Positions 1 through 64,000 of a stretch of 64,000 nucleotides of DNA are shown here, in pieces (the first letter of the stretch is position 1; the number at the start of each line of letters is the position of its first letter). This DNA comes from Rhodoluna sp. (GTDB lineage: Bacteria; Actinomycetota; Actinomycetes; Actinomycetales; Microbacteriaceae): positions 124,001-188,000 of the forward strand of contig JAHEBZ010000002.1 in assembly GCA_024641985.1 (NCBI GenBank), read 5' to 3'. A program made the position numbers and the translations under genes. The notes under the pieces were generated by a model. The model was not told the DNA's origin and did not search any database. It saw only the letters and a program-made list of their open reading frames with translations.

Positions 1-551
1 GGCCACGATTTTCAAATGGAAAAACCTGACGGATGCCAGGCATTTGCTGCAAGGCCTCGGTGCGCTGAGCCCAGGCTTCGATAACCGTGCGAATGCGCTT
101 GACGGGCAGCAGACCAAGTGAACCCAAATGTTCTGGGCTGAAGACAACAACTTCGCAACGGCCAATTGAGTCGCGCACAGAGCCAAGTGTGAGCTTTGGC
201 TCAACCGCATAGTTTGGGTCATCAATGGCTGCAAGATCTGGGCCAAACGAAGGGCTTTTGTTCTCGAAGACGGCAACATCAAAGTTGTCTGGCAGTTCAG
301 AAAGGTTTTCAGCGGTGCTGGGGCAGAGCGGGCAAAGATGCGCAGGTGGCAAAAATGCGCGGTTGTGGCGAGCGGCGGCAACCGAGATCCAGTCGCCGGT
401 TAGCGAGTCGAGGCGCATTTGCGCAACGGCTGGCCGTGGGTCTAGCTGACGAGCGTCTGGCTTGCGCTCTGAGGCAAGAGTTGAACCGTCATCGTCAAAA
501 TAAAAAAGGTCTCGGCCGTCGGCTAGTTTCGAGTTGATCTTGTTGATCATT
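1..551 (-). CDS. galT: Galactose-1-phosphate uridylyltransferase, N-terminal part (runs off the left edge of the window)
   Basis: Reverse-strand reading from CAT at 549-551 is open to base 1 and translates MINKINSKLADGRDLFYFDDDGS...DPRPAVAQMRLDSLTGDWISVAAARHNRAFLPPAHLCPLCPS...FENKSPSFG..., typical GalT motifs. Not in the ORF track because it is truncated. Confidence 0.9.
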
Positions 552-611
552 AGTGAGCCTTCAATCTGCCTTTTGCCAAAGGCTAAATGCAACTGAGAGT
601 AGGCTAAAACT

Positions 612-1574
612 ATGCATTCAGCCACAGGACAACAGTTTATCCTTTCTGCAACATTCGGCTCTGAGAGTCTCACTGCGAACATTTCATCGGTGGGCGCAGC
701 ACTTAGATCTTTCAAGCTGAACGGGCGAGAGCATCTTGAGCCCGGAAATGCGGACTCAATCAGCCCATACTGTGAAGGCATCGTTATGGCGCCTTGGGCA
801 AACCGGCTTGAAGACGGCGCCTGGATGCATAAGGGCAAGCGTCTAGAGGTGCCGATTAACATCCATGACCAAAACAATGCAAACCATGGTTTGCTAATTC
901 ACTACCCATACCAAGTCGTGCACCAAACCGCTTCGAAAGTCACCCTTGCGGCCACCATTTTTCCGCGCACCGGCTACCCGTTTTTGGTCGACACCACGGT
1001 GACATATGAGCTCGTTGAACACGGCATGAAGGTTACTCACACGGCACTGAACCACTCGGCTGAGCCGGCTCCCTATGTTGTTGGCGCCCACGCTTACTTC
1101 ATGTTTGAAGGTTTCTCTACCGGTGACTGCGTTTTGACAAGCGGTGCACAGACCGTGCTCGAGGTTAACGAGCGACAGCTGCCAACTGGCAAGGCGGCAA
1201 CCGCGGGCACATACTTCGATTTGTCGGCGGGTGTCACATTGAACCGGGGTCACATCGATCACGGTTTCACCGACATACCTCGGGATGCCCAAGGTTTGGC
1301 GCACACAACTTTAACCTCGCCCAAAGGTGAGGTCATCGATGTTTGGCAAGATGCAAACTTTGGCCACCTGGTGCTATTTACCCCTGATTTTTATATTCGC
1401 GACGAAGCCAGCCCTAAAATTCACGCGGTTGCCATTGAGCCTCAAACCGGCGGGGCTAACGCGTTCAACACCGGCGAAGACCTACTTCACTTAGAGGCGG
1501 GCCGACCTTGGGCTGGCAGCTGGGGTTTCAACATCGAAAATTCACCTTCCGTTAACCTCGTGTCCATAAACTAA
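612..1574 (+). CDS. galM: Aldose 1-epimerase
   Basis: Translation with galactose mutarotase motifs (NHGLLIHYPYQV, VGAHAYF, AIEPQTGGANAFN); next to galT. Confidence 0.85.
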   Translation: MHSATGQQFILSATFGSESLTANISSVGAALRSFKLNGREHLEPGNADSISPYCEGIVMAPWANRLEDGAWMHKGKRLEVPINIHDQNNANHGLLIHYPYQVVHQTASKVTLAATIFPRTGYPFLVDTTVTYELVEHGMKVTHTALNHSAEPAPYVVGAHAYFMFEGFSTGDCVLTSGAQTVLEVNERQLPTGKAATAGTYFDLSAGVTLNRGHIDHGFTDIPRDAQGLAHTTLTSPKGEVIDVWQDANFGHLVLFTPDFYIRDEASPKIHAVAIEPQTGGANAFNTGEDLLHLEAGRPWAGSWGFNIENSPSVNLVSIN

Positions 1575-1619
1575 CTCTCGTCGTTTAGATTCACATCGCA
1601 ATCAAACAGAAAGGATCCC

Positions 1620-2840
1620 ATGGATCCCATTTTGATCGTCGGCCTGGTTGTGGCCCTCGCTCTGTTCTTTGACTTCACCAACGGCTTTCACGACACCGCA
1701 AACTCGAGTGCCACCGCTATCGCCACCGGCGCCCTAAAGCCTCGAACTGCAGTGATCATCGCAGCATTGATGAACCTGGCTGGCGCGTTTCTCTCTACGG
1801 CCGTCGCTAAAACAATCTCGGTTTCGCTAATCAACGAAGGCGTTAACCTTGGCGCCGAAATGGTTTTTGCTGGTCTCACCGGTGCAATTCTCTGGAACCT
1901 AACCACCTGGCTGCTCGGCTTGCCTTCATCGTCGTCACACGCACTATTTGGTGGGCTAATCGGTGCGGCACTTGCTTATGCCGGCGTGGCCGCAATCAAC
2001 TTTCCAAAAGTTCTCGAAAAGGTAATCTTCCCGGCGCTGTTTGCTCCGCTAGTCGCCGGAATCGCCGCATTCTTGGCCACCCGATTGGCCTATCTAATCA
2101 CCGCTCGTTCGCAGGCTCAGCGCAAAAAAACTGGCATTGGCACTGGCCGAGCTAACTTCAAAATTGGCCAGGTATTTTCATCATCTCTGGTTGCTCTGTC
2201 GCACGGAACCAATGACGCCCAAAAAACTATGGGTGTAATCACTCTCGTCTTGGTTGCTTCTGGAATTCAGTCTGATGGCAACCATGTTGAGTGGTGGGTC
2301 ATTATCGCTGCCGCCTCTGCAATTGCCCTCGGCACTTACTCTGGTGGATGGCGAATCATTAAAACCATGGGATCTGGTCTTGCCGAAATCAAGCCACCTC
2401 AGGGTTTATCGGCCGAGGTTGCAACCGGTGTCACTATTCTTGCCTCAAGCAACCTAGGTTTTGCTCTTTCGACAACTCAGGTTGCATCAGGTTCGGTAAT
2501 GGGCGCAGGCCTAGGCCGCAAGGGTGGAGCAGTTCGTTGGTCTAAAGCTGGGCAGGTTTTAGCCGGCTGGTTCTTCACCTTGCCTGCCGCTGGTGCAGTA
2601 GGCGCTCTCTCTGCCTTCCTCACCATGTCGGGCCCTTATGGTTTGCTTATCGATGCCATTGTTACTGTGGGCGCTATCTTGGCAATCTTCCAGGTGTCGC
2701 GTCGAAACCGAATCGGCCACCACAACGTGCTTAGCGAAGTTGAAGGCGCCTCAGAAGTTGTTGCTTCTCCACGCCAGGTTCGCGCCGCCCAGGCCAAAGC
2801 TGCTCGTGCAGCCAAGGCCGCTAAGAAAGGTAAGAAGTAA
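1620..2840 (+). CDS. Inorganic phosphate transporter, PiT family
   Basis: FTNGFHDTANSSATAIATGAL and SHGTNDAQKTMGVI signature repeats; multi-TM. Confidence 0.93.
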   Translation: MDPILIVGLVVALALFFDFTNGFHDTANSSATAIATGALKPRTAVIIAALMNLAGAFLSTAVAKTISVSLINEGVNLGAEMVFAGLTGAILWNLTTWLLGLPSSSSHALFGGLIGAALAYAGVAAINFPKVLEKVIFPALFAPLVAGIAAFLATRLAYLITARSQAQRKKTGIGTGRANFKIGQVFSSSLVALSHGTNDAQKTMGVITLVLVASGIQSDGNHVEWWVIIAAASAIALGTYSGGWRIIKTMGSGLAEIKPPQGLSAEVATGVTILASSNLGFALSTTQVASGSVMGAGLGRKGGAVRWSKAGQVLAGWFFTLPAAGAVGALSAFLTMSGPYGLLIDAIVTVGAILAIFQVSRRNRIGHHNVLSEVEGASEVVASPRQVRAAQAKAARAAKAAKKGKK

Positions 2841-3100
2841 TGATTGAGTGGAACAGCCTCATATTGGTTGCGATCGTGTCGATCGTTGGCTCAACAGTTC
2901 TCGTGGCAAGTTTTTCGCTCGGAATGCGATTGCTCACAAACGCTAGGCACCTGGTGCCAGGTGCTAAAAAGGGCAAGACTAAGGCGATTCGCGCCGAGGT
3001 CTTGAACCGTTCGGGCGCTTACATCATGTTCACCATTTGCGCCTCGGCCCTGATCTACGGAATCTACTTGATCATTCCGTATTTCCACCTCGACAAGTAA
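2840..3100 (+). CDS. Small membrane protein, translationally coupled to PiT
   Basis: Overlapping start/stop with the PiT gene; two hydrophobic segments. Confidence 0.7.
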   Translation: MIEWNSLILVAIVSIVGSTVLVASFSLGMRLLTNARHLVPGAKKGKTKAIRAEVLNRSGAYIMFTICASALIYGIYLIIPYFHLDK

Positions 3101-3186
3101 ATGCTGTTCACTTGGTAAAAACAAAATTCATCAAGTAACAGGTCTCAAAAGCCGATCCATGAAGCGTTCAGTGGCAAAATCAGAGC

Positions 3187-3516
3187 ATGACTACTACAAA
3201 GCCAACAACTTCAACCCGTAAGCCTGCAGCTCGACCTGCCACCACTCGTGCTGCAGCTCGCCCGGCAACTACTCGTGCTGCAGCTACAAAGGCAGCAGTT
3301 GTTATTGCCCCGGCTGCGCCGGATTACACCAAAACATATAAATTGCTAACTGGCATCGACAATTCAGAATTTTGCGGCAAGGTTCGCCTGCACCTAGAAA
3401 ATGGCTATTCGTTGCACGGTTCACCAACCATGGCCTTCAACGGCAAAGACATCATTGTTGGCCAGGCGGTTACCAAGCCAGCACCAAAGAAAAAGGCCAA
3501 GTCAAAAAAGAAGTAA
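3187..3516 (+). CDS. DUF1737-like protein with Ala/Thr/Arg-rich N-terminal and Lys-rich C-terminal tails
   Basis: Core YKLLTGIDNSEFCGKVRLHLENGYSLHGSPTMAFNGKDIIVGQAV resembles DUF1737; low-complexity tails on both sides. Confidence 0.7.
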   Translation: MTTTKPTTSTRKPAARPATTRAAARPATTRAAATKAAVVIAPAAPDYTKTYKLLTGIDNSEFCGKVRLHLENGYSLHGSPTMAFNGKDIIVGQAVTKPAPKKKAKSKKK

Positions 3517-3529
3517 CAGTGATTTTGAG

Positions 3530-3559
3530 AAGGGCTCGGGCTTATGGCTCGGGCCCTTT
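3530..3559 (+). terminator. Putative intrinsic terminator/hairpin
   Basis: aagggctcgggc-ttatg-gctcgggccctt with GU wobbles, just after the 3187-3516 CDS. Confidence 0.5.
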
Positions 3560-3575
3560 GCCTTAAACTGGTGCA

Positions 3576-3935
3576 ATGAGTGAAACCCTGCCTGCCTGCC
3601 CACAATGTAACTGCGAATGGACCTACGAGATGGGTGCGCTGTTGGTTTGCCCTGAGTGTGCTCATGAGTGGGCGCCGGTAGAGGCTGGCGAAGAGCCACA
3701 TCTAGAAACCGCCAAAGTAGTAAAAGACGCTTCAGGCAATATCCTGGCCGACGGCGACACCGTCACAATTGCTAAAGATCTAAAAGTAAAGGGCAGCTCG
3801 ACCGCCATAAAAGTTGGCACCAAGGTTCGCAACATACGACTGGTCAACCCGGTCGACGGCCACGACATCGATGCAAAAGTTGATGGTTTTGGGCAAATGA
3901 TGCTCAAGTCAAGCGTGGTCAAAAAGGTAATCTAA
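3576..3935 (+). CDS. yjdM: Zinc ribbon domain-containing protein YjdM (PhnA-like)
   Basis: [28 protein letters not shown] and [27 protein letters not shown] match this conserved family. Confidence 0.9.
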
Positions 3936-4004
3936 GCTTCGAGCGATACCAGTTATGCGGCCTAGCCGCAGGCCACGAGGGCGCTAGGCTGAGAAACTTT
4001 GGCT

Positions 4005-5207
4005 ATGCAGAAACCTCAGTTATCCCTAACCATCCCCATTTTGCTGACCCTTTCACTGGTTGGCATCATGGGGCCATTGGGAACCGATTTGTATCTTCCG
4101 GCGTTTCCTCAATTGGCTCACGAACTATCGGTCTCGGCATCAACTGTGCAGCTTACGCTGACGGCATTCACTATTGGTATGGCGTTCGGGCAACTTGTTG
4201 TTGGTTCTCTTTCAGATCGCTATGGGCGCAAATTGCCAATGTTGGTTGGGGCAATTATGGTGGCGATAAGTTCGGTGGGTGCTGCGCTTGCCGCCGATGC
4301 GACCCAACTGATAGTTGCATGTGGGTTTATCGGTTTGAGCGCGTCTGCGGGCATGGCGGTTGGCCGAGCAGTTGTTTCTGACCTTTCAACGGGTCAGCAG
4401 GCCGCCCGGTCGTTTTCGCTGTTGGGTTTGATTGTCGGGTTTGGGCCAATAGTTGGGCCTATCGCGGGTGCAGCTACCATCGCTATTTTTGGCGGCTGGC
4501 GCGCGATCTTTTGGTGTTTCGCGGCCTTTGCAATTTTTGTGTTCTTAGTGCTCTTGTTCCTTCCCGAGTCACTACCGCGAGCTAACCGCCATTCGGGCGG
4601 TTTCACCGCAACCCTCAGCGCGGCCGGCAAGGTGCTGTCTAATCGCACCTTTATCTTTTTTGCGTCAACAATCTGGTTCGGCTTTGCGGCAATGTTCGCC
4701 TACATCAGCGCTTCGTCGTTCATCGTGCAGAGCGTTCTCAAAATGACCGCGCTCGAATACACGTATGTTTTTGGTGGCATCGGAATTGGGTTGATGGTAA
4801 CCGGATACATTGCCACTCGGCTGTTAAATCGAATCAAAGCAAGCACTTTGATTTTGGTTGGCGTGGGCCAGCTGGCTATCGGGTCGATACTTCTGCTGGC
4901 GCTTGCGGCCTCTCTAAATCTGAGTGCAATGGGTGTCATTTTGAGCCTTCTTTTAATCGGTTCGGCCATGGGCTTTGTTTTCGGCCCAGCCGCGTCGTTG
5001 GCTGTATCTCAGGTTAGAAGTTCTGCGGGAACTGCTATGGCGCTGCTCGGCAGTTTGCAATTCGTTTTTGCAGGGCTTGCTGCGCCCCTTGTGGGCATAG
5101 CCGGCAAAACCGCGGTTTGGCCATTTGCGAGTGTTAGTTTGGTTTGTGCGGTGCTAGCGCTCGTGGCCGCAGGCCTGGGGCGCATGCAAGAGCAGAAAAC
5201 TATTTAG
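4005..5207 (+). CDS. MFS transporter, Bcr/CflA drug-resistance type
   Basis: 12-TM pattern; GPLGTDLYLPAFPQLAHEL, GQLVVGSLSDRYGRKLPMLVG. Start taken at ATG 4005 rather than the TTG at 3999. Confidence 0.85.
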   Translation: MQKPQLSLTIPILLTLSLVGIMGPLGTDLYLPAFPQLAHELSVSASTVQLTLTAFTIGMAFGQLVVGSLSDRYGRKLPMLVGAIMVAISSVGAALAADATQLIVACGFIGLSASAGMAVGRAVVSDLSTGQQAARSFSLLGLIVGFGPIVGPIAGAATIAIFGGWRAIFWCFAAFAIFVFLVLLFLPESLPRANRHSGGFTATLSAAGKVLSNRTFIFFASTIWFGFAAMFAYISASSFIVQSVLKMTALEYTYVFGGIGIGLMVTGYIATRLLNRIKASTLILVGVGQLAIGSILLLALAASLNLSAMGVILSLLLIGSAMGFVFGPAASLAVSQVRSSAGTAMALLGSLQFVFAGLAAPLVGIAGKTAVWPFASVSLVCAVLALVAAGLGRMQEQKTI

Positions 5208-5213
5208 GCGGTC

Positions 5214-5501
5214 ATGACACTTTTATCAACAGCAACGGTTTCGATCGAACGCCCAGAGCGGTGGGCAAAGCAACTTGTTTCGCACCTGGGGCACAAAGCA
5301 CAGGTTCATGAAACCGCAGATGGAAGCGTGCTCACTTTAACAGTTGGAGTAGGCGTGGTTTCGGTGGCAGATGGCCAGATTGTGATGACCGCAGAGGCGC
5401 CCGACGAAGATGCCTTAGCAAAGGTTGAGAATGTTTTGGGCGGTCACCTCGAACGCTTTGCGCATGAGCACAACATCAAAGTTATTTGGACCAGGAGCTA
5501 G
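5214..5501 (+). CDS. DUF2218-like protein
   Basis: ERPERWAKQLVSHLGHKAQVHETADGSVLTL...LGGHLERFAHEHNIKVIWTRS. Confidence 0.75.
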   Translation: MTLLSTATVSIERPERWAKQLVSHLGHKAQVHETADGSVLTLTVGVGVVSVADGQIVMTAEAPDEDALAKVENVLGGHLERFAHEHNIKVIWTRS

Positions 5502-6715
5502 AGCTTATGGCGGCAAAAATTAAGCAGACTCGGCAAAACCGCCTCGCACGTTTCGCGGTTTCGGCCATGTTCACCTTCGCCGGTGCCACCATGACTATCT
5601 GGGCGGTTCACCTGCCCGTGGTTGAGCAGAATCTTCGAATCTCAAGCGGCGCCATCGCGCTTGTTATTTTGGCTTCTGGCATGGGCGCGCTCAGCGCAAT
5701 GCAAATTGTGGGTGCGCTGGTCGACAAAATTGGCAGCAAGCCAGTGGTAATTGGCGCCAATATTTTGGCGGGTTTGGCATTGGTGATTCCGGCTCTGGCA
5801 ACCGACTTGATTCAAATATGTCTGGCATTGTTCGTGCTCGGTTTTGCGTTGGGCTCGGCCGATATTTCAATGAACGCTCACGCAGTCGACATTGAAAAGG
5901 CTTATGGTCGCCCGATTTTCTCTGCGTTCCACGCCTTTTGGTCGATCGGCGGAGTTATCGGAGCTTCGGCTGGTGCTGCTGCTCTGGCGGCCGAAATTGA
6001 GATGCCTGTGACCCTTGCAGTGGTTGGATTGTTCTTCGCGGTTGCCTCGGCGTTATTCACGCCCCTTTTGCTTGACACCTCGAAGGTTAAGGTGGCCCAA
6101 GTTGATAAGCCGTCAAAGACCGAGGCTCTGAAGATCAAGGCTGCTGCCAATGCTGCAAACCGACCGTTTTTGAAGATGATGATTGCCCTTGGTTTTATGG
6201 GTGGGGCGGGTGCATTAATCGAAGGCGTGGGCATCGACTGGTCTGCGCTTCACGGTGTGAATGTGTTGGGCATGCCCAAGGCCGAAGCTGCGCTCTCGGT
6301 GGTTGTGTTTTCTTCGGCGATGGCGGCGTTTAGATTTGTGGCCGACAAGGTTGTCGAGAAATTTGGTCGAATCTTTGTTATTCGTTGGGGCGGGGCACTA
6401 GCGGCAACTGGCATCGCGTTGGCGTTAACTTTGCAGCCGCACAGCATGTCGCTAGTGGGCTGGGCTATCGCGGGCTTAGGTGTGTCTGCGGTTGTTCCAC
6501 AGATTTTTGCCTATTCGGCAACCGTCGGCGAAGAATCTCACTCTGGCAGAAACATGGCTAAGGTGTTTGGGCTAACCTATGCCGGAATGCTGGGCGGTCC
6601 GGCCATAATCGGTTGGCTGGCTTCGCTTTCAAACCTCGGATCGGCGCTGTGGGTTGGTGTGCTTTTGGGTGCAGCCATCGCCGTTGGCTCGCTGCTAATC
6701 AAAAAATCTAAATAA
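5486..6715 (+). CDS. MFS transporter
   Basis: 12-TM hydrophobic pattern; start overlaps the preceding gene (an in-frame ATG at 5507 is also possible). Confidence 0.8.
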   Translation: MDQELELMAAKIKQTRQNRLARFAVSAMFTFAGATMTIWAVHLPVVEQNLRISSGAIALVILASGMGALSAMQIVGALVDKIGSKPVVIGANILAGLALVIPALATDLIQICLALFVLGFALGSADISMNAHAVDIEKAYGRPIFSAFHAFWSIGGVIGASAGAAALAAEIEMPVTLAVVGLFFAVASALFTPLLLDTSKVKVAQVDKPSKTEALKIKAAANAANRPFLKMMIALGFMGGAGALIEGVGIDWSALHGVNVLGMPKAEAALSVVVFSSAMAAFRFVADKVVEKFGRIFVIRWGGALAATGIALALTLQPHSMSLVGWAIAGLGVSAVVPQIFAYSATVGEESHSGRNMAKVFGLTYAGMLGGPAIIGWLASLSNLGSALWVGVLLGAAIAVGSLLIKKSK

Positions 6716-6758
6716 GGCTAAGTTTCAACCAAGAGACAGGTAAGTTCTATTAAATTAG

Positions 6759-6785
6759 GTCTACTTCCGCTCAGCGGAAGTAGAC
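6759..6785. promoter_or_regulatory. Perfect 13-bp inverted repeat followed by T7, upstream of the IclR gene; putative IclR operator
   Basis: gtctacttccgct-c-agcggaagtagac; core CTTCCG-N5-CGGAAG recurs before pobA. Confidence 0.75.
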
Positions 6786-6792
6786 TTTTTTT

Positions 6793-7581
6793 ATGCTCGA
6801 TTCTGCAGATCGCTCGAAAGGCAGCAAGTCTGTAACTGGTCGCGCCTTTTTGGTGCTCGACGCCTTCGATGCGGATCACCGGCACCAAACCCTCGCTTCG
6901 ATAGCCCGCAGAACCGGGCTGCCGCTAACGACTTGCCACCGGCTAGTTCACGAACTGGTTGAACAGGGTGCACTTACTCGAACGCTCGATGGCGCCTACG
7001 AAATCGGCAGCAAAATTTGGCGACTAGGAATCCTTGCCTCGCTGCACTCAGGCTTGCGTGAGATTTCGTTGCCATACATGGAAGACATATATCAGTTGGC
7101 CAACGATGCCGTGCAGATTGGCGTTCTTGATGGTTTTCGATGCCTCATCGTCGAGCGAATTGCCGGTTCTCGCACCCTCGAAGTGATCAGCAAACCCGGT
7201 GCTCGTTTGCCGCTGCACGCCTCGGGTGTTGGCAAAGTTTTGCTAGCGCATGGCTCGCAAGACTTGCAGAACGCTGTCTTCGCTTCGCTTGATAGTTACA
7301 CCGGGCAAACAATCACCGATGTTGATGTTCTCGAAACCCAGTTGCGCGAGATTAAGCGCCAGGGCTTTGCGCACTCTAGAGAAGAACTAGCTGTCGGAGC
7401 CACCTCGCTTGCGGTGCCTGTCTTGGGCTATGGCAACAAGGTAATCGCGGCATTGGGCATTGTGACGCCGGTCGAAAATCGCGACATCGAACGCATGGTC
7501 TCGGTGCTAAAAGTTTCGGCTAATGCACTTTCAAAAAAGCTCATTCTGAACGGCATGGGCGACCTGAATCAACGAGTATAA
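6793..7581 (+). CDS. IclR family transcriptional regulator
   Basis: SVTGRAFLVLDAFDADHRHQTLASIARRTGLPLTTCHRLVHELVEQGAL winged HTH plus IclR effector domain. Confidence 0.92.
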   Translation: MLDSADRSKGSKSVTGRAFLVLDAFDADHRHQTLASIARRTGLPLTTCHRLVHELVEQGALTRTLDGAYEIGSKIWRLGILASLHSGLREISLPYMEDIYQLANDAVQIGVLDGFRCLIVERIAGSRTLEVISKPGARLPLHASGVGKVLLAHGSQDLQNAVFASLDSYTGQTITDVDVLETQLREIKRQGFAHSREELAVGATSLAVPVLGYGNKVIAALGIVTPVENRDIERMVSVLKVSANALSKKLILNGMGDLNQRV

Positions 7582-7597
7582 ATCGTTACCAAAATAC

Positions 7598-7614
7598 CTT
7601 CCGCTGAACGGAAG
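7598..7614. promoter_or_regulatory. Second CTTCCG-N5-CGGAAG palindrome upstream of pobA; putative IclR operator
   Basis: cttccgctgaacggaag, same half-sites and spacing as at 6759-6785. Confidence 0.7.
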
Positions 7615-7655
7615 TAATGCCACGAATTTTAGAAAATTGGTGTTTTCTGGGAGGT

Positions 7656-8816
7656 ATGAAAACACAGGTTGCCATCATTGGTGCTGGCCCATCGGGGCTA
7701 ATGCTAAATCGCTATTTAGCGCTGCATGGCATCGAGTCAATAGTTATAGAAAATCAGTCACGTGATTATGTTGAGTCTCGAATTCGCGCCGGCCTGCTCG
7801 AAGCGCAAACCGTAGACCTGCTTCAAGAAATTGGCGTTGGCGAGAGGCTTCACCAACAAGGCCTCGAGCACCACGGCATTTATCTGCAGCTGGGTGAACA
7901 AAAAACTCACCTAGATTTTGCAGATCTAATCGGCTATTCGGTTTGGGTCTATGGCCAAACCGAGGTTCAAAAAGACCTCGATGCTGCCTGCGACAAGGCT
8001 GGCCAACAAATATTTTATGAAGCAACCGAAGTTGCGCTTCACGCAATCGAATCAGAGAGCCCCTCGGTTAGCTTTGTAGACCAAGATGGCAACCCGCAAC
8101 GCATCGATTGCGCCGTGATAGCGGGCTGCGATGGCTTTTGGGGCCCTTCGCGCAAGGCAATTCCGGGGGTAGAAATTGGCAGTTTTGAGCGCGTTTACCC
8201 ATACAGCTGGCTAGGTGTGATGGCCAATGTTGCTCCATCGACAGACGAGTTGATTTATGCCCGCCACGAAGATGGCTTTGCTATGCACTCGATGCGTTCA
8301 GACAAAGTTAGCCGCTTATATCTGCAGGTTGATCCAACTGACGACATCGCAAACTGGTCGGATGACAGAATTTGGGAGTCGCTATCAAAGCGCATGGCAA
8401 CATCGGGTTGGCAGTTGAACACTGGTGAAATCACCGAAAAAAGCATCTTGGCAATGCGCTCTTTTGTCGCTGGCAAGCTGCAGCACGGCCGCCTGTTCTT
8501 GGTTGGCGATGCGGGGCACATTGTGCCACCCACAGGCGCCAAAGGTTTGAACTCGGCCGCCAACGACGTGCGCTTCTTGGGCCAGGGTCTGGTCGAATTC
8601 TTCAACAAAAGCGATGCAACGCTGCTAAACCGATTTGAAGAGCGTGCCAAAGAAACCGTTTGGCGAGTCACCCACTTTTCTTGGTGGATGACATCGATGT
8701 TGCACACCAGCAAAAATGAATTTGATAACCAGTTGCAAATTTCGCAGCTGAAGCACGTAATGAAGAACCGAGCTCTGCAAGTAAATCTTGCCGAGAACTA
8801 TGTTGGAATTCGATAG
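7656..8816 (+). CDS. pobA: 4-hydroxybenzoate 3-monooxygenase
   Basis: MKTQVAIIGAGPSGLMLNRYLALHGIESIVIE, RIRAGLLEAQTVDLL, GRLFLVGDAGHIVPPTGAKGLN flavoprotein hydroxylase motifs; RBS ggagg before ATG 7656. Confidence 0.93.
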   Translation: MKTQVAIIGAGPSGLMLNRYLALHGIESIVIENQSRDYVESRIRAGLLEAQTVDLLQEIGVGERLHQQGLEHHGIYLQLGEQKTHLDFADLIGYSVWVYGQTEVQKDLDAACDKAGQQIFYEATEVALHAIESESPSVSFVDQDGNPQRIDCAVIAGCDGFWGPSRKAIPGVEIGSFERVYPYSWLGVMANVAPSTDELIYARHEDGFAMHSMRSDKVSRLYLQVDPTDDIANWSDDRIWESLSKRMATSGWQLNTGEITEKSILAMRSFVAGKLQHGRLFLVGDAGHIVPPTGAKGLNSAANDVRFLGQGLVEFFNKSDATLLNRFEERAKETVWRVTHFSWWMTSMLHTSKNEFDNQLQISQLKHVMKNRALQVNLAENYVGIR

Positions 8817-8822
8817 GAAATC

Positions 8823-9503
8823 ATGGCAAGAGTAGTTCGCGGAACCCCACGCACCGACCTGGCAATTGTTGACGGCTTGGCCCAACTTGGCTCTGCCACG
8901 GTTCACGAAGCGCAAGGCCGCATTGGCCTGCTGCATCATCGGCTTCGCCCAATCTTTGCCGACAAAATCGCCGGCAACGCCCTCACCTGCGAGGTAGCCC
9001 CTGGCGACAACTGGTCGATTCACGTTGCTGTTGAGCAGGCCCAACCCGGCGATATTTTGGTGGTCACGCCAACCAGCGCCTGTGACGACGGTTATCTGGG
9101 CGACCTGCTAGCCGAAAGCCTGATGGCGCATGGCGTGCGCGGTCTCATCATCGATGCAGGTGTGCGCGATGTGTCTACTCTGACCGAAATGGGTTTTCCG
9201 GTTTGGTCAAAAGTGATTTCATCTCAGGGCACCGTTAAAGAAACCCCTGGCAACGTGCAAGTGCCCATCATGATTGCCAACCAACATGTGCGCCCAGGCG
9301 ATGTGATTGTTGCCGATGTTGACGGCGTTTGCGTAGTTCGCCGCGAAGATGCAGCCAAGGTGCTCGAGGCGGCACAGGCGCGTGAGGCGATGGAGACCGA
9401 GAAGCGAGCGCGACTTGCATCGGGTGAGCTGGGGCTCGACATTTACAAAATGCGCGAAAAACTAGCTGCTAAGGGCCTCGTCTACGAGGATTACCAGGGT
9501 TAG
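8823..9503 (+). CDS. ligK: 4-carboxy-4-hydroxy-2-oxoadipate aldolase/oxaloacetate decarboxylase
   Basis: RraA-like/HMG aldolase fold ([36 protein letters not shown]); position in the lig operon. Confidence 0.9.
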
Positions 9504-9505
9504 AA

Positions 9506-10606
9506 GTGACTAATTCGCAGCAGTCGGTTCCGTGCTCGGTAATGCGCGGTGGCACGTCGAAGGGCCTCTATTTTCTTGCCTCTGATTTGCCAAAAAATGT
9601 TGCTGCGCGCGATCGTTTTTTGCTAGCTGCGATGGGTTCGCCAGACGCCCGCGAAATTGATGGCATGGGCGGTGGCCACCCACTAACCTCGAAGGTTGCC
9701 GTGGTCAGCAAGTCAAGTCGCGATGGAATCGATGTTGACTACCTGTTCTTGCAGATTTGGCCAGATCGTGCCGAAGTTAGTGATCAACAGAACTGCGGCA
9801 ACATTCTTGCGGGTGTTGGCCCCTTTGCAATCGAGCGAGGTTTGGTTTCGGCAAACTCAGATCTAACGCCGGTTTCGATTTTTATGGTGAACACCGAAGC
9901 TAAAGCCACTGCGTTTGTCGAGACCCCCGGGGGAGTAGTGAACTATGACGGCATCGCCCGCATCGATGGCGTGCCGGGTTTTCACGCACCGGTCAACATC
10001 AACTTTGAAGACGTTGCAGGCTCGAGCTGCGGCTCGCTTTTGCCAACCGGCAACGTGGTCGATGTGGTTTACGGCGTCGAGGTAACTTGCATCGACAATG
10101 GCATGCCCGTGGTTTGCCTAAGCGCAGCCGACTTTGGCATTAGCGGCTACGAAACACCCGAAGAGCTTGAGGCCAATGCCGAATTGCGTGCCAAAGTAGA
10201 AGCCATTCGCCTGGCCGTCGGCGAGCGCATGAACCTTGGCGATGTGACCAACAAAACCGTGCCCAAGATGTCGCTGGTATCTCCCGCAAAAAACGGTGGG
10301 CTAATTAACACCCGCACATTTATTCCGCATCGCGCCCACGAGGCAATCGGTGTGCTTGGTGCTGTTTCGGTGGCAACCGCGTGCATGCTGCCAGGCAGCG
10401 TGGCAAACAAAATTGCGGGTCTAACCGCAGGTGCCGATCAACTCAACATCGAGGTCGAGCACCCAACCGGTTTCTTCACGGTTCAAATGCAAGTCGATAA
10501 CTCTGGGCCGCAGCTTAGGGTTACCAAATCGGCCCTGCTTCGAACCGCCCGCATGTTAATGTCGGGCAACATTTTCGTTTCAAAATCAGCATGGGAGAAC
10601 CAATGA
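9506..10606 (+). CDS. galD: PrpF-like 4-oxalomesaconate tautomerase
   Basis: PCSVMRGGTSKGLYF, QNCGNILAGVGPFAIE PrpF-family motifs; context. Functional name is by context. Confidence 0.8.
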   Translation: MTNSQQSVPCSVMRGGTSKGLYFLASDLPKNVAARDRFLLAAMGSPDAREIDGMGGGHPLTSKVAVVSKSSRDGIDVDYLFLQIWPDRAEVSDQQNCGNILAGVGPFAIERGLVSANSDLTPVSIFMVNTEAKATAFVETPGGVVNYDGIARIDGVPGFHAPVNINFEDVAGSSCGSLLPTGNVVDVVYGVEVTCIDNGMPVVCLSAADFGISGYETPEELEANAELRAKVEAIRLAVGERMNLGDVTNKTVPKMSLVSPAKNGGLINTRTFIPHRAHEAIGVLGAVSVATACMLPGSVANKIAGLTAGADQLNIEVEHPTGFFTVQMQVDNSGPQLRVTKSALLRTARMLMSGNIFVSKSAWENQ

Positions 10607-11622
10607 TCATCGACTGCCACGGTCATTACACAACCGCGCCCGAGCCACACAATCAGTGGCGCGAAGATCAGTTGGCGGCCTTCAAGGCCGGGCTGCCCAC
10701 GCCGGCATACCCAGAGATCTCTGATGAGTTGATTCGCGAAACAATTGAAGGAAACCAATTGCGCCTCATCAACGAGCGCGGCAGCGACCTAACTATCTTT
10801 TCGCCGCGAGCTTCGGCCATGGGGCACCACGAAGGCGATCAGCGCATCAGCCTCGAGTGGACAATCGCTTGCAACAACCTGATCAAGCGAGTTGTTGACC
10901 TTTACCCAGAAACCTTTGTTGGTGTGTGCCAGCTGCCTCAATCGCCAGGTGCTGACTTAACCGAGTCGATCAAAGAGCTTGAGCGGTGCGTGAATGAGCT
11001 TGGCTTCATTGGCTGCAATCTAAACCCAGACCCAAGCGGCGGGCAGTGGCAAACCGTTCCACTTACCGATAAGTTTTGGTATCCGCTTTACGAAAAAATG
11101 GTCGAGCTAGATGTTCCTGCCATGGTGCACGTTTCGGCCAGTTGCAATAAAAACTTTCACGCCACAGGTGCGCACTACATGAACGCCGATACCACCGCTT
11201 TTATGCAGCTCGTTCAAGGGGATCTATTCAAAGACTTCCCAGCACTTCGCCTAATCATTCCTCACGGTGGCGGCGCGGTACCTTATCACTGGGGTCGCTA
11301 TCGTGGCTTGGCCGACATGTTGAAGCAGCCAAACCTAGATACACACCTGATGAACAACGTGTTCTTTGATACTTGCGTTTATCACCAGCCCGGCATCAAC
11401 CTGCTTGTCGAGGTTATCGACAACAAGAACATTTTGTTTGGGTCAGAAATGATTGGTGCCGTACGCGGAATCGACCCGCAGACCGGCAACTATTTCGATG
11501 ACACCAAGCGCTACATCGATGCTGCAAAAATCAGTGTGACCGAGAAGGCCAGCATCTTCTCGGGCAACACTCGCAAGGTGTTCCCTCGCCTAAATGCGAA
11601 GTTGGAGGCGCGCGGTCTATGA
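10603..11622 (+). CDS. ligJ: 4-oxalomesaconate hydratase (amidohydrolase family)
   Basis: MIIDCHGHYTTAPEPHNQWREDQ..., IPHGGGAVPYHWGRYRGLAD; ATGA overlap with the previous gene. Confidence 0.88.
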   Translation: MIIDCHGHYTTAPEPHNQWREDQLAAFKAGLPTPAYPEISDELIRETIEGNQLRLINERGSDLTIFSPRASAMGHHEGDQRISLEWTIACNNLIKRVVDLYPETFVGVCQLPQSPGADLTESIKELERCVNELGFIGCNLNPDPSGGQWQTVPLTDKFWYPLYEKMVELDVPAMVHVSASCNKNFHATGAHYMNADTTAFMQLVQGDLFKDFPALRLIIPHGGGAVPYHWGRYRGLADMLKQPNLDTHLMNNVFFDTCVYHQPGINLLVEVIDNKNILFGSEMIGAVRGIDPQTGNYFDDTKRYIDAAKISVTEKASIFSGNTRKVFPRLNAKLEARGL

Positions 11623-12503
11623 GCGAGTTTGTAAAAGACGCCGACTGGTTGGATTGGCACCCAAGCCCATCGAAACCAAAGTTTGTGGTGCCGGCTGGTG
11701 CGGTTGATGCGCACTGCCACGTTTTTGGGCCTGGTGACAAGTTTGGTTTTGCTCCCGAACGCAAATACACTCCTTGCGATGCCAGCCGCGAGCAGCTTTT
11801 TGCGCTGCGCGACTTTTTGGGTTTCGAAAAGAACGTTGTGGTGCAGGCCACCTGCCACGGCTCAGACAATTCGGCTTTGCTAGATGTGCTCGAGCACTCG
11901 AACGACAGGGCTCGGGGTGTTGTAACCGTGAAATCAGATGTAACCGAGGCCGAGCTTGCCAGAATGCACGCCTTGGGTGTGCGCGGCGTGCGGTTTAACT
12001 ATGTAAAGCGCCTGGTAGATCCCAAGCCTGACGATTACTATCGCGGCATCATCGAGAAAATTAAACCCCTCGGTTGGCATGTTGTGCTTTATTTTGAGCC
12101 TGCCGATTTGGCTGAAAAGTGGAACTTCTTCACGTCGCTCGGCGTGCCGATTGTGGTCGATCACATGGGGCGCCCAGATGTTTCTAAGCCGCTCGACAAC
12201 CCAGATTTTGCACTGTTTCTAAAGTTCATGCGCGAAAATGATGTTTGGGCCAAAGTGAGTTGCCCAGACCGCCTCACCATCAGCGGTTCGCCGCTGTATG
12301 CCGATGTTGTGCCTTTTGCAAAGGCAATTGTTGAGGAGTTTTCTGATCGAGTGCTGTGGGGCACCGACTGGCCGCATCCGAACATGAAAAAAGAGATGCC
12401 CGATGATGGCATTCTTGTTGACTACGTGCCTTCAATCGCAAGAACGCAAGAATTACAAGAAAAACTACTCGTAAGCAATCCAAACAATCTCTACTGGAGC
12501 TAA
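11619..12503 (+). CDS. ligI: 2-pyrone-4,6-dicarboxylate hydrolase
   Basis: PAGAVDAHCHVFGPGDKFGFAPERKYTPCDAS; VLWGTDWPHPNMK. Confidence 0.92.
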   Translation: MSEFVKDADWLDWHPSPSKPKFVVPAGAVDAHCHVFGPGDKFGFAPERKYTPCDASREQLFALRDFLGFEKNVVVQATCHGSDNSALLDVLEHSNDRARGVVTVKSDVTEAELARMHALGVRGVRFNYVKRLVDPKPDDYYRGIIEKIKPLGWHVVLYFEPADLAEKWNFFTSLGVPIVVDHMGRPDVSKPLDNPDFALFLKFMRENDVWAKVSCPDRLTISGSPLYADVVPFAKAIVEEFSDRVLWGTDWPHPNMKKEMPDDGILVDYVPSIARTQELQEKLLVSNPNNLYWS

Positions 12504-12505
12504 AA

Positions 12506-13746
<1,241 letters not shown>

Positions 13747-13748
13747 GA

Positions 13749-14699
13749 ATGACCGTAAATCTAGCCGTAGTTGGCCTCGGTGCCTTTGGGCAGAAACACC
13801 TCGATGCGCTTGCCTTAATCGGTGATGCAAACATTTTGTATGTGGCTCACAGCAAAATGGATGTGGCCCAAGAAGTTGCCGCCAAGTATGGCGCTAAGCG
13901 TGCCTTCACCGATTATGCCGAGTTGCTTGCCCAGCCTGACCTCGATGGCGTGATTCTTGCTACCCCAACTCAGATGCACCTTGCCCAAACGCTTCAGGCG
14001 CTTGAGGCGGGCAAGCATGTGCAGGTAGAAATTCCGATGGCCGACAACTTGGCAGGCGTGCGCGAAATTGTCGAGCTTCAGGCCAAAACTGGCTTGGTGG
14101 CTATGGCTGGCCACACCCGGCGTTTCAATCCGTCTCACCAATATGTGCACAACAAAATTCAGGCCGGCGAGTTTTCAATTCAACAGATGGATGTGCAGAC
14201 CTATTTCTTTAGGCGCTCAAATATGAATGCCCTCGGAAAGCCACGTTCTTGGACAGACCACCTGCTTTGGCACCACGCAGCTCACACGGTTGATCTGTTT
14301 CAGTATCAAACGGGCGAAAAGGTGGTTAGGGCAAACGCCATCCAGGGGCCAAAACACCCAGAGCTGGGCATTGCGATGGATATGTCTATTCAGCTTCAAA
14401 CCGAGAACGGCAAAATTTGCACACTCTCGCTTTCATTCAACAACGATGGCCCGTTGGGCACATTCTTCAGATACATCGGCGATTCGGCAACCTACATTGC
14501 GCGCTACGACGACCTCGTAAACGGCAAAGAAGAACCCATCGATGTGTCGAAGGTGGCCGTGTCTATGAATGGAATTGAACTTCAAGACCGTGAATTTGTT
14601 TCGGCCATCCAAGAAGGTCGTCAGCCGAATGCAAGTGTGGCTAGCGTTTTGCCTTGCTACGAGGTTCTAGACCAGTTGGCAAAACAGCTCGATTATTGA
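13749..14699 (+). CDS. ligC: 4-carboxy-2-hydroxymuconate-6-semialdehyde dehydrogenase (Gfo/Idh/MocA family)
   Basis: VGLGAFGQKHLDALALIGDANI; TPTQMHLAQTLQALEAGKHVQVEIPMAD; operon context. Confidence 0.9.
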   Translation: MTVNLAVVGLGAFGQKHLDALALIGDANILYVAHSKMDVAQEVAAKYGAKRAFTDYAELLAQPDLDGVILATPTQMHLAQTLQALEAGKHVQVEIPMADNLAGVREIVELQAKTGLVAMAGHTRRFNPSHQYVHNKIQAGEFSIQQMDVQTYFFRRSNMNALGKPRSWTDHLLWHHAAHTVDLFQYQTGEKVVRANAIQGPKHPELGIAMDMSIQLQTENGKICTLSLSFNNDGPLGTFFRYIGDSATYIARYDDLVNGKEEPIDVSKVAVSMNGIELQDREFVSAIQEGRQPNASVASVLPCYEVLDQLAKQLDY

Positions 14700-14711
14700 A
14701 TTGCCTGTTCG

Positions 14712-15494
14712 TTAGTTAATTTCGGCGAACGGCACTCGCACGCCGTGGATTACGCGCGAAAGAGTTAATTCGATTGCTCGCACCATTGTGCTTTCATATT
14801 TTGCATCACTCAGCATTTCAACCACATCAGCAATTTCGACAGACTCTCGTTTTGGGTGTTGTTGAGTGTGGTCGAGGTAATGTTTGACGGTTTGTGCCGA
14901 ACTTGACTCGAACTCTCTTCGAATCTCGTCAATCGCCCAATCTTGTAAACCCATTGCTTTTGCGGCCCAGAGGGTATCAATCACCAGGGCGGCAACGCCC
15001 TTCTCTAAAATCGAACGAATCAGCTTTCGGGCAGCGGCTTCGCCGGCAATCTCTGAAACATATTCGATCTCGAAATCGAGGCCCCCGAAAAGTTCTACAA
15101 ACGTTTTTGCGCCGCTGCCGGCAACGGCCAGTTCGGCTCGAATATTCTGTTCGCCAAGCGGGCGCATAACGGCAACATCTACAAAGGCGCCGGCTGGCAC
15201 AATTTGAGAAAGGTGTTTTTTAAGTGCGGGTGTTGCGGCGTTTAGATCGCAAAAGAGCGCTTCTGGTTTGAGGTATGGCGCGGCCAACTCGGCCATTTTT
15301 ATCGAGACCGTTGCCGAATTGAGCGAAATTACCACATCTGCGCCACGAACCGCATCTTCGATCGAATCGCTAAGCGGCACCACCGCATGCTTTGGTTTGG
15401 TGGAATCAAACGCAACTACATTAATGCCTTGCGCGGTGAGGGCCTTGGCAAGGTTAGAACTGGCTTCGCCGAGCCCCAGCATGGTGAGTTTCAT
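14712..15494 (-). CDS. NAD-binding 6-phosphogluconate dehydrogenase-like / DUF1932 oxidoreductase
   Basis: MLGLGEASSNLAKALTAQGINVVAFDST N-terminal Rossmann fold; DUF1932-like C-terminus. Confidence 0.8.
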   Translation of the reverse strand: MKLTMLGLGEASSNLAKALTAQGINVVAFDSTKPKHAVVPLSDSIEDAVRGADVVISLNSATVSIKMAELAAPYLKPEALFCDLNAATPALKKHLSQIVPAGAFVDVAVMRPLGEQNIRAELAVAGSGAKTFVELFGGLDFEIEYVSEIAGEAAARKLIRSILEKGVAALVIDTLWAAKAMGLQDWAIDEIRREFESSSAQTVKHYLDHTQQHPKRESVEIADVVEMLSDAKYESTMVRAIELTLSRVIHGVRVPFAEIN

Positions 15495-15503
15495 GGTTGC
15501 AGT

Positions 15504-16748
15504 TTAAAGGGCGTTAGCTGCGGCAATCTCTCCATAAACGAACGAGCTTGGCTTGCGAGTGCGCTGCATGGTTTGGCGATCTACTGCACACAGGCCGAAT
15601 TTTGGAACGTAACCAAAGATCCATTCAAAGTTGTCGAGCAAAGACCAGTGGGTATAGCCCAAAACCGGGTAACCCTTGGCCATGGTGTCGGCCAAATGCC
15701 CAAGAGCTGCAGGAATGAATTCGGCGCGCTGCTGGTCATCTTCGGTGTTGATGCCGTGTTCGGTCACGATGATCGGGGTCTTAATGATGTCGTAGACATA
15801 TTCGACGCAGTTGGCCAACGAAGCTGGGTAAATTTCGTTGCCAAAGCTGTTTCGAACCGCTTCAGGGCCCGGCTCGACTCGACCCTTCGAGTCATAAAGC
15901 ATGCGCTCATAATTTTGAACACCCATAAAGTCATCATCAACAGCTAGGCGCATCCAGGGGCCATAGCAATCTTCGCGCTTTTGGTCGCGAACCGCGGTGT
16001 CAGCTTCGTCATCAACCATTTGATCGTCGATGATCGCGATGCTTAGGCCAACCGGTGTGTTGGGCACAATTGCCTTGATGGCTTTTCGGGCTGCCTCGTG
16101 GCCATTCACCATGCCAACGCCATAGGCCTCATAGTCTTCATCCAACATCACATTAGAGGTGCGATATTTTGCAACGCCAGCCTTGTCAGCAGCGCCATCC
16201 ATGGTTTTGCGGTTTAGTTCTTGAACGATCGGAGGCAAATCCATGTAGCTTAAAAGCTTTGGCAGGTTTGGCTCGTTGAAGGTGACAATAATGTCGATTT
16301 TGTTGCCAAGTCGTCGAACTACCTCGGCGCAGTAAATTGCAAATAGCTCAGGCGCTTCTGGGTTTAGCCAGCCGGCCTGCATGCCAAACCAGTGAGGAGA
16401 GGCAAAGTGGTTCATGGTAACGCTGGTCTTTAGGCCGCGAGCAATGCAACCATCAAGAATTGCCTCATAGTGAGCAAACTCGGCGTCGTCGAACGAATCT
16501 TGGGTGGGTTGAATGCGAGCCCACTCGATGCTCATTCTGTAAACGCCCACGTTCATGGCCTTGGCTAAGTCAAGATCTTCGGCCCAGCGGTTATATGAAT
16601 CGCACGCAATGCCAGATGGCTCGCGAAACACCGAAGGCACAACGTTTTCGCAAAACCAAAGGTCGCTCTGGGTGTTGAAGCCTTCAATTTGGTGGCCGGC
16701 TGCAGCCACGCCCCACATAAAATCTTGCGGAAAAGTTTGACCGGCCAT
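15504..16748 (-). CDS. Glycoside hydrolase family 1 beta-glucosidase-like
   Basis: FPQDFMWGVAAAGHQIEGFN, VTFNEPN, IIVTEHGINTEDD; start moved to ATG 16748, with GGAG upstream. Confidence 0.88.
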   Translation of the reverse strand: MAGQTFPQDFMWGVAAAGHQIEGFNTQSDLWFCENVVPSVFREPSGIACDSYNRWAEDLDLAKAMNVGVYRMSIEWARIQPTQDSFDDAEFAHYEAILDGCIARGLKTSVTMNHFASPHWFGMQAGWLNPEAPELFAIYCAEVVRRLGNKIDIIVTFNEPNLPKLLSYMDLPPIVQELNRKTMDGAADKAGVAKYRTSNVMLDEDYEAYGVGMVNGHEAARKAIKAIVPNTPVGLSIAIIDDQMVDDEADTAVRDQKREDCYGPWMRLAVDDDFMGVQNYERMLYDSKGRVEPGPEAVRNSFGNEIYPASLANCVEYVYDIIKTPIIVTEHGINTEDDQQRAEFIPAALGHLADTMAKGYPVLGYTHWSLLDNFEWIFGYVPKFGLCAVDRQTMQRTRKPSSFVYGEIAAANAL

Positions 16749-16862
16749 GATGCTCCTTCGACGTTGAGAATCTGAGCCTATCGGCAAGCACTGACAGCGA
16801 TTGCTTATCTTCAATTGCTCTATCTAATAGGTCGTATTCTCAAACTTGCTGCAGATATTCGG

Positions 16863-17960
16863 CTAGAGCTCGTCCGATTTTATGGGCTTTGACTTCGACG
16901 CTGCTCTGGGCTTCTTTAACGTTGCCAATTGTGCTTCTAGGTCTGCGATTCTAGCTAGTTCGGCTTCGCGCTCCTGGGCAGCGCTTTCAGCTTCTAGCGA
17001 TTTTTGCCTGCGCAGTCTTCGCAAGATTCTGATCGAAATAAGAGCTACGGTCAAGCCAATGAAAATAGATGCACCTGAGAGCATGCCAATCAAACTCATG
17101 TCGTCTTGGCTAAAGCGAATATCTTTCACAAGCGTCTTGGTTATGTTCACACCGCCTTGCTTAACATCTGCAAAAATTTTCCAACGATCTTCTGTAATCT
17201 CCGGGCCAACTGGCACGTAAGCGTGGCCGGTGGCACCCACAGCGATGATGTCGGTGAAAAAGTTATAGGGCCCCTGAACCGGGCCAGCAAAGGTTGCGTT
17301 CGAAAGCTGCAGCGAACCGGTTAGTTGCAGCGGCGTTTTGCCTGTGTTCTTTAGGTCAATAATTAGTTGGTGCCCATCGGTGGTTGAGGCACCATAGACA
17401 TCTTCAATAGTGAAATTCGGAGCTATTTGATCCGTTGTTCCGGCTCCCACAAACATGCCCTGAACAAATTGCAGGGCGTTGGGAACCTTGTATTGGCTTT
17501 TTGATTTTGATGCTGACTTTACCTGGATAACCAGTGCTGGTTCGTAAACGTTTACCTCGGCGTCAAGCGGAACGCGGATTGTCATTGTAATTGTTTCGGA
17601 CTGTCTAGCTGGCAGATTGAAATCCTGGCGACTAAAGCTAGTCCAATTGCTGACTACCGATTTGCTCTGAGAATCTAGCTCTAGCACCCCATTAAGGCTC
17701 TTGCGAGCCATCACCTCGAGATGAACCAGTTGTGAGATAGAAGATGCGCTTCGCAAATTGAATGAGCGAGAGACCGTTTCGCCGGGCGGCGCCAAGAACC
17801 ACAAGTTATTGTTTTGAGCCAAATCAGCGCTTGCATCGGAAGATCCTTGGATTACTTGCATCGAAACACCCAACGTGTCTTCGGCTCGCGCCCCTATTGC
17901 CGAAGTTGAGAACAAAATTAGCGATATAAGTACGGCTAAAACTCTTTGAGAAGCAGACAT
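16863..17960 (-). CDS. Secreted/membrane-anchored DUF916 (WxL-interacting)-like protein
   Basis: Signal peptide; PGETVSRSFNLRSAS...FNLPARQSETITMTIRVPLDAEVNVYEPALVIQV; C-terminal TM plus basic/coiled tail. Confidence 0.65.
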   Translation of the reverse strand: MSASQRVLAVLISLILFSTSAIGARAEDTLGVSMQVIQGSSDASADLAQNNNLWFLAPPGETVSRSFNLRSASSISQLVHLEVMARKSLNGVLELDSQSKSVVSNWTSFSRQDFNLPARQSETITMTIRVPLDAEVNVYEPALVIQVKSASKSKSQYKVPNALQFVQGMFVGAGTTDQIAPNFTIEDVYGASTTDGHQLIIDLKNTGKTPLQLTGSLQLSNATFAGPVQGPYNFFTDIIAVGATGHAYVPVGPEITEDRWKIFADVKQGGVNITKTLVKDIRFSQDDMSLIGMLSGASIFIGLTVALISIRILRRLRRQKSLEAESAAQEREAELARIADLEAQLATLKKPRAASKSKPIKSDEL

Positions 17961-18028
17961 AGCTCTTTAATCCAAATCAGGGTGGAGAGCAAAGCCTGCC
18001 CTCCACCCCAAGATTAAGTTCAACCCCA

Positions 18029-18766
18029 TTAACCTACAGCCACGGTTGTGGTGAGAGTTGGGCCGGTGAATGTGTAAAGCTCGTCGCCAAATTTCGGCGA
18101 CATTCCCGCGGGAATTGTCGTTTCGTAGTCGAGACTCCAGGTGCATACCGAAATTGTCGTTACGCCTGAGGTTGCAGCTGTTCTGACCGGAATAGTGGTG
18201 GTGTGGTCTGCGTAGATGCTTAGGTCTGTGTCGGTCGTAAAGCCTGCAGCACAGTCGTCGCCGTAAGCCGGGGTGATTGAAAGCGGGTTGCTCTCGCTGA
18301 GGCTAAATCCCATCGCAGTGTCTGTGCCACCCGTTGCAGCGCTTGCGGTGAAAGCGACACCACTTGCGGCTACGTCAAGCACCAGACCCTGCTTATTTGC
18401 GTCATTGAACCAAGAGCAATTATCCGCGTTATCGCTGTAAGTGTCGGAGCCTCCAACAAATGCTTGAATGTCGTCCGCTGTGCCTACCAAGGTAATAGCC
18501 GTGCCCTTGTACTTTGAAGGAGCGTCTTCTGTAGCTGCGTCATCGCTCATGGTCACATTCGCTGGCAGGTTCTGAATTGTCCAGCCGCACCATGGCACGG
18601 TTTGGGTGGTGGCTGATGGTGCGCCCGATTGGGAAACCGGCGATGGTGATGCGTCTGGAGCTGGCACAGCGATGGCCGCGGTAGCGCCCATAAAGCCAGC
18701 TGCTATTAAGCTGATCGAAGCAGGGATTGCCGCTAATGCAATGGTTTTTTCAGTGCGACGTTTCAT
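18029..18766 (-). CDS. Secreted protein of unknown function, cysteine-containing
   Basis: Clear signal peptide (MKRRTEKTIALAAIPASISLIAAGFMGATAAIAVPA); Thr/Ser/Asp-rich, five Cys, CTWSLDYETTIPAG near the C-terminus. Confidence 0.75.
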   Translation of the reverse strand: MKRRTEKTIALAAIPASISLIAAGFMGATAAIAVPAPDASPSPVSQSGAPSATTQTVPWCGWTIQNLPANVTMSDDAATEDAPSKYKGTAITLVGTADDIQAFVGGSDTYSDNADNCSWFNDANKQGLVLDVAASGVAFTASAATGGTDTAMGFSLSESNPLSITPAYGDDCAAGFTTDTDLSIYADHTTTIPVRTAATSGVTTISVCTWSLDYETTIPAGMSPKFGDELYTFTGPTLTTTVAVG

Positions 18767-18865
18767 GGTGCGGGCTCTTTTCTGTCAAGTGCACGGTGGG
18801 TGAGTCATGGTCAAGCGTGCCTCAGGCCTCAAGGAGTTGGAAGAAATGCACAAATATTGAGTGGC

Positions 18866-18908
18866 TAGCCCAACATCTAAACTGAAGCATTGTTGGGTTA
18901 GCCCAACA
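18866..18908. promoter_or_regulatory. Putative operator: perfect IR TGTTGGG-TTAG-CCCAACA plus an upstream TAGCCCAACA half-site
   Basis: IR at 18891-18908; the half-site copy at 18866-18875 is repeated at 18899-18908 (33-bp offset); lies between divergent genes. Confidence 0.7.
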
Positions 18909-18980
18909 CATCGGGTCTCGATGCGCGTTGTTTACGCGTTCTGGCTGACAAATTCGTTCAATGAGCGCACACTTATTCAT

Positions 18981-19622
18981 ATGGGGCTCCAAGCGTTGCT
19001 GGTAGAAGATGATCCATTCATGCGCACTATGTTGGTGAATGTTTTGCGGTCAAGAGATGTTTCGGTTTTTGCCACATCAAACGCAGCAGATGCGGCTGCG
19101 GTCGCCAATTTGCAGCCAATAAACGTTGCAGTCTTAGACCTGCACCTCGGAAGCGGGCCAACCGGCATTGATGTGGCTATGGAGCTACGCAAGAATTACC
19201 CGCAACTCGGCATAGTGTTTTTAACCAGTTTTGACGATCCGAGGCTTTTAGATTCGAGGTTGCCAGCTCTGCCCGAGAACGCCCAGTATCTGACAAAGTC
19301 ATCGATTTCGTCTATCGATGGCCTTCTAATAGCCATGAAGCAAGCCACTCTCGGTTTGCCTTCAAACTTTCGGCGGGATCTAAAAAATAAGTTGAGCAAC
19401 TTTACCGGTGTTCAGCTAGAAACCCTTCAATTGCTGGCCCAAGGGCTCTCGAATTCAGAAATAGCGAAACGAAGATTCGTCACCGAGCGCTCGGTTGAAA
19501 TTTCGATTGCCAGAATTGCCAAAGCCCTTGGGCTGAGCGCCGACTCAACCAGAAATCAAAGAGTGCACATGGCGAAGGTCTACTTTAGGGCGCAAGGCAG
19601 ATCGCTGATCGATGGCGACTAG
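18981..19622 (+). CDS. NarL/LuxR-type response regulator
   Basis: Receiver LLVEDDPFMRTMLVNVLRS...VAVLDLHLG...LTKSS, C-terminal LuxR HTH (LLAQGLSNSEIAKRRFVTERSVE). Start at ATG 18981; the 18861 start would place the operator in the CDS. Confidence 0.88.
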   Translation: MGLQALLVEDDPFMRTMLVNVLRSRDVSVFATSNAADAAAVANLQPINVAVLDLHLGSGPTGIDVAMELRKNYPQLGIVFLTSFDDPRLLDSRLPALPENAQYLTKSSISSIDGLLIAMKQATLGLPSNFRRDLKNKLSNFTGVQLETLQLLAQGLSNSEIAKRRFVTERSVEISIARIAKALGLSADSTRNQRVHMAKVYFRAQGRSLIDGD

Positions 19623-21387
19623 TATTCGCGAGCCCATTCGAAACATCGCTGGCATTAGTGCATTGCCGCGAGGCATGTATTTTGTCGTTGCAGCGCAATC
19701 CTTGCTGGCAGCCATGGGGTTGTCTACCCAAATCTCCTCAATTGCAACTTTCCTCACCCAACTGTTGGCAAATTTGGTCGCGCTGGCGTTGTGCTGGATT
19801 TGGTACGAACTTTTTGAACGATTAACACGTAAGGCGCGCAGTATCCAGCCCATCGCGATGGCGTGGCTGCTGCTTTTTGGCTTGGTTCTTGGAGCAATAA
19901 AAGGTGGCGCAACCGGCGCAACGTTATTTGTTCTTGGCGCTGAAAGTAATCTGCTGGATTCCATTGCAAGCCGCACGTTTCAAACTTCCATATTGGGTTC
20001 ATTCACGGCAATAACCATTGCTTACTTGGCGCTAGCCCAAAAACGCCTCCAGGATGAGCGCGACATACTTGTAACCGCTTTGGTCAAACGAGATTTGTCG
20101 GAAAACTCATCAAGCGATGCCGGCAATATTTGGCTAGATGGAGTGGCCAAAGACAGCGCTGTGCTCGGTTTTAGAGAATTGTTGCAGCAAATTAAAGTCA
20201 AAATCTTAGTTGGACGAGACTCGTTGCTTGCGCAAACGCAATCGCAAATGAATACCGACGAAGATCTACCTCCTAACCAGGCGCCCGAAATATCGAGGCA
20301 GTACGCAAAATTTTTGAATGAGATCGTAGACCTTGATCTCCGGCCATTGAGTCACCAGCTTTGGGAGAAGCAAAATTCCAAATATCCGAACTATTCGATA
20401 GCAGACCTTGCAAAGCAAGCTCTGACGCGTGAACGAGAGCCGGTTTTTGTATTCTGTCTCTTGTTCTTCATTGTTATTGGACTTTCATTAGAGTTTGGTT
20501 TGAAGGCGCAAGATGGCTGGCTAAGAGCGGCACTTGAATCAATAATTTTGCTGATCTGCATGCATTTATTTCAATTAATTCGCCCAAAAAACACCGTTGG
20601 GGCGGCAGTGGTGTTCGTTTTAGTCAACGCACTCTCTGGCGCAGCCATTATTTTCGTCACGGATTACTTTCTAGGAGTTTTGCCGCAAAGCAACTCTTTC
20701 AGCGTCTATCTGGTTACGATTTTTTGGGTCATGGAATTGAATCTGATCGCTCGCTTATTTGCGGCGGCTGTCCACACTCGCGATTCAATCCTGCACGATT
20801 CGAGTGAACTGATGAGGCTCGCCGAAAATGACTCCAGGCTGCTTAGTGTGAGAAATCTGTTGGTTCGCCGAGAGCTCGCAAATTATTTGCATGGCAAGGT
20901 TCAGAACCAATTTCTAGCGGCCGTTTTGCGACTGAAAGACGACTCTGAGCAGACGGAATTAGTAGATGAAGTGATCGCCGAATTGCTTGTGGTTCTTGAC
21001 GACGCTTCGTTCGAGTTTCAATCTAGAGAATCACTTGCCGATGAATTATTTAATATCCAAGAAAGGTGGCTAGGGTTTGTTCAACTTGAAATCATGGCCC
21101 CGAACGATTTGGACGCCATTTCAGAGTCGACAAAAGAGCGTGTGTTGCAAGTAATCAATGAGGGCATTACAAATGCAGTTCGGCATGGTTTGGCTAAGCA
21201 CATTCGTATCGAGTTGGCGCTTGAATCGCATGCAATGACGTTGGTGCTGATCGACGATGGCCTTGGTCCGCGAAAATCGGCTGCTGGGTTAGGGTCGCGC
21301 CTCTTCGATTCGATTTCAGGCAATAATTGGCAGCTCGTTCCACACCTAACGGGCGGTTCGATCTTGCGAATTGTCATCCCTCTTTAG
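19612..21387 (+). CDS. NarL-family sensor histidine kinase with multi-TM segments
   Basis: RRELANYLHGKVQNQFLAAVLRL DHp-like segment, C-terminal HATPase (EGITNAVRHGLAKHIRIEL...LIDDGLG); overlaps the RR gene. Confidence 0.82.
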   Translation: MATSIREPIRNIAGISALPRGMYFVVAAQSLLAAMGLSTQISSIATFLTQLLANLVALALCWIWYELFERLTRKARSIQPIAMAWLLLFGLVLGAIKGGATGATLFVLGAESNLLDSIASRTFQTSILGSFTAITIAYLALAQKRLQDERDILVTALVKRDLSENSSSDAGNIWLDGVAKDSAVLGFRELLQQIKVKILVGRDSLLAQTQSQMNTDEDLPPNQAPEISRQYAKFLNEIVDLDLRPLSHQLWEKQNSKYPNYSIADLAKQALTREREPVFVFCLLFFIVIGLSLEFGLKAQDGWLRAALESIILLICMHLFQLIRPKNTVGAAVVFVLVNALSGAAIIFVTDYFLGVLPQSNSFSVYLVTIFWVMELNLIARLFAAAVHTRDSILHDSSELMRLAENDSRLLSVRNLLVRRELANYLHGKVQNQFLAAVLRLKDDSEQTELVDEVIAELLVVLDDASFEFQSRESLADELFNIQERWLGFVQLEIMAPNDLDAISESTKERVLQVINEGITNAVRHGLAKHIRIELALESHAMTLVLIDDGLGPRKSAAGLGSRLFDSISGNNWQLVPHLTGGSILRIVIPL

Positions 21388-21514
21388 CCAATAGGTGCTG
21401 TTGCCTTCGCTCGCTCCCTTGGTTCAGCGTTACGCATTATTTCTCTGCACTTCTATTCTTTTTGAGGTTCAAGTACGGTTAGGCAAAAGGGATTCTAGAG
21501 AGTAGGACATCACC

Positions 21515-22813
21515 ATGAGCACAAATCCATCAACTTGGGGTTTTGACACCAAGCAAATTCACGCAGGTGCAAGCCCCGACCCAGCCACCAACGCCCGCAT
21601 AACACCGATCTACCAGACCACGGCATATGTCTTTAATTCGAGCGAGCATGCCCGCAACCTCTTCGGCCTTGCCGAGTTTGGCAACATCTATACCCGCATC
21701 ATGAACCCAACCCAAGATGTTGCCGAGCAGCGAATAGCTGCCCTCGAAGGTGGAACCGCAGCCCTTTTGTTGGCCTCTGGTCAGGCAGCCGAAACCTTTG
21801 CTGTGCTAAACATTGCCGAGGCTGGCGACCACATTGTTTCGTCGTCAACCATTTACGGTGGAACCTACAACCTGTTCAAATACACACTCGCCAAGCTTGG
21901 CATTGAGTGCACATTTGTTGAAGATCAAGACAACGCCGAAGAATGGGCAGCAGCAGTGCGCCCAAACACAAAATTGTTCTTTGCCGAAACCATCGGCAAC
22001 CCAAAAGTGAGCATCCTCGACATCGAAAAGGTATCTGCTGTTGCACACGCGGCCGGTGTGCCGTTGATTGTTGACAACACCGTGGCAACGCCATATCTGA
22101 TTCGCCCACTAGAGCACGGTGCCGACATCGTGGTTCACTCGGCCACCAAATTCTTGGGTGGGCACGGTTCGGTTGTTGCTGGTGTGATCGTTGATGGCGG
22201 AAAGTTTGCGTGGAGCAGGAGCGATAAATTCCCCGGCCTAACCACTCCAGACCCTTCATATAACGGGGTAAATTACACGGCTGCCCTTGGCGATGGAATT
22301 GCCTATGTCATTAAGGCTCGAGTGCAGTTGCTTCGCGACATGGGTTCATCAATTTCACCAAACAGCGCTTGGCAATTGCTTCAGGGCATCGAAACTCTGA
22401 GCCTTCGCATCGACCGACACATTGCAAACGCCAAAAAAATCGCGAAATTCTTGCACGCCCATGAGCAAGTAATCAGTGTCAACTATGCGGGTCTCGAAAC
22501 CTCGCCTTGGTTCGAGGCTGCCAAAAAATACACCCCTAAGGGTGCCGGCGCGATTGTGTCGTTCGAGATTGCCGGCGGTGTTGAAGCAGGTGCCAAATTC
22601 GTTGAGTCGTTAGAGCTATTTAGCCACGTGGCAAATATTGGCGATGTGCGCTCGCTGGTTATTCACCCGGCTTCAACCACTCATGCTCAACTCACCCCTG
22701 CGCAGCAGCTCACCAGCGGCGTTACCCCGGGTTTGGTTCGCCTTTCGGTTGGCCTCGAAGATGTTGCAGATCTTCTGCAAGATCTCGAAGCTGGTTTTGC
22801 AGCCGCAAAATAA
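21515..22813 (+). CDS. metY: O-acetylhomoserine aminocarboxypropyltransferase/cysteine synthase
   Basis: WGFDTKQIHAGASPDPATNARITPIYQTTAYVF, VHSATKFLGGHGSVVAGVIVDGG. Confidence 0.92.
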   Translation: MSTNPSTWGFDTKQIHAGASPDPATNARITPIYQTTAYVFNSSEHARNLFGLAEFGNIYTRIMNPTQDVAEQRIAALEGGTAALLLASGQAAETFAVLNIAEAGDHIVSSSTIYGGTYNLFKYTLAKLGIECTFVEDQDNAEEWAAAVRPNTKLFFAETIGNPKVSILDIEKVSAVAHAAGVPLIVDNTVATPYLIRPLEHGADIVVHSATKFLGGHGSVVAGVIVDGGKFAWSRSDKFPGLTTPDPSYNGVNYTAALGDGIAYVIKARVQLLRDMGSSISPNSAWQLLQGIETLSLRIDRHIANAKKIAKFLHAHEQVISVNYAGLETSPWFEAAKKYTPKGAGAIVSFEIAGGVEAGAKFVESLELFSHVANIGDVRSLVIHPASTTHAQLTPAQQLTSGVTPGLVRLSVGLEDVADLLQDLEAGFAAAK

Positions 22814-22830
22814 ACTTGAACCTTAAACAA

Positions 22831-22868
22831 CAAAATCCTCGGTCATCAGACCGAGGATTTTGTTTTGT
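22831..22868 (+). terminator. Intrinsic terminator after metY
   Basis: caaaatcctcggtc-atca-gaccgaggattttg followed by ttttg; 14-bp perfect stem. Confidence 0.92.
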
Positions 22869-22899
22869 TATAAGCCACTTCGAAATCCGCGCGCTATTC

Positions 22900-23200
22900 A
22901 CTTCGTGAACCGGCTCGCAGTCGGTTCGACGCTCAACGCGAACTTAGATATTTTTTGAAACTGGGCGGTTCTCTTCTCAGGCATCGTTAATTGTTGTCCT
23001 GAGTATGTGACTCGACCTCGTAAATGTCGCCACGGCGTCGCTTGATCTCGCTCGACTAATCTTTGTATTGGTTCCTCTGAAGCTCACCGAGTAGACCTAA
23101 ACCCTCTTCACCAAAATATAGGCCACCAATCGCACTCAGGCCCTTGTCGTGTGAAAGTGTTCGACTGGCCCACCCCGACAGAGTTGGCTATTGCTAATGA
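22900..23200 (-). pseudogene. Possible decayed coding region (remnant), family unknown
   Basis: Reverse strand reads PTLSGWASRTLSHDKGLSAIGGLYFGEEGLGLLGELQRNQYKD*SSEIKRRRGDIYEVESHTQDNN*, protein-like but interrupted by stops, no intact ORF in a gap of about 430 bp. Confidence 0.3.
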
Positions 23201-23298
23201 ATAAGAGCCAATTGACTGATGACCGGTGGGGTAAAAAAGAAGCGCACATTTTCGTGCACTATGCTGAACCCCAACCACATAGAGCAAAAGGACAAACT

Positions 23299-23565
23299 AT
23301 GGCATACCAATCTTCAGTCGAAGTTTTAGACCCGATTGGGCTACACGCTCGCCCGGCCGGCCAAATCGTTAAGTTGGTCAAAGAATTAGGGCTCGAGGTT
23401 AAAATTGGCCCGGTCGGTGGCGCCATGGTTTCGGCAGGTTCGCCACTTCGCATGATGGCCATGAAGGCAAAAACCGGCGAACAACTTGCCCTTGAAATTG
23501 AAGGTGTCGACGATGCTCGCGGTGCCGAAATCGCCGCAGAAATTCAAGAATTGCTCAAGGGCTAG
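23299..23565 (+). CDS. ptsH: Phosphocarrier protein HPr
   Basis: DPIGLHARPAGQIVKLVKEL active-site His motif. Confidence 0.92.
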   Translation: MAYQSSVEVLDPIGLHARPAGQIVKLVKELGLEVKIGPVGGAMVSAGSPLRMMAMKAKTGEQLALEIEGVDDARGAEIAAEIQELLKG

Positions 23566-23573
23566 TCGCACTC

Positions 23574-25187
23574 GTGGCTGATCTAAAGGTTCTCTCGGGT
23601 TTAGGTGTAGGGCTCAACTCTGTTATCGGTGACGTATTCCGAGTTTTGCCTCACGCAACCCTTCCGCCTCGCGCCAAGTCGACAAACGCCGGTGCCGAAA
23701 CCGAGGCTCTTCGCGAGGCCATCGCTTCGGTTGCTGGCGAACTCGCCACTCTCGGCCACCGTGCCGACGGAGCCAGTGCCGAAATATTTGAAGCTCTCAC
23801 CTACCTTCTCGAAGACGAAGAACTATTTGAGTTAGCCGAGTCGAACATATCTAGCGGATGGAATGCGGCTAGCGCCTATGCCATGGCGGTTGATGAATTT
23901 GGTGAGCTGCTTGGCGGAGACCCCACATTTGCAGAGCGTGTTGCCGACCTACAAGACCTATCCAAACGAGTCCAGTCCAAGATTGCTGGCATTGAGCTAT
24001 TGCTCAACTTGCCTACTTCTGGCTCGCTCATATTGGTTGGAGAAGATTTCTCTCCCGCCGACACCGCCCAGTTCACCGAGGCAATCAAGGGCGTGATTAC
24101 CAGCAAGGGTGGTCCAACCTCGCACACATCAATCATCTGCCGGTCACGCAACATTCCGGCTGTAGTTTCTTGTGCGCAAGCCGATGAGCTCGAAGATGGC
24201 GATTCGGTTTTGGTTGACCCGGTCGGCGACCGTGTGGTTATCGGCGGAACCTTGAGTGATGCTACGGCCGCGATAGAGTTCGTTGCAATGAGCGCAGAAC
24301 CCATCATCGCCGTTCGCTCAAATATTGGCACGCTAGCAGACGCAGAGCTTGCTGCCGCTACAAAGGCCGAAGGTGTCGGTTTATTCCGCACCGAGTTGCT
24401 TTACCTGAGTGAGCGCAAGGCGCCTAGTGTCGAGCAGCAAACCGAGCATTACTCCAAGGTATTGGCTGCCGCGCCAACCGGCCCAATCGTGGTCCGCACA
24501 ATAGATGCCGGCAGCGACAAGCCGGTGCCATTCTTGAGCATGGGCGAAGAGGAGAACCCGGCGCTTGGCGTTAGGGGATACCGATTAATAGTTGAGCATC
24601 GCAGCTTTATCGAAAGCCAGTTGGTCAGCCTCGAAGGTGCGCGGCAGGCCACTGGCCGCGAAGTATGGGTTATGGCTCCGATGATTTCCACAGTGCAGGA
24701 GGCAGCCGACTTTTGCGAACTAGCTAAATCAATTGGCAAATTCAAGGTGGGCATCATGGTCGAAACGCCGTCAATCTCGGCCATGATCGGCGACCTCAAG
24801 GGCATCGTAGATTTCGTATCGGTGGGCACAAATGACTTATCTCAGTATCTATTTGCTGCCGACAGAATGAACCCGGCACTCGGCGCACTGTTAACCCCTT
24901 GGCAACCCGCACTAATTCGCACGTTGGCCCGAATCGCCGCCGATGGCAAGGCAGCCGGCATCTCGGTAGGGGTCTGTGGTGAAAGCGCCAGTGACCCAAC
25001 GTTCGCCATAGTATTGGCCGGCCTTGGCGTGACCTCGGTAAGTGCATCTCCTTCTCAGGTTAACGTTGTGGCAAAAGCACTTTCTTCGCTCAACCTAGTC
25101 GAGGCAAAGGCTATTGCCGATCTAGCCCTTTCGGCAACTAGCGCCGAAGAGTCGAAAGCCTCGGTGCTCGCAGCGCTTGCGGGCTAG
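23574..25187 (+). CDS. ptsI: PTS enzyme I (phosphoenolpyruvate-protein phosphotransferase)
   Basis: GGPTSHTSIICRSRNIPAVV, GVGLFRTELLYL, FVSVGTNDLSQYLFAADRMNPALG, GVCGESASDP. Confidence 0.95.
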   Translation: MADLKVLSGLGVGLNSVIGDVFRVLPHATLPPRAKSTNAGAETEALREAIASVAGELATLGHRADGASAEIFEALTYLLEDEELFELAESNISSGWNAASAYAMAVDEFGELLGGDPTFAERVADLQDLSKRVQSKIAGIELLLNLPTSGSLILVGEDFSPADTAQFTEAIKGVITSKGGPTSHTSIICRSRNIPAVVSCAQADELEDGDSVLVDPVGDRVVIGGTLSDATAAIEFVAMSAEPIIAVRSNIGTLADAELAAATKAEGVGLFRTELLYLSERKAPSVEQQTEHYSKVLAAAPTGPIVVRTIDAGSDKPVPFLSMGEEENPALGVRGYRLIVEHRSFIESQLVSLEGARQATGREVWVMAPMISTVQEAADFCELAKSIGKFKVGIMVETPSISAMIGDLKGIVDFVSVGTNDLSQYLFAADRMNPALGALLTPWQPALIRTLARIAADGKAAGISVGVCGESASDPTFAIVLAGLGVTSVSASPSQVNVVAKALSSLNLVEAKAIADLALSATSAEESKASVLAALAG

Positions 25188-25244
25188 TTGGATCACGAAT
25201 TGCCGTGTCGCAACGAAACAAATCGGCGCAACCGAATTTAAGTC

Positions 25245-25901
25245 ATGAGCACTAGTTTCGACGGCGTGATTTTTGACTGTGATGGCGTTCTTGTCGACAG
25301 CGAAAAGATTGCTCTAGAAATCGACCACCAAATGCTTGCCGAAATAGGTTGGCCGCTCACCGAAGCTCAGATCATCGCAAAGTTTTTGGGAAAGTCAGAT
25401 CAATTTTTTGTTGACGCAGTCGAAGCCGAGCTTGGTATTTCGTTGCCGAGTAACTGGGCTGCTGAAACCACTCGCAGGTATCGGGCGGCTTTTACCAAGA
25501 ACCTCAAGCCAGTCGCAGGCATCGAAGAAGCACTGTCGTTAATTCAGGTTGAGAAATGTGTTGCCTCGAGTGGCACGCACGAAAAAATGAACTTCACGCT
25601 AGGCCATACTGGTCTGCTCGATCAATTCGGCTCCAAATTGTTCAGTTCAACGCAAGTCTCCCGCGGAAAACCGCATCCGGATTTGTTCCTCTTTGCAGCG
25701 GATCAGATGGGTTGGCAGCCGATAAATTGCGTAGTGGTTGAAGACAGCCACGCAGGCGTTCAAGCTGCGCTTGCGGCTGGTATGAAGGTTGTGGCTTATG
25801 CCGGAGGGTTTCTGGATCATAAGGATTGGGACCACGTCAACGTTAGGGTGATTGATTCGATGTTGCAGTTACCGCCTCTAGTTAGCGGGCAATGGCCTTA
25901 G
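25245..25901 (+). CDS. HAD-IA family phosphatase/phosphoglucomutase-like
   Basis: FDGVIFDCDGVLVDSEKIA; CVASSGTHEKMNFTL; VVVEDSHAGVQAALAAGMKVVAYAGG. Confidence 0.85.
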   Translation: MSTSFDGVIFDCDGVLVDSEKIALEIDHQMLAEIGWPLTEAQIIAKFLGKSDQFFVDAVEAELGISLPSNWAAETTRRYRAAFTKNLKPVAGIEEALSLIQVEKCVASSGTHEKMNFTLGHTGLLDQFGSKLFSSTQVSRGKPHPDLFLFAADQMGWQPINCVVVEDSHAGVQAALAAGMKVVAYAGGFLDHKDWDHVNVRVIDSMLQLPPLVSGQWP

Positions 25902-27795
25902 ATAGGGATTGCACAAAGCTTGTATAGTCCGTTGAGTCTTTGATGATTTCTTGCATCCGTGATCTGTCGCTGAAGACATCCACGAACTGCTCAAAGACAG
26001 GCTGAAACTCCTCGCGTCCGCTTGCCGCAAATGCAATCAGCGCCACCACGTTTACTCTTTGGTCACCCCAATGATTAGAGTCTTCATTTACGGCAATGGC
26101 TATGGTTGGGGTCTGAGCGTTCATTGTCATGTCGTGAGGCACAGCAAGGCCATCCACAAACACGGTCGACGACATGCGTTCGCGCTCAATTGCGCCCTCA
26201 ATATAACTTTGATCCACAATTTGTAGGGAGGTAAGGCCGTCGCCCAGTTTTCGAATCATCTCTTCTGGGCTAGTGAAATCCAGGTTTCTAAAGAATAGGT
26301 CTTCTCGAAAACAAGCTAAAAGCCGTTCTCTAATGCTCAGGCGACGACGCGATTGTCTAATTGCTGAAACCAAGTTTCTGAGATCGTCTTTGTTTTGTTG
26401 AGTTAGAAATGGCTTCACCTCAATCGCGTTTGCCATCGTAGCGCTTAGAGGAATTGTCGAAATGATGATGTCAGAGGTCAACAACTTTGCATCAACGTCG
26501 GTGCGGTTCACTACCGACTCAATCGTGATGTCGTCGCCGAGATCTTTCTCAATGCTCTCCCTCATCACAATGTGTAGGTCGTAGTAAGAGGGGCAAATAA
26601 TTGTTGCGGTCACGCGGTTTACGGCTTGGGCCTGGCGTTCTAAAAAGCTGCCAATGTGCAGAGCGATGTATGAGATCTCATCTTCATCGATGACAATTTC
26701 GCGATCCTTTTGAAACAGGGAACACATATAAACCGCTAGGTCAAAAATCATCGGGTACGAGGTTTTGATTGATTTCGCTATCGGGTTTCTGCTGAACACG
26801 TTGTATCTGGCCCGATAAAAAAGGTGGCCTAGGTGTAGCGCCAGGCGGTCAACCAGGTCATCGTTTCGCAGGTCTACCAGATATTCTTCATAGACCTTGT
26901 CGATAACTTTCAAAAGGGTTTCGCGGTCTTCTGGGGCTGCCTGAGCCGCCGACCGAGAATTTGTTTTCGCTGCGCTAATAACCCGGGTGGCGATCTGTCG
27001 AGACAGATAGCCCTCCTCAACAGGTCCAAGTTTCACTTCAAAATGCTTAGCCACGAGGTCTCGCAGAAGGCTGGCAATCAGTTCGGCTTCTTCGCCCAAG
27101 TCTTGGTTGACTTCTGGAAGTGTGCGCCCGCCCCGCACGCGATCTACTGTGATGGCAACGTGAAGCAACACTGAATCGATGCCGTATTCGTTGATGATGA
27201 ACCCATGAAAGTCAAGCCGTTCGATTAGGTCTGTTTTGAATTCAATCAACTTTGGGATTTCAAAGCGAGTTGCCACCGAATAGAGGTTCACGAAGTCGCT
27301 GTCCAGAGAGGTGTAAACCAGCATCGATATAACTCGCCGGATTGCTGTCTCTGTGCCTTCGAGAGCCAAGCCTCCAGCGAATCGAGTAATGGCCACCTGG
27401 CAGGTGCTGGCTATCTCTCGAGCTTTTTTTAAATCTAACTCGGCGGTAGCTGGCGAAATGTGCATCAGTTTGGCTATTTCGTCGAGACTGATTCCACTTG
27501 GCGCATCAATAATCAATCGCAGCAACTGGGTTGCACGCTCTCTGGGTGTCGAGGGCGAAGCTTGCGGGTTTGCAGCGATGGCCTCTCGATAGGTTGCCAA
27601 TGCCCCTAGGTTCAGGCGGTACCCTCGGGGTGAGGCTTCAAAAACCTCAAAAGGTTCGGTAGCAACCTTTCCGGCAGCAACGTAATTGCGAATGCTTCGC
27701 GACGTAACATTCATTCGTTCAGCTAGCACTTGAGCTGACATCCAGTCTTGCCCGGTTCGCAGCACTTCGATGAGTTGGATGGTCTTGTTAGTCAT
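25882..27795 (-). CDS. mtlR: BglG/MtlR-type PTS-regulated transcriptional activator (HTH, PRDs, EIIB-like, EIIA-like domains)
   Basis: N-terminal HTHs, two PRD-like segments, C-terminal EIIA motif VDGLAVPHDMTMNAQTPTIAIAV; divergent from mannitol PTS genes. Confidence 0.85.
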   Translation of the reverse strand: MTNKTIQLIEVLRTGQDWMSAQVLAERMNVTSRSIRNYVAAGKVATEPFEVFEASPRGYRLNLGALATYREAIAANPQASPSTPRERATQLLRLIIDAPSGISLDEIAKLMHISPATAELDLKKAREIASTCQVAITRFAGGLALEGTETAIRRVISMLVYTSLDSDFVNLYSVATRFEIPKLIEFKTDLIERLDFHGFIINEYGIDSVLLHVAITVDRVRGGRTLPEVNQDLGEEAELIASLLRDLVAKHFEVKLGPVEEGYLSRQIATRVISAAKTNSRSAAQAAPEDRETLLKVIDKVYEEYLVDLRNDDLVDRLALHLGHLFYRARYNVFSRNPIAKSIKTSYPMIFDLAVYMCSLFQKDREIVIDEDEISYIALHIGSFLERQAQAVNRVTATIICPSYYDLHIVMRESIEKDLGDDITIESVVNRTDVDAKLLTSDIIISTIPLSATMANAIEVKPFLTQQNKDDLRNLVSAIRQSRRRLSIRERLLACFREDLFFRNLDFTSPEEMIRKLGDGLTSLQIVDQSYIEGAIERERMSSTVFVDGLAVPHDMTMNAQTPTIAIAVNEDSNHWGDQRVNVVALIAFAASGREEFQPVFEQFVDVFSDRSRMQEIIKDSTDYTSFVQSLSKAIAR

Positions 27796-27826
27796 AGTTC
27801 TCGAACTTTATCGAATCGTTGTCAAA

Positions 27827-27866
27827 TTTTCCGCCTTTTCCGCCTGTTTTCCTAGGTGGCGGAAAA
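27827..27866. promoter_or_regulatory. Putative MtlR operator: TTTTCCGCC direct repeat and inverted GGCGGAAAA
   Basis: ttttccgcc at 27827-27835 and 27836-27844, ggcggaaaa at 27858-27866; in the divergent promoter region. Confidence 0.6.
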
Positions 27867-27932
27867 AGGTTTAGCCTGTAGACCCACTGATTGGCAAATT
27901 GCCCGTGCCATAGTTTCAACGAGGAGTCTGAG

Positions 27933-28238
27933 ATGTCAAACGTTTTCATAGCATGCGGTGCCGGAGTATCGAGCACTTTTCTTGCTTTGAAATTGCGTTC
28001 GCTATCTCAGAGTCAAACAATGGACATTTCTTTTTTTCCCTCTGCAATCAGCAATTTGCAGGCGACCGATCAAGACCTAGTCCTTGTAGCCTCGCACCTC
28101 GCTCAAGATGCCCAAGTGGACGATTTGAGCAAAGCAGGAGTTTCAGTGATCACGCTTCCAGAGCATGCCAACGGTGATTTTAAAGCCGAGGATGCCATGG
28201 AGCTGATCATTGAGCACTTGCAAAGGCAAAGAAACTAA
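27933..28238 (+). CDS. PTS EIIB-like protein (short), first gene of the mannitol operon
   Basis: MSNVFIACGAGVSSTFLALKLRSL P-loop-like Cys motif; RBS gaggag. Confidence 0.7.
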   Translation: MSNVFIACGAGVSSTFLALKLRSLSQSQTMDISFFPSAISNLQATDQDLVLVASHLAQDAQVDDLSKAGVSVITLPEHANGDFKAEDAMELIIEHLQRQRN

Positions 28239-28301
28239 CGCGAGTAAAGAGGCTCGCACGTGAACCACCAACATCAACAGCAAATTAGCAAAGGAGCAAC
28301 A

Positions 28302-29435
28302 ATGTCTGACATTAAGTCAAACGGCGGCTTCCGCGTGGGCGTTCAGAAGTTCGGAACATTCCTCTCGGGTATGGTCATGCCAAACATCTCAGCATTCATC
28401 GCATGGGGTTTGATTACCGCCTTCTTCATTCCAACCGGATGGACCCCTCAGTTGGGCGCACCTGTCGAAGATGGTGGTCTGAACTTCTTGGCGCTGGTTG
28501 GCCCAATGATCGTGAACCTACTTCCACTACTTATCGCTAACACTGGTGGACGCCTTGTCTACGGTGCTCGCGGTGGTGTTGTAGCAACAATCGCAACCAT
28601 GGGTGTAATCGTTGGAACCACAATTCCAATGTTCATGGGCGCAATGATCATCGGTCCTTTGGCCGCATGGATCATGAAGAAGGTTGACGCAATCTGGGCC
28701 GGCAGGATTAAGCCTGGTTTCGAAATGCTTGTCGACAACTTCTCAGCCGGCATCGTCGGTGGTGGACTGTCGCTTATTGCGTTCCTAGGAATGTCTCCAA
28801 TCCTGACTGCGATCAGCGACACACTTGGTAAGGGTGTCGAGTGGTTGGTAAGCACCGGTTTCTTGCCTGCTGCCAGCATCTTGATCGAGCCTGCCAAGGT
28901 TCTCTTCTTGAACAACGCAATTAACCACGGTGTGCTAACCCCACTCGGCACAGAGGCGTCAGTTGAGACCGGAAAGTCAATCCTGTTCTTGCTAGAAGCT
29001 AACCCAGGCCCTGGTCTTGGCATCTTGGCTGCGTTTGCACTATTCGGCGTTGGGCTTTCAAAGGCCTCAGCACCTGGCGCAATCATCATTCACTTCTTGG
29101 GTGGTATCCACGAGGTTTACTTCCCATACATTCTGATGAAGCCAGCCCTAATCCTTGCTGCAATCGCAGGTGGCGCTACCGGCGTTGCAACCAACATGAT
29201 CTTCGGTTCAGGTCTTCGTGCCCCAGCTTCACCAGGTTCGATCGTTGCAGTGCTCATCCAGACTGCTAGCGATTCATACATCGGAGTAATTCTGTCGGTA
29301 GTGCTTTCAGCTACTGTCTCGTTCCTAGTTGCCGGTGTAATCATCCGCGCTACTCGTTCACGCGACATAGCCACCGATGAGAACGGCGACCTTTCGAGCG
29401 CAATTGCTCAGAGTGCTTCAAACAAGGGCAAGTAA
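28302..29435 (+). CDS. mtlA: PTS mannitol transporter subunit IIC
   Basis: VQKFGTFLSGMVMPNISAFIAWGLITAFFIPTGW; ASPGSIVAVLIQ; EIIC-Mtl. Start at ATG 28302 with GGAG RBS. Confidence 0.92.
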   Translation: MSDIKSNGGFRVGVQKFGTFLSGMVMPNISAFIAWGLITAFFIPTGWTPQLGAPVEDGGLNFLALVGPMIVNLLPLLIANTGGRLVYGARGGVVATIATMGVIVGTTIPMFMGAMIIGPLAAWIMKKVDAIWAGRIKPGFEMLVDNFSAGIVGGGLSLIAFLGMSPILTAISDTLGKGVEWLVSTGFLPAASILIEPAKVLFLNNAINHGVLTPLGTEASVETGKSILFLLEANPGPGLGILAAFALFGVGLSKASAPGAIIIHFLGGIHEVYFPYILMKPALILAAIAGGATGVATNMIFGSGLRAPASPGSIVAVLIQTASDSYIGVILSVVLSATVSFLVAGVIIRATRSRDIATDENGDLSSAIAQSASNKGK

Positions 29436-29440
29436 GCAAA

Positions 29441-29740
29441 ATGAGTGAAGAACTTACGCAGCATGTAGTTTTTGCTTGTGACGCAGGAATGGGATCAAGT
29501 GCCATGGGCGCTTCTCTGCTGCGCAACAAGTTGAAGGCTGCCGGCATCACGGACGTTAAGGTAACCAATGCGGCCATTGCGAATCTAACCGGAGCTGAGG
29601 AGCTTATTATTTCTCACTCTCGTCTGACAGATCGCGCAAAGCACATGGTGCCTGACGCCGAGCACTTCAGTGTCGATAACTTCATGGCGTCACCGAAATA
29701 TGACGAGGTAGTAGCACTGCTTCAGTCGCAGCGTAAGTAA
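29441..29740 (+). CDS. PTS mannitol-type EIIB
   Basis: VVFACDAGMGSSAMGASLLRNKLKAAGI. Confidence 0.9.
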   Translation: MSEELTQHVVFACDAGMGSSAMGASLLRNKLKAAGITDVKVTNAAIANLTGAEELIISHSRLTDRAKHMVPDAEHFSVDNFMASPKYDEVVALLQSQRK

Positions 29741-29763
29741 GTTCCAGAAACCGAGGATTCACA

Positions 29764-30198
29764 ATGATCGACAAAGTAATCGAGCTCATCCGTATTAATG
29801 GAGTAGCCAAGTCTCGCGACGAGGCCATCGCCGAAGCAGCCAGCATGCTAATTGAAGCAGGCGCTGTGACAGCTGAATATCGAGACTCAATGTTCGATCG
29901 TGAATCCTCGGTTTCCACTTACATGGGAAATCTTCTTGCGATTCCCCACGGAACACATGAAGGTGCAGGGAAGGTTCTGAAATCTGCTCTGGCCATTATT
30001 CGCTATGCCCAGCCAATCGAATGGGATGGCAACGAAGTGCGATTCGTGATTGGCATTGCCGGACGCGATGGAACTCACCTGGATGCGCTTGGCACCATTG
30101 CCCAGATCTTCAGCGAGATGGAAACCGTTGAAACGCTTTTAGATGCTGCAACCGAAGAAGAAATTTTGGACCAGTTCGCTCAAGCGAGAGCCGAGTGA
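29764..30198 (+). CDS. mtlF: PTS mannitol EIIA
   Basis: NLLAIPHGTHEGAGKVLKSALAII EIIA-Mtl/Fru motif. Confidence 0.92.
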   Translation: MIDKVIELIRINGVAKSRDEAIAEAASMLIEAGAVTAEYRDSMFDRESSVSTYMGNLLAIPHGTHEGAGKVLKSALAIIRYAQPIEWDGNEVRFVIGIAGRDGTHLDALGTIAQIFSEMETVETLLDAATEEEILDQFAQARAE

Positions 30199-31340
30199 TT
30201 GCCGTACATTTTGGTGCGGGCAATATTGGTCGCGGTTTCATAGGCGCACTGCTTCACCAGGCGGGCTTCGAACTAATCTTTTTAGATGTCAACCAGCAAA
30301 TGGTTGATCAACTCAACCAGACAGAGACCTATCGAGTAATCGAAACTGGTTTAGGCGCAAAAACTCACACAATTGGAAATTTCAGGGCGCTTAACTCGCA
30401 AACCGAGTTCAATGAAGCAGCCGAAGTTATCGCGAATGCAGATCTATTGACAGCCTCGGTTGGCGTTAACGTACTCAAATTCCTGGCTCCTCTGATTGCA
30501 TCGGGGTTAGATAAGCGAACCTCTGAAAAGCCGCTGATCGTGATGGCCTGTGAAAACGCAATTGGTGCCACCGATGTGCTTCGCGGCGAGATCGACAAAT
30601 GCAGTGCCACCGCAAGCCAAAAGGCAATTTATGCCAACACCGCGGTAGACCGAATTGTTCCGCCACAAAAAGCTGAACAGGGCTTGGACGTAGTCGTCGA
30701 GGCGTTCAGTGAATGGGTAATCGACGCCGATGCTTTGGGTGCGAACAAGCCAGACATTCCAGGTGCCGAATTTGTTTCAGACCTTGTTCCGTTCATTGAA
30801 CGCAAACTTTTCACGGTCAATACTGCGCACGCCACCTTGGCATACGCCGGTCAAATTGCCGGCGCCGATACAATCGTGCAGGCTGCCGCCATGCCTTCGG
30901 TGAGCGCCTTAGCCAGGCAAGTGTTGGCCGAGACCAGTGCGGTTTTGATTGCTAGGCACGGCTTCACCCCTGGCGATCACCAGAAGTATGTCGACAAAAC
31001 TTTGGCCCGCTTCACGAACCCCGATTTAGATGACCCGGTGATTAGGGTTGGGCGCCAACCGAGGCGCAAGTTAGCTCGCCACGATCGTCTGGTTGGCCCA
31101 GCCGCCTATCTTGCCGAAATGGGAACCGAACCGGTTGGATTGCTGCGGGCGATAGAAGCCGCACTGCAGTTTAGAGATGATTCAGATTCAGATGTTGCAG
31201 AACTTCGGGCTGAAATGCAGTCACTTAGCCCAGAAGACTTTGTGTTGCGCGTCATGGGAGTTGGGATCGATCACCCGCTGGCTGAACAACTCAAACGAGT
31301 CGTTTTAAGAATCAAAAATAAAACCTCACTCTTCGAGTGA
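30195..31340 (+). CDS. mtlD: Mannitol-1-phosphate 5-dehydrogenase
   Basis: MIAVHFGAGNIGRGFIGALLHQAGFELIFLDVNQ; CENAIGAT; ATGA-type overlap with mtlF. Confidence 0.95.
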   Translation: MIAVHFGAGNIGRGFIGALLHQAGFELIFLDVNQQMVDQLNQTETYRVIETGLGAKTHTIGNFRALNSQTEFNEAAEVIANADLLTASVGVNVLKFLAPLIASGLDKRTSEKPLIVMACENAIGATDVLRGEIDKCSATASQKAIYANTAVDRIVPPQKAEQGLDVVVEAFSEWVIDADALGANKPDIPGAEFVSDLVPFIERKLFTVNTAHATLAYAGQIAGADTIVQAAAMPSVSALARQVLAETSAVLIARHGFTPGDHQKYVDKTLARFTNPDLDDPVIRVGRQPRRKLARHDRLVGPAAYLAEMGTEPVGLLRAIEAALQFRDDSDSDVAELRAEMQSLSPEDFVLRVMGVGIDHPLAEQLKRVVLRIKNKTSLFE

Positions 31341-31352
31341 GGTTTTATTTTA
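31317..31352 (+). terminator. Intrinsic terminator overlapping the end of mtlD
   Basis: aataaaacctcactc-ttc-gagtgaggttttatt followed by tt; 15-bp stem includes the TGA stop at 31338-31340. Confidence 0.9.
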
Positions 31353-31354
31353 AG

Positions 31355-31428
31355 TAGGCCCCGTCGGGATCGAACCGACGACCCACGGATTAAAAGTCCG
31401 TTGCTCTAACCAACTGAGCTAGAGGCCC
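31355..31428 (-). tRNA. tRNA-Lys (anticodon TTT)
   Basis: Reverse complement GGGCCTCTAGCTCAGTTGGTTAGAGCAACGGACTTTTAATCCGTGGGTCGTCGGTTCGATCCCGACGGGGCCTA folds as cloverleaf; loop CTTTTAA. Confidence 0.96.
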
Positions 31429-31500
31429 TTGCAGTGGTCAAGTCTACCAGTGTCTTGAGCGGCTGTTAGCATGAAGTGCGCACCTCAGAGGAGAGAATTC

Positions 31501-32448
31501 ATGCCGCTGCACCCATACTTTGAAAAGTTTTTCGCCGCAATTGGCGAGAAGCTAGCTGCTGGAATGAGCGTGCCGCAAGCTTTTCAGGCGATAGCCAAAG
31601 ATGACGAGCCTTATCACCTGCCCTCTGGCGTGCTAACCGAGGATGTCAAAATACAAGGCCGCCACGGCGAAATTGCGGTTCGAATCTATCGGCCAAAGAG
31701 CCTTGGGCCCAATTCTTCGGCTTTGCTGTGGTTTCATGGTGGCGGTTTTGTCATGGGCAGCATCGATCAAAAAGAGGCTCACGTTGTTTCGGCCGAGGTT
31801 GCCAACCTTGCAAACTGTCTCGTAGTGTCGGTCGATTACCGTTTGGTAACCAAAGATGTGAAGTTTCCGGTTCCGCTTGAAGATGGCTTCGATGCGGCAC
31901 AGTGGTTAATTGATCAGGCGAACGCTCTAGGTGTCAACCCGGCCAAAGTGTTTATCGGGGGAGCAAGCGCAGGAGGCAGCTTGGCGGCGACCGTGTGTTT
32001 GAAAGCCGCCGAAGCTGGGCACCCGATTCGGGGAGCAATTCTGGCATACCCGCTTGCGCACCTAGAGTTGCCAGAGATGTCGGCCGAATTGTTAGAAAAA
32101 ACCAAGTCATTGCCGGCACCCTTGGTTATGGGCGCGGAATACGTGAAAAACCGAAATGCATTCTTGATGCCTGATGGGCCGTTGGCTGAGGGGCACCGAG
32201 GTTGGCCCGCCGAAGAAGCCGATCTATCGGCATTTGCGCAGGCGTTGTTTATCGAATCTGAATATGACGCGATTCGCGCCTCTTCTGAAGAATTCATTCG
32301 CAAATTGCGGTCGCAAGGTGTTGCTGTCGAGAGTTATTTGGCAGCCGGCATGACCCACGGGTTTCTAAACAACACCGCAACTGAAGTTGATGTGGTGGGT
32401 TTGGTGCACTCAAAGATCGCCGACTTCATTAGCGAAACCTCTAAGTGA
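31501..32448 (+). CDS. Alpha/beta hydrolase (HSL-type esterase/lipase)
   Basis: LLWFHGGGFVMGSID, GGASAGGSLAATV, GMTHGFLNN. Confidence 0.88.
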   Translation: MPLHPYFEKFFAAIGEKLAAGMSVPQAFQAIAKDDEPYHLPSGVLTEDVKIQGRHGEIAVRIYRPKSLGPNSSALLWFHGGGFVMGSIDQKEAHVVSAEVANLANCLVVSVDYRLVTKDVKFPVPLEDGFDAAQWLIDQANALGVNPAKVFIGGASAGGSLAATVCLKAAEAGHPIRGAILAYPLAHLELPEMSAELLEKTKSLPAPLVMGAEYVKNRNAFLMPDGPLAEGHRGWPAEEADLSAFAQALFIESEYDAIRASSEEFIRKLRSQGVAVESYLAAGMTHGFLNNTATEVDVVGLVHSKIADFISETSK

Positions 32449-32468
32449 GTTGATCGGGCTTTAGCCCG

Positions 32469-33350
32469 CTAGTGCACTAAAGGCTCTAGCGGAACCCGCG
32501 AGTTTTTGCGCGAAGGCCACTCGGCCACAAGCATCGATGCGATCATCAGCGAACCTCCCGCGATAGTTTTTAGGGTCAGAGCCTCTTGCCCAACCATCAC
32601 CGCGATTGCTGCCGCAAAGACTACTTCGCTGGTCAAAATGATCGCAACGCGTGCGGCATCCATGTGGCTTTGCGCCCAGGTCTGCACAAAAAATGCAATT
32701 GCGGTAGCAAAAACTGCCGTAAACAAAACCGCAAACCACACATCGCCTGTGGGTGGTGCCTGATAGCCATCAACCAGCGCACCCGCCCAGCTAACGACCG
32801 AAACAACGCCTAACTGAACAACCGTGAGTGCATAGGTGTTAAGCCCAGCGCTCCATTTGCCAAGGCCAATGATGTGTGCGGCAAACAACAGGGCACAAAT
32901 AACCACCCAAAGTTGGCCAACTTCAACGCTGAGACCCGTGATCGAAATTAGTGCAAGGCCAGCCGTGGCCAGGGCAACGCCAATAATTACTTTGCGTTCA
33001 ACGGTTTCGCGCAGCAAAAACCAAGCCAACAGGGGCGTTAGCACCACATAGAGGCCCGTGACAAAACCGGTTATTGCAGCCGTTGTCATCTCGAGCCCAA
33101 TGGTTTGGGTTATGTAGCCACCGCCCAGAAGCAAGCCCAGAACAGCGCCCTTTTTGAGCATCTCGGAGTTCATGTCACGCAAAACCTGAGGTCGAACAGC
33201 AATCATAATTAGCGTTGCAATGGTGAAGCGGGTTGCCAAGAAATCATAAAAAGGTTGAGCGTTGATTGCGTCTTTCATTAACACAAAGGCTGCACCCCAA
33301 GACACGGCCACCAAAATTAGGGCAATGGCGGCCCATGCTGAACGCTTCAT
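32469..33350 (-). CDS. DMT/EamA family transporter
   Basis: 10-TM pattern, two EamA repeats. Confidence 0.88.
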   Translation of the reverse strand: MKRSAWAAIALILVAVSWGAAFVLMKDAINAQPFYDFLATRFTIATLIMIAVRPQVLRDMNSEMLKKGAVLGLLLGGGYITQTIGLEMTTAAITGFVTGLYVVLTPLLAWFLLRETVERKVIIGVALATAGLALISITGLSVEVGQLWVVICALLFAAHIIGLGKWSAGLNTYALTVVQLGVVSVVSWAGALVDGYQAPPTGDVWFAVLFTAVFATAIAFFVQTWAQSHMDAARVAIILTSEVVFAAAIAVMVGQEALTLKTIAGGSLMIASMLVAEWPSRKNSRVPLEPLVH

Positions 33351-33389
33351 GCTGCCAGTCTAAATCAGACTCTAACTCGGTCGAATTCT

Positions 33390-34154
33390 TTAAGCCTGCT
33401 GCTTTAGGCCGGCATCGGTGGAGCGGAATTCTGGAATCTTTTCGCCAGCCTCGACGCTAACTGAGAGTCGGTTCTCGAGAGGAACGATCGGGCAGGTAGC
33501 AAAATCGGTGTAGCTGCAAGGGTAGTTCTGGGCGAAGTTAAAGTCGATCGACCAATTGCCGTTTTCGAGTCGATTGGCGCTTAGGTTGCGGCCAGATCCG
33601 TATGTGCTAACGCCGTTTGAAGCATCGCGGAACATGACCAAAAGTTGATCTGGGTTTGCGGTTTCGAACGCGGTGATTCGGCAAACCTCACCGTTTAGCT
33701 CGAAGACCAGTTCGCCAGGTGAAACCTTTTCACTCTTAGTTTCGCCAGCAAGGCTGCCAACAGAAACAGCTTTGGTAGAACCCTCAAGGGTGGCCTCAAC
33801 CAAATAGTCGGGGTTGTAGTCGAACACTCGAACTCCATCAAACTTAGCCAGAAGTGCTGAGTGGGGGCTGCGTGGGCGCAAAATTACGGCATCGTGTCTC
33901 GAAGCAATCTCGAGAACGCCGTCACCGACAGGCAGAAAAATCTCGGACCCTGCCTTGAGCTCAAACGATTGCACATCATTTGATGTGAAGCCACGTGAGA
34001 ACACCTTGTGCCCCTCGGCCCACCACTCGCCATCAACATCGCTAAACGACTGAGGATCGGTGGTCAACCAGTTCATGCTGGTTACCGCCAAAAAGCCGGT
34101 CGGGTTTGCAAAGTTCTTGGTTCGGGCAGAAACCCATTCATTCCAGTTGTTCAT
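33390..34154 (-). CDS. DUF1684 domain protein
   Basis: GVSTYGSGRNLSANRLENGNWSIDFNFAQNYPCSYTDFATCPIVPLENRL. Confidence 0.85.
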   Translation of the reverse strand: MNNWNEWVSARTKNFANPTGFLAVTSMNWLTTDPQSFSDVDGEWWAEGHKVFSRGFTSNDVQSFELKAGSEIFLPVGDGVLEIASRHDAVILRPRSPHSALLAKFDGVRVFDYNPDYLVEATLEGSTKAVSVGSLAGETKSEKVSPGELVFELNGEVCRITAFETANPDQLLVMFRDASNGVSTYGSGRNLSANRLENGNWSIDFNFAQNYPCSYTDFATCPIVPLENRLSVSVEAGEKIPEFRSTDAGLKQQA

Positions 34155-34232
34155 GCTTCAGTTCAACAGCAAAAGCCTAGGTTTGCTTCCCGTGCAATCG
34201 TGGCAGGGCCTCAAGTTGGCCACTTTGGGCAG

Positions 34233-35183
34233 CTATTCGCCAAACGGTGAATGGGTTTCTAGGCCCACAACCTGCCGCTTGCCATCGATTCGTTCTTTGC
34301 TTAGGTGAACAACCAACATTTGTGCTGGCTTAAGGGCAGCGGCCGCCAAGATGATTGGCGCTTGGTCGGGATTGGCAAACTGCGCAATTTTTTCTAGCAC
34401 CGTCGGCAACGCTGGGCGATGGCTACAAATAACTGCCGGTCGGCCGTCGTTGACCACATCGCCAACCACGTTGGCGGTGCGCTTTGGGCCTTTTGCGTTG
34501 CCAAATTCGCTCAGTTGGTGACGCTCAATAAGTTTGAGTTTGCGGCCAGTGGCATAGGGTGCGAGTGTGTCTCGGCACCGCACCCAGGGGCTGGTGATGA
34601 GGCGCTTTGCACCAAAAGCCGAAAGCAACGGCCTTAACTGCTCAGCCTGCGTCAATCCTTCGGCCAAAAGAGGTCGATGGCCATCGTCAACGCCGCGGCC
34701 ACCTTTCCAGTCGCTTCGCGGAGTTGCCTTTGCATGTCGCAAAACAATAACCGGTTTGGTTTGCAACAATTTTTTGGCGTGTAAGTCAACCAGCTGATCT
34801 AGCACCTGTTGGTCGAAAACGTAGGTTAGCAGCTTTCGCGCCTCGGCGGGGGTGCGCCACTCAACGCTGGCCACCTCTTCAGACGGTTCAAATGTTGAAG
34901 CTGCCAAGGCCTTGTCGCTAACCCGCGCGGCCCAATAGTGAACCTCTTTTGGTTCGCCCTTGCCAACCGTATATTTGGCCACGTGCAGGGGCGCTCCGAG
35001 GCGAATTTTTAGCCCGGTTTCTTCAGAAATCTCGCGAACTGCGGTTTCGGGCAGCGTCTCGCCCGGGTCTTGCTTGCCCTTTGGCCAGCTCCAGTCGTTA
35101 TAACGCGCTCGGTGAATCAGGGCCACAGTCAGCTTGCCGTCAACCTCACGCCAAAGCAGTGCTCCGGCGGCATAAACGGTCAT
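34233..35183 (-). CDS. Nudix hydrolase fused to a histidine phosphatase domain (MutT1-like)
   Basis: Nudix box [33 protein letters not shown]. Confidence 0.88.
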
Positions 35184-37312
35184 GCGTTACGCGAGCCTCG
35201 CTTTGCGTAGACATCCTTCATGATTTTGTCTTGCACGTCAATTAGCGGTCGGCCGCTTTCGTCATATTGGTGGCGAACCCATTTGCCATCTGGGCCAAGG
35301 TGCCAAGATGCCGCACTGTCGGCCATGGCCATCTCAAAAAGACCAAAAAGTTCACGGATGTGATCTGGTTGCGAAATGCGCACCAGAGCCTCAACCCGGC
35401 GGTCAAGATTGCGATGCATCATGTCGGCAGACCCAATGAATATTGCTGGATCGCCGCCGCCGCTGAACCCAAAGATTCTTGAGTGCTCTAGGTATCGGCC
35501 AAGAATCGAACGAACGCGAATGTTTTCACTCAGCCCCGGCACGCCCGGTTTAAGTGCACACATTCCTCGAACCAAAATCTCAACTTCAACGCCAGCGCAC
35601 GAGGCTTTATAAAGGGCATCGATAATTTGCTCATCAACCAGCGAGTTCACCTTGACCAGAATCTTTGCAGGTTTTCCGGCTGCCTTGTTTGCGATCTCTC
35701 GATCCATTCGCTCAACTAGGCCATCTCGAACACCATTGGGCGAAACCAAAAGCGACTTAAATTCTGCTTGGGGGGCATAGCCCGAGAGCTGGTTGAAGAG
35801 CTTGGTCAAATCTTCGCCAACCGATTCGCGAGCGGTAAGCAGCCCATAGTCTTCATAAAAACGAGCGGTCTTTGGGTTGTAGTTTCCGGTTCCGATGTGG
35901 CAATAACGCTTGAGTTGATTGCCTTCTTGGCGAATCACAAGCGCAAGCTTGCAGTGGGTCTTTAGGCCTACGATTCCATAAACAACGTGCACACCGGCTT
36001 GCTCTAGTTTGCGTGCCCAGGCGATGTTGTTTTGCTCGTCGAAGCGTGCCTTAATTTCGACCAAAGCCAAAACCTGTTTGCCCGCCTCGGCGGCAGCAAT
36101 AAGTGCATCAACTATCGGCGAATCACCAGATGTGCGATACAGGGTTTGTTTGATTGCCAAAACCTTTGGGTCGGCTGCGGCTTGCTCAACAAAAGCCTGA
36201 ACCGAGGTCGAGAAAGACTCGTAAGGGTGGTGCAACAGAATGTCGCGTTGGCGAAGCGCCGAAAAGATGCTGACATCTTTGTCTTCAACCGGTTTCAAGA
36301 AACGGTTGGTGATGACCTGGTGGGGTGGGTAGTGCAGATCGGGGCGCTTAAGCGAAGCGATTTCGAACAGCCCGGTTAGATCTAGTGGCGAAGGCAGGTG
36401 GTAGACATCTTCGTCTGAAATATCGAGTTCGCGAATGAGAAGTTCAAGAACTTCAGGATTAATGTCGTTAGCCACCTCGAGGCGCACCGGAGGGCCAAAA
36501 CGCCGACGCAGAAGTTCTTTTTCGAGCGCCAAAAGCAGGTTTTCGCCTTCGTCTTCGTCAACTTCAAGGTCTTCGTTTCGGGTGACTCTAAAGGTGTGGT
36601 GCTGAAGCACCTGCATGCCCGGAAACAATAGCCCCAAAAATTCGCCGATGATGTCTTCGAGCGGAACAAAGCGGGCGTCGGCAACGCCGGTGTTGCCAGG
36701 AAGCCTTACAAAACGAGGCAGCAGCGGTGGCACCTTTACGCGGGCAAAGTGCTCTTTGCCGGTTTCGTTGTTGCGAACCACCACGGCAAGGTTTAGCGAC
36801 AAACCAGAGATGTATGGAAATGGGTGAGCCGGGTCAACGGCAAGCGGAGTTAGAACCGGAAAAATCTGGTTCTGAAAATAATCGTGGAGCGCCGTCTTTT
36901 CGGGATCTTCGAGAGCCGACCACCGAACGATGCGAATGCCGGCATCTTTCATGCGTGGCTTTATGTCTTCGATAAACAATTGAGCGTGGCGCTCTTGTAG
37001 GCGGTGCCCCTCGCGGCTGATTTCGCTGAGCACCTCTTGAGGAGACAAGCCCGAACTCGAAGTTACGGCAAGGCCGGTGGCGATGCGGCGCTTGAGGCCG
37101 GCAACGCGCACCATGAAAAACTCATCGAGGTTGGAGGCGAAAATTGCCAAAAAGTTGACACGCTCTAGAAGGTAGAGGTTCGGGTCTTCGGCTAGCTCGA
37201 GCACGCGTTGGTTGAACGCGAGCCAACTCATCTCGCGGTCTAGATAGCGGTCAGCCGAAAACTCGGTGCCAAAATCGGGCAGTGAGATGGCCATTGTTTC
37301 TTCAGAAGACAT
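35180..37312 (-). CDS. ppk1: RNA degradosome polyphosphate kinase
   Basis: [59 protein letters not shown]. Confidence 0.96.
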
Positions 37313-37354
37313 AATGCCATCTTGCCACGCCAGGGTTGCCGGCGGGTAAACGCT

Positions 37355-38035
37355 TTATATAGAGTCAGCCATTTCGTGCTGATCATCGAGGTTGAATCGG
37401 TAACCAACGTTGCGAACTGTGCCAATTAGTGACTCGAGGTCGCCAAGCTTTGCTCTAAGTCTTCTGATGTGAACATCTACTGTTCGAGTACCACCAAAGT
37501 AGTCATAGCCCCAAACCTCGCTGAGCAGTTGTTCGCGGGTAAACACTCGGCCGGGGTGTTGCGCCAAAAAGCGAAGCAGCTCAAATTCTTTGTAGGTCAG
37601 GTCGAGTGGTTTGCCGTGCACCTTGGCCGAGTAGCTGTTTTCGTCGATCACAACGCCCGATGCGTGAATGCGATCATCTTTTTCGACTGCCGTCGCACGG
37701 CTGATTGCCAAGCGAATGCGAGCATCAATTTCGCCAGGCCCAGCGCCTTCAAGAATGATGTCGGTGGCGCCCCACTCGCTTGATATAGCCGCTAACCCAC
37801 CTTCAGAAACCACCAAGATAATTGGGGCCGATGTTCCGGTGGTGACGAGAATTTTTGCCAACGATTTGGCGCCGGCAAGATCGCGGCGGGCGTCAAGAAA
37901 AATTAGGTCATGGCCGGGGGCGTTAACCAGGCTGGCTGGCTCGGCGGCGATTTTGCGAACTCGGTGGCTTAGAAACCCGAGCGCAGGAAGAACTTCGGTG
38001 CCGGCAAAGGCCGTTAAAACCAGAAGTTGAGCCAT
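37355..38035 (-). CDS. glnR: GlnR-type orphan winged-helix response regulator
   Basis: [55 protein letters not shown]...[11 protein letters not shown]; atypical receiver like actinobacterial GlnR. Start at ATG 38033-38035. Confidence 0.8.
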
Positions 38036-38103
38036 TTCTCTCTCCAAATCGCTTGCAACAAGTCTAAACCCATGCGTGGCGCCAGTTAAGGCATGATTAA
38101 AGG

Positions 38104-38364
38104 GTGAAAAATCATTGGACAGAGATCGTGTTGATCTGGGCGGCTGTTGCGATAGTTACGGTTGCGCTGGTTCTAAACGCCAGCAGCAATCAGCACGTTG
38201 AGGTTGCCTTCGGCTCCATTCTGGCTGGGGCGGTTGCACTGGTTTCGATGATTCAACTCTTTAGGGCCCAGCCCCAAGGCTTTGTGCGTCGATTGGTTTA
38301 TGTAGGCGGCGGCAGCTATCTGATTTTGGCGGTCGCTACCGCCTACCTTTTCTTGAGAGGTTAG
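38104..38364 (+). CDS. Small three-TM membrane protein
   Basis: Hydrophobic ORF with GTG start; no family recognised. Confidence 0.65.
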
Positions 38365-38373
38365 AATTTAAAT

Positions 38374-38484
38374 ATGTTGCTAGCGCTAGAAATCTTCTTC
38401 ACCGGGCTCCTCGTCTTGGCTTCGTTGGCTATTGCCGGCGTTTCGGCTCTCGTGCTTTACAAGCTGTTCAAGGGTCAGAAATAG
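38374..38484 (+). CDS. 36-aa single-TM small protein
   Basis: MLLALEIFFTGLLVLASLAIAGVSALVLYKLFKGQK*; fills the gap between 38104-38364 and the next gene, its stop adjoining the TTG start at 38485. Below the ORF-track length cut-off. Confidence 0.55.
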   Translation: MLLALEIFFTGLLVLASLAIAGVSALVLYKLFKGQK

Positions 38485-39090
38485 TTGTTCGTTCTTCCAG
38501 AGGGTTTGCCACTGGAGCTAACTCCGTTTGCCTTTTTAGTTGGTAAGTGGGAGGGCACGGGCGTAATTAGCTATCGTGTCAACCCCGAAGACGAAGCCCC
38601 GCTCGAACGCGAATTTAAGCAGCGCATCGAGTTTGACCACGATGGCTCAAACGCACTCACCTATGTATCAAGTGCCGAACTAACTGGCGAGAACGCATCA
38701 ACGCTGCCAAGCGAAATTGGCTACTGGCGTTTAGCTCGCCCTGCGCAAGAATCTGATCACGGCCCAGGCTTCATTATTGGAACCGGCGAAGCCCATTTGA
38801 AAACTCACGAAGACCTAGAAACTCTGCGCAATGCCGAGGGGGGCTTTGACATAAGTGTTTCAACGCTGCACCCGGGTGGTGTTGCCGAGCTCTACAAGGG
38901 CAAGATCAAAGGTGCCCGAATCGACCTTGCATCGGCCCACGGAATCGCCTTCGAAGGGGCTAAAACCTACCGCCATTCAACTCGCCTCTATGGCCTGGTT
39001 GAGGGTGCGCTGCTTTGGGTTTGGGAGATCGCTTTGCCGGGCGGCGAATTAATACCTCATGCTTCAGCCCGCCTCGAACGAGTGGAGTAG
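38485..39090 (+). CDS. FABP/nitrobindin-like heme-binding beta-barrel protein
   Basis: TPFAFLVGKWEGTGVISY; GPGFIIGTGEAHLKTHEDLE; actinobacterial FABP-family (DUF1794) pattern. Confidence 0.85.
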   Translation: MFVLPEGLPLELTPFAFLVGKWEGTGVISYRVNPEDEAPLEREFKQRIEFDHDGSNALTYVSSAELTGENASTLPSEIGYWRLARPAQESDHGPGFIIGTGEAHLKTHEDLETLRNAEGGFDISVSTLHPGGVAELYKGKIKGARIDLASAHGIAFEGAKTYRHSTRLYGLVEGALLWVWEIALPGGELIPHASARLERVE

Positions 39091-39093
39091 GTT

Positions 39094-40131
39094 TTGATCG
39101 CCGCAAGCCAGCACTTCGGCAACCCGCTGGTTGAGCAACGAAAACTTGTTGAAGGCACTGCCTTGGTTTATCTCGGCGCCTGCGGAATCATTGAAGTTTC
39201 TGGCCAGGATCGGCTCGATTGGCTGCACTCGCTGCTTAGCCAAAACATCAAAAACTTGAAACCGGGGCAAAGTTGCGAAGCCTTGCTGCTCGACCCTCAA
39301 GGGCACATTGAGCAGGCAATTCATTTGGTTGATGACGGCGTTTCAATTTGGCTAATAGTCGAGTTTGAAAAACGCGAGTCATTGTTGGCTTGGTTAAACA
39401 AGATGGTTTTCAGAATGCGTGTCGAAGTTATCGATCGCTCAGCACAATTTGCCGTGGTTGCCTCGCTTGGTTGCCCGGTGCCCAAGGTTGTCGAATCAAA
39501 TGCGGTGCCGCTGGTTTGGGCAGACCCTTGGCCGGGAGTGGTTTCTGGCGGAGCGCGTTATTCGATGGCTCGACCAGCAAAGTGGCCGCTAACAGAATCT
39601 TTGGTAGCCGCGCAGGATCTCGAGTTCGTATTAAATTCGGCTGAAAAGGCCGGGCTGATGGCGCTTGAGGCTCTGCGCATTGAAGCTCACCGACCACGCA
39701 TTTCGAACGAGGTAGATGAGCGCTCGCTGCCACACGAGCTCGATTGGTTGTCAACGGCGGTTCACCTCTCTAAAGGCTGTTATCGCGGTCAAGAAACCGT
39801 TGCCAAGGTGCACAACCTGGGCCATCCGCCGCGCAGATTAACATTTCTTCACCTCGATGGGTCGGGGCATTTTTTGCCTGAGGTCGGAGATGAGGTTTTT
39901 GTTGCGGGCACTGATGTGGTGCGCGGCAAAATTACCACCGCAGGACAGCACTATGAGATGGGCCCAATCGCGCTTGCGCTGCTAAGCCGTTCAACCCCCG
40001 AAGACGCCGAACTTTTGATTCGCGGGCATAGCGGCGAAATAGCTGCCACTCAAGAAGTGATTGTGCCCCAAAGCGCCGGCAAGGCAGCCGACTTGCCAAA
40101 ACGAAATCTGTTGATGGGCGGGCGCCACTAA
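39094..40131 (+). CDS. ygfZ: YgfZ-type tRNA-modifying/folate-binding protein
   Basis: SGQDRLDWLHSLLSQNIKNLKPGQS; KGCYRGQETVAKVHNLGHPPRRL. Confidence 0.92.
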   Translation: MIAASQHFGNPLVEQRKLVEGTALVYLGACGIIEVSGQDRLDWLHSLLSQNIKNLKPGQSCEALLLDPQGHIEQAIHLVDDGVSIWLIVEFEKRESLLAWLNKMVFRMRVEVIDRSAQFAVVASLGCPVPKVVESNAVPLVWADPWPGVVSGGARYSMARPAKWPLTESLVAAQDLEFVLNSAEKAGLMALEALRIEAHRPRISNEVDERSLPHELDWLSTAVHLSKGCYRGQETVAKVHNLGHPPRRLTFLHLDGSGHFLPEVGDEVFVAGTDVVRGKITTAGQHYEMGPIALALLSRSTPEDAELLIRGHSGEIAATQEVIVPQSAGKAADLPKRNLLMGGRH

Positions 40132-41213
40132 TGAGGTTGCGCACCCCAAACGTGCACTGGACATTGCGTGGGTCGACCCAGCGAGTGGTTGAGTCGATTC
40201 CGCCAATCGTTCAGATTGTGCTCGGTGCCACCGCCGCATTTTCGTTTGCATATTTCGTGTTAAGTCACGCAAACCCAATTTTTTCGGTCACGGTCACAAT
40301 TGCATCGCTCGGCTTCACCCGCGATGCTCGCCCTCGCAGAATTGTTGAGACGGCGTTTGGCATGGTGGTTGGCATCGCACTTAGCGAAATGTTGCTAGCC
40401 GCACTTGGCCAAGGTGTTGCGCAAATGGCGCTGGTGTTGCTGATCGCTTTGCTGGCCGCACGCTTCATCACCGGTTCGGCAGCTTTTGCTCTAACCGTGG
40501 CAATTCAAGCCATGTTGGTTTACATCATGCCGGCGCCCGAAGGCGGAGTGTTTATTCGAAGCATCGACGGGCTAATCGGTGGTGCAACCGCATTGATTTT
40601 CACCGCGCTAATTCCCCGAGACCCGCGTGGTTTGGCCATCAAAGATGCCAATAAGCTTTTTGCAATATTTCTAGACTCGCTCAACGCGCTCAAAATTGCG
40701 GTTAGAAATGTAGATGTAAAGGTTGTCGATGAAGCGCTGATTCGGGTGCGCAAATCGCAGCCGCTGGTAGATAACTGGCGGTTATCACTAGAGAGCGCAA
40801 TTGCGATTGCGCGAATTTCGCCGTTTCTGCGCAAGCATCGCCACGAGTTGTTGGGTCAAGTGCGGGTGATGCGCGGAATGGACCTTGCCACGAGGAACCT
40901 TCGCGTTGTGGTTCGCCGAGTTGATTTTTTAGTTGACGACGGTGTGCCCAGGCCCTACCTTGCCGACCTTTTTGAGCAGATATCCGATGGCGTTGCGCTC
41001 TTGGCTAAGGGGCTCGAAGAACCCGGTGCGCTTGACCAAGCCGAAGTTTCGTTGAAAGCTGTGATGCATCAACTCGACCCAAAACGGTTTGGCATCGCCG
41101 ATCAAATTCGCGAGGCAAGCGTGTTGCTTTTGCTTCGCCCGCTATTGGTTGACCTGCTTTGTGCCTCGGGCATGACCGAAGATGAAGCACGGGCAGAATT
41201 GCCAACCATTTAA
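40131..41213 (+). CDS. FUSC/aromatic acid exporter family membrane protein
   Basis: Multi-TM N-terminal with FUSC-like pattern, cytosolic C-terminus. Confidence 0.75.
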   Translation: MRLRTPNVHWTLRGSTQRVVESIPPIVQIVLGATAAFSFAYFVLSHANPIFSVTVTIASLGFTRDARPRRIVETAFGMVVGIALSEMLLAALGQGVAQMALVLLIALLAARFITGSAAFALTVAIQAMLVYIMPAPEGGVFIRSIDGLIGGATALIFTALIPRDPRGLAIKDANKLFAIFLDSLNALKIAVRNVDVKVVDEALIRVRKSQPLVDNWRLSLESAIAIARISPFLRKHRHELLGQVRVMRGMDLATRNLRVVVRRVDFLVDDGVPRPYLADLFEQISDGVALLAKGLEEPGALDQAEVSLKAVMHQLDPKRFGIADQIREASVLLLLRPLLVDLLCASGMTEDEARAELPTI

Positions 41214-42001
41214 CTTGGTTTTACTGCCTGCCAATCGATGGTTAGCTCGCCAAGACGCCAGCGTTTTTTATCGCCAACCAACGGCCACCCGGCTGCCAGC
41301 AAATCTTTGCAGCAAGCAACCCAACGTTGGGCCGCCCCAAAGGCGCTAAGCCCGGCATTATTTCGCCAGGCGGCATCGAGTGCGTTTAGAAATTCATGGA
41401 TGCGTTGACCGGGGGTGTTGTGGTGAATTAGTGCTTTGGGCAAACGTTCGGCCACCTTGCTTGGAAGGTCGAGTTGGTTCAGGCGCAGTGAAATGGTCAA
41501 AGTTTTTGGGCCAGATTTATCGAGTGTTATCCATGAGGCAAGTCGCCCAATTTCATCGCACGTGCCCTCGATGAGCAAACCCTCGGGGCTAAGTTTTTCG
41601 AGCATTCGATCCCACGCTGCCGCAACCTCGGTTTCGCTATATTGCCGCAGCACGTTGAAAGCTCGAATGATGGTTGCCTCTTTGCCAAGTTGGCTAGGCA
41701 ATGGAACCTCAAAACCGCCATGAGTGAAGTGCAGGTTTTCGGTTGCCACCGCGAGGCCACGCTCAACGCGCTCGCGGTCAATCTCTATGCCAACCACATG
41801 AGTTGCGGGGTTTATTTTGCTCAGTCGCCCCAAAAGTTCGATAGCCGTGATTGGGCTAGCGCCAAAACCAAGGTCAACCACCACGGGCTTATCGCAAGAG
41901 CGCATCAGTGGTTGGCTGGCAATAAACCGATCAACGCGACGCAACCGGTTTGGGTTGGTCGTTCCTCGCGTGATTGTGCCCACCGGCTTCATAGTTGCCA
42001 C
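41210..42001 (-). CDS. Class I SAM-dependent methyltransferase-like protein
   Basis: VVDLGFGASPITAIELLGRL...VVGIEIDRERV. Confidence 0.75.
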   Translation of the reverse strand: MATMKPVGTITRGTTNPNRLRRVDRFIASQPLMRSCDKPVVVDLGFGASPITAIELLGRLSKINPATHVVGIEIDRERVERGLAVATENLHFTHGGFEVPLPSQLGKEATIIRAFNVLRQYSETEVAAAWDRMLEKLSPEGLLIEGTCDEIGRLASWITLDKSGPKTLTISLRLNQLDLPSKVAERLPKALIHHNTPGQRIHEFLNALDAAWRNNAGLSAFGAAQRWVACCKDLLAAGWPLVGDKKRWRLGELTIDWQAVKPS

Positions 42002-42036
42002 GCATTCAAAGATAGCCGACCGCTAAACTTGAAGTT

Positions 42037-42792
42037 ATGACTGCTAAGTACACTCTCATTCTTTTGCGCCACGGCAACTCGGTTTGGAACCAAGAAAACC
42101 TCTTCACGGGTTGGGTTGATGTTGATCTAAGCGACCAGGGTCGAGCCGAGGCGAAGCGGGCCGGCGAACTTTTGGCCGAGTCTGGCCTCAAGCCCGACTT
42201 GCTGTTCACATCGCGCCTTAAGCGTGCAATCAACACTGCGCACATCGCTTTAAACGCGGCTGAGCGCAGCTGGATCGACGTTCAGCGCGACTGGCGCCTA
42301 AACGAACGCCACTATGGCGCATTGCAAGGCAAAGACAAGGCGCAGACCCTGGCCGAATACGGCCCAGAAATGTTCCAGACCTGGCGTCGCAGCTTTGATG
42401 TTCCGCCACCGCCGATCGACGATGCCGACCAGTTCTCGCAGGCGCACGATGAACGCTACGCAGAGCTCGGCGAAAACATTCCTAAGACCGAGTGCCTCAA
42501 AGATGTTCTCGATCGCATGTTGCCATTCTGGTTGTCTGATATTCAGCCGGCGCTAAAAGCCAACAAGACCGTTTTGGTTACCGCGCATGGCAACTCACTT
42601 CGCGCATTGGTTAAGCACCTCGACGCAATCTCAGATGACGACATCGCTGAGCTCAACATTCCAACCGGTATTCCTTTGGTTTATCACCTGGATGAAAGTT
42701 TCAAGCCAGTGGTTGCCGGGGGAGAATATCTCGACCCAGAGGCTGCTGCTGCCGGAGCCGCTGCGGTTGCCGCTCAGGGCGCCAAGAAGTAA
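42037..42792 (+). CDS. gpmA: 2,3-bisphosphoglycerate-dependent phosphoglycerate mutase
   Basis: [44 protein letters not shown]. Confidence 0.96.
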
Positions 42793-42803
42793 TTCAAGTT
42801 ACA

Positions 42804-42844
42804 AGTAAACCCCTTCAGCATCGGGCTGGAGGGGTTTACTTTTT
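42804..42844 (+). terminator. Intrinsic terminator after gpmA (between convergent gpmA and phoU)
   Basis: agtaaacccc...ggggtttactttttt-type stem. Confidence 0.85.
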
Positions 42845-42857
42845 GACCTGAAGTTTG

Positions 42858-43508
42858 TTATTCGGTCTCGTGCCAAGCACCAGTGGTTAGGTAACTCACC
42901 TTGCTCGAAATGTCTACAACGTGATCTGCGAAACGCTCGTGATAGCGACTAGCCAAAGTAACGTCTACGGTGAACATGGCGTTTTCTTTCCAATCGTCAG
43001 CCAACACAACATCAAATACGTGGCGGTGCAGGGCGTCTACACGTTCATCCTGGGCCTGAATTTCGCGGGCAAAATCGACATCGGTGTTTGCCAACAACTT
43101 GGTCACCTTGCGGGCAAGCTCAATGTCGAGTTGACCCATCTCTTCGAAAGTGCTGGTTAGGGCCGAAGGCACAGCCGAACCCGGAAACCTAAACCTAGCG
43201 ATGGCGGCGATGTGGCCGGCAAGCGCGCCCATGCGCTCTAGCGAGGCCGAAATGCGAAGGGCCGAAACAAGGATGCGAAGGTCGCGAGCCACCGGTGACT
43301 GGCGAGCAAGAATGCGAATAACTAGTTCGTCGAGAGCCAAAGCCTTTTCGCCGGTTTGATCTGCAATGGCTATGGCCTCATCGGCTAGCGCCACATCGGA
43401 TGTGTTGAACGCGGTAGTGGCCTTCTCGATGATGCGAGTCGCATCCTCGGCAATCTCAACCAGGCGAGTTTGCACTTCGTGCAATTGACTCTGAAATACT
43501 TCGCGCAT
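42858..43508 (-). CDS. phoU: Phosphate transport system regulatory protein PhoU
   Basis: MREVFQSQLHEVQTRLVEIAEDATRIIEKATTAF; two PhoU repeats; start at ATG 43508. Confidence 0.92.
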   Translation of the reverse strand: MREVFQSQLHEVQTRLVEIAEDATRIIEKATTAFNTSDVALADEAIAIADQTGEKALALDELVIRILARQSPVARDLRILVSALRISASLERMGALAGHIAAIARFRFPGSAVPSALTSTFEEMGQLDIELARKVTKLLANTDVDFAREIQAQDERVDALHRHVFDVVLADDWKENAMFTVDVTLASRYHERFADHVVDISSKVSYLTTGAWHETE

Positions 43509-43652
43509 GGGTATGCCTTTCTTAGCGTTCTGATTGACCCTTTCAGCCAAAGGTAAACAAATGACAAATTAGGGCTGAACGCCCAGAGAATATAGGTGTT
43601 GCAGGGATTCTAAGGATAGAAGGCAACCAAACCATAACCTACTGTTAATAAT

Positions 43653-44798
43653 GTGAACGAGTTTCTGGCCAACACCTTAATTGCCGTGGCCGGCATTTCA
43701 ATTGGCGTGCTCATCGGCATGCTGGTTGGTCGCGCATATCGCCAAGATCTGGCCGAGGAGTTAGAGGCGGCAACAAGCCAAGACACCGTTGCCGACACAC
43801 TCGAAGTGCTTTCGACACCAGCCATTTTGCTCGATGGCGTAAACACAATAACCAGCGCTACCGCGAGCGCTGCGGTTCTTGGCTTCAAGGTCGATACGGT
43901 TTTGGTGCAACCCGAGTTGCTTCAACTAGCCAGAAAGACTCGCAAAAAGGGTGAGGCAAGTTCTGAGCAGCTCGAAATATCGGTTGGTTTATCGAGCGAG
44001 AAGTTATTTGTAAACGTGCGAGCCGGTTTGCTTAACAACGGCAAAGTTTTAATCGCCATCGAAGACTTGACCGAGTCGAAGCGCCTCGATGACACCAGGC
44101 GTGATTTCATCGCGAATATTTCTCACGAACTAAAAACGCCGATCGGTGCAATTAGTTTGCTTTCTGAGGCCTTGATCGACTCTGTAGATGACCCAGAAGT
44201 CACCAAGAAATTCTCAACCGATTTGCATCGCGAAGCGGGGCGATTGGCCAACTTGGTGCAAGACATCATTGCACTTAGCCGTCTGCAGGGCACCGAGGTT
44301 GATCGAAACGGGCAGCTTGTCGACATGGCATCGGTGGTCGAAGAGGCCGTTGATCGAAATCAGGTATTGGCATCACAACGCAAGGTAAAGATCAAGGTCG
44401 ACACAAAGAAAATGATCGATGTTATCGGCGACCGCGAACTTTTGGTTACCGCTGTCAAGAATCTTGTTGAAAACGCAATCCTCTACTCGGATGAGGGCAG
44501 CCAGGTTGGTATTGGCCTGCGCCAGAAACACGGAATAGCTGCGGTAGCGGTTGCCGATAGTGGCATTGGCATTTTGCCAGAGCACCAAGACAGAATTTTC
44601 GAACGTTTTTATCGGGCAGACCCTTCGCGCTCGCGCCAAACGGGTGGCACGGGTTTGGGTCTGGCAATTGTGAAGCACGTTGCGCTAAAGCACAGGGGCG
44701 ATGTGCAGCTGTTTTCGCAACCCGGATTAGGTTCTACTTTTACTTTTAGAGTGCCGATTGCCAAGCAAAAAATTACCACGAGCAAGGATGACGAATGA
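43653..44798 (+). CDS. senX3: Sensor histidine kinase, SenX3-like
   Basis: DFIANISHELKTPIGAISLLSEAL; divergent from phoU and overlapping regX3. Confidence 0.9.
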   Translation: MNEFLANTLIAVAGISIGVLIGMLVGRAYRQDLAEELEAATSQDTVADTLEVLSTPAILLDGVNTITSATASAAVLGFKVDTVLVQPELLQLARKTRKKGEASSEQLEISVGLSSEKLFVNVRAGLLNNGKVLIAIEDLTESKRLDDTRRDFIANISHELKTPIGAISLLSEALIDSVDDPEVTKKFSTDLHREAGRLANLVQDIIALSRLQGTEVDRNGQLVDMASVVEEAVDRNQVLASQRKVKIKVDTKKMIDVIGDRELLVTAVKNLVENAILYSDEGSQVGIGLRQKHGIAAVAVADSGIGILPEHQDRIFERFYRADPSRSRQTGGTGLGLAIVKHVALKHRGDVQLFSQPGLGSTFTFRVPIAKQKITTSKDDE

Positions 44799-45481
44799 CA
44801 AAAATTTTAGTCGTTGAAGACGAAAAATCTCTTCGCGAGCCGCTGGTTTATCTTCTTCAAAAAGAGGGATATGAGGTTATCGAGGCGGAGGATGGCACGC
44901 AGGCGCTTGAAAAATTTGCCACTAAGGGTGCCGATCTAATTTTGCTCGACCTCATGTTGCCTGGTGTAAGTGGCAACGAGGTTTGCCGTCAGATTCGACA
45001 AAGCTCGGCCGTGCCGATCATCATGCTCACAGCAAAAGACTCAGAAATCGACAAGGTTGTTGGCCTTGAACTTGGCGCCGATGATTATGTAACCAAACCC
45101 TATTCAACACGCGAACTTTTGGCGCGCATGAAAGCAATTCTTCGACGCCTGTCTGAGTCGAGCCCGGTGGTAGCCGCAGACGGTGTCATTGAGGCTGGGC
45201 CAGTGCGCCTAGACAGTGAACGCCACGTGGTTTCGGTGCACGGCACTAAAGTGGCGATGCCGCTCAAAGAGTTTGAGCTTCTCGAATTGCTGATGGAGAA
45301 CATCAATCGAGTGCTTACCAGGGGTCAGATTATCGATCGAGTGTGGGGCCCAAATTATTTTGGCGACACCAAGACCCTCGACGTGCACGTGAAGCGCATC
45401 CGCTCAAAAATCGAGGATGACCCAGCCAGGCCGGTGCACCTGTTAACCGTGCGTGGGCTCGGTTATAAATTCGAGGCTTAG
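44795..45481 (+). CDS. regX3: OmpR-type response regulator, RegX3-like
   Basis: ILVVEDEKSLREPLVYLLQKEGYEV...KTLDVHVKRIRSKIEDDPARPVHLLTVRGLGYKFE. Confidence 0.92.
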   Translation: MTKILVVEDEKSLREPLVYLLQKEGYEVIEAEDGTQALEKFATKGADLILLDLMLPGVSGNEVCRQIRQSSAVPIIMLTAKDSEIDKVVGLELGADDYVTKPYSTRELLARMKAILRRLSESSPVVAADGVIEAGPVRLDSERHVVSVHGTKVAMPLKEFELLELLMENINRVLTRGQIIDRVWGPNYFGDTKTLDVHVKRIRSKIEDDPARPVHLLTVRGLGYKFEA

Positions 45482-45488
45482 CTAAAAC

Positions 45489-46031
45489 CTAGTGATCGGT
45501 TTCTTCGGCAGCAGGCTCGGTGGCCTCTGGTGAAGGCTCGATGCTTGAAGAGCCAGGCAGGCTTGCCACAAGCTCTTTGTATTCTGCCAAAGTGCCATCC
45601 ATAATCGGCACGCGAATTTCTTTGCCGGTGCCGTTCGCTTCGATTACGAAGATGTTGGCAATCTGCCCGGCCTTGCCAGCCAAGTCGATGATCAGGGCAG
45701 AGTTTCCGTTGTAGCCAAGGTCAAGTTTTTGACCAGGCAACAGGCTAAAGGCAACCTCGCGCTTTTTGGCGCTGGCTTCATCGGTGTATTGAATCTTGAA
45801 GGTCGTTGCGGTTGCGCCTGAGTTCACGATTGAACCGAATAGGGCCTCGCCACCGTTGCCATTGGTTAGGTAAATGAAGTTACGAACCTTCACGTTCTCA
45901 AGGTTGATCTGAGCGCCATCGCTAGGTGCATAAACCTCGATCGAAGCGATCGGGCTCATGAATCCGCAGCCAGATGTGCCTAGCAAAAGTGATGCAGCGA
46001 TGCCAACAGCGGCGAACTTACGGATGATCAA
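45489..46031 (-). CDS. Putative lipoprotein of unknown function
   Basis: Lipobox [10 protein letters not shown]. Confidence 0.75.
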
Positions 46032-46129
46032 TTTTCCTCCTGAGAAGCGATTTAGGTCGCCTCCAGTTTACTCCTTTAGATAACGGGCTTCCTGTGGTAA
46101 AATTGGTCTTTCTGAAGGGAATCACCCAC

Positions 46130-46612
46130 ATGAAGTTTGAAGTCGGCGAAACAGTCGTATACCCGCACCACGGTGCAGCACAAATTATCGAGGTCGCTGA
46201 CCGCACCATTCGTGGTGAAACCAAGCTTTACCTACAGCTCAAGGTTGCTCAGGGCGACCTAACTATTTGGGTTCCCGCCGAAAACGTTGAGATGGTCGGC
46301 GTTCGCGACGTAATCGACAAAAAGGGCGTTGAACAGGTGTTCTCGGTGCTTCGTGCAGAGTTCACCGAAGAGCCAACCAACTGGTCTCGCCGCTATAAGG
46401 CAAACCTCGAAAAGCTTGCTTCTGGCGATGTGGTCAAAGTTTCAGAAGTCGTTCGCGACCTATGGCGTCGCGATCAAGACCGAGGTCTTTCGGCCGGCGA
46501 AAAGCGCATGCTAGCCAAGGCTCGTCAAATTCTTGTGTCAGAGCTTGCTCTTGCTCGCAAGGTCGACGAAGTCAAGGCTTCGGCAACTCTCGACGAAGTT
46601 CTAGCTTCTTAA
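46130..46612 (+). CDS. carD: CarD family transcriptional regulator
   Basis: [30 protein letters not shown]; start at ATG 46130. Confidence 0.94.
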
Positions 46613-46627
46613 CAGGCAGGCCAAGGC

Positions 46628-47821
46628 ATGACCAATCGCGACATCGCGGTAGTGGTTGTGGCCGCAGGTCGTGGTGAGCGTTTAGGCGCCTCAAAGCCAA
46701 AGGCCTTCGTCGACTTAGTCGGCAAGCCGCTGCTATCGCACGCAATCGAATCCATCGCAGCTTTGCCGCACCTGGCGCAGCTGATAATTGCCGTGCCCGC
46801 ATCGCACCTCATCGAAGCCAACGACGTGGCTAATGAGCTTGTTGTCGACGGCGATGTGCAACTCGACATCGTGGTTGGTGGTCAAACTCGCCAAGCCTCT
46901 ATCTCTAATGCACTTGCCGTTTTATCGCCCGGTGCAGGGGTTGTGCTTGTGCACGATGCCGCGCGCGCCATGACTCCAACCTCTGTGTTTTCAAGAGTTG
47001 CTAATTCGGTTCGTGAAACCGGCCTTTCTACGGTGCCGGTCATCAAAATTGCCGACACAATAAAGCGCATTGATGGCGATTTGGTTCGTGAAACAATCGA
47101 TCGAAATATTCTTCGTGCCGCTCAAACACCTCAAGGGTTTGTGGCTGCCGATTTGGTTCGGGCCTATGCCGAGGCAAAAGCCGAATACACCGATGATGCG
47201 GCGCTTATGCAAGCCGCCGGCCTTGAGGTGCGCGCGGTTGAGGGGCATGACCAAGCCTTTAAAGTGACCACCCCCGAAGATCTGGCGGCCGCAGAAATGC
47301 GATTTGGTGGACACTATCGCTCGGGCATCGGCACCGACGTTCACCGCTTTAGTCAAAACTCTGACAAACCGCTTTATCTGGGCACCATAGTTTGGCCAGG
47401 CGAGCGTGGCCTCGATGGCCACAGCGACGGCGATGCGGTTAGCCACGCCATTGTTGACGCAATGCTTTCGGCAGCCGGCCTTGGCGATATCGGTTCAAAT
47501 TTCGGTGTCGACCGCCCAGAGTTTGCCGGTGCCAACGGAAAAGTTTTTATCGAAGGTGCGCTTGAGCTGCTTCGCGAGGCCGGTTTCGCTGTGCAAAACG
47601 TGGCTGTTCAAATCATCGGCAACCGTCCAAAGGTGGCTCCAAATCGTTTGGTGGTTGAACAGGCATTGACGGCAATCATCGGTGCCCCGGTTGCGCTATC
47701 TGCAACCACAACCGATGGGCTGGGGTTCTTGGGCAACACAGAGGGTGTGGCCGCAGTGGCAACCGCGCTGATTGCTGAATCAAGGGCCTTTAGAGCCTCT
47801 GACGATAGGCTGGCAAAGTGA
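46628..47821 (+). CDS. ispDF: Bifunctional IspD/IspF
   Basis: N-terminal VVVAAGRGERLGASKPKAFVDLVGKPLLSHAIE (IspD), C-terminal RSGIGTDVHRFSQN...GLDGHSDGDAVSHAIVDAMLSAAGLGDIG (IspF) in one ORF. Confidence 0.95.
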   Translation: MTNRDIAVVVVAAGRGERLGASKPKAFVDLVGKPLLSHAIESIAALPHLAQLIIAVPASHLIEANDVANELVVDGDVQLDIVVGGQTRQASISNALAVLSPGAGVVLVHDAARAMTPTSVFSRVANSVRETGLSTVPVIKIADTIKRIDGDLVRETIDRNILRAAQTPQGFVAADLVRAYAEAKAEYTDDAALMQAAGLEVRAVEGHDQAFKVTTPEDLAAAEMRFGGHYRSGIGTDVHRFSQNSDKPLYLGTIVWPGERGLDGHSDGDAVSHAIVDAMLSAAGLGDIGSNFGVDRPEFAGANGKVFIEGALELLREAGFAVQNVAVQIIGNRPKVAPNRLVVEQALTAIIGAPVALSATTTDGLGFLGNTEGVAAVATALIAESRAFRASDDRLAK

Positions 47822-49224
47822 GCCTGAGCCTATTTGATTCGAAATCGCAGAGCCTGCGAAGCTTTGAGCCCATCGTTGCTGGCCAAGTTGGTATTTATCT
47901 TTGTGGCCCAACCGTTCAGGGTCTTCCTCACGTTGGGCATCTTCGGTCTGCGTTGGTTTATGACCAACTTCGCCGATGGCTCGAGGCAAAGGGCCTTGCT
48001 GTCACCTTGGTTCGCAACATAACCGACATCGACGACAAGGTTCTCGAAAACGCCAAAGCAACCGGCGAGCAGTGGTGGGCGCTTGCCTATCGCTTTGAAC
48101 AAGAATTTAATCGGGTCTACCAGGTCGTTGGCATTGCCGCGCCAACCTATGAACCGCGGGCAACCGGTGCAATCCCCGAAATGATCGCTTTGATTCAAAA
48201 GTTGATCGAGCGAGGCTTTGCCTATCAAGCCGATGACGGTTCGGCAAATGTCTATTTTGCCGCTGGCAAGTGGGCCAATTATGGTGAGCTAACCAATCAG
48301 CGCATCGATGACATGGCCGACGACGCTGATGCCGAATCGCGAGGCAAGCGCGCTCCGCATGATTTTGCGCTCTGGAAGGCCCACAAAGTTGGCGATGCAG
48401 ATTCGGCAGCCTGGAACACGCCTTTTGGTCTAGGCCGCCCTGGCTGGCACATCGAGTGTTCTGCAATGGCAACCAAATACCTTGGCAGCAAATTCGACAT
48501 CCATGGCGGCGGGCTTGACCTAAGGTTTCCGCATCACGAAAACGAGCTTGCCCAATCGGGGGCTGCCGGAGACGAATTTGCTAATTTCTGGCTGCACAAC
48601 GGGCTCGTAAATGTGGCTGGTCAAAAGATGTCAAAGTCTCTGGGCAACTCAATATTTGCAGCAGACCTGTTGGCGTTGGCAAGGCCTGCGGCAGTTCGCT
48701 ATTACCTCGGCTCGGCCCACTATCGCTCGGTGCTCGATTATCACGAGGGTGTTCTTGATGAAGCGACTGCTGCATTGGGTCGCATCGAAACCTTCCTTGC
48801 AAGGGCCGATCGTGCCGGCGCTAAAATTGCTATCGGCAACTCGTTACTTGCGGCCGTGCCGGCAGCTTTTATTGCAGCCATGGATGCCGACCTAGCGGTT
48901 CCGACCGCTCTGGCCGTGTTGCACGACACCGTTCGCGATGGCAACAGTGCTATCGACCTGGCAAACCTGTCAGATGTTTCTGCGGCTGCAACTTCGGTTC
49001 GAGCCATGCTTGCGGTGCTCGGAATCGACCTCGATATGGCTGAAGCGCCAACTTCGGGCAACGAACAGGCTTTGGATCAACTCATCCAAGGCCTAATTAG
49101 CGAGCGCAACGCAGCGCGCGCGGCAAAAGACTTTGCGCGTTCAGACGCGATCAGAGACCAACTAAAGGCAGCGGGCATCACTCTTGAAGACGCCGCCGAA
49201 TCAACGTATTGGAGTGTCAACTAA
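47818..49224 (+). CDS. cysS: Cysteine--tRNA ligase
   Basis: YLCGPTVQGLPHVGHLRSALVYDQL; HIECSAMA; KMSKSLGN. Confidence 0.96.
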   Translation: MSLSLFDSKSQSLRSFEPIVAGQVGIYLCGPTVQGLPHVGHLRSALVYDQLRRWLEAKGLAVTLVRNITDIDDKVLENAKATGEQWWALAYRFEQEFNRVYQVVGIAAPTYEPRATGAIPEMIALIQKLIERGFAYQADDGSANVYFAAGKWANYGELTNQRIDDMADDADAESRGKRAPHDFALWKAHKVGDADSAAWNTPFGLGRPGWHIECSAMATKYLGSKFDIHGGGLDLRFPHHENELAQSGAAGDEFANFWLHNGLVNVAGQKMSKSLGNSIFAADLLALARPAAVRYYLGSAHYRSVLDYHEGVLDEATAALGRIETFLARADRAGAKIAIGNSLLAAVPAAFIAAMDADLAVPTALAVLHDTVRDGNSAIDLANLSDVSAAATSVRAMLAVLGIDLDMAEAPTSGNEQALDQLIQGLISERNAARAAKDFARSDAIRDQLKAAGITLEDAAESTYWSVN

Positions 49225-50264
49225 TGGCAGCAAAACCGGGTCGCCCAGGAGCGGCAAAAAACAAAAAGGGCGGCCGTGTTGGCACCGGCGGCAACGGAAA
49301 GCAGGCACTTGAAGGCCGCGGACCAACCCCGAAGGCTGAGGATCGCCCGTATCACAAGGCTTATAAGGCTAAGGCCGCTGCCGAAAAGCACAAGCAGGCA
49401 ACCGGCGCAGTAACCGTTCGTCGCGGTGAATACTTGGCGCCGGCTGCCCGCACTGCAGGCTCTGCCGGAGCTGCAGCTCGTTCGGGTCAGCGTGTGGCCA
49501 AGGCCGCCGATGCCTCAGAGGTTTTGTCTGGCCGCAACTCGGTTGTCGAGGCGCTGCGCTCGAAGGTTCCTGCTACCGCTCTGTTTATTGCCTCTCGAAT
49601 CGAGATGGACGAGCGCGTTAAAGAAGCTATCAAAATTGCCGGCTCGCGAGGCATCGCGGTAAACGAAATTACTCGCCCCGAAATGGACCGAATGACCGGT
49701 TTCGATTCGGTTCACCAGGGTATCGCGCTGCAGGTTCCGCCTTATAAATACCAGCACCCAATGGAGCTGCTCGACCTAGTTTTGGCAAGAGGCCAGAAGC
49801 CGTTGTTCGTCGCGCTTGACGGCATCACCGACCCACGCAACCTTGGCGCGATCATCCGTTCGGTTGCCGCATTCGGTGGCCAAGGCGTAATTTTGCCTCA
49901 GCGCCGCTCAACCGGTGTGACTGCCTCGGCCTGGAAGACCTCGGCTGGCGCCGCAGCTCGCGTGCCAGTTGCACTTGCTGCAAACTTGAATGCCACTTTG
50001 AAAGAGTTCAAGAAGCGCGGTGTGTTTGTAGTTGGTCTTGATGGCGACGGCGACATGAGCCTGCCTAATTTTGAGTTGTCTACCGAACCATTGCTTTTGG
50101 TGGTTGGTTCTGAAGGTAAGGGCTTGTCGCGTTTGGTTACCGAAAACTGCGATGCAGTGCTTTCGATTCCAATTGCGCGCGACACCGAATCGCTAAACGC
50201 CGGCATTGCTGCTTCGGTCACGTTGTATGAAGTGTCTAAGCGTCGCGCTGCCTTGAAGCGCTAG
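49224..50264 (+). CDS. rlmB: 23S rRNA 2'-O-methyltransferase RlmB (SpoU/TrmH family)
   Basis: LSGRNSVVEALRSKVPATALFIA; DGITDPRNLGAIIRSVAAFGGQGVILPQRRS; basic N-terminal extension. Confidence 0.92.
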   Translation: MAAKPGRPGAAKNKKGGRVGTGGNGKQALEGRGPTPKAEDRPYHKAYKAKAAAEKHKQATGAVTVRRGEYLAPAARTAGSAGAAARSGQRVAKAADASEVLSGRNSVVEALRSKVPATALFIASRIEMDERVKEAIKIAGSRGIAVNEITRPEMDRMTGFDSVHQGIALQVPPYKYQHPMELLDLVLARGQKPLFVALDGITDPRNLGAIIRSVAAFGGQGVILPQRRSTGVTASAWKTSAGAAARVPVALAANLNATLKEFKKRGVFVVGLDGDGDMSLPNFELSTEPLLLVVGSEGKGLSRLVTENCDAVLSIPIARDTESLNAGIAASVTLYEVSKRRAALKR

Positions 50265-50271
50265 GTTCAAA

Positions 50272-51579
50272 CTAAACCAGGTCTCGCCAGTCCACTTCGT
50301 CGTCGTCTTCGGCAACCACAATGGTTCCTGAGGGCACGGCGTTTGGCAGCGTTATCGCCTCGGTTAGCGGCGAAAGATATGCTTCTTCGTCGCGACGATT
50401 AACCAAAACGTTGTCGATATATGAGTGCACTGCCTCATCGACAGAAACATCGCGGTTCTGGTTCTCAGACATATACCAGCGGTGTTCGAGCACCTGGTGA
50501 TAAATTTCGGCCGGCTCTAGGCGGCCACCTAAGTCTCGAGGAATCGCCGTTACGACTGGTTCGAATGATCGACTCAGCCACTCGTGAGCCAAAACCTCTT
50601 CGTCGGCGCCGGGGCGAGGGTGTTCGACGCGATATTGGTCTAGATCGTTTAGCAAACGTCTTGCTTGGTTCTCTTCAACATCAAGGCCCGTTAAACGAAT
50701 CAGGCGTCGGGTGTGGTGACCCGCGTCGACAACCTTTGGTTGAATCTTTACCTTTGTGCCCGAAGCATCGGTTTTTATGGCCAATTCTTCGATGTCAAAA
50801 CCAAGTTCGTTGAGTCGGTCAACGCGGCGGTTGATTTTCCAGCGATCGGCGGCCTCAAAGGTTTCGGCTGCCGTAAGTTCGGTCCAAAGTTCGCGATATT
50901 TGGCAACGATGCGCTCGCTCGTGGCCAAGGCATCTACGCCGGGGGTAGCGTGCCCGCTCGCAATCAAATCCATCAGTTCGCCAGCAATGTTGACTCTGGC
51001 AATCTCTAGGTCGTTTTCGCGCTGACCGTTAGATAAACCAGTGTCATAGAGGTGACCGGTCTCGGCGTCGACCAGGTAAGCCGCAAATGAGCCAGCATCG
51101 CGACGAAAGAGGGTGTTTGATAGCGAAACATCGCCCCAGAAAAAACCGGCGATGTGCAACCGAGCCAAAAGCAAAGCTAAAGCGTCAACAAGGCGGGTAG
51201 CCGTTTCGGGCCGAAGGCCCTGTGACCACATTGCGCGGTAAGGCAGCGAAAATTTTAGGTGGCGAGTAACGAGCACCGAGAGCAGTTCTTCGCGATCGGT
51301 GGTCTCGCGGCCATTAATGATTGCAAATGGTTCAACGCAGGGCACATCAAGTTTTTGAAGTTGCTTGAGCATGTCATATTCGCGTTTGGCAAGCTCGGGC
51401 AGAGTTTCTTTGATGGCCACCACGTGGTCGTTGAGGTGGGCGAATCTGACAGTGTGGCGGCTCAAGCCTTTTGGCAGAGCTGCAATGTTTTCAGTCGGCC
51501 AATCCTCTAATGGCAAATGCCACGGTAGATCCAGCAATGCTGGCTCTACCGTGGCAGCCGTAATGTCTAGTGAGCTCAC
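50272..51579 (-). CDS. DUF4032 domain-containing protein (kinase-like fold)
   Basis: LHIAGFFWGDVSLSNTLFRRDAGSFAAYLVDAETGHLYDTGLSNGQRENDLEIARVN. Confidence 0.85.
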   Translation of the reverse strand: MSSLDITAATVEPALLDLPWHLPLEDWPTENIAALPKGLSRHTVRFAHLNDHVVAIKETLPELAKREYDMLKQLQKLDVPCVEPFAIINGRETTDREELLSVLVTRHLKFSLPYRAMWSQGLRPETATRLVDALALLLARLHIAGFFWGDVSLSNTLFRRDAGSFAAYLVDAETGHLYDTGLSNGQRENDLEIARVNIAGELMDLIASGHATPGVDALATSERIVAKYRELWTELTAAETFEAADRWKINRRVDRLNELGFDIEELAIKTDASGTKVKIQPKVVDAGHHTRRLIRLTGLDVEENQARRLLNDLDQYRVEHPRPGADEEVLAHEWLSRSFEPVVTAIPRDLGGRLEPAEIYHQVLEHRWYMSENQNRDVSVDEAVHSYIDNVLVNRRDEEAYLSPLTEAITLPNAVPSGTIVVAEDDDEVDWRDLV

Positions 51580-52655
51580 TAGTTGAGGCGCTCGCCCGAC
51601 TCTACGTCGAACAGGTGCACGATGCCGCCCTCTGGCTTCAAGAAGACCTTGTCGCCGGCGTGTGGGTGAACGCGGCCGTCAACGCGAGAAACCACGTCTT
51701 GGTCGGCGCCATCGATGTTGGTGTGACCGTATAGGAAGCCGTCGGCTCCTAGTTCTTCGATAACGTCGACATCAACTGCGATGCCTTCGCCGGTCGAAAC
51801 GGTTAGGTTTTCTGGGCGAATACCGACGGTGATGGTCTTCGCGTTGGTCTTCGCAAGAATCGCACTGTCAATCGGCAGCACTACGGTTCCGAACTGAACT
51901 CCGCCGTCAACGATTGGAAGCTGAACCAAGTTCATGGCGGGTGAGCCAATAAAGCCAGCCACGAATACGTTCTGAGGGGTTTCGTATAGTTCGCGTGGGG
52001 TGGCTACCTGCTGCAGCAAGCCATCCTTTAGAACTGCAACGCGGTCACCCATGGTCATTGCTTCAACCTGGTCGTGGGTTACATAAACGGTGGTTACACC
52101 AAGGCGGCGCTGAAGCGATGCGATCTGGGTGCGGGTCTGAACGCGAAGCTTGGCGTCGAGGTTCGAAAGTGGCTCATCCATTAGGAACACCTGAGGCTTG
52201 CGAACGATTGCGCGCCCCATGGCTACGCGCTGGCGCTGACCACCAGAAAGGGCCTTTGGCTTGCGGGCTAGGTATGGCTCTAGGTCAAGAAGCTTTGCTG
52301 CCTCTAGAACGCGAGCGGCACGCTCTTCTTTGCTAACACCGGCAATCTTCAGAGCAAAGCCCATGTTCTCGGCCACGGTCATGTGTGGGTAAAGAGCGTA
52401 GTTCTGGAAGACCATTGCGATGTCGCGGTCTTTTGGTGGGGTGTCGGTTACATCGCGGTCACCAATGCGAATGTGACCGGCGTTTACCTCTTCAAGGCCT
52501 GCAAGCATGCGCAGGGTGGTTGACTTGCCACAGCCTGATGGGCCAACCAAGACCAAGAACTCGCCGTCTTTGATCTCGAGGTTGATCTTGTCAACAGCTG
52601 GGCGCACGCCGCCTGGGTAGAGGCGGGTGGCGTTATCGAATGTTACTGATGCCAT
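51579..52655 (-). CDS. ABC transporter ATP-binding protein, UgpC/MsmK-type sugar importer ATPase
   Basis: LVGPSGCGKSTTLRMLAGLE; LSGGQRQRVAMGRAIVRKP; TOBE-like C-terminus; start at ATG 52655. Confidence 0.92.
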   Translation of the reverse strand: MASVTFDNATRLYPGGVRPAVDKINLEIKDGEFLVLVGPSGCGKSTTLRMLAGLEEVNAGHIRIGDRDVTDTPPKDRDIAMVFQNYALYPHMTVAENMGFALKIAGVSKEERAARVLEAAKLLDLEPYLARKPKALSGGQRQRVAMGRAIVRKPQVFLMDEPLSNLDAKLRVQTRTQIASLQRRLGVTTVYVTHDQVEAMTMGDRVAVLKDGLLQQVATPRELYETPQNVFVAGFIGSPAMNLVQLPIVDGGVQFGTVVLPIDSAILAKTNAKTITVGIRPENLTVSTGEGIAVDVDVIEELGADGFLYGHTNIDGADQDVVSRVDGRVHPHAGDKVFLKPEGGIVHLFDVESGERLN

Positions 52656-52815
52656 TTTTCTTATTCCTTCACCGGCAGGTACGTGCCGGACGATCCGTTG
52701 TGATAGAAACCCCGCCAGCGGTGCCAACAGGTAATTCAATTATTGCACCGAGCTGGCCTCGTCTAAACTATTCGAGAGCCCTAGAAGGCACCGGTTTTAT
52801 AACATCGAGGAATTC

Positions 52816-53676
52816 ATGACATCAAACCAGAGCAAGCCAACCCGTTCAGAGCAGCGCGAAATCGCAAGAGCTAAGGCGCGCGAAGTGCGCGATCAGCAGC
52901 AAAAAGGCGCTCGCCGCAAGAAGCTCGGCATTCAAGTTGGTCTGGGTGTTGTGATTCTTGGCATTGCCACAGCTATTACCTTTGCGATCTCGAGCGGCAC
53001 CAACAGCAACGCTGGCAACCTAACCCCAGCAAATTTCTCGTTCAACGATGGCATAAAAATCGGCACGAACCTAGAGGCTTTCACACCAACTTCTACACCT
53101 TCGCCTGCGCCAAGTGCGGGTTCGGCCCCGATTCCAAACATTGCGATTTATCTTGATTACCAGTGCCCGGTTTGTCAGGCGTTCGAGGTGCCTAACCAGT
53201 CTCAAATTGAGAGCTGGGTAAAGGCGGGCCTTGCAACCCTCGAGCTGCACCCAATTTCATTCTTAGATACACGCGGTTCGCTCAACGAATATTCGAGCAG
53301 GGCAGCCAACGCGGCAATCTGTGTAGCCGAAAACTCGCCTAACAACTTCTTTGCCTACAACTCGTGGCTATTTGAGAACCAGCCAGCCGAGGCCACCTAT
53401 GGCCCCGAGAATGATGCACTGATTGAGGGCGCCAAGAAGCTTGGTGTTTCTAACTTTGAGCAGATCTCAACTTGTATCAAAGAAAAGTCATATGCCAATT
53501 GGATTTCCACCACCACCACCAAGGCGCTCAGTGAAAATGTGCCTGGCACCAAGTTGAAAGTAGAAGGAACTCCGTTCATTCTGGTCAACGGTCAGCCATA
53601 CACCTGGACAACTGGCGAAGAGCTGATCAACCCAGCTCGTTTCGCCCAGTTCAAAGACAGCGTTGTAAACAACTAA
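52816..53676 (+). CDS. Membrane-anchored DsbA-family thioredoxin-like protein
   Basis: N-terminal TM; YLDYQCPVCQAFEVPNQ CPVC motif; EGTPFILVNGQPY. Confidence 0.88.
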   Translation: MTSNQSKPTRSEQREIARAKAREVRDQQQKGARRKKLGIQVGLGVVILGIATAITFAISSGTNSNAGNLTPANFSFNDGIKIGTNLEAFTPTSTPSPAPSAGSAPIPNIAIYLDYQCPVCQAFEVPNQSQIESWVKAGLATLELHPISFLDTRGSLNEYSSRAANAAICVAENSPNNFFAYNSWLFENQPAEATYGPENDALIEGAKKLGVSNFEQISTCIKEKSYANWISTTTTKALSENVPGTKLKVEGTPFILVNGQPYTWTTGEELINPARFAQFKDSVVNN

Positions 53677-53690
53677 CTTGCAGGTATGCA

Positions 53691-53720
53691 AAAACCCCAG
53701 AGGAAACTCTGGGGTTTTTT
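53691..53720 (+). terminator. Intrinsic terminator after the DsbA-like gene
   Basis: aaaaccccagag-gaaa-ctctggggtttttt. Confidence 0.93.
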
Positions 53721-53721
53721 G

Positions 53722-53857
53722 TTTGAGCCGACTAGCAAAGACTGCGAGGCAGTCTTTGAATGTCCCCTAGGCAATTAAAAAATTTGAGCCGACTAGCAAA
53801 GACTGCGAGGCAGTCTTTGAATGTCCCCTAGGCAATTAAAAAATTTGAGCCGACTAG
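53722..53857. repeat. 61-bp perfect tandem repeat (2 copies plus a 14-bp third start inside tRNA-Thr) containing tRNA 3'-end copies
   Basis: Unit tttgagccgactagcaaagactgcgaggcagtctttgaatgtcccctaggcaattaaaaaa at 53722-53782 and 53783-53843; partial tttgagccgactag at 53844-53857. Confidence 0.95.
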
Positions 53858-53920
53858 GGGACTTGAACCCCTAACCCCCGTATTACAAGTACGGTGCGCT
53901 GCCAATTGCGCCAAGTCGGC
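53848..53920 (-). tRNA. tRNA-Thr (anticodon TGT)
   Basis: Reverse complement GCCGACTTGGCGCAATTGGCAGCGCACCGTACTTGTAATACGGGGGTTAGGGGTTCAAGTCCCCTAGTCGGCT; loop CTTGTAA. Confidence 0.96.
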
Positions 53921-53951
53921 TTGTTGCCGAAGCAACCTTATAAGCCTACTA

Positions 53952-54173
53952 TTAACCGCCGAGTTCGCTGAGCGCTGAGAATACCAAAAACGCTGGCCAA
54001 ACAATTGCCTTTAAAATTCCAAGCGTGCCCGTCCAAAAGTCGGTGGCGCTTGAGATGTAAAAGATGGCTGCACCGACAAAGCCCAAGAAATAAACCCCGC
54101 CGCCGGTGCTGGCTCGTTTATTGCCCCACTTCTTTTCGGCCCAGGCTTTAAATTCATCATTGTTTTCGCTCAT
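53952..54173 (-). CDS. Small membrane protein
   Basis: 73-aa ORF with two hydrophobic segments; MSENNDEFKAWAEKKWGNKRAS start. Confidence 0.65.
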   Translation of the reverse strand: MSENNDEFKAWAEKKWGNKRASTGGGVYFLGFVGAAIFYISSATDFWTGTLGILKAIVWPAFLVFSALSELGG

Positions 54174-54189
54174 TTAGTTAACCTACGCC

Positions 54190-54588
54190 CTAGTCCTCGT
54201 TGAAAGTAATGCTGACTGAGTTGATGCAGAATCGATCGCCCGTGGGCGTTTGGGGAGCATCTTCGAACACATGCCCAAGGTGGCAACCGCAGGCTGCACA
54301 GCGAACTTCGGTTCGCAACATTCCGTGGCTGCGATCCTCGATAAGTTCGACGGCATCACCAGCTTTGGGTTCATAAAAACTCGGCCAGCCGCAGTGCGAA
54401 TCAAACTTGGTTTGGCTTTTGAAAAGTTCGGCCCCGCAGCCTTTGCAAGAAAACGTTCCTACTCGGTGTTCTTCCAGCAATTCGCCGGTGTAGGCACGCT
54501 CGGTTCCTGCCTGGCGCAACACATGAAATTCAAACTCAGTTAACTCGTTTTGCCATTGCTCATCGGTCTTCTTAATTGGATAGTCCAC
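54190..54588 (-). CDS. msrB: Peptide-methionine (R)-S-oxide reductase
   Basis: CKGCGAELFKSQTKFDSHCGWPSFYEP; VRCAACGCHLGHVFED; RFCINSVSI. Confidence 0.95.
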   Translation of the reverse strand: MDYPIKKTDEQWQNELTEFEFHVLRQAGTERAYTGELLEEHRVGTFSCKGCGAELFKSQTKFDSHCGWPSFYEPKAGDAVELIEDRSHGMLRTEVRCAACGCHLGHVFEDAPQTPTGDRFCINSVSITFNED

Positions 54589-54655
54589 ATCGTGCCTTTC
54601 GTTGCCTAATATTAAGCATGCCCAATTGGGTGTTTGATTCTATAAAGCAGGATTC

Positions 54656-55174
54656 ATGTCGCAAAAGTTCCCATCAGACGAATTCGATGCTGTCGAGCCG
54701 CATGGCGGCCGGCATCGCGAGCGTCGCACTGCTAAACACCGCCTCATCGAATGGGTGCGAATCTTTGTGGCAGCCGCGCTCGTAGCTGGCGCGGGTTATG
54801 GCGTGCTCAAAATCGTTGACAATGCCAGCATGTATACCGGCGACATCAGCTTTGGCACAGCCTCGCAGGCGCCTGCAATCACAGACCCGGGAGTGAACGT
54901 GCTGGATGGCAAAGTTGGCGATTTGGGCGTAAAGGTCGGTGAGGCGCTTAAGGCGGCCGGTTTTAACGTTCTGACGGCAATCAACCTAGTCGACAAAGAC
55001 GACAATCTGATCAAGGTAAAAGCCACCAAGATTTTTATCACCGACGAAGCCTTCACGGCCGAAGCCTCAGATTTAGCCAAGGCGATTGGCGACTATCCAA
55101 TCGAAATTTCGACCGAATACGTTGGGCCAATAACTTTGGTTTTGGGTGAAGATTTCGTTTTGAAGGGCAACTAG
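54656..55174 (+). CDS. Membrane protein of unknown function
   Basis: Open ORF with one N-terminal TM (WVRIFVAAALVAGAGYGVLKIV); no recognised domain. Confidence 0.7.
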   Translation: MSQKFPSDEFDAVEPHGGRHRERRTAKHRLIEWVRIFVAAALVAGAGYGVLKIVDNASMYTGDISFGTASQAPAITDPGVNVLDGKVGDLGVKVGEALKAAGFNVLTAINLVDKDDNLIKVKATKIFITDEAFTAEASDLAKAIGDYPIEISTEYVGPITLVLGEDFVLKGN

Positions 55175-55349
55175 ACCTTATAACCCTTTGATAACCTCTG
55201 GTAAATTTGTGGGTTCGCCTCTATCTTCTGGCCGTTATTGGGGCTAGTCTTGAAACTGGTCGTAGCAGTATCCGTAGCAACAGCTCTTTTCTATGCGACT
55301 CAACCGGGCATATAGTCACGGTTGTTCATATAGCAACAGGAGTAAAGCA

Positions 55350-55550
55350 ATGGCACAAGGTACCGTCAAGTGGTTTAACGCTGAAAAGGGTTTCGGCTTC
55401 ATCACTCAGGATGGCGGAGCGGACGTTTTCGTTCACTTCTCAGCAATCCAGTCAGATGGCTACAAGGAGCTTAAGGAAAACCAGCGCGTTGAGTTCGAAG
55501 TAAAGAACGGCGACAAGGGTCCTCAGGCAGACAACGTACACGTAATCTAA
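55350..55550 (+). CDS. cspA: Cold shock protein (CspA family)
   Basis: [51 protein letters not shown]. Confidence 0.96.
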
Positions 55551-55568
55551 GCGACCGCCTAGATTTCG

Positions 55569-55602
55569 AAAATGCCCTTCCCTTCGGGGGAGGGCATTTT
55601 TC
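55569..55602 (+). terminator. Intrinsic terminator after cspA
   Basis: aaaatgcccttccc-ttcg-ggggagggcatttttct. Confidence 0.9.
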
Positions 55603-55615
55603 TGTTTGGGTCACG

Positions 55616-55642
55616 CTTGCACTCTCATGGGGAGAGTGCCAA
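55616..55642 (+). promoter_or_regulatory. Second, degenerate CIRCE-like element
   Basis: cttGCACTC-tcatgggga-GAGTGCcaa: same GCACTC-N9-GAGTGC architecture as the canonical site. Confidence 0.7.
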
Positions 55643-55649
55643 AATAGTG

Positions 55650-57321
<1,672 letters not shown>

Positions 57322-57333
57322 GAGTTCTATTTC

Positions 57334-57367
57334 AAATGGGCGGTCACTTCGGTGGCCGCCCATTTGC
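57334..57367 (+). terminator. Intrinsic terminator after groEL
   Basis: aaatgggcggtcac-ttcg-gtggccgcccattt. Confidence 0.8.
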
Positions 57368-57414
57368 CTTAACCAGTCATGCGTGACCTGCTTGGCAGAG
57401 CATGTTGCATCGAG

Positions 57415-57702
57415 TTAAAGAAATAATCTTTGATTGGCAAACTCGATTTCTGAATATTGAGTGGCCGCTGTTGCAAGTGCTCTGCCAACTTCGGCAAGCT
57501 GTGCATCAACAGTGGCGTTGGTTGTCTTCCATCGGTTGGTTAGCTCTTGAAAACTATTGGCGGCAGCGCCTGTCCAGGATGACTGCAACCCAACCAGTTG
57601 CGCATAGAGGTTATCGCTCTCGTGGCTAAGCCTTGCGATAGTGCTTTGAATCGCTAGAGTTGCCGCCATTACGCGTTCGCTGTCAACACTGAATTGAGTC
57701 AT
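57415..57702 (-). CDS. WXG100/ESAT-6-like protein
   Basis: MTQFSVDSERVMAATLAIQSTIARLSHESDNLYAQLVGLQSSWTGAAANSFQELTNRW...; WTG motif in a helical hairpin, about 95 aa; YSEIE near the C-terminus. Confidence 0.85.
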   Translation of the reverse strand: MTQFSVDSERVMAATLAIQSTIARLSHESDNLYAQLVGLQSSWTGAAANSFQELTNRWKTTNATVDAQLAEVGRALATAATQYSEIEFANQRLFL

Positions 57703-57758
57703 ACCTAGAGTTTGCTCGGCAGTGAATGCGGCGCGGTGGCGAACGCCAAATCTGTGGA

Positions 57759-59231
57759 TTATTTCTTTGGAATTGAGATGCGGAATGTTGCTCCGCCACC
57801 CGGAGTTTCTTCGCAAACGATTGTGCCGCCGTGGCGCTCGACGATTGTTGCCACTATCGAAAGGCCAATGCCAGAGCCGCCTGTCTCGCTGTTTCGGGAG
57901 TTGTCTACACGATAGAAGCGTTCAAAGATTTTGGTGCGAAGTTGCTCGGCAACACCCTCGCCGTGATCGCGCACTTCTATGAAGGCATGCGACTTATTTT
58001 CGTGCAGAGCAATCTCGATGGAGGCTCCCTCTGGTGAGAACCTAGAAGCATTGGCAAGCAGATTTGTTAGCACTTGCCTTAACGAGCCGGCATCGGCAAG
58101 CACTCTCAGCTGCGCATCTTCGGCAAACTGGAGGCCAGATTGATCTGTGACTAATATTTTGCGTTGCCCATCGGCCGCCGAGGCATCTTTTGCCGAATCC
58201 AGCGAGAGCGATATTAAATCGGTAGGGGCCTTGGTCAATTTTGCGGATTCATCGAGGCGAGCAAGAGTGAGAAGGCTCTCGACGAGGCCGGTCATTCGAA
58301 TTGCTTCGCTCTCGATTCTGGCCATCGCTTCGGCAACCTGGGCAGGCTTCTTAAGCGCACCCATACGGTAGAGCTCGGCATACCCTCGAACAGAAACCAG
58401 GGGAGTGCGCAACTCATGGCTAGCATCTGAAACGAAGCGGCGCATTTGATCGACAGTTTTATTTCTGGATTGCAAGGCGGTTTCGATGCCATCTAACATG
58501 CTGTTCAATGCCCGGTTTAATCGTGCGATTTCGGTTTTTCCGGATCGCTCGATTAGACGCTGCGAAATGTCGCCGGCGGCAATGGCCTCGGCAGTGCGCT
58601 CAACTTCGTTCAATGGTCGCAAGGCTGAAGATATCGTGAACCAAATACTCAAACCGGCGAGCATCAAAAGCAAAATGCCAAATCCTCCACCGATTCCGGC
58701 ATATTGGTTTAGCAATGCCTGATTGGCTCCCGTGGGAAGTGCCACCACAATTGAGCCCGGCATAGAATGCAGTTGCAGCGCGACCATGCGCCATTCGGCG
58801 CGAATAACCTGATTGCCCGTTACGCCTCGCGAATCGACATCGAAGGGTAAGCCCTTGCTTTCGACCACAGACGCAAGGTTGAATTTGGTCAGGTTTGGCA
58901 CGCTCTTTTTGCCGTCGGTCGACGAGACCAACCCAATAAGCAGTTGCCCATCGATATCTAGGTATGCGATATAAAAATCGCTAGGTAGCGGCGGCAATTC
59001 GAGCAGGTGGTTGGCAAGCCGCGCCTCGATCAGAGCGGGGTCTTCGTCGCGCAAAGCCTCTGCGGTGCTGGTCAGAAGGCTGTCGGTGTTGCTTTGCAGG
59101 TATGTCTTAAGCAGTGACACTGTGCCAAAGCTAGACACCAACAGCAGTATGCCAATTAGCGCAACCGAGAGCGTAGTCAACTTGGCTCGAAGCGAAATGC
59201 GCTCCCAAGCCAAACTAACCTTTTCGTTCAC
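57759..59231 (-). CDS. Sensor histidine kinase with HAMP
   Basis: Two TMs, HAMP segment, RRFVSDASHELRTPLVSVRGYAELY, HATPase motifs. Confidence 0.9.
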   Translation of the reverse strand: MNEKVSLAWERISLRAKLTTLSVALIGILLLVSSFGTVSLLKTYLQSNTDSLLTSTAEALRDEDPALIEARLANHLLELPPLPSDFYIAYLDIDGQLLIGLVSSTDGKKSVPNLTKFNLASVVESKGLPFDVDSRGVTGNQVIRAEWRMVALQLHSMPGSIVVALPTGANQALLNQYAGIGGGFGILLLMLAGLSIWFTISSALRPLNEVERTAEAIAAGDISQRLIERSGKTEIARLNRALNSMLDGIETALQSRNKTVDQMRRFVSDASHELRTPLVSVRGYAELYRMGALKKPAQVAEAMARIESEAIRMTGLVESLLTLARLDESAKLTKAPTDLISLSLDSAKDASAADGQRKILVTDQSGLQFAEDAQLRVLADAGSLRQVLTNLLANASRFSPEGASIEIALHENKSHAFIEVRDHGEGVAEQLRTKIFERFYRVDNSRNSETGGSGIGLSIVATIVERHGGTIVCEETPGGGATFRISIPKK

Positions 59232-59233
59232 TG

Positions 59234-59929
59234 TTAGCCGTTCTTTGCAGATTTGTACATGTAGCCAACTCCGCGCTTAGTTTGAATCAGCGGCTCGGTG
59301 GTAAGCGGGTCAAGTTTTTTGCGCAGATAAGATACGTAAGATTCGACAATGCCCATCTCGCCATTAAAGTCGTATTCCCAAACATGATCGAGAATTTGAG
59401 CCTTGGTGAGAACCCGATTGGGGTTCGACATCAAAAATCTAAGCAACTTGTATTCGGTTGGGCTTAGATCGATAAGCTCATCGTTTACAAACACTTCGTG
59501 GGCATCTTGATTGATCTTGATTTCGCCAACCTCGAGCACCGATTCTTCGATGGTGGCCTGCTTGGTGCGGCGCAGAATTGCATGAATGCGGGCAACAATC
59601 TCGTCGAGGCTAAACGGCTTGGTCATGTAGTCATCGCCACCAACGGTTAAGCCGGTGATTTTGTCTTCGGTTTCGTCGCGAGCTGTTAAGAACAGAACCG
59701 GGGCCATGATGCCCATCGAGCGTAGTTTTTTGGTGACGCTAAAGCCATTCATATCGGGCAGCATCACATCGAGCAAAATGATGTCGGGTTCGCCCTTTTC
59801 GGCCGCATGAACGGCATCGGCACCGTTGCCTACAGCGTGCACGCTAAAGCCGGCAAAGCGCAAGCTAGTGGCCAACAAGTCGCGGATGTTTGGTTCGTCG
59901 TCGACGACTAAAACTTTTACGTTTTCCAT
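59234..59929 (-). CDS. OmpR-type response regulator
   Basis: VLVVDDEPNIRDLLATSLRFAGF; winged helix ESYVSYLRKKLDPLTTEPLIQTKRGVGYMYK. Confidence 0.92.
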   Translation of the reverse strand: MENVKVLVVDDEPNIRDLLATSLRFAGFSVHAVGNGADAVHAAEKGEPDIILLDVMLPDMNGFSVTKKLRSMGIMAPVLFLTARDETEDKITGLTVGGDDYMTKPFSLDEIVARIHAILRRTKQATIEESVLEVGEIKINQDAHEVFVNDELIDLSPTEYKLLRFLMSNPNRVLTKAQILDHVWEYDFNGEMGIVESYVSYLRKKLDPLTTEPLIQTKRGVGYMYKSAKNG

Positions 59930-59949
59930 AATCCAAATATCACAGGGTT

Positions 59950-59980
59950 ATCTGAGAGATTGCTGTGAGCAATCTGAGAG
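59950..59980. promoter_or_regulatory. Putative response-regulator direct repeat ATCTGAGAG (22-bp period) flanking an 8-bp IR
   Basis: atctgagag at 59950-59958 and 59972-59980, with agattgct-gtg-agcaatct between; just upstream of the RR gene. Confidence 0.5.
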
Positions 59981-60024
59981 CGGGTGGTGAGTTTGGTTGA
60001 TCGCTATAAAGGAAGTTCGAGTTT

Positions 60025-61659
60025 CTAGAGCTCGTGGGCGTCGATGATTTCGTAGCTGTAGCCCTGTTCGGCTAGAAAGCGCTGTCGGTTTTGGGCGAAA
60101 TCTTGATCGACGGTGTCTCGGGTGATGATTGTGTAAAAACTCGCGCTGCGACCATCGGCCTTTGGGCGCAAGAGTCGGCCAAGGCGCTGGGCTTCTTCTT
60201 GACGACTGCCATAGGAGCCTGAAATTTGAATAGCAACCGAAGCCTCCGGGAGGTCGATTGAGAAGTTTGCAACCTTGCTAACTACGAGGGTGTTTATTTT
60301 GCCGGTTCTAAATTCATCGAACAAGCGCTCGCGCTCATCGATCGGCGTTTCTCCCGTGATTTCAGGCACCTTTAGCGCGCCAGAAACTGCGTGAATTTGA
60401 TCTAAATACTGGCCAATCACCAAAGTTGGCTCGCCCTTGTGCTTGTTCATCAGCGCGGTAATCACCGGGATTTTTATCGGGCTAGTTGCTGCAATTCGGT
60501 AGCGTTCATCTTGGCTGGCGATGGCATAGTTGAGCCGTTCTTCGTCTTGCATATCAACACGCACTTCGAAGCAAGCGGCCGGAGCTATGTAACCCTGTGC
60601 CTCGATTTCTTTCCAGGGCGCATCGAATCGTTTAGGGCCGATTAGCGAGAACACATCGCCCTCTTTGCCATCTTCGCGAACCAACGTTGCAGTGAGCCCG
60701 AGTCGGCGACGAGCCTGCAAATCTGCGGTCATCTTAAAAATAGGCGCAGGAAGCAAGTGAACTTCGTCATAAACGATCAAACCCCAGTCGTTTGCGTTCA
60801 GCAGCGCCAGGTGAGCGTATTCGCTCTTACGTTTGGTCGTCAAGATTTGATAGGTGGCGATTGTTACCGGCTTGACTTCTTTCATCGAGCCCGAGTATTC
60901 GCCGATTTCATCCTCGGTTAAGGTTGTCCGCTTGAGCAATTCGCTCTTCCACTGCCGGGCCGAAACGGTGTTAGTTACCAAAATCAAAGTGTTTGTTTTG
61001 GCAACGGCCATGGCTGCTGCACCAACAATAGTTTTGCCTGCACCACACGGCAGAACTACAACGCCAGAGCCGCCGGCCCAAAATTTCTCGACCGCCTGAT
61101 TTTGATAGTTGCGAATTTGCCAATCGCCCTGGGCTAGGGAAATGTCGTGCGGTGTGCCCTCTGCGTAGCCGGCAAAATCTTCGGCTGGCCAGCCAAGCTT
61201 CAGCAACTCTTGTTTGACTTGCCCTCGTGCCCAAGGCTGAATGCGAAATGCTTCGTTCGAAATAGGGCCATCGAGAAGTTCAGAAATTTTGCGGTGTCTG
61301 CTGGCCTCGAGCAGAATGGCGCGGTCGGTCGAAAACAGCTCTAAATCACCATCGATGCTTCGTTGAATGACAAGGCGGCCGTAACGACCCATTGTTTCTG
61401 TGATGTCGGCACGCACCGAGCCGGGCACGGCAAATTTTGCGTATTTGTCGAGTACGCCCAAGACAAAATCTGAATCATGGCCGGCGGCACGTGCGTTCCA
61501 AAGCCCCAGTCGAGTGATTCGATAAGTGTGAATGTGTTCGGGAGCTCGCTCTAGTTCGGCAAAAATAGCCAAGTCGTGGCGGGCATCGGCTGCCTGCGGG
61601 TGATCAACTTCTAAGAGCGCCGTTTTGTCGCTCTGAACAATTAGTGGCCCGCTGGTCAT
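60025..61659 (-). CDS. XPB-type DNA repair helicase
   Basis: GGSGVVVLPCGAGKTIVGAAAM, VYDEVHLLPAPIFK, QRLGRLLRPK; XPB family. Confidence 0.93.
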   Translation of the reverse strand: MTSGPLIVQSDKTALLEVDHPQAADARHDLAIFAELERAPEHIHTYRITRLGLWNARAAGHDSDFVLGVLDKYAKFAVPGSVRADITETMGRYGRLVIQRSIDGDLELFSTDRAILLEASRHRKISELLDGPISNEAFRIQPWARGQVKQELLKLGWPAEDFAGYAEGTPHDISLAQGDWQIRNYQNQAVEKFWAGGSGVVVLPCGAGKTIVGAAAMAVAKTNTLILVTNTVSARQWKSELLKRTTLTEDEIGEYSGSMKEVKPVTIATYQILTTKRKSEYAHLALLNANDWGLIVYDEVHLLPAPIFKMTADLQARRRLGLTATLVREDGKEGDVFSLIGPKRFDAPWKEIEAQGYIAPAACFEVRVDMQDEERLNYAIASQDERYRIAATSPIKIPVITALMNKHKGEPTLVIGQYLDQIHAVSGALKVPEITGETPIDERERLFDEFRTGKINTLVVSKVANFSIDLPEASVAIQISGSYGSRQEEAQRLGRLLRPKADGRSASFYTIITRDTVDQDFAQNRQRFLAEQGYSYEIIDAHEL

Positions 61660-61661
61660 CG

Positions 61662-63437
61662 TTAAAGCCTAACCTTCGTGATGCTAGTTAGTGGCAGAGT
61701 GCGCTCGATGTCGGCCTTGCGGTCCTTGGCCCTAAGCCGCCCGTTGGCAATTCCTATTGGCTCCAATGTGTAGTCAATCGATGCGCCCGAGGGTGTGATT
61801 ATTGTGACGTCAATTCTTGCTTTGTTTTTTATAGCAAGAGAAATTTGGCGCACCACGTCGTCGTCATCCAGATCTTCGCCAAGTTTGGCCTCTTGCTCTC
61901 GCAATCTTGCAATATCGGCTTCAATCGTGCTTTGAGCAACCGCCATTTCGCTTTTTTCAACGGTTGAGTGCGGTGAAAGCACCTCTCCATCAGGCCCAAG
62001 GCGCACAGCAGCAAAACCAGCTTCGCGCAAACCAAAATACAAAACCTCGGGCTCAAATCTCGATGCCAGAGTGCCATCCTCTACCTGCCTCAAGGCGAAG
62101 GGTTTGAGGCGAGCATCGTTGAATATTTGAGTTAGCAAAATTGGATCTGAAGATTTCAGGTGGCTGCGTAGTTCGAGGAGGTCGATGCCCGTCGATAGCT
62201 GAGAAATGGTGAGGCGGCCAAAACGAGCCACCGATTCGCGAATCAAATAATCGATTGGCTGGGGCAAAGCCTTGCCTGATAATTCCTCGAGCAAAGTGCG
62301 AATTTGGCTCTCGGATAAGCCGGTTTCTAAGCCATGGCTAATGCTTAGTGTCGAAAGACGGTAAGTCGAAGCCAAGCCAATCTGCTCGGTGTCTGCAAAT
62401 TTGCGAAGAGTGATCTCGACTGCAGTAGGCAGCGGACCAGGTGCGATAAGTGATAGGTCTGCCTGGCAGATTAAACGAGCTTGAGGTGTTGGCAGAAGCT
62501 CGGCGACAATGTGCTTTGCAGGTTCGAACCGACCGTGCAGAATGTCGATCGACCAGGTGCTCAAAAACCCATTCGCAGTTATGCCAACTAGTTCTGCCAT
62601 CTCGGCAAGTTTGAAGATGCGCGAGTTCACTGAAGCGTCAGCGAATGGGTAGGTGCTATTCAAGTGGTCAATGAGCGAGATAGTTGCACTCTTTTGGCTG
62701 ATGGCAAGCAGCAGTTCGGCAGCCGACGCATCGCCCAAAATTGCTCGCCAGATTTTAGAAAGCTGCTCGTATCGTTCTTCGGGCGCCCACTCTAGCCATG
62801 CATCGGCGCTTCTGCCGAGTTGCCAGCGCCCGCTGGAGAGCGTGATTAGTTCGCTCAAATTGGCCAGTTCGTAAACAAGCTTGGCATAGTCGTTCGGTTT
62901 GCGAAGGTGGGTTGCCAGCCGCTTGATGTCGGGTAGGCCAATGCCCTTTTTGCCAACCTCGCGCACAAAACGTTGCTCGATATCAAAGACAAGTTCGGTT
63001 AAAGCTTGCATTGATTCGAAAATAGCCAGGCTGGCGTCTCGGTCTATATCGGCTTGTTCACCTCGGGGTTGGGCAACTTCAAGTTTTGCTTCACTACGAG
63101 TTTTGCAATTCGCGAGCGCGGCCAAAGTTGATTCGAAGGCGAAGAATTGAGTTTTGCCATCTACCAACTTTTTCTCTACCAGCATTAACTTGCTTAGCGC
63201 CAGTGCCGCCTCAGGCTGTGTTGTTTGGCCACCGGCAATCGCCTGCAGCGCAATAGCCTCCGATTTCGAAAGACCGGCTACCGTGCTGGCAATGGCGCTC
63301 GGTTTGTTAAGCGCATCGGCAAGGTCAAAAAAATCTCGCAGGGCAGCACTGGGCACCATGCGTTGAGCAATGACATCACGAAGTTCTTCGTCAGAGCTGC
63401 GCCTTAGCGCTGCGGCAACTCTCAGAATTTCGCTCAT
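61662..63437 (-). CDS. Helicase-associated (XPB/Ssl2 N-terminal-like) domain protein
   Basis: Long ORF directly upstream of XPB; conserved actinobacterial partner architecture. Confidence 0.8.
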   Translation of the reverse strand: MSEILRVAAALRRSSDEELRDVIAQRMVPSAALRDFFDLADALNKPSAIASTVAGLSKSEAIALQAIAGGQTTQPEAALALSKLMLVEKKLVDGKTQFFAFESTLAALANCKTRSEAKLEVAQPRGEQADIDRDASLAIFESMQALTELVFDIEQRFVREVGKKGIGLPDIKRLATHLRKPNDYAKLVYELANLSELITLSSGRWQLGRSADAWLEWAPEERYEQLSKIWRAILGDASAAELLLAISQKSATISLIDHLNSTYPFADASVNSRIFKLAEMAELVGITANGFLSTWSIDILHGRFEPAKHIVAELLPTPQARLICQADLSLIAPGPLPTAVEITLRKFADTEQIGLASTYRLSTLSISHGLETGLSESQIRTLLEELSGKALPQPIDYLIRESVARFGRLTISQLSTGIDLLELRSHLKSSDPILLTQIFNDARLKPFALRQVEDGTLASRFEPEVLYFGLREAGFAAVRLGPDGEVLSPHSTVEKSEMAVAQSTIEADIARLREQEAKLGEDLDDDDVVRQISLAIKNKARIDVTIITPSGASIDYTLEPIGIANGRLRAKDRKADIERTLPLTSITKVRL

Positions 63438-63455
63438 CTTGGTGATGTTGCAGAG

Positions 63456-63749
63456 CTAGTTGGCTTTGTTTTGCTGTGCTCGTCGGCGAGCACTCACTAT
63501 GACCAAGGCGATAATGGCTGCTGCGCCCGCTGCCAACCCGAATTGAGGGTAGAACACAAGAATTGCTGGCAACTTTAATTGGCCAACCTTTGGGCTAGAG
63601 CTTGGGATGGCCGAAATTATGAAAACTGAAATCATGGCAAGCACAGATGAGCCGATGAGCCCAGCCGCCATGTAGGCGAGGATATTTTCTACGCGCTCGA
63701 TGCCGGTCTTCGGGGCCGGCTTTCCCTTTGAATTGCTTTGTTTAGCCAT
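63456..63749 (-). CDS. Small membrane protein
   Basis: Basic N-terminus plus two TM segments. Confidence 0.65.
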   Translation of the reverse strand: MAKQSNSKGKPAPKTGIERVENILAYMAAGLIGSSVLAMISVFIISAIPSSSPKVGQLKLPAILVFYPQFGLAAGAAAIIALVIVSARRRAQQNKAN

Positions 63750-63823
63750 CCTTCTAGGATACCGCTGTCAAAGTGTCAATCTGCCTTGTAAAATAAACGT
63801 TTGGGTTAACGAAAGAGGTTTCC

Positions 63824-64000
63824 ATGCCAACCGGCAAAGTCAAGTTCTTCGATGAAGAAAAAGGTTTTGGTTTCATTGCGTCAGACGACGGCAGTGAAGT
63901 TTTCCTGCACGTTAGTGCGCTACCTGCGGGAACCTCTTCAATCAAGCCAGGCTCACGAGTTGAGTTTGGCATTGTCGATGGCAAGCGAGGCGCTCAGGCT
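63824..64000 (+). CDS. Cold shock domain protein, partial (runs off the right edge)
   Basis: MPTGKVKFFDEEKGFGFIASDDGSEVFLHVSALPAGTSSIKPGSRVEFGIVDGKRGAQA; open to window end. Confidence 0.94.
   Translation, partial: MPTGKVKFFDEEKGFGFIASDDGSEVFLHVSALPAGTSSIKPGSRVEFGIVDGKRGAQA

Follow-up and report, generated by a model that had tools for sequence, protein, structure and literature searches.

An array of 61-bp units with direct and inverted copies of the tRNA 3' end behind tRNA-Thr(TGT) in Rhodoluna

An intact tRNA-Thr(TGT) gene lies on the minus strand at 53847–53920 (ARAGORN; Rfam tRNA, 66.9 bits) of the window, the 64-kb stretch of DNA that we analysed from a freshwater Rhodoluna sp. (Microbacteriaceae) genome of 1.38 Mb in 6 contigs (the source genome, G000). 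On its downstream side, a 61-bp tandem array abuts and overlaps the 3' end of this gene: TRF places a repeat of period 61 at 53722–53857, with 2.2 copies, 100% matches and 0% indels. This confirms the first-pass annotation, which had read the array as two 61-bp units and a third, partial unit formed by the tRNA 3' end. The sole other TRF array in the window is a 27-bp repeat (2.3 copies) at 3224–3285. Beyond the array, sequence and folding indicate a strong, bidirectional terminator-like hairpin, AAAAACCCCAGAG-GAAA-CTCTGGGGTTTTTT (53690–53720), which is common to the tRNA gene and a convergent plus-strand ORF of 286 aa (52816–53676), DsbA/thioredoxin-like by eye and with orthologues in the related genomes G058 and G059.

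The array is built from direct copies of the tRNA 3' end (D) and inverted tRNA pieces (I), all on the minus strand and delimited from sequence and TRF. The first direct copy, D1, is the end of the tRNA itself with its trailer, CTAGTCGGCTCAAA, and forms the partial third repeat copy (53844–53857). It is followed by the proximal unit B (53783–53843), which consists of a linker (53832–53843), an inverted piece (53823–53831), a hairpin (53797–53819) and a direct copy (53783–53796), and then by the distal unit A (53722–53782) with its own linker (53771–53782), inverted piece (53762–53770), hairpin (53736–53758) and direct copy (53722–53735), the last of which adjoins the original trailer. An inverted copy thus stands between two direct copies. 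Written in the direction of the position numbers, the three direct copies, including the tRNA end and trailer, read TTTGAGCCGACTAG, the two hairpins CAAAGACTGC-GAG-GCAGTCTTTG, with a perfect 10-bp stem, and the two inverted pieces GTCCCCTAG; each full unit also holds an A6 tract. All parts named in the first-pass annotation were recovered in place. In the sense of the tRNA, a unit runs from D (CTAGTCGGCTCAAA) through an AT-rich linker (TTTTTTAATTG) to I (CCTAGGGGAC, which contains the reverse complement of the tRNA's GTCCCCTAG), then ATT and the perfect hairpin CAAAGACTGC-CTC-GCAGTCTTTG, and on to the next D.

Could the array be a product of assembly or of chance? Judged from the sequences, an assembly artefact, whether a collapsed or an invented duplication, is unlikely: the relative G059 carries the unit once and an array of like form occurs behind tRNA-Met in G019. 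Against dinucleotide shuffles of the insert, both the inverted piece (p=0.007) and the fold (p=0.020) exceed expectation, and these values, together with the recovery of the unit in the independently assembled G059, show that the array is more than chance. A dispersed repeat element was rejected, since a genome-wide search of G000 found no other good copy of the trailer. A known RNA family was rejected as well: only the tRNA scores above the Rfam gathering threshold at the locus, and weak sub-threshold hits, such as BSnc120, were ignored.

Among relatives with a matching tRNA-Thr locus, G059 is the only one with the same element, which is kept in 2 of the 67 Rhodoluna genomes. In G037 and G058 there is no insertion and the terminator directly follows the tRNA. 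Compared with these two genomes, the last D of the source array abuts the original trailer, so the unit was inserted between tRNA and trailer and the displaced tRNA 3' end is the one joined to the original trailer; this also sets the polarity of unit A. The first-pass annotation had proposed to check relatives for the hairpin and the inverted piece, and G059 keeps both in its one unit, the hairpin with one compensated pair change (GACTGC/GCAGTC to GACCGC/GCGGTC). Inverted piece and hairpin are identical between G000 and G059 at 32/37 positions (binomial p ~4e-6 at 0.5 and 4e-4 at 0.6), whereas the flanking genes are 33–56% identical at fourfold sites. The G059 linker, CTCTTTTATTT, is identical in both of its own copies, unlike the linker of G000; linkers therefore match within but not between the two genomes. 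The tRNA itself could homogenise the part that resembles it, which leaves the hairpin, in which 1 of 10 pairs changed, as moderate, independent evidence for constraint and suggests that this hairpin is moderately constrained. Matches to msiK RNA also occur on the tRNA-Thr contigs of G059 and G036 (L073:2540–2601 and L074:653–710).

Similar arrangements recur behind other tRNA genes. A trailer scan found copies of the tRNA's own 3' end within 300 nt downstream at 17 of 342 distinct tRNA loci with at least 200 nt of downstream sequence, after an 18th (Arg-ACG in L255, a 12-nt match at 299 nt) was set aside as probable chance. The set was mainly Rhodoluna: many or most tRNAs of G000, G059, G058, G001, G006, G002, G020 and G019, the Thr and Leu loci of the remaining Rhodoluna genomes, and a few loci from other genera. 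The full D-I-hairpin-D layout, a pattern defined after it was seen, occurs at tRNA-Thr in G000 and G059 and also at Met, Val, Leu and Ala tRNAs in Rhodoluna, each time with the sequence of its own tRNA. Behind tRNA-Met, G058 carries AACGGGACTT, GAAACTCGTC-CTC-GACGAGTTTC and GCACGCCCCAC, and G019 has a tandem array like that of the source genome, with a 64-bp unit followed by an assembly gap. Behind tRNA-Val, G059 has a 13-nt exact inverted piece, GAAAATGCGC-TGTC-GCGCATTTTC and a 24-nt copy, and G020 a short inverted piece. The layout is also complete at tRNA-Ala in G059 and at tRNA-Leu in G000, G058 and G059 (CTAGTGGG with CCCACTAG, CCAGTGGG with CCCACTGG), where the inverted piece tracks the tRNA's own change between G000 and G058/G059. 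The hairpins at Thr, Met (two genomes) and Val (two genomes) have a common A3/T3 base, and 4 of these 5 have a CTC or TGTC loop. Outside Rhodoluna, in G167 from another Microbacteriaceae genus, tRNA-Thr is followed by an array of 81-bp repeats that includes an inverted T-arm piece and a hairpin; no copy of at least 12 nt was found at 20 further tRNA-Thr loci of the family.

Cassette copies are mostly 13–31 nt long, start mostly at tRNA position 49–67 and lie 25–112 nt downstream, with one at 256; at loci with that much flank, no copies occur between 300 and 1500 nt. No clear inverted piece accompanies 8 of the 17 direct copies, among them Thr in G017, G035 and G036 and Arg in three genomes, and such copies (Thr in G035, G017, G036 and G013; Arg in G001, G019 and G058) may be plain duplications. 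Inverted-only copies lie just beyond a terminator-like hairpin at Thr in G022 and G023 and at Arg in G006; from their sequence, they look like the expected product of a single fold-back.

The inverted pieces are associated with the direct copies. An inverted match score of at least 8 is found in 9 of 17 trailers with a direct copy vs 19 of 328 without (Fisher p=6e-7; 345 trailers of at least 100 nt, in a test framed after the pattern was seen and with some loci sharing ancestry); the inverted-only copies at Thr in G022 and G023 and at Arg in G006 are among these 19. At ten loci, the inverted match between insert and tRNA exceeds that of dinucleotide shuffles (Fisher p=1e-6; 6 of 10 individually p<0.02), the inserts fold more strongly than their shuffles (p=7e-7) and further direct matches are weakly enriched (p=0.02); these statistics treat the loci as independent, and some are related by descent.

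A similar layout is found in E. coli K-12, where three 178-bp units lie downstream of tyrV, each with AATCCTTCCCCCACCACCA (direct) and GGGGAAGGAT (inverted) and with hairpins between. As in the source genome, these tyrT/tyrV repeats follow the tRNA immediately and in tandem, and every unit repeats the tRNA 3' end in direct orientation, with an inverted T-arm/acceptor piece and hairpins between the copies. In contrast, the unit is 178 bp rather than 61 bp and there is no sequence similarity, so that the likeness is one of layout alone; E. coli, with its 3 units, also has an annotated RNA (RttR/rtT) and an ORF (tpr). No rtT match was found at the source locus in Rfam up to E=5, and thus we do not claim the array as a member of the rtT family. 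To our knowledge, the E. coli tyrT repeats have been known for decades without an accepted origin. Our literature searches retrieved neither a description of such repeats in Rhodoluna nor a paper on rtT RNA.

What is the mechanism of array formation? We favour, with middling confidence, a model in which the tRNA's own 3' end was duplicated by fold-back and the product was then amplified in tandem. The strand under synthesis during replication would pass the tRNA end and turn back at a short palindrome just beyond it; part of the T-arm and acceptor would then be copied in reverse, giving I. A second turn, at a further hairpin, would let the 3' end be copied forwards again, giving D2, after which synthesis would continue into the original trailer and terminator. 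With direct repeats now on both sides, the 61-bp unit could be amplified in tandem by slippage or unequal exchange between D copies, a process that would also keep linkers alike within a genome. Since the tRNA is intact, the change would be tolerated, and because the array precedes the terminator, it would be transcribed as the tRNA trailer.

Two template switches at palindromes flanking the tRNA end, plus amplification, are the simplest account of a D-I-D structure that is specific to its tRNA and joined to the trailer. First-turn palindromes that include the tRNA end are found in G167 (GGCTC-TTGTGA-GAGCC) and G035 (GGCTC-TGTAAA-GAGCC); in the source array, the 10-bp hairpin marks the I–D2 turn and the D1–I turn has only a short AT-rich palindrome. 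Short inverted templated insertions made by fold-back have been described from experiments in yeast (PMC11724301), and inverted triplications have been modelled (PMC4689423). The array resembles fold-back or tandem inversion duplications in having two direct copies around an inverted one; the palindromes expected at the turns are clear in G167 and G035 and less so in the source array. It differs in that the segment is 9–30 nt long and always at a tRNA 3' end, and in that no tRNA sequence can be recognised in the hairpin stems, so that the model explains the second turn incompletely. The same layout in independent arrays, behind different tRNA genes and in separate lineages, suggests that tRNA ends share a mutational route, and the recurrence at several tRNAs, in G167 and in E. 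coli points to a recurring copying error rather than the scar of a virus.

The first-pass annotation had proposed repeated integration and excision at a tRNA att site, which would leave an element remnant made of two att copies and short element DNA. The site itself is compatible with this: tRNA-Thr(TGT) is a true att site elsewhere in Microbacteriaceae, and the junction of D2 with the original trailer has the polarity of tRNA-site integration. In other genera of the family, integrative elements or prophage of 5.9, 14.8 and 26 kb use the same tRNA, with a tRNA copy 5.9 kb downstream in G110 (L470; integrase-like ORF), 14.8 kb downstream in G169 (L471; integrase-like and tape-measure-like ORFs) and ~26 kb away in G133 (L472–L473); the integrase-like (tyrosine-recombinase-like) and tape-measure-like ORFs, in the two elements that were examined for ORFs, were named by eye. 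These att sites share with the array a displaced tRNA 3' end adjoining the original trailer, but differ from it in distance, copy length and start position: their copies are 33–40 nt long, start at ~34–42 and, on inspection, have no inverted piece or hairpin alongside, whereas the array has both of these and no element. Further, every cassette is short and none of intermediate size, up to 1.5 kb, was seen; integrase or element genes were found neither at the source locus nor in close relatives, only in other genera. A phage att origin was rejected after IMG/VR pattern scans yielded no contig with the tRNA end in a non-coding context, that is, outside apparent coding sequence. We thus regard an integration scar as quite improbable, and the word scar suits the array only loosely, as the mark of a rearrangement. 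Any displaced tRNA 3' end is usually taken for an integration scar, and the D-I-D layout offers a concrete way to tell fold-back products from such scars. A small non-autonomous mobile element that targets tRNA 3' ends and is recognised by its hairpin would explain the common A3/T3 bases of the Thr, Met and Val hairpins, the CTC or TGTC loops and the similar length and position of the inserts. We consider it very improbable, as the trailer has no other good copy in its own genome, the stems otherwise differ, no transposase or RNA guide was seen and every insert carries the sequence of the tRNA that it follows.

Alternatively, the cassette may be kept for its RNA. In a functional trailer of the tyrT/rtT type, each unit of the read-through precursor could be released as a small structured RNA with a tRNA-like 3' end, and a regulatory or processing function of these RNAs would maintain the cassette. 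Consistent with this, RttR in E. coli is annotated from +8 to +178 after tyrV, with its end at precisely the CCA of the first copy downstream; the G000/G059 conservation with its compensated pair and the inverted piece that follows the tRNA's change at tRNA-Leu would also fit. Yet the element is kept at tRNA-Thr in just two genomes, apparent conservation can result from homogenisation, whether by the tRNA or between hairpin arms, and the predicted alternative fold is independent of the inverted piece. We therefore find such a trailer RNA somewhat doubtful, although, by analogy, an rtT-like product or role is possible for the array. A broader version, in which a recurrent cassette of direct tail, inverted T-arm, hairpin and direct tail behind bacterial tRNAs is selected for rtT-like RNAs or alternative tRNA 3' ends, seems unlikely; if true, E. 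coli tyrT would belong to a widespread class that has as yet no name. Under the fold-back reading, the hairpin would be moderately constrained, possibly via an effect on 3' processing as in E. coli tyrT, but its conservation, with the common A3/T3 bases and CTC/TGTC loops, counts against that reading, as it hints at selection or a common element.

The trailer had also been suggested to misfold the tRNA or to terminate transcription. In predicted folds of the full precursor, the downstream copy does pair with the 5' acceptor strand, and the inverted piece with the first 3' end. However, in this calculation, which ignores co-transcriptional folding, shuffled inserts give mean acceptor pairing of 0.92–0.98 vs 0.95–1.00 observed, with Arg in G001 as an exception; the misfold is therefore no evidence for a designed switch, and an anti-tRNA or decoy switch drawn from minimum-energy folds was rejected. 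As for a terminator role, no T tract directly follows the hairpin of the unit, and the strong terminator-like hairpin lies beyond the array.

Other features were noted around these tRNA genes. Upstream of tRNA-Thr(TGT) in G048:C7, an insertion of 3.5 kb (L326:1384–4936) includes an ORF for a reverse transcriptase (RVT_1, E=8.5e-19) and a second copy of the tRNA's promoter region with its first ~26 nt. In G000:C4 (L328:2107–5167), a tyrosine integrase (427 aa) and an Mrr_cat endonuclease lie beside tRNA-Tyr in a probable defence island; the 10 kb read contained no further 3' end of tRNA-Tyr. The tRNA-Leu(TAA) trailers of 7 Rhodoluna genomes (L206–L210, L213, L216; in the source genome from G000:C3:225984 onward) hold a conserved, structured-looking element after the terminator, with a GGGYGAGAA loop, then GGGGCCCCAATTTATTGGGGCGGGG and a T-arm-like TGAGAGTCC or TTCGAGTCC, that matches no Rfam family. 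Directly after tRNA-Leu(TAA), G058 and G059 carry TPP riboswitches (L207:1732–1837 and L208:979–1084).
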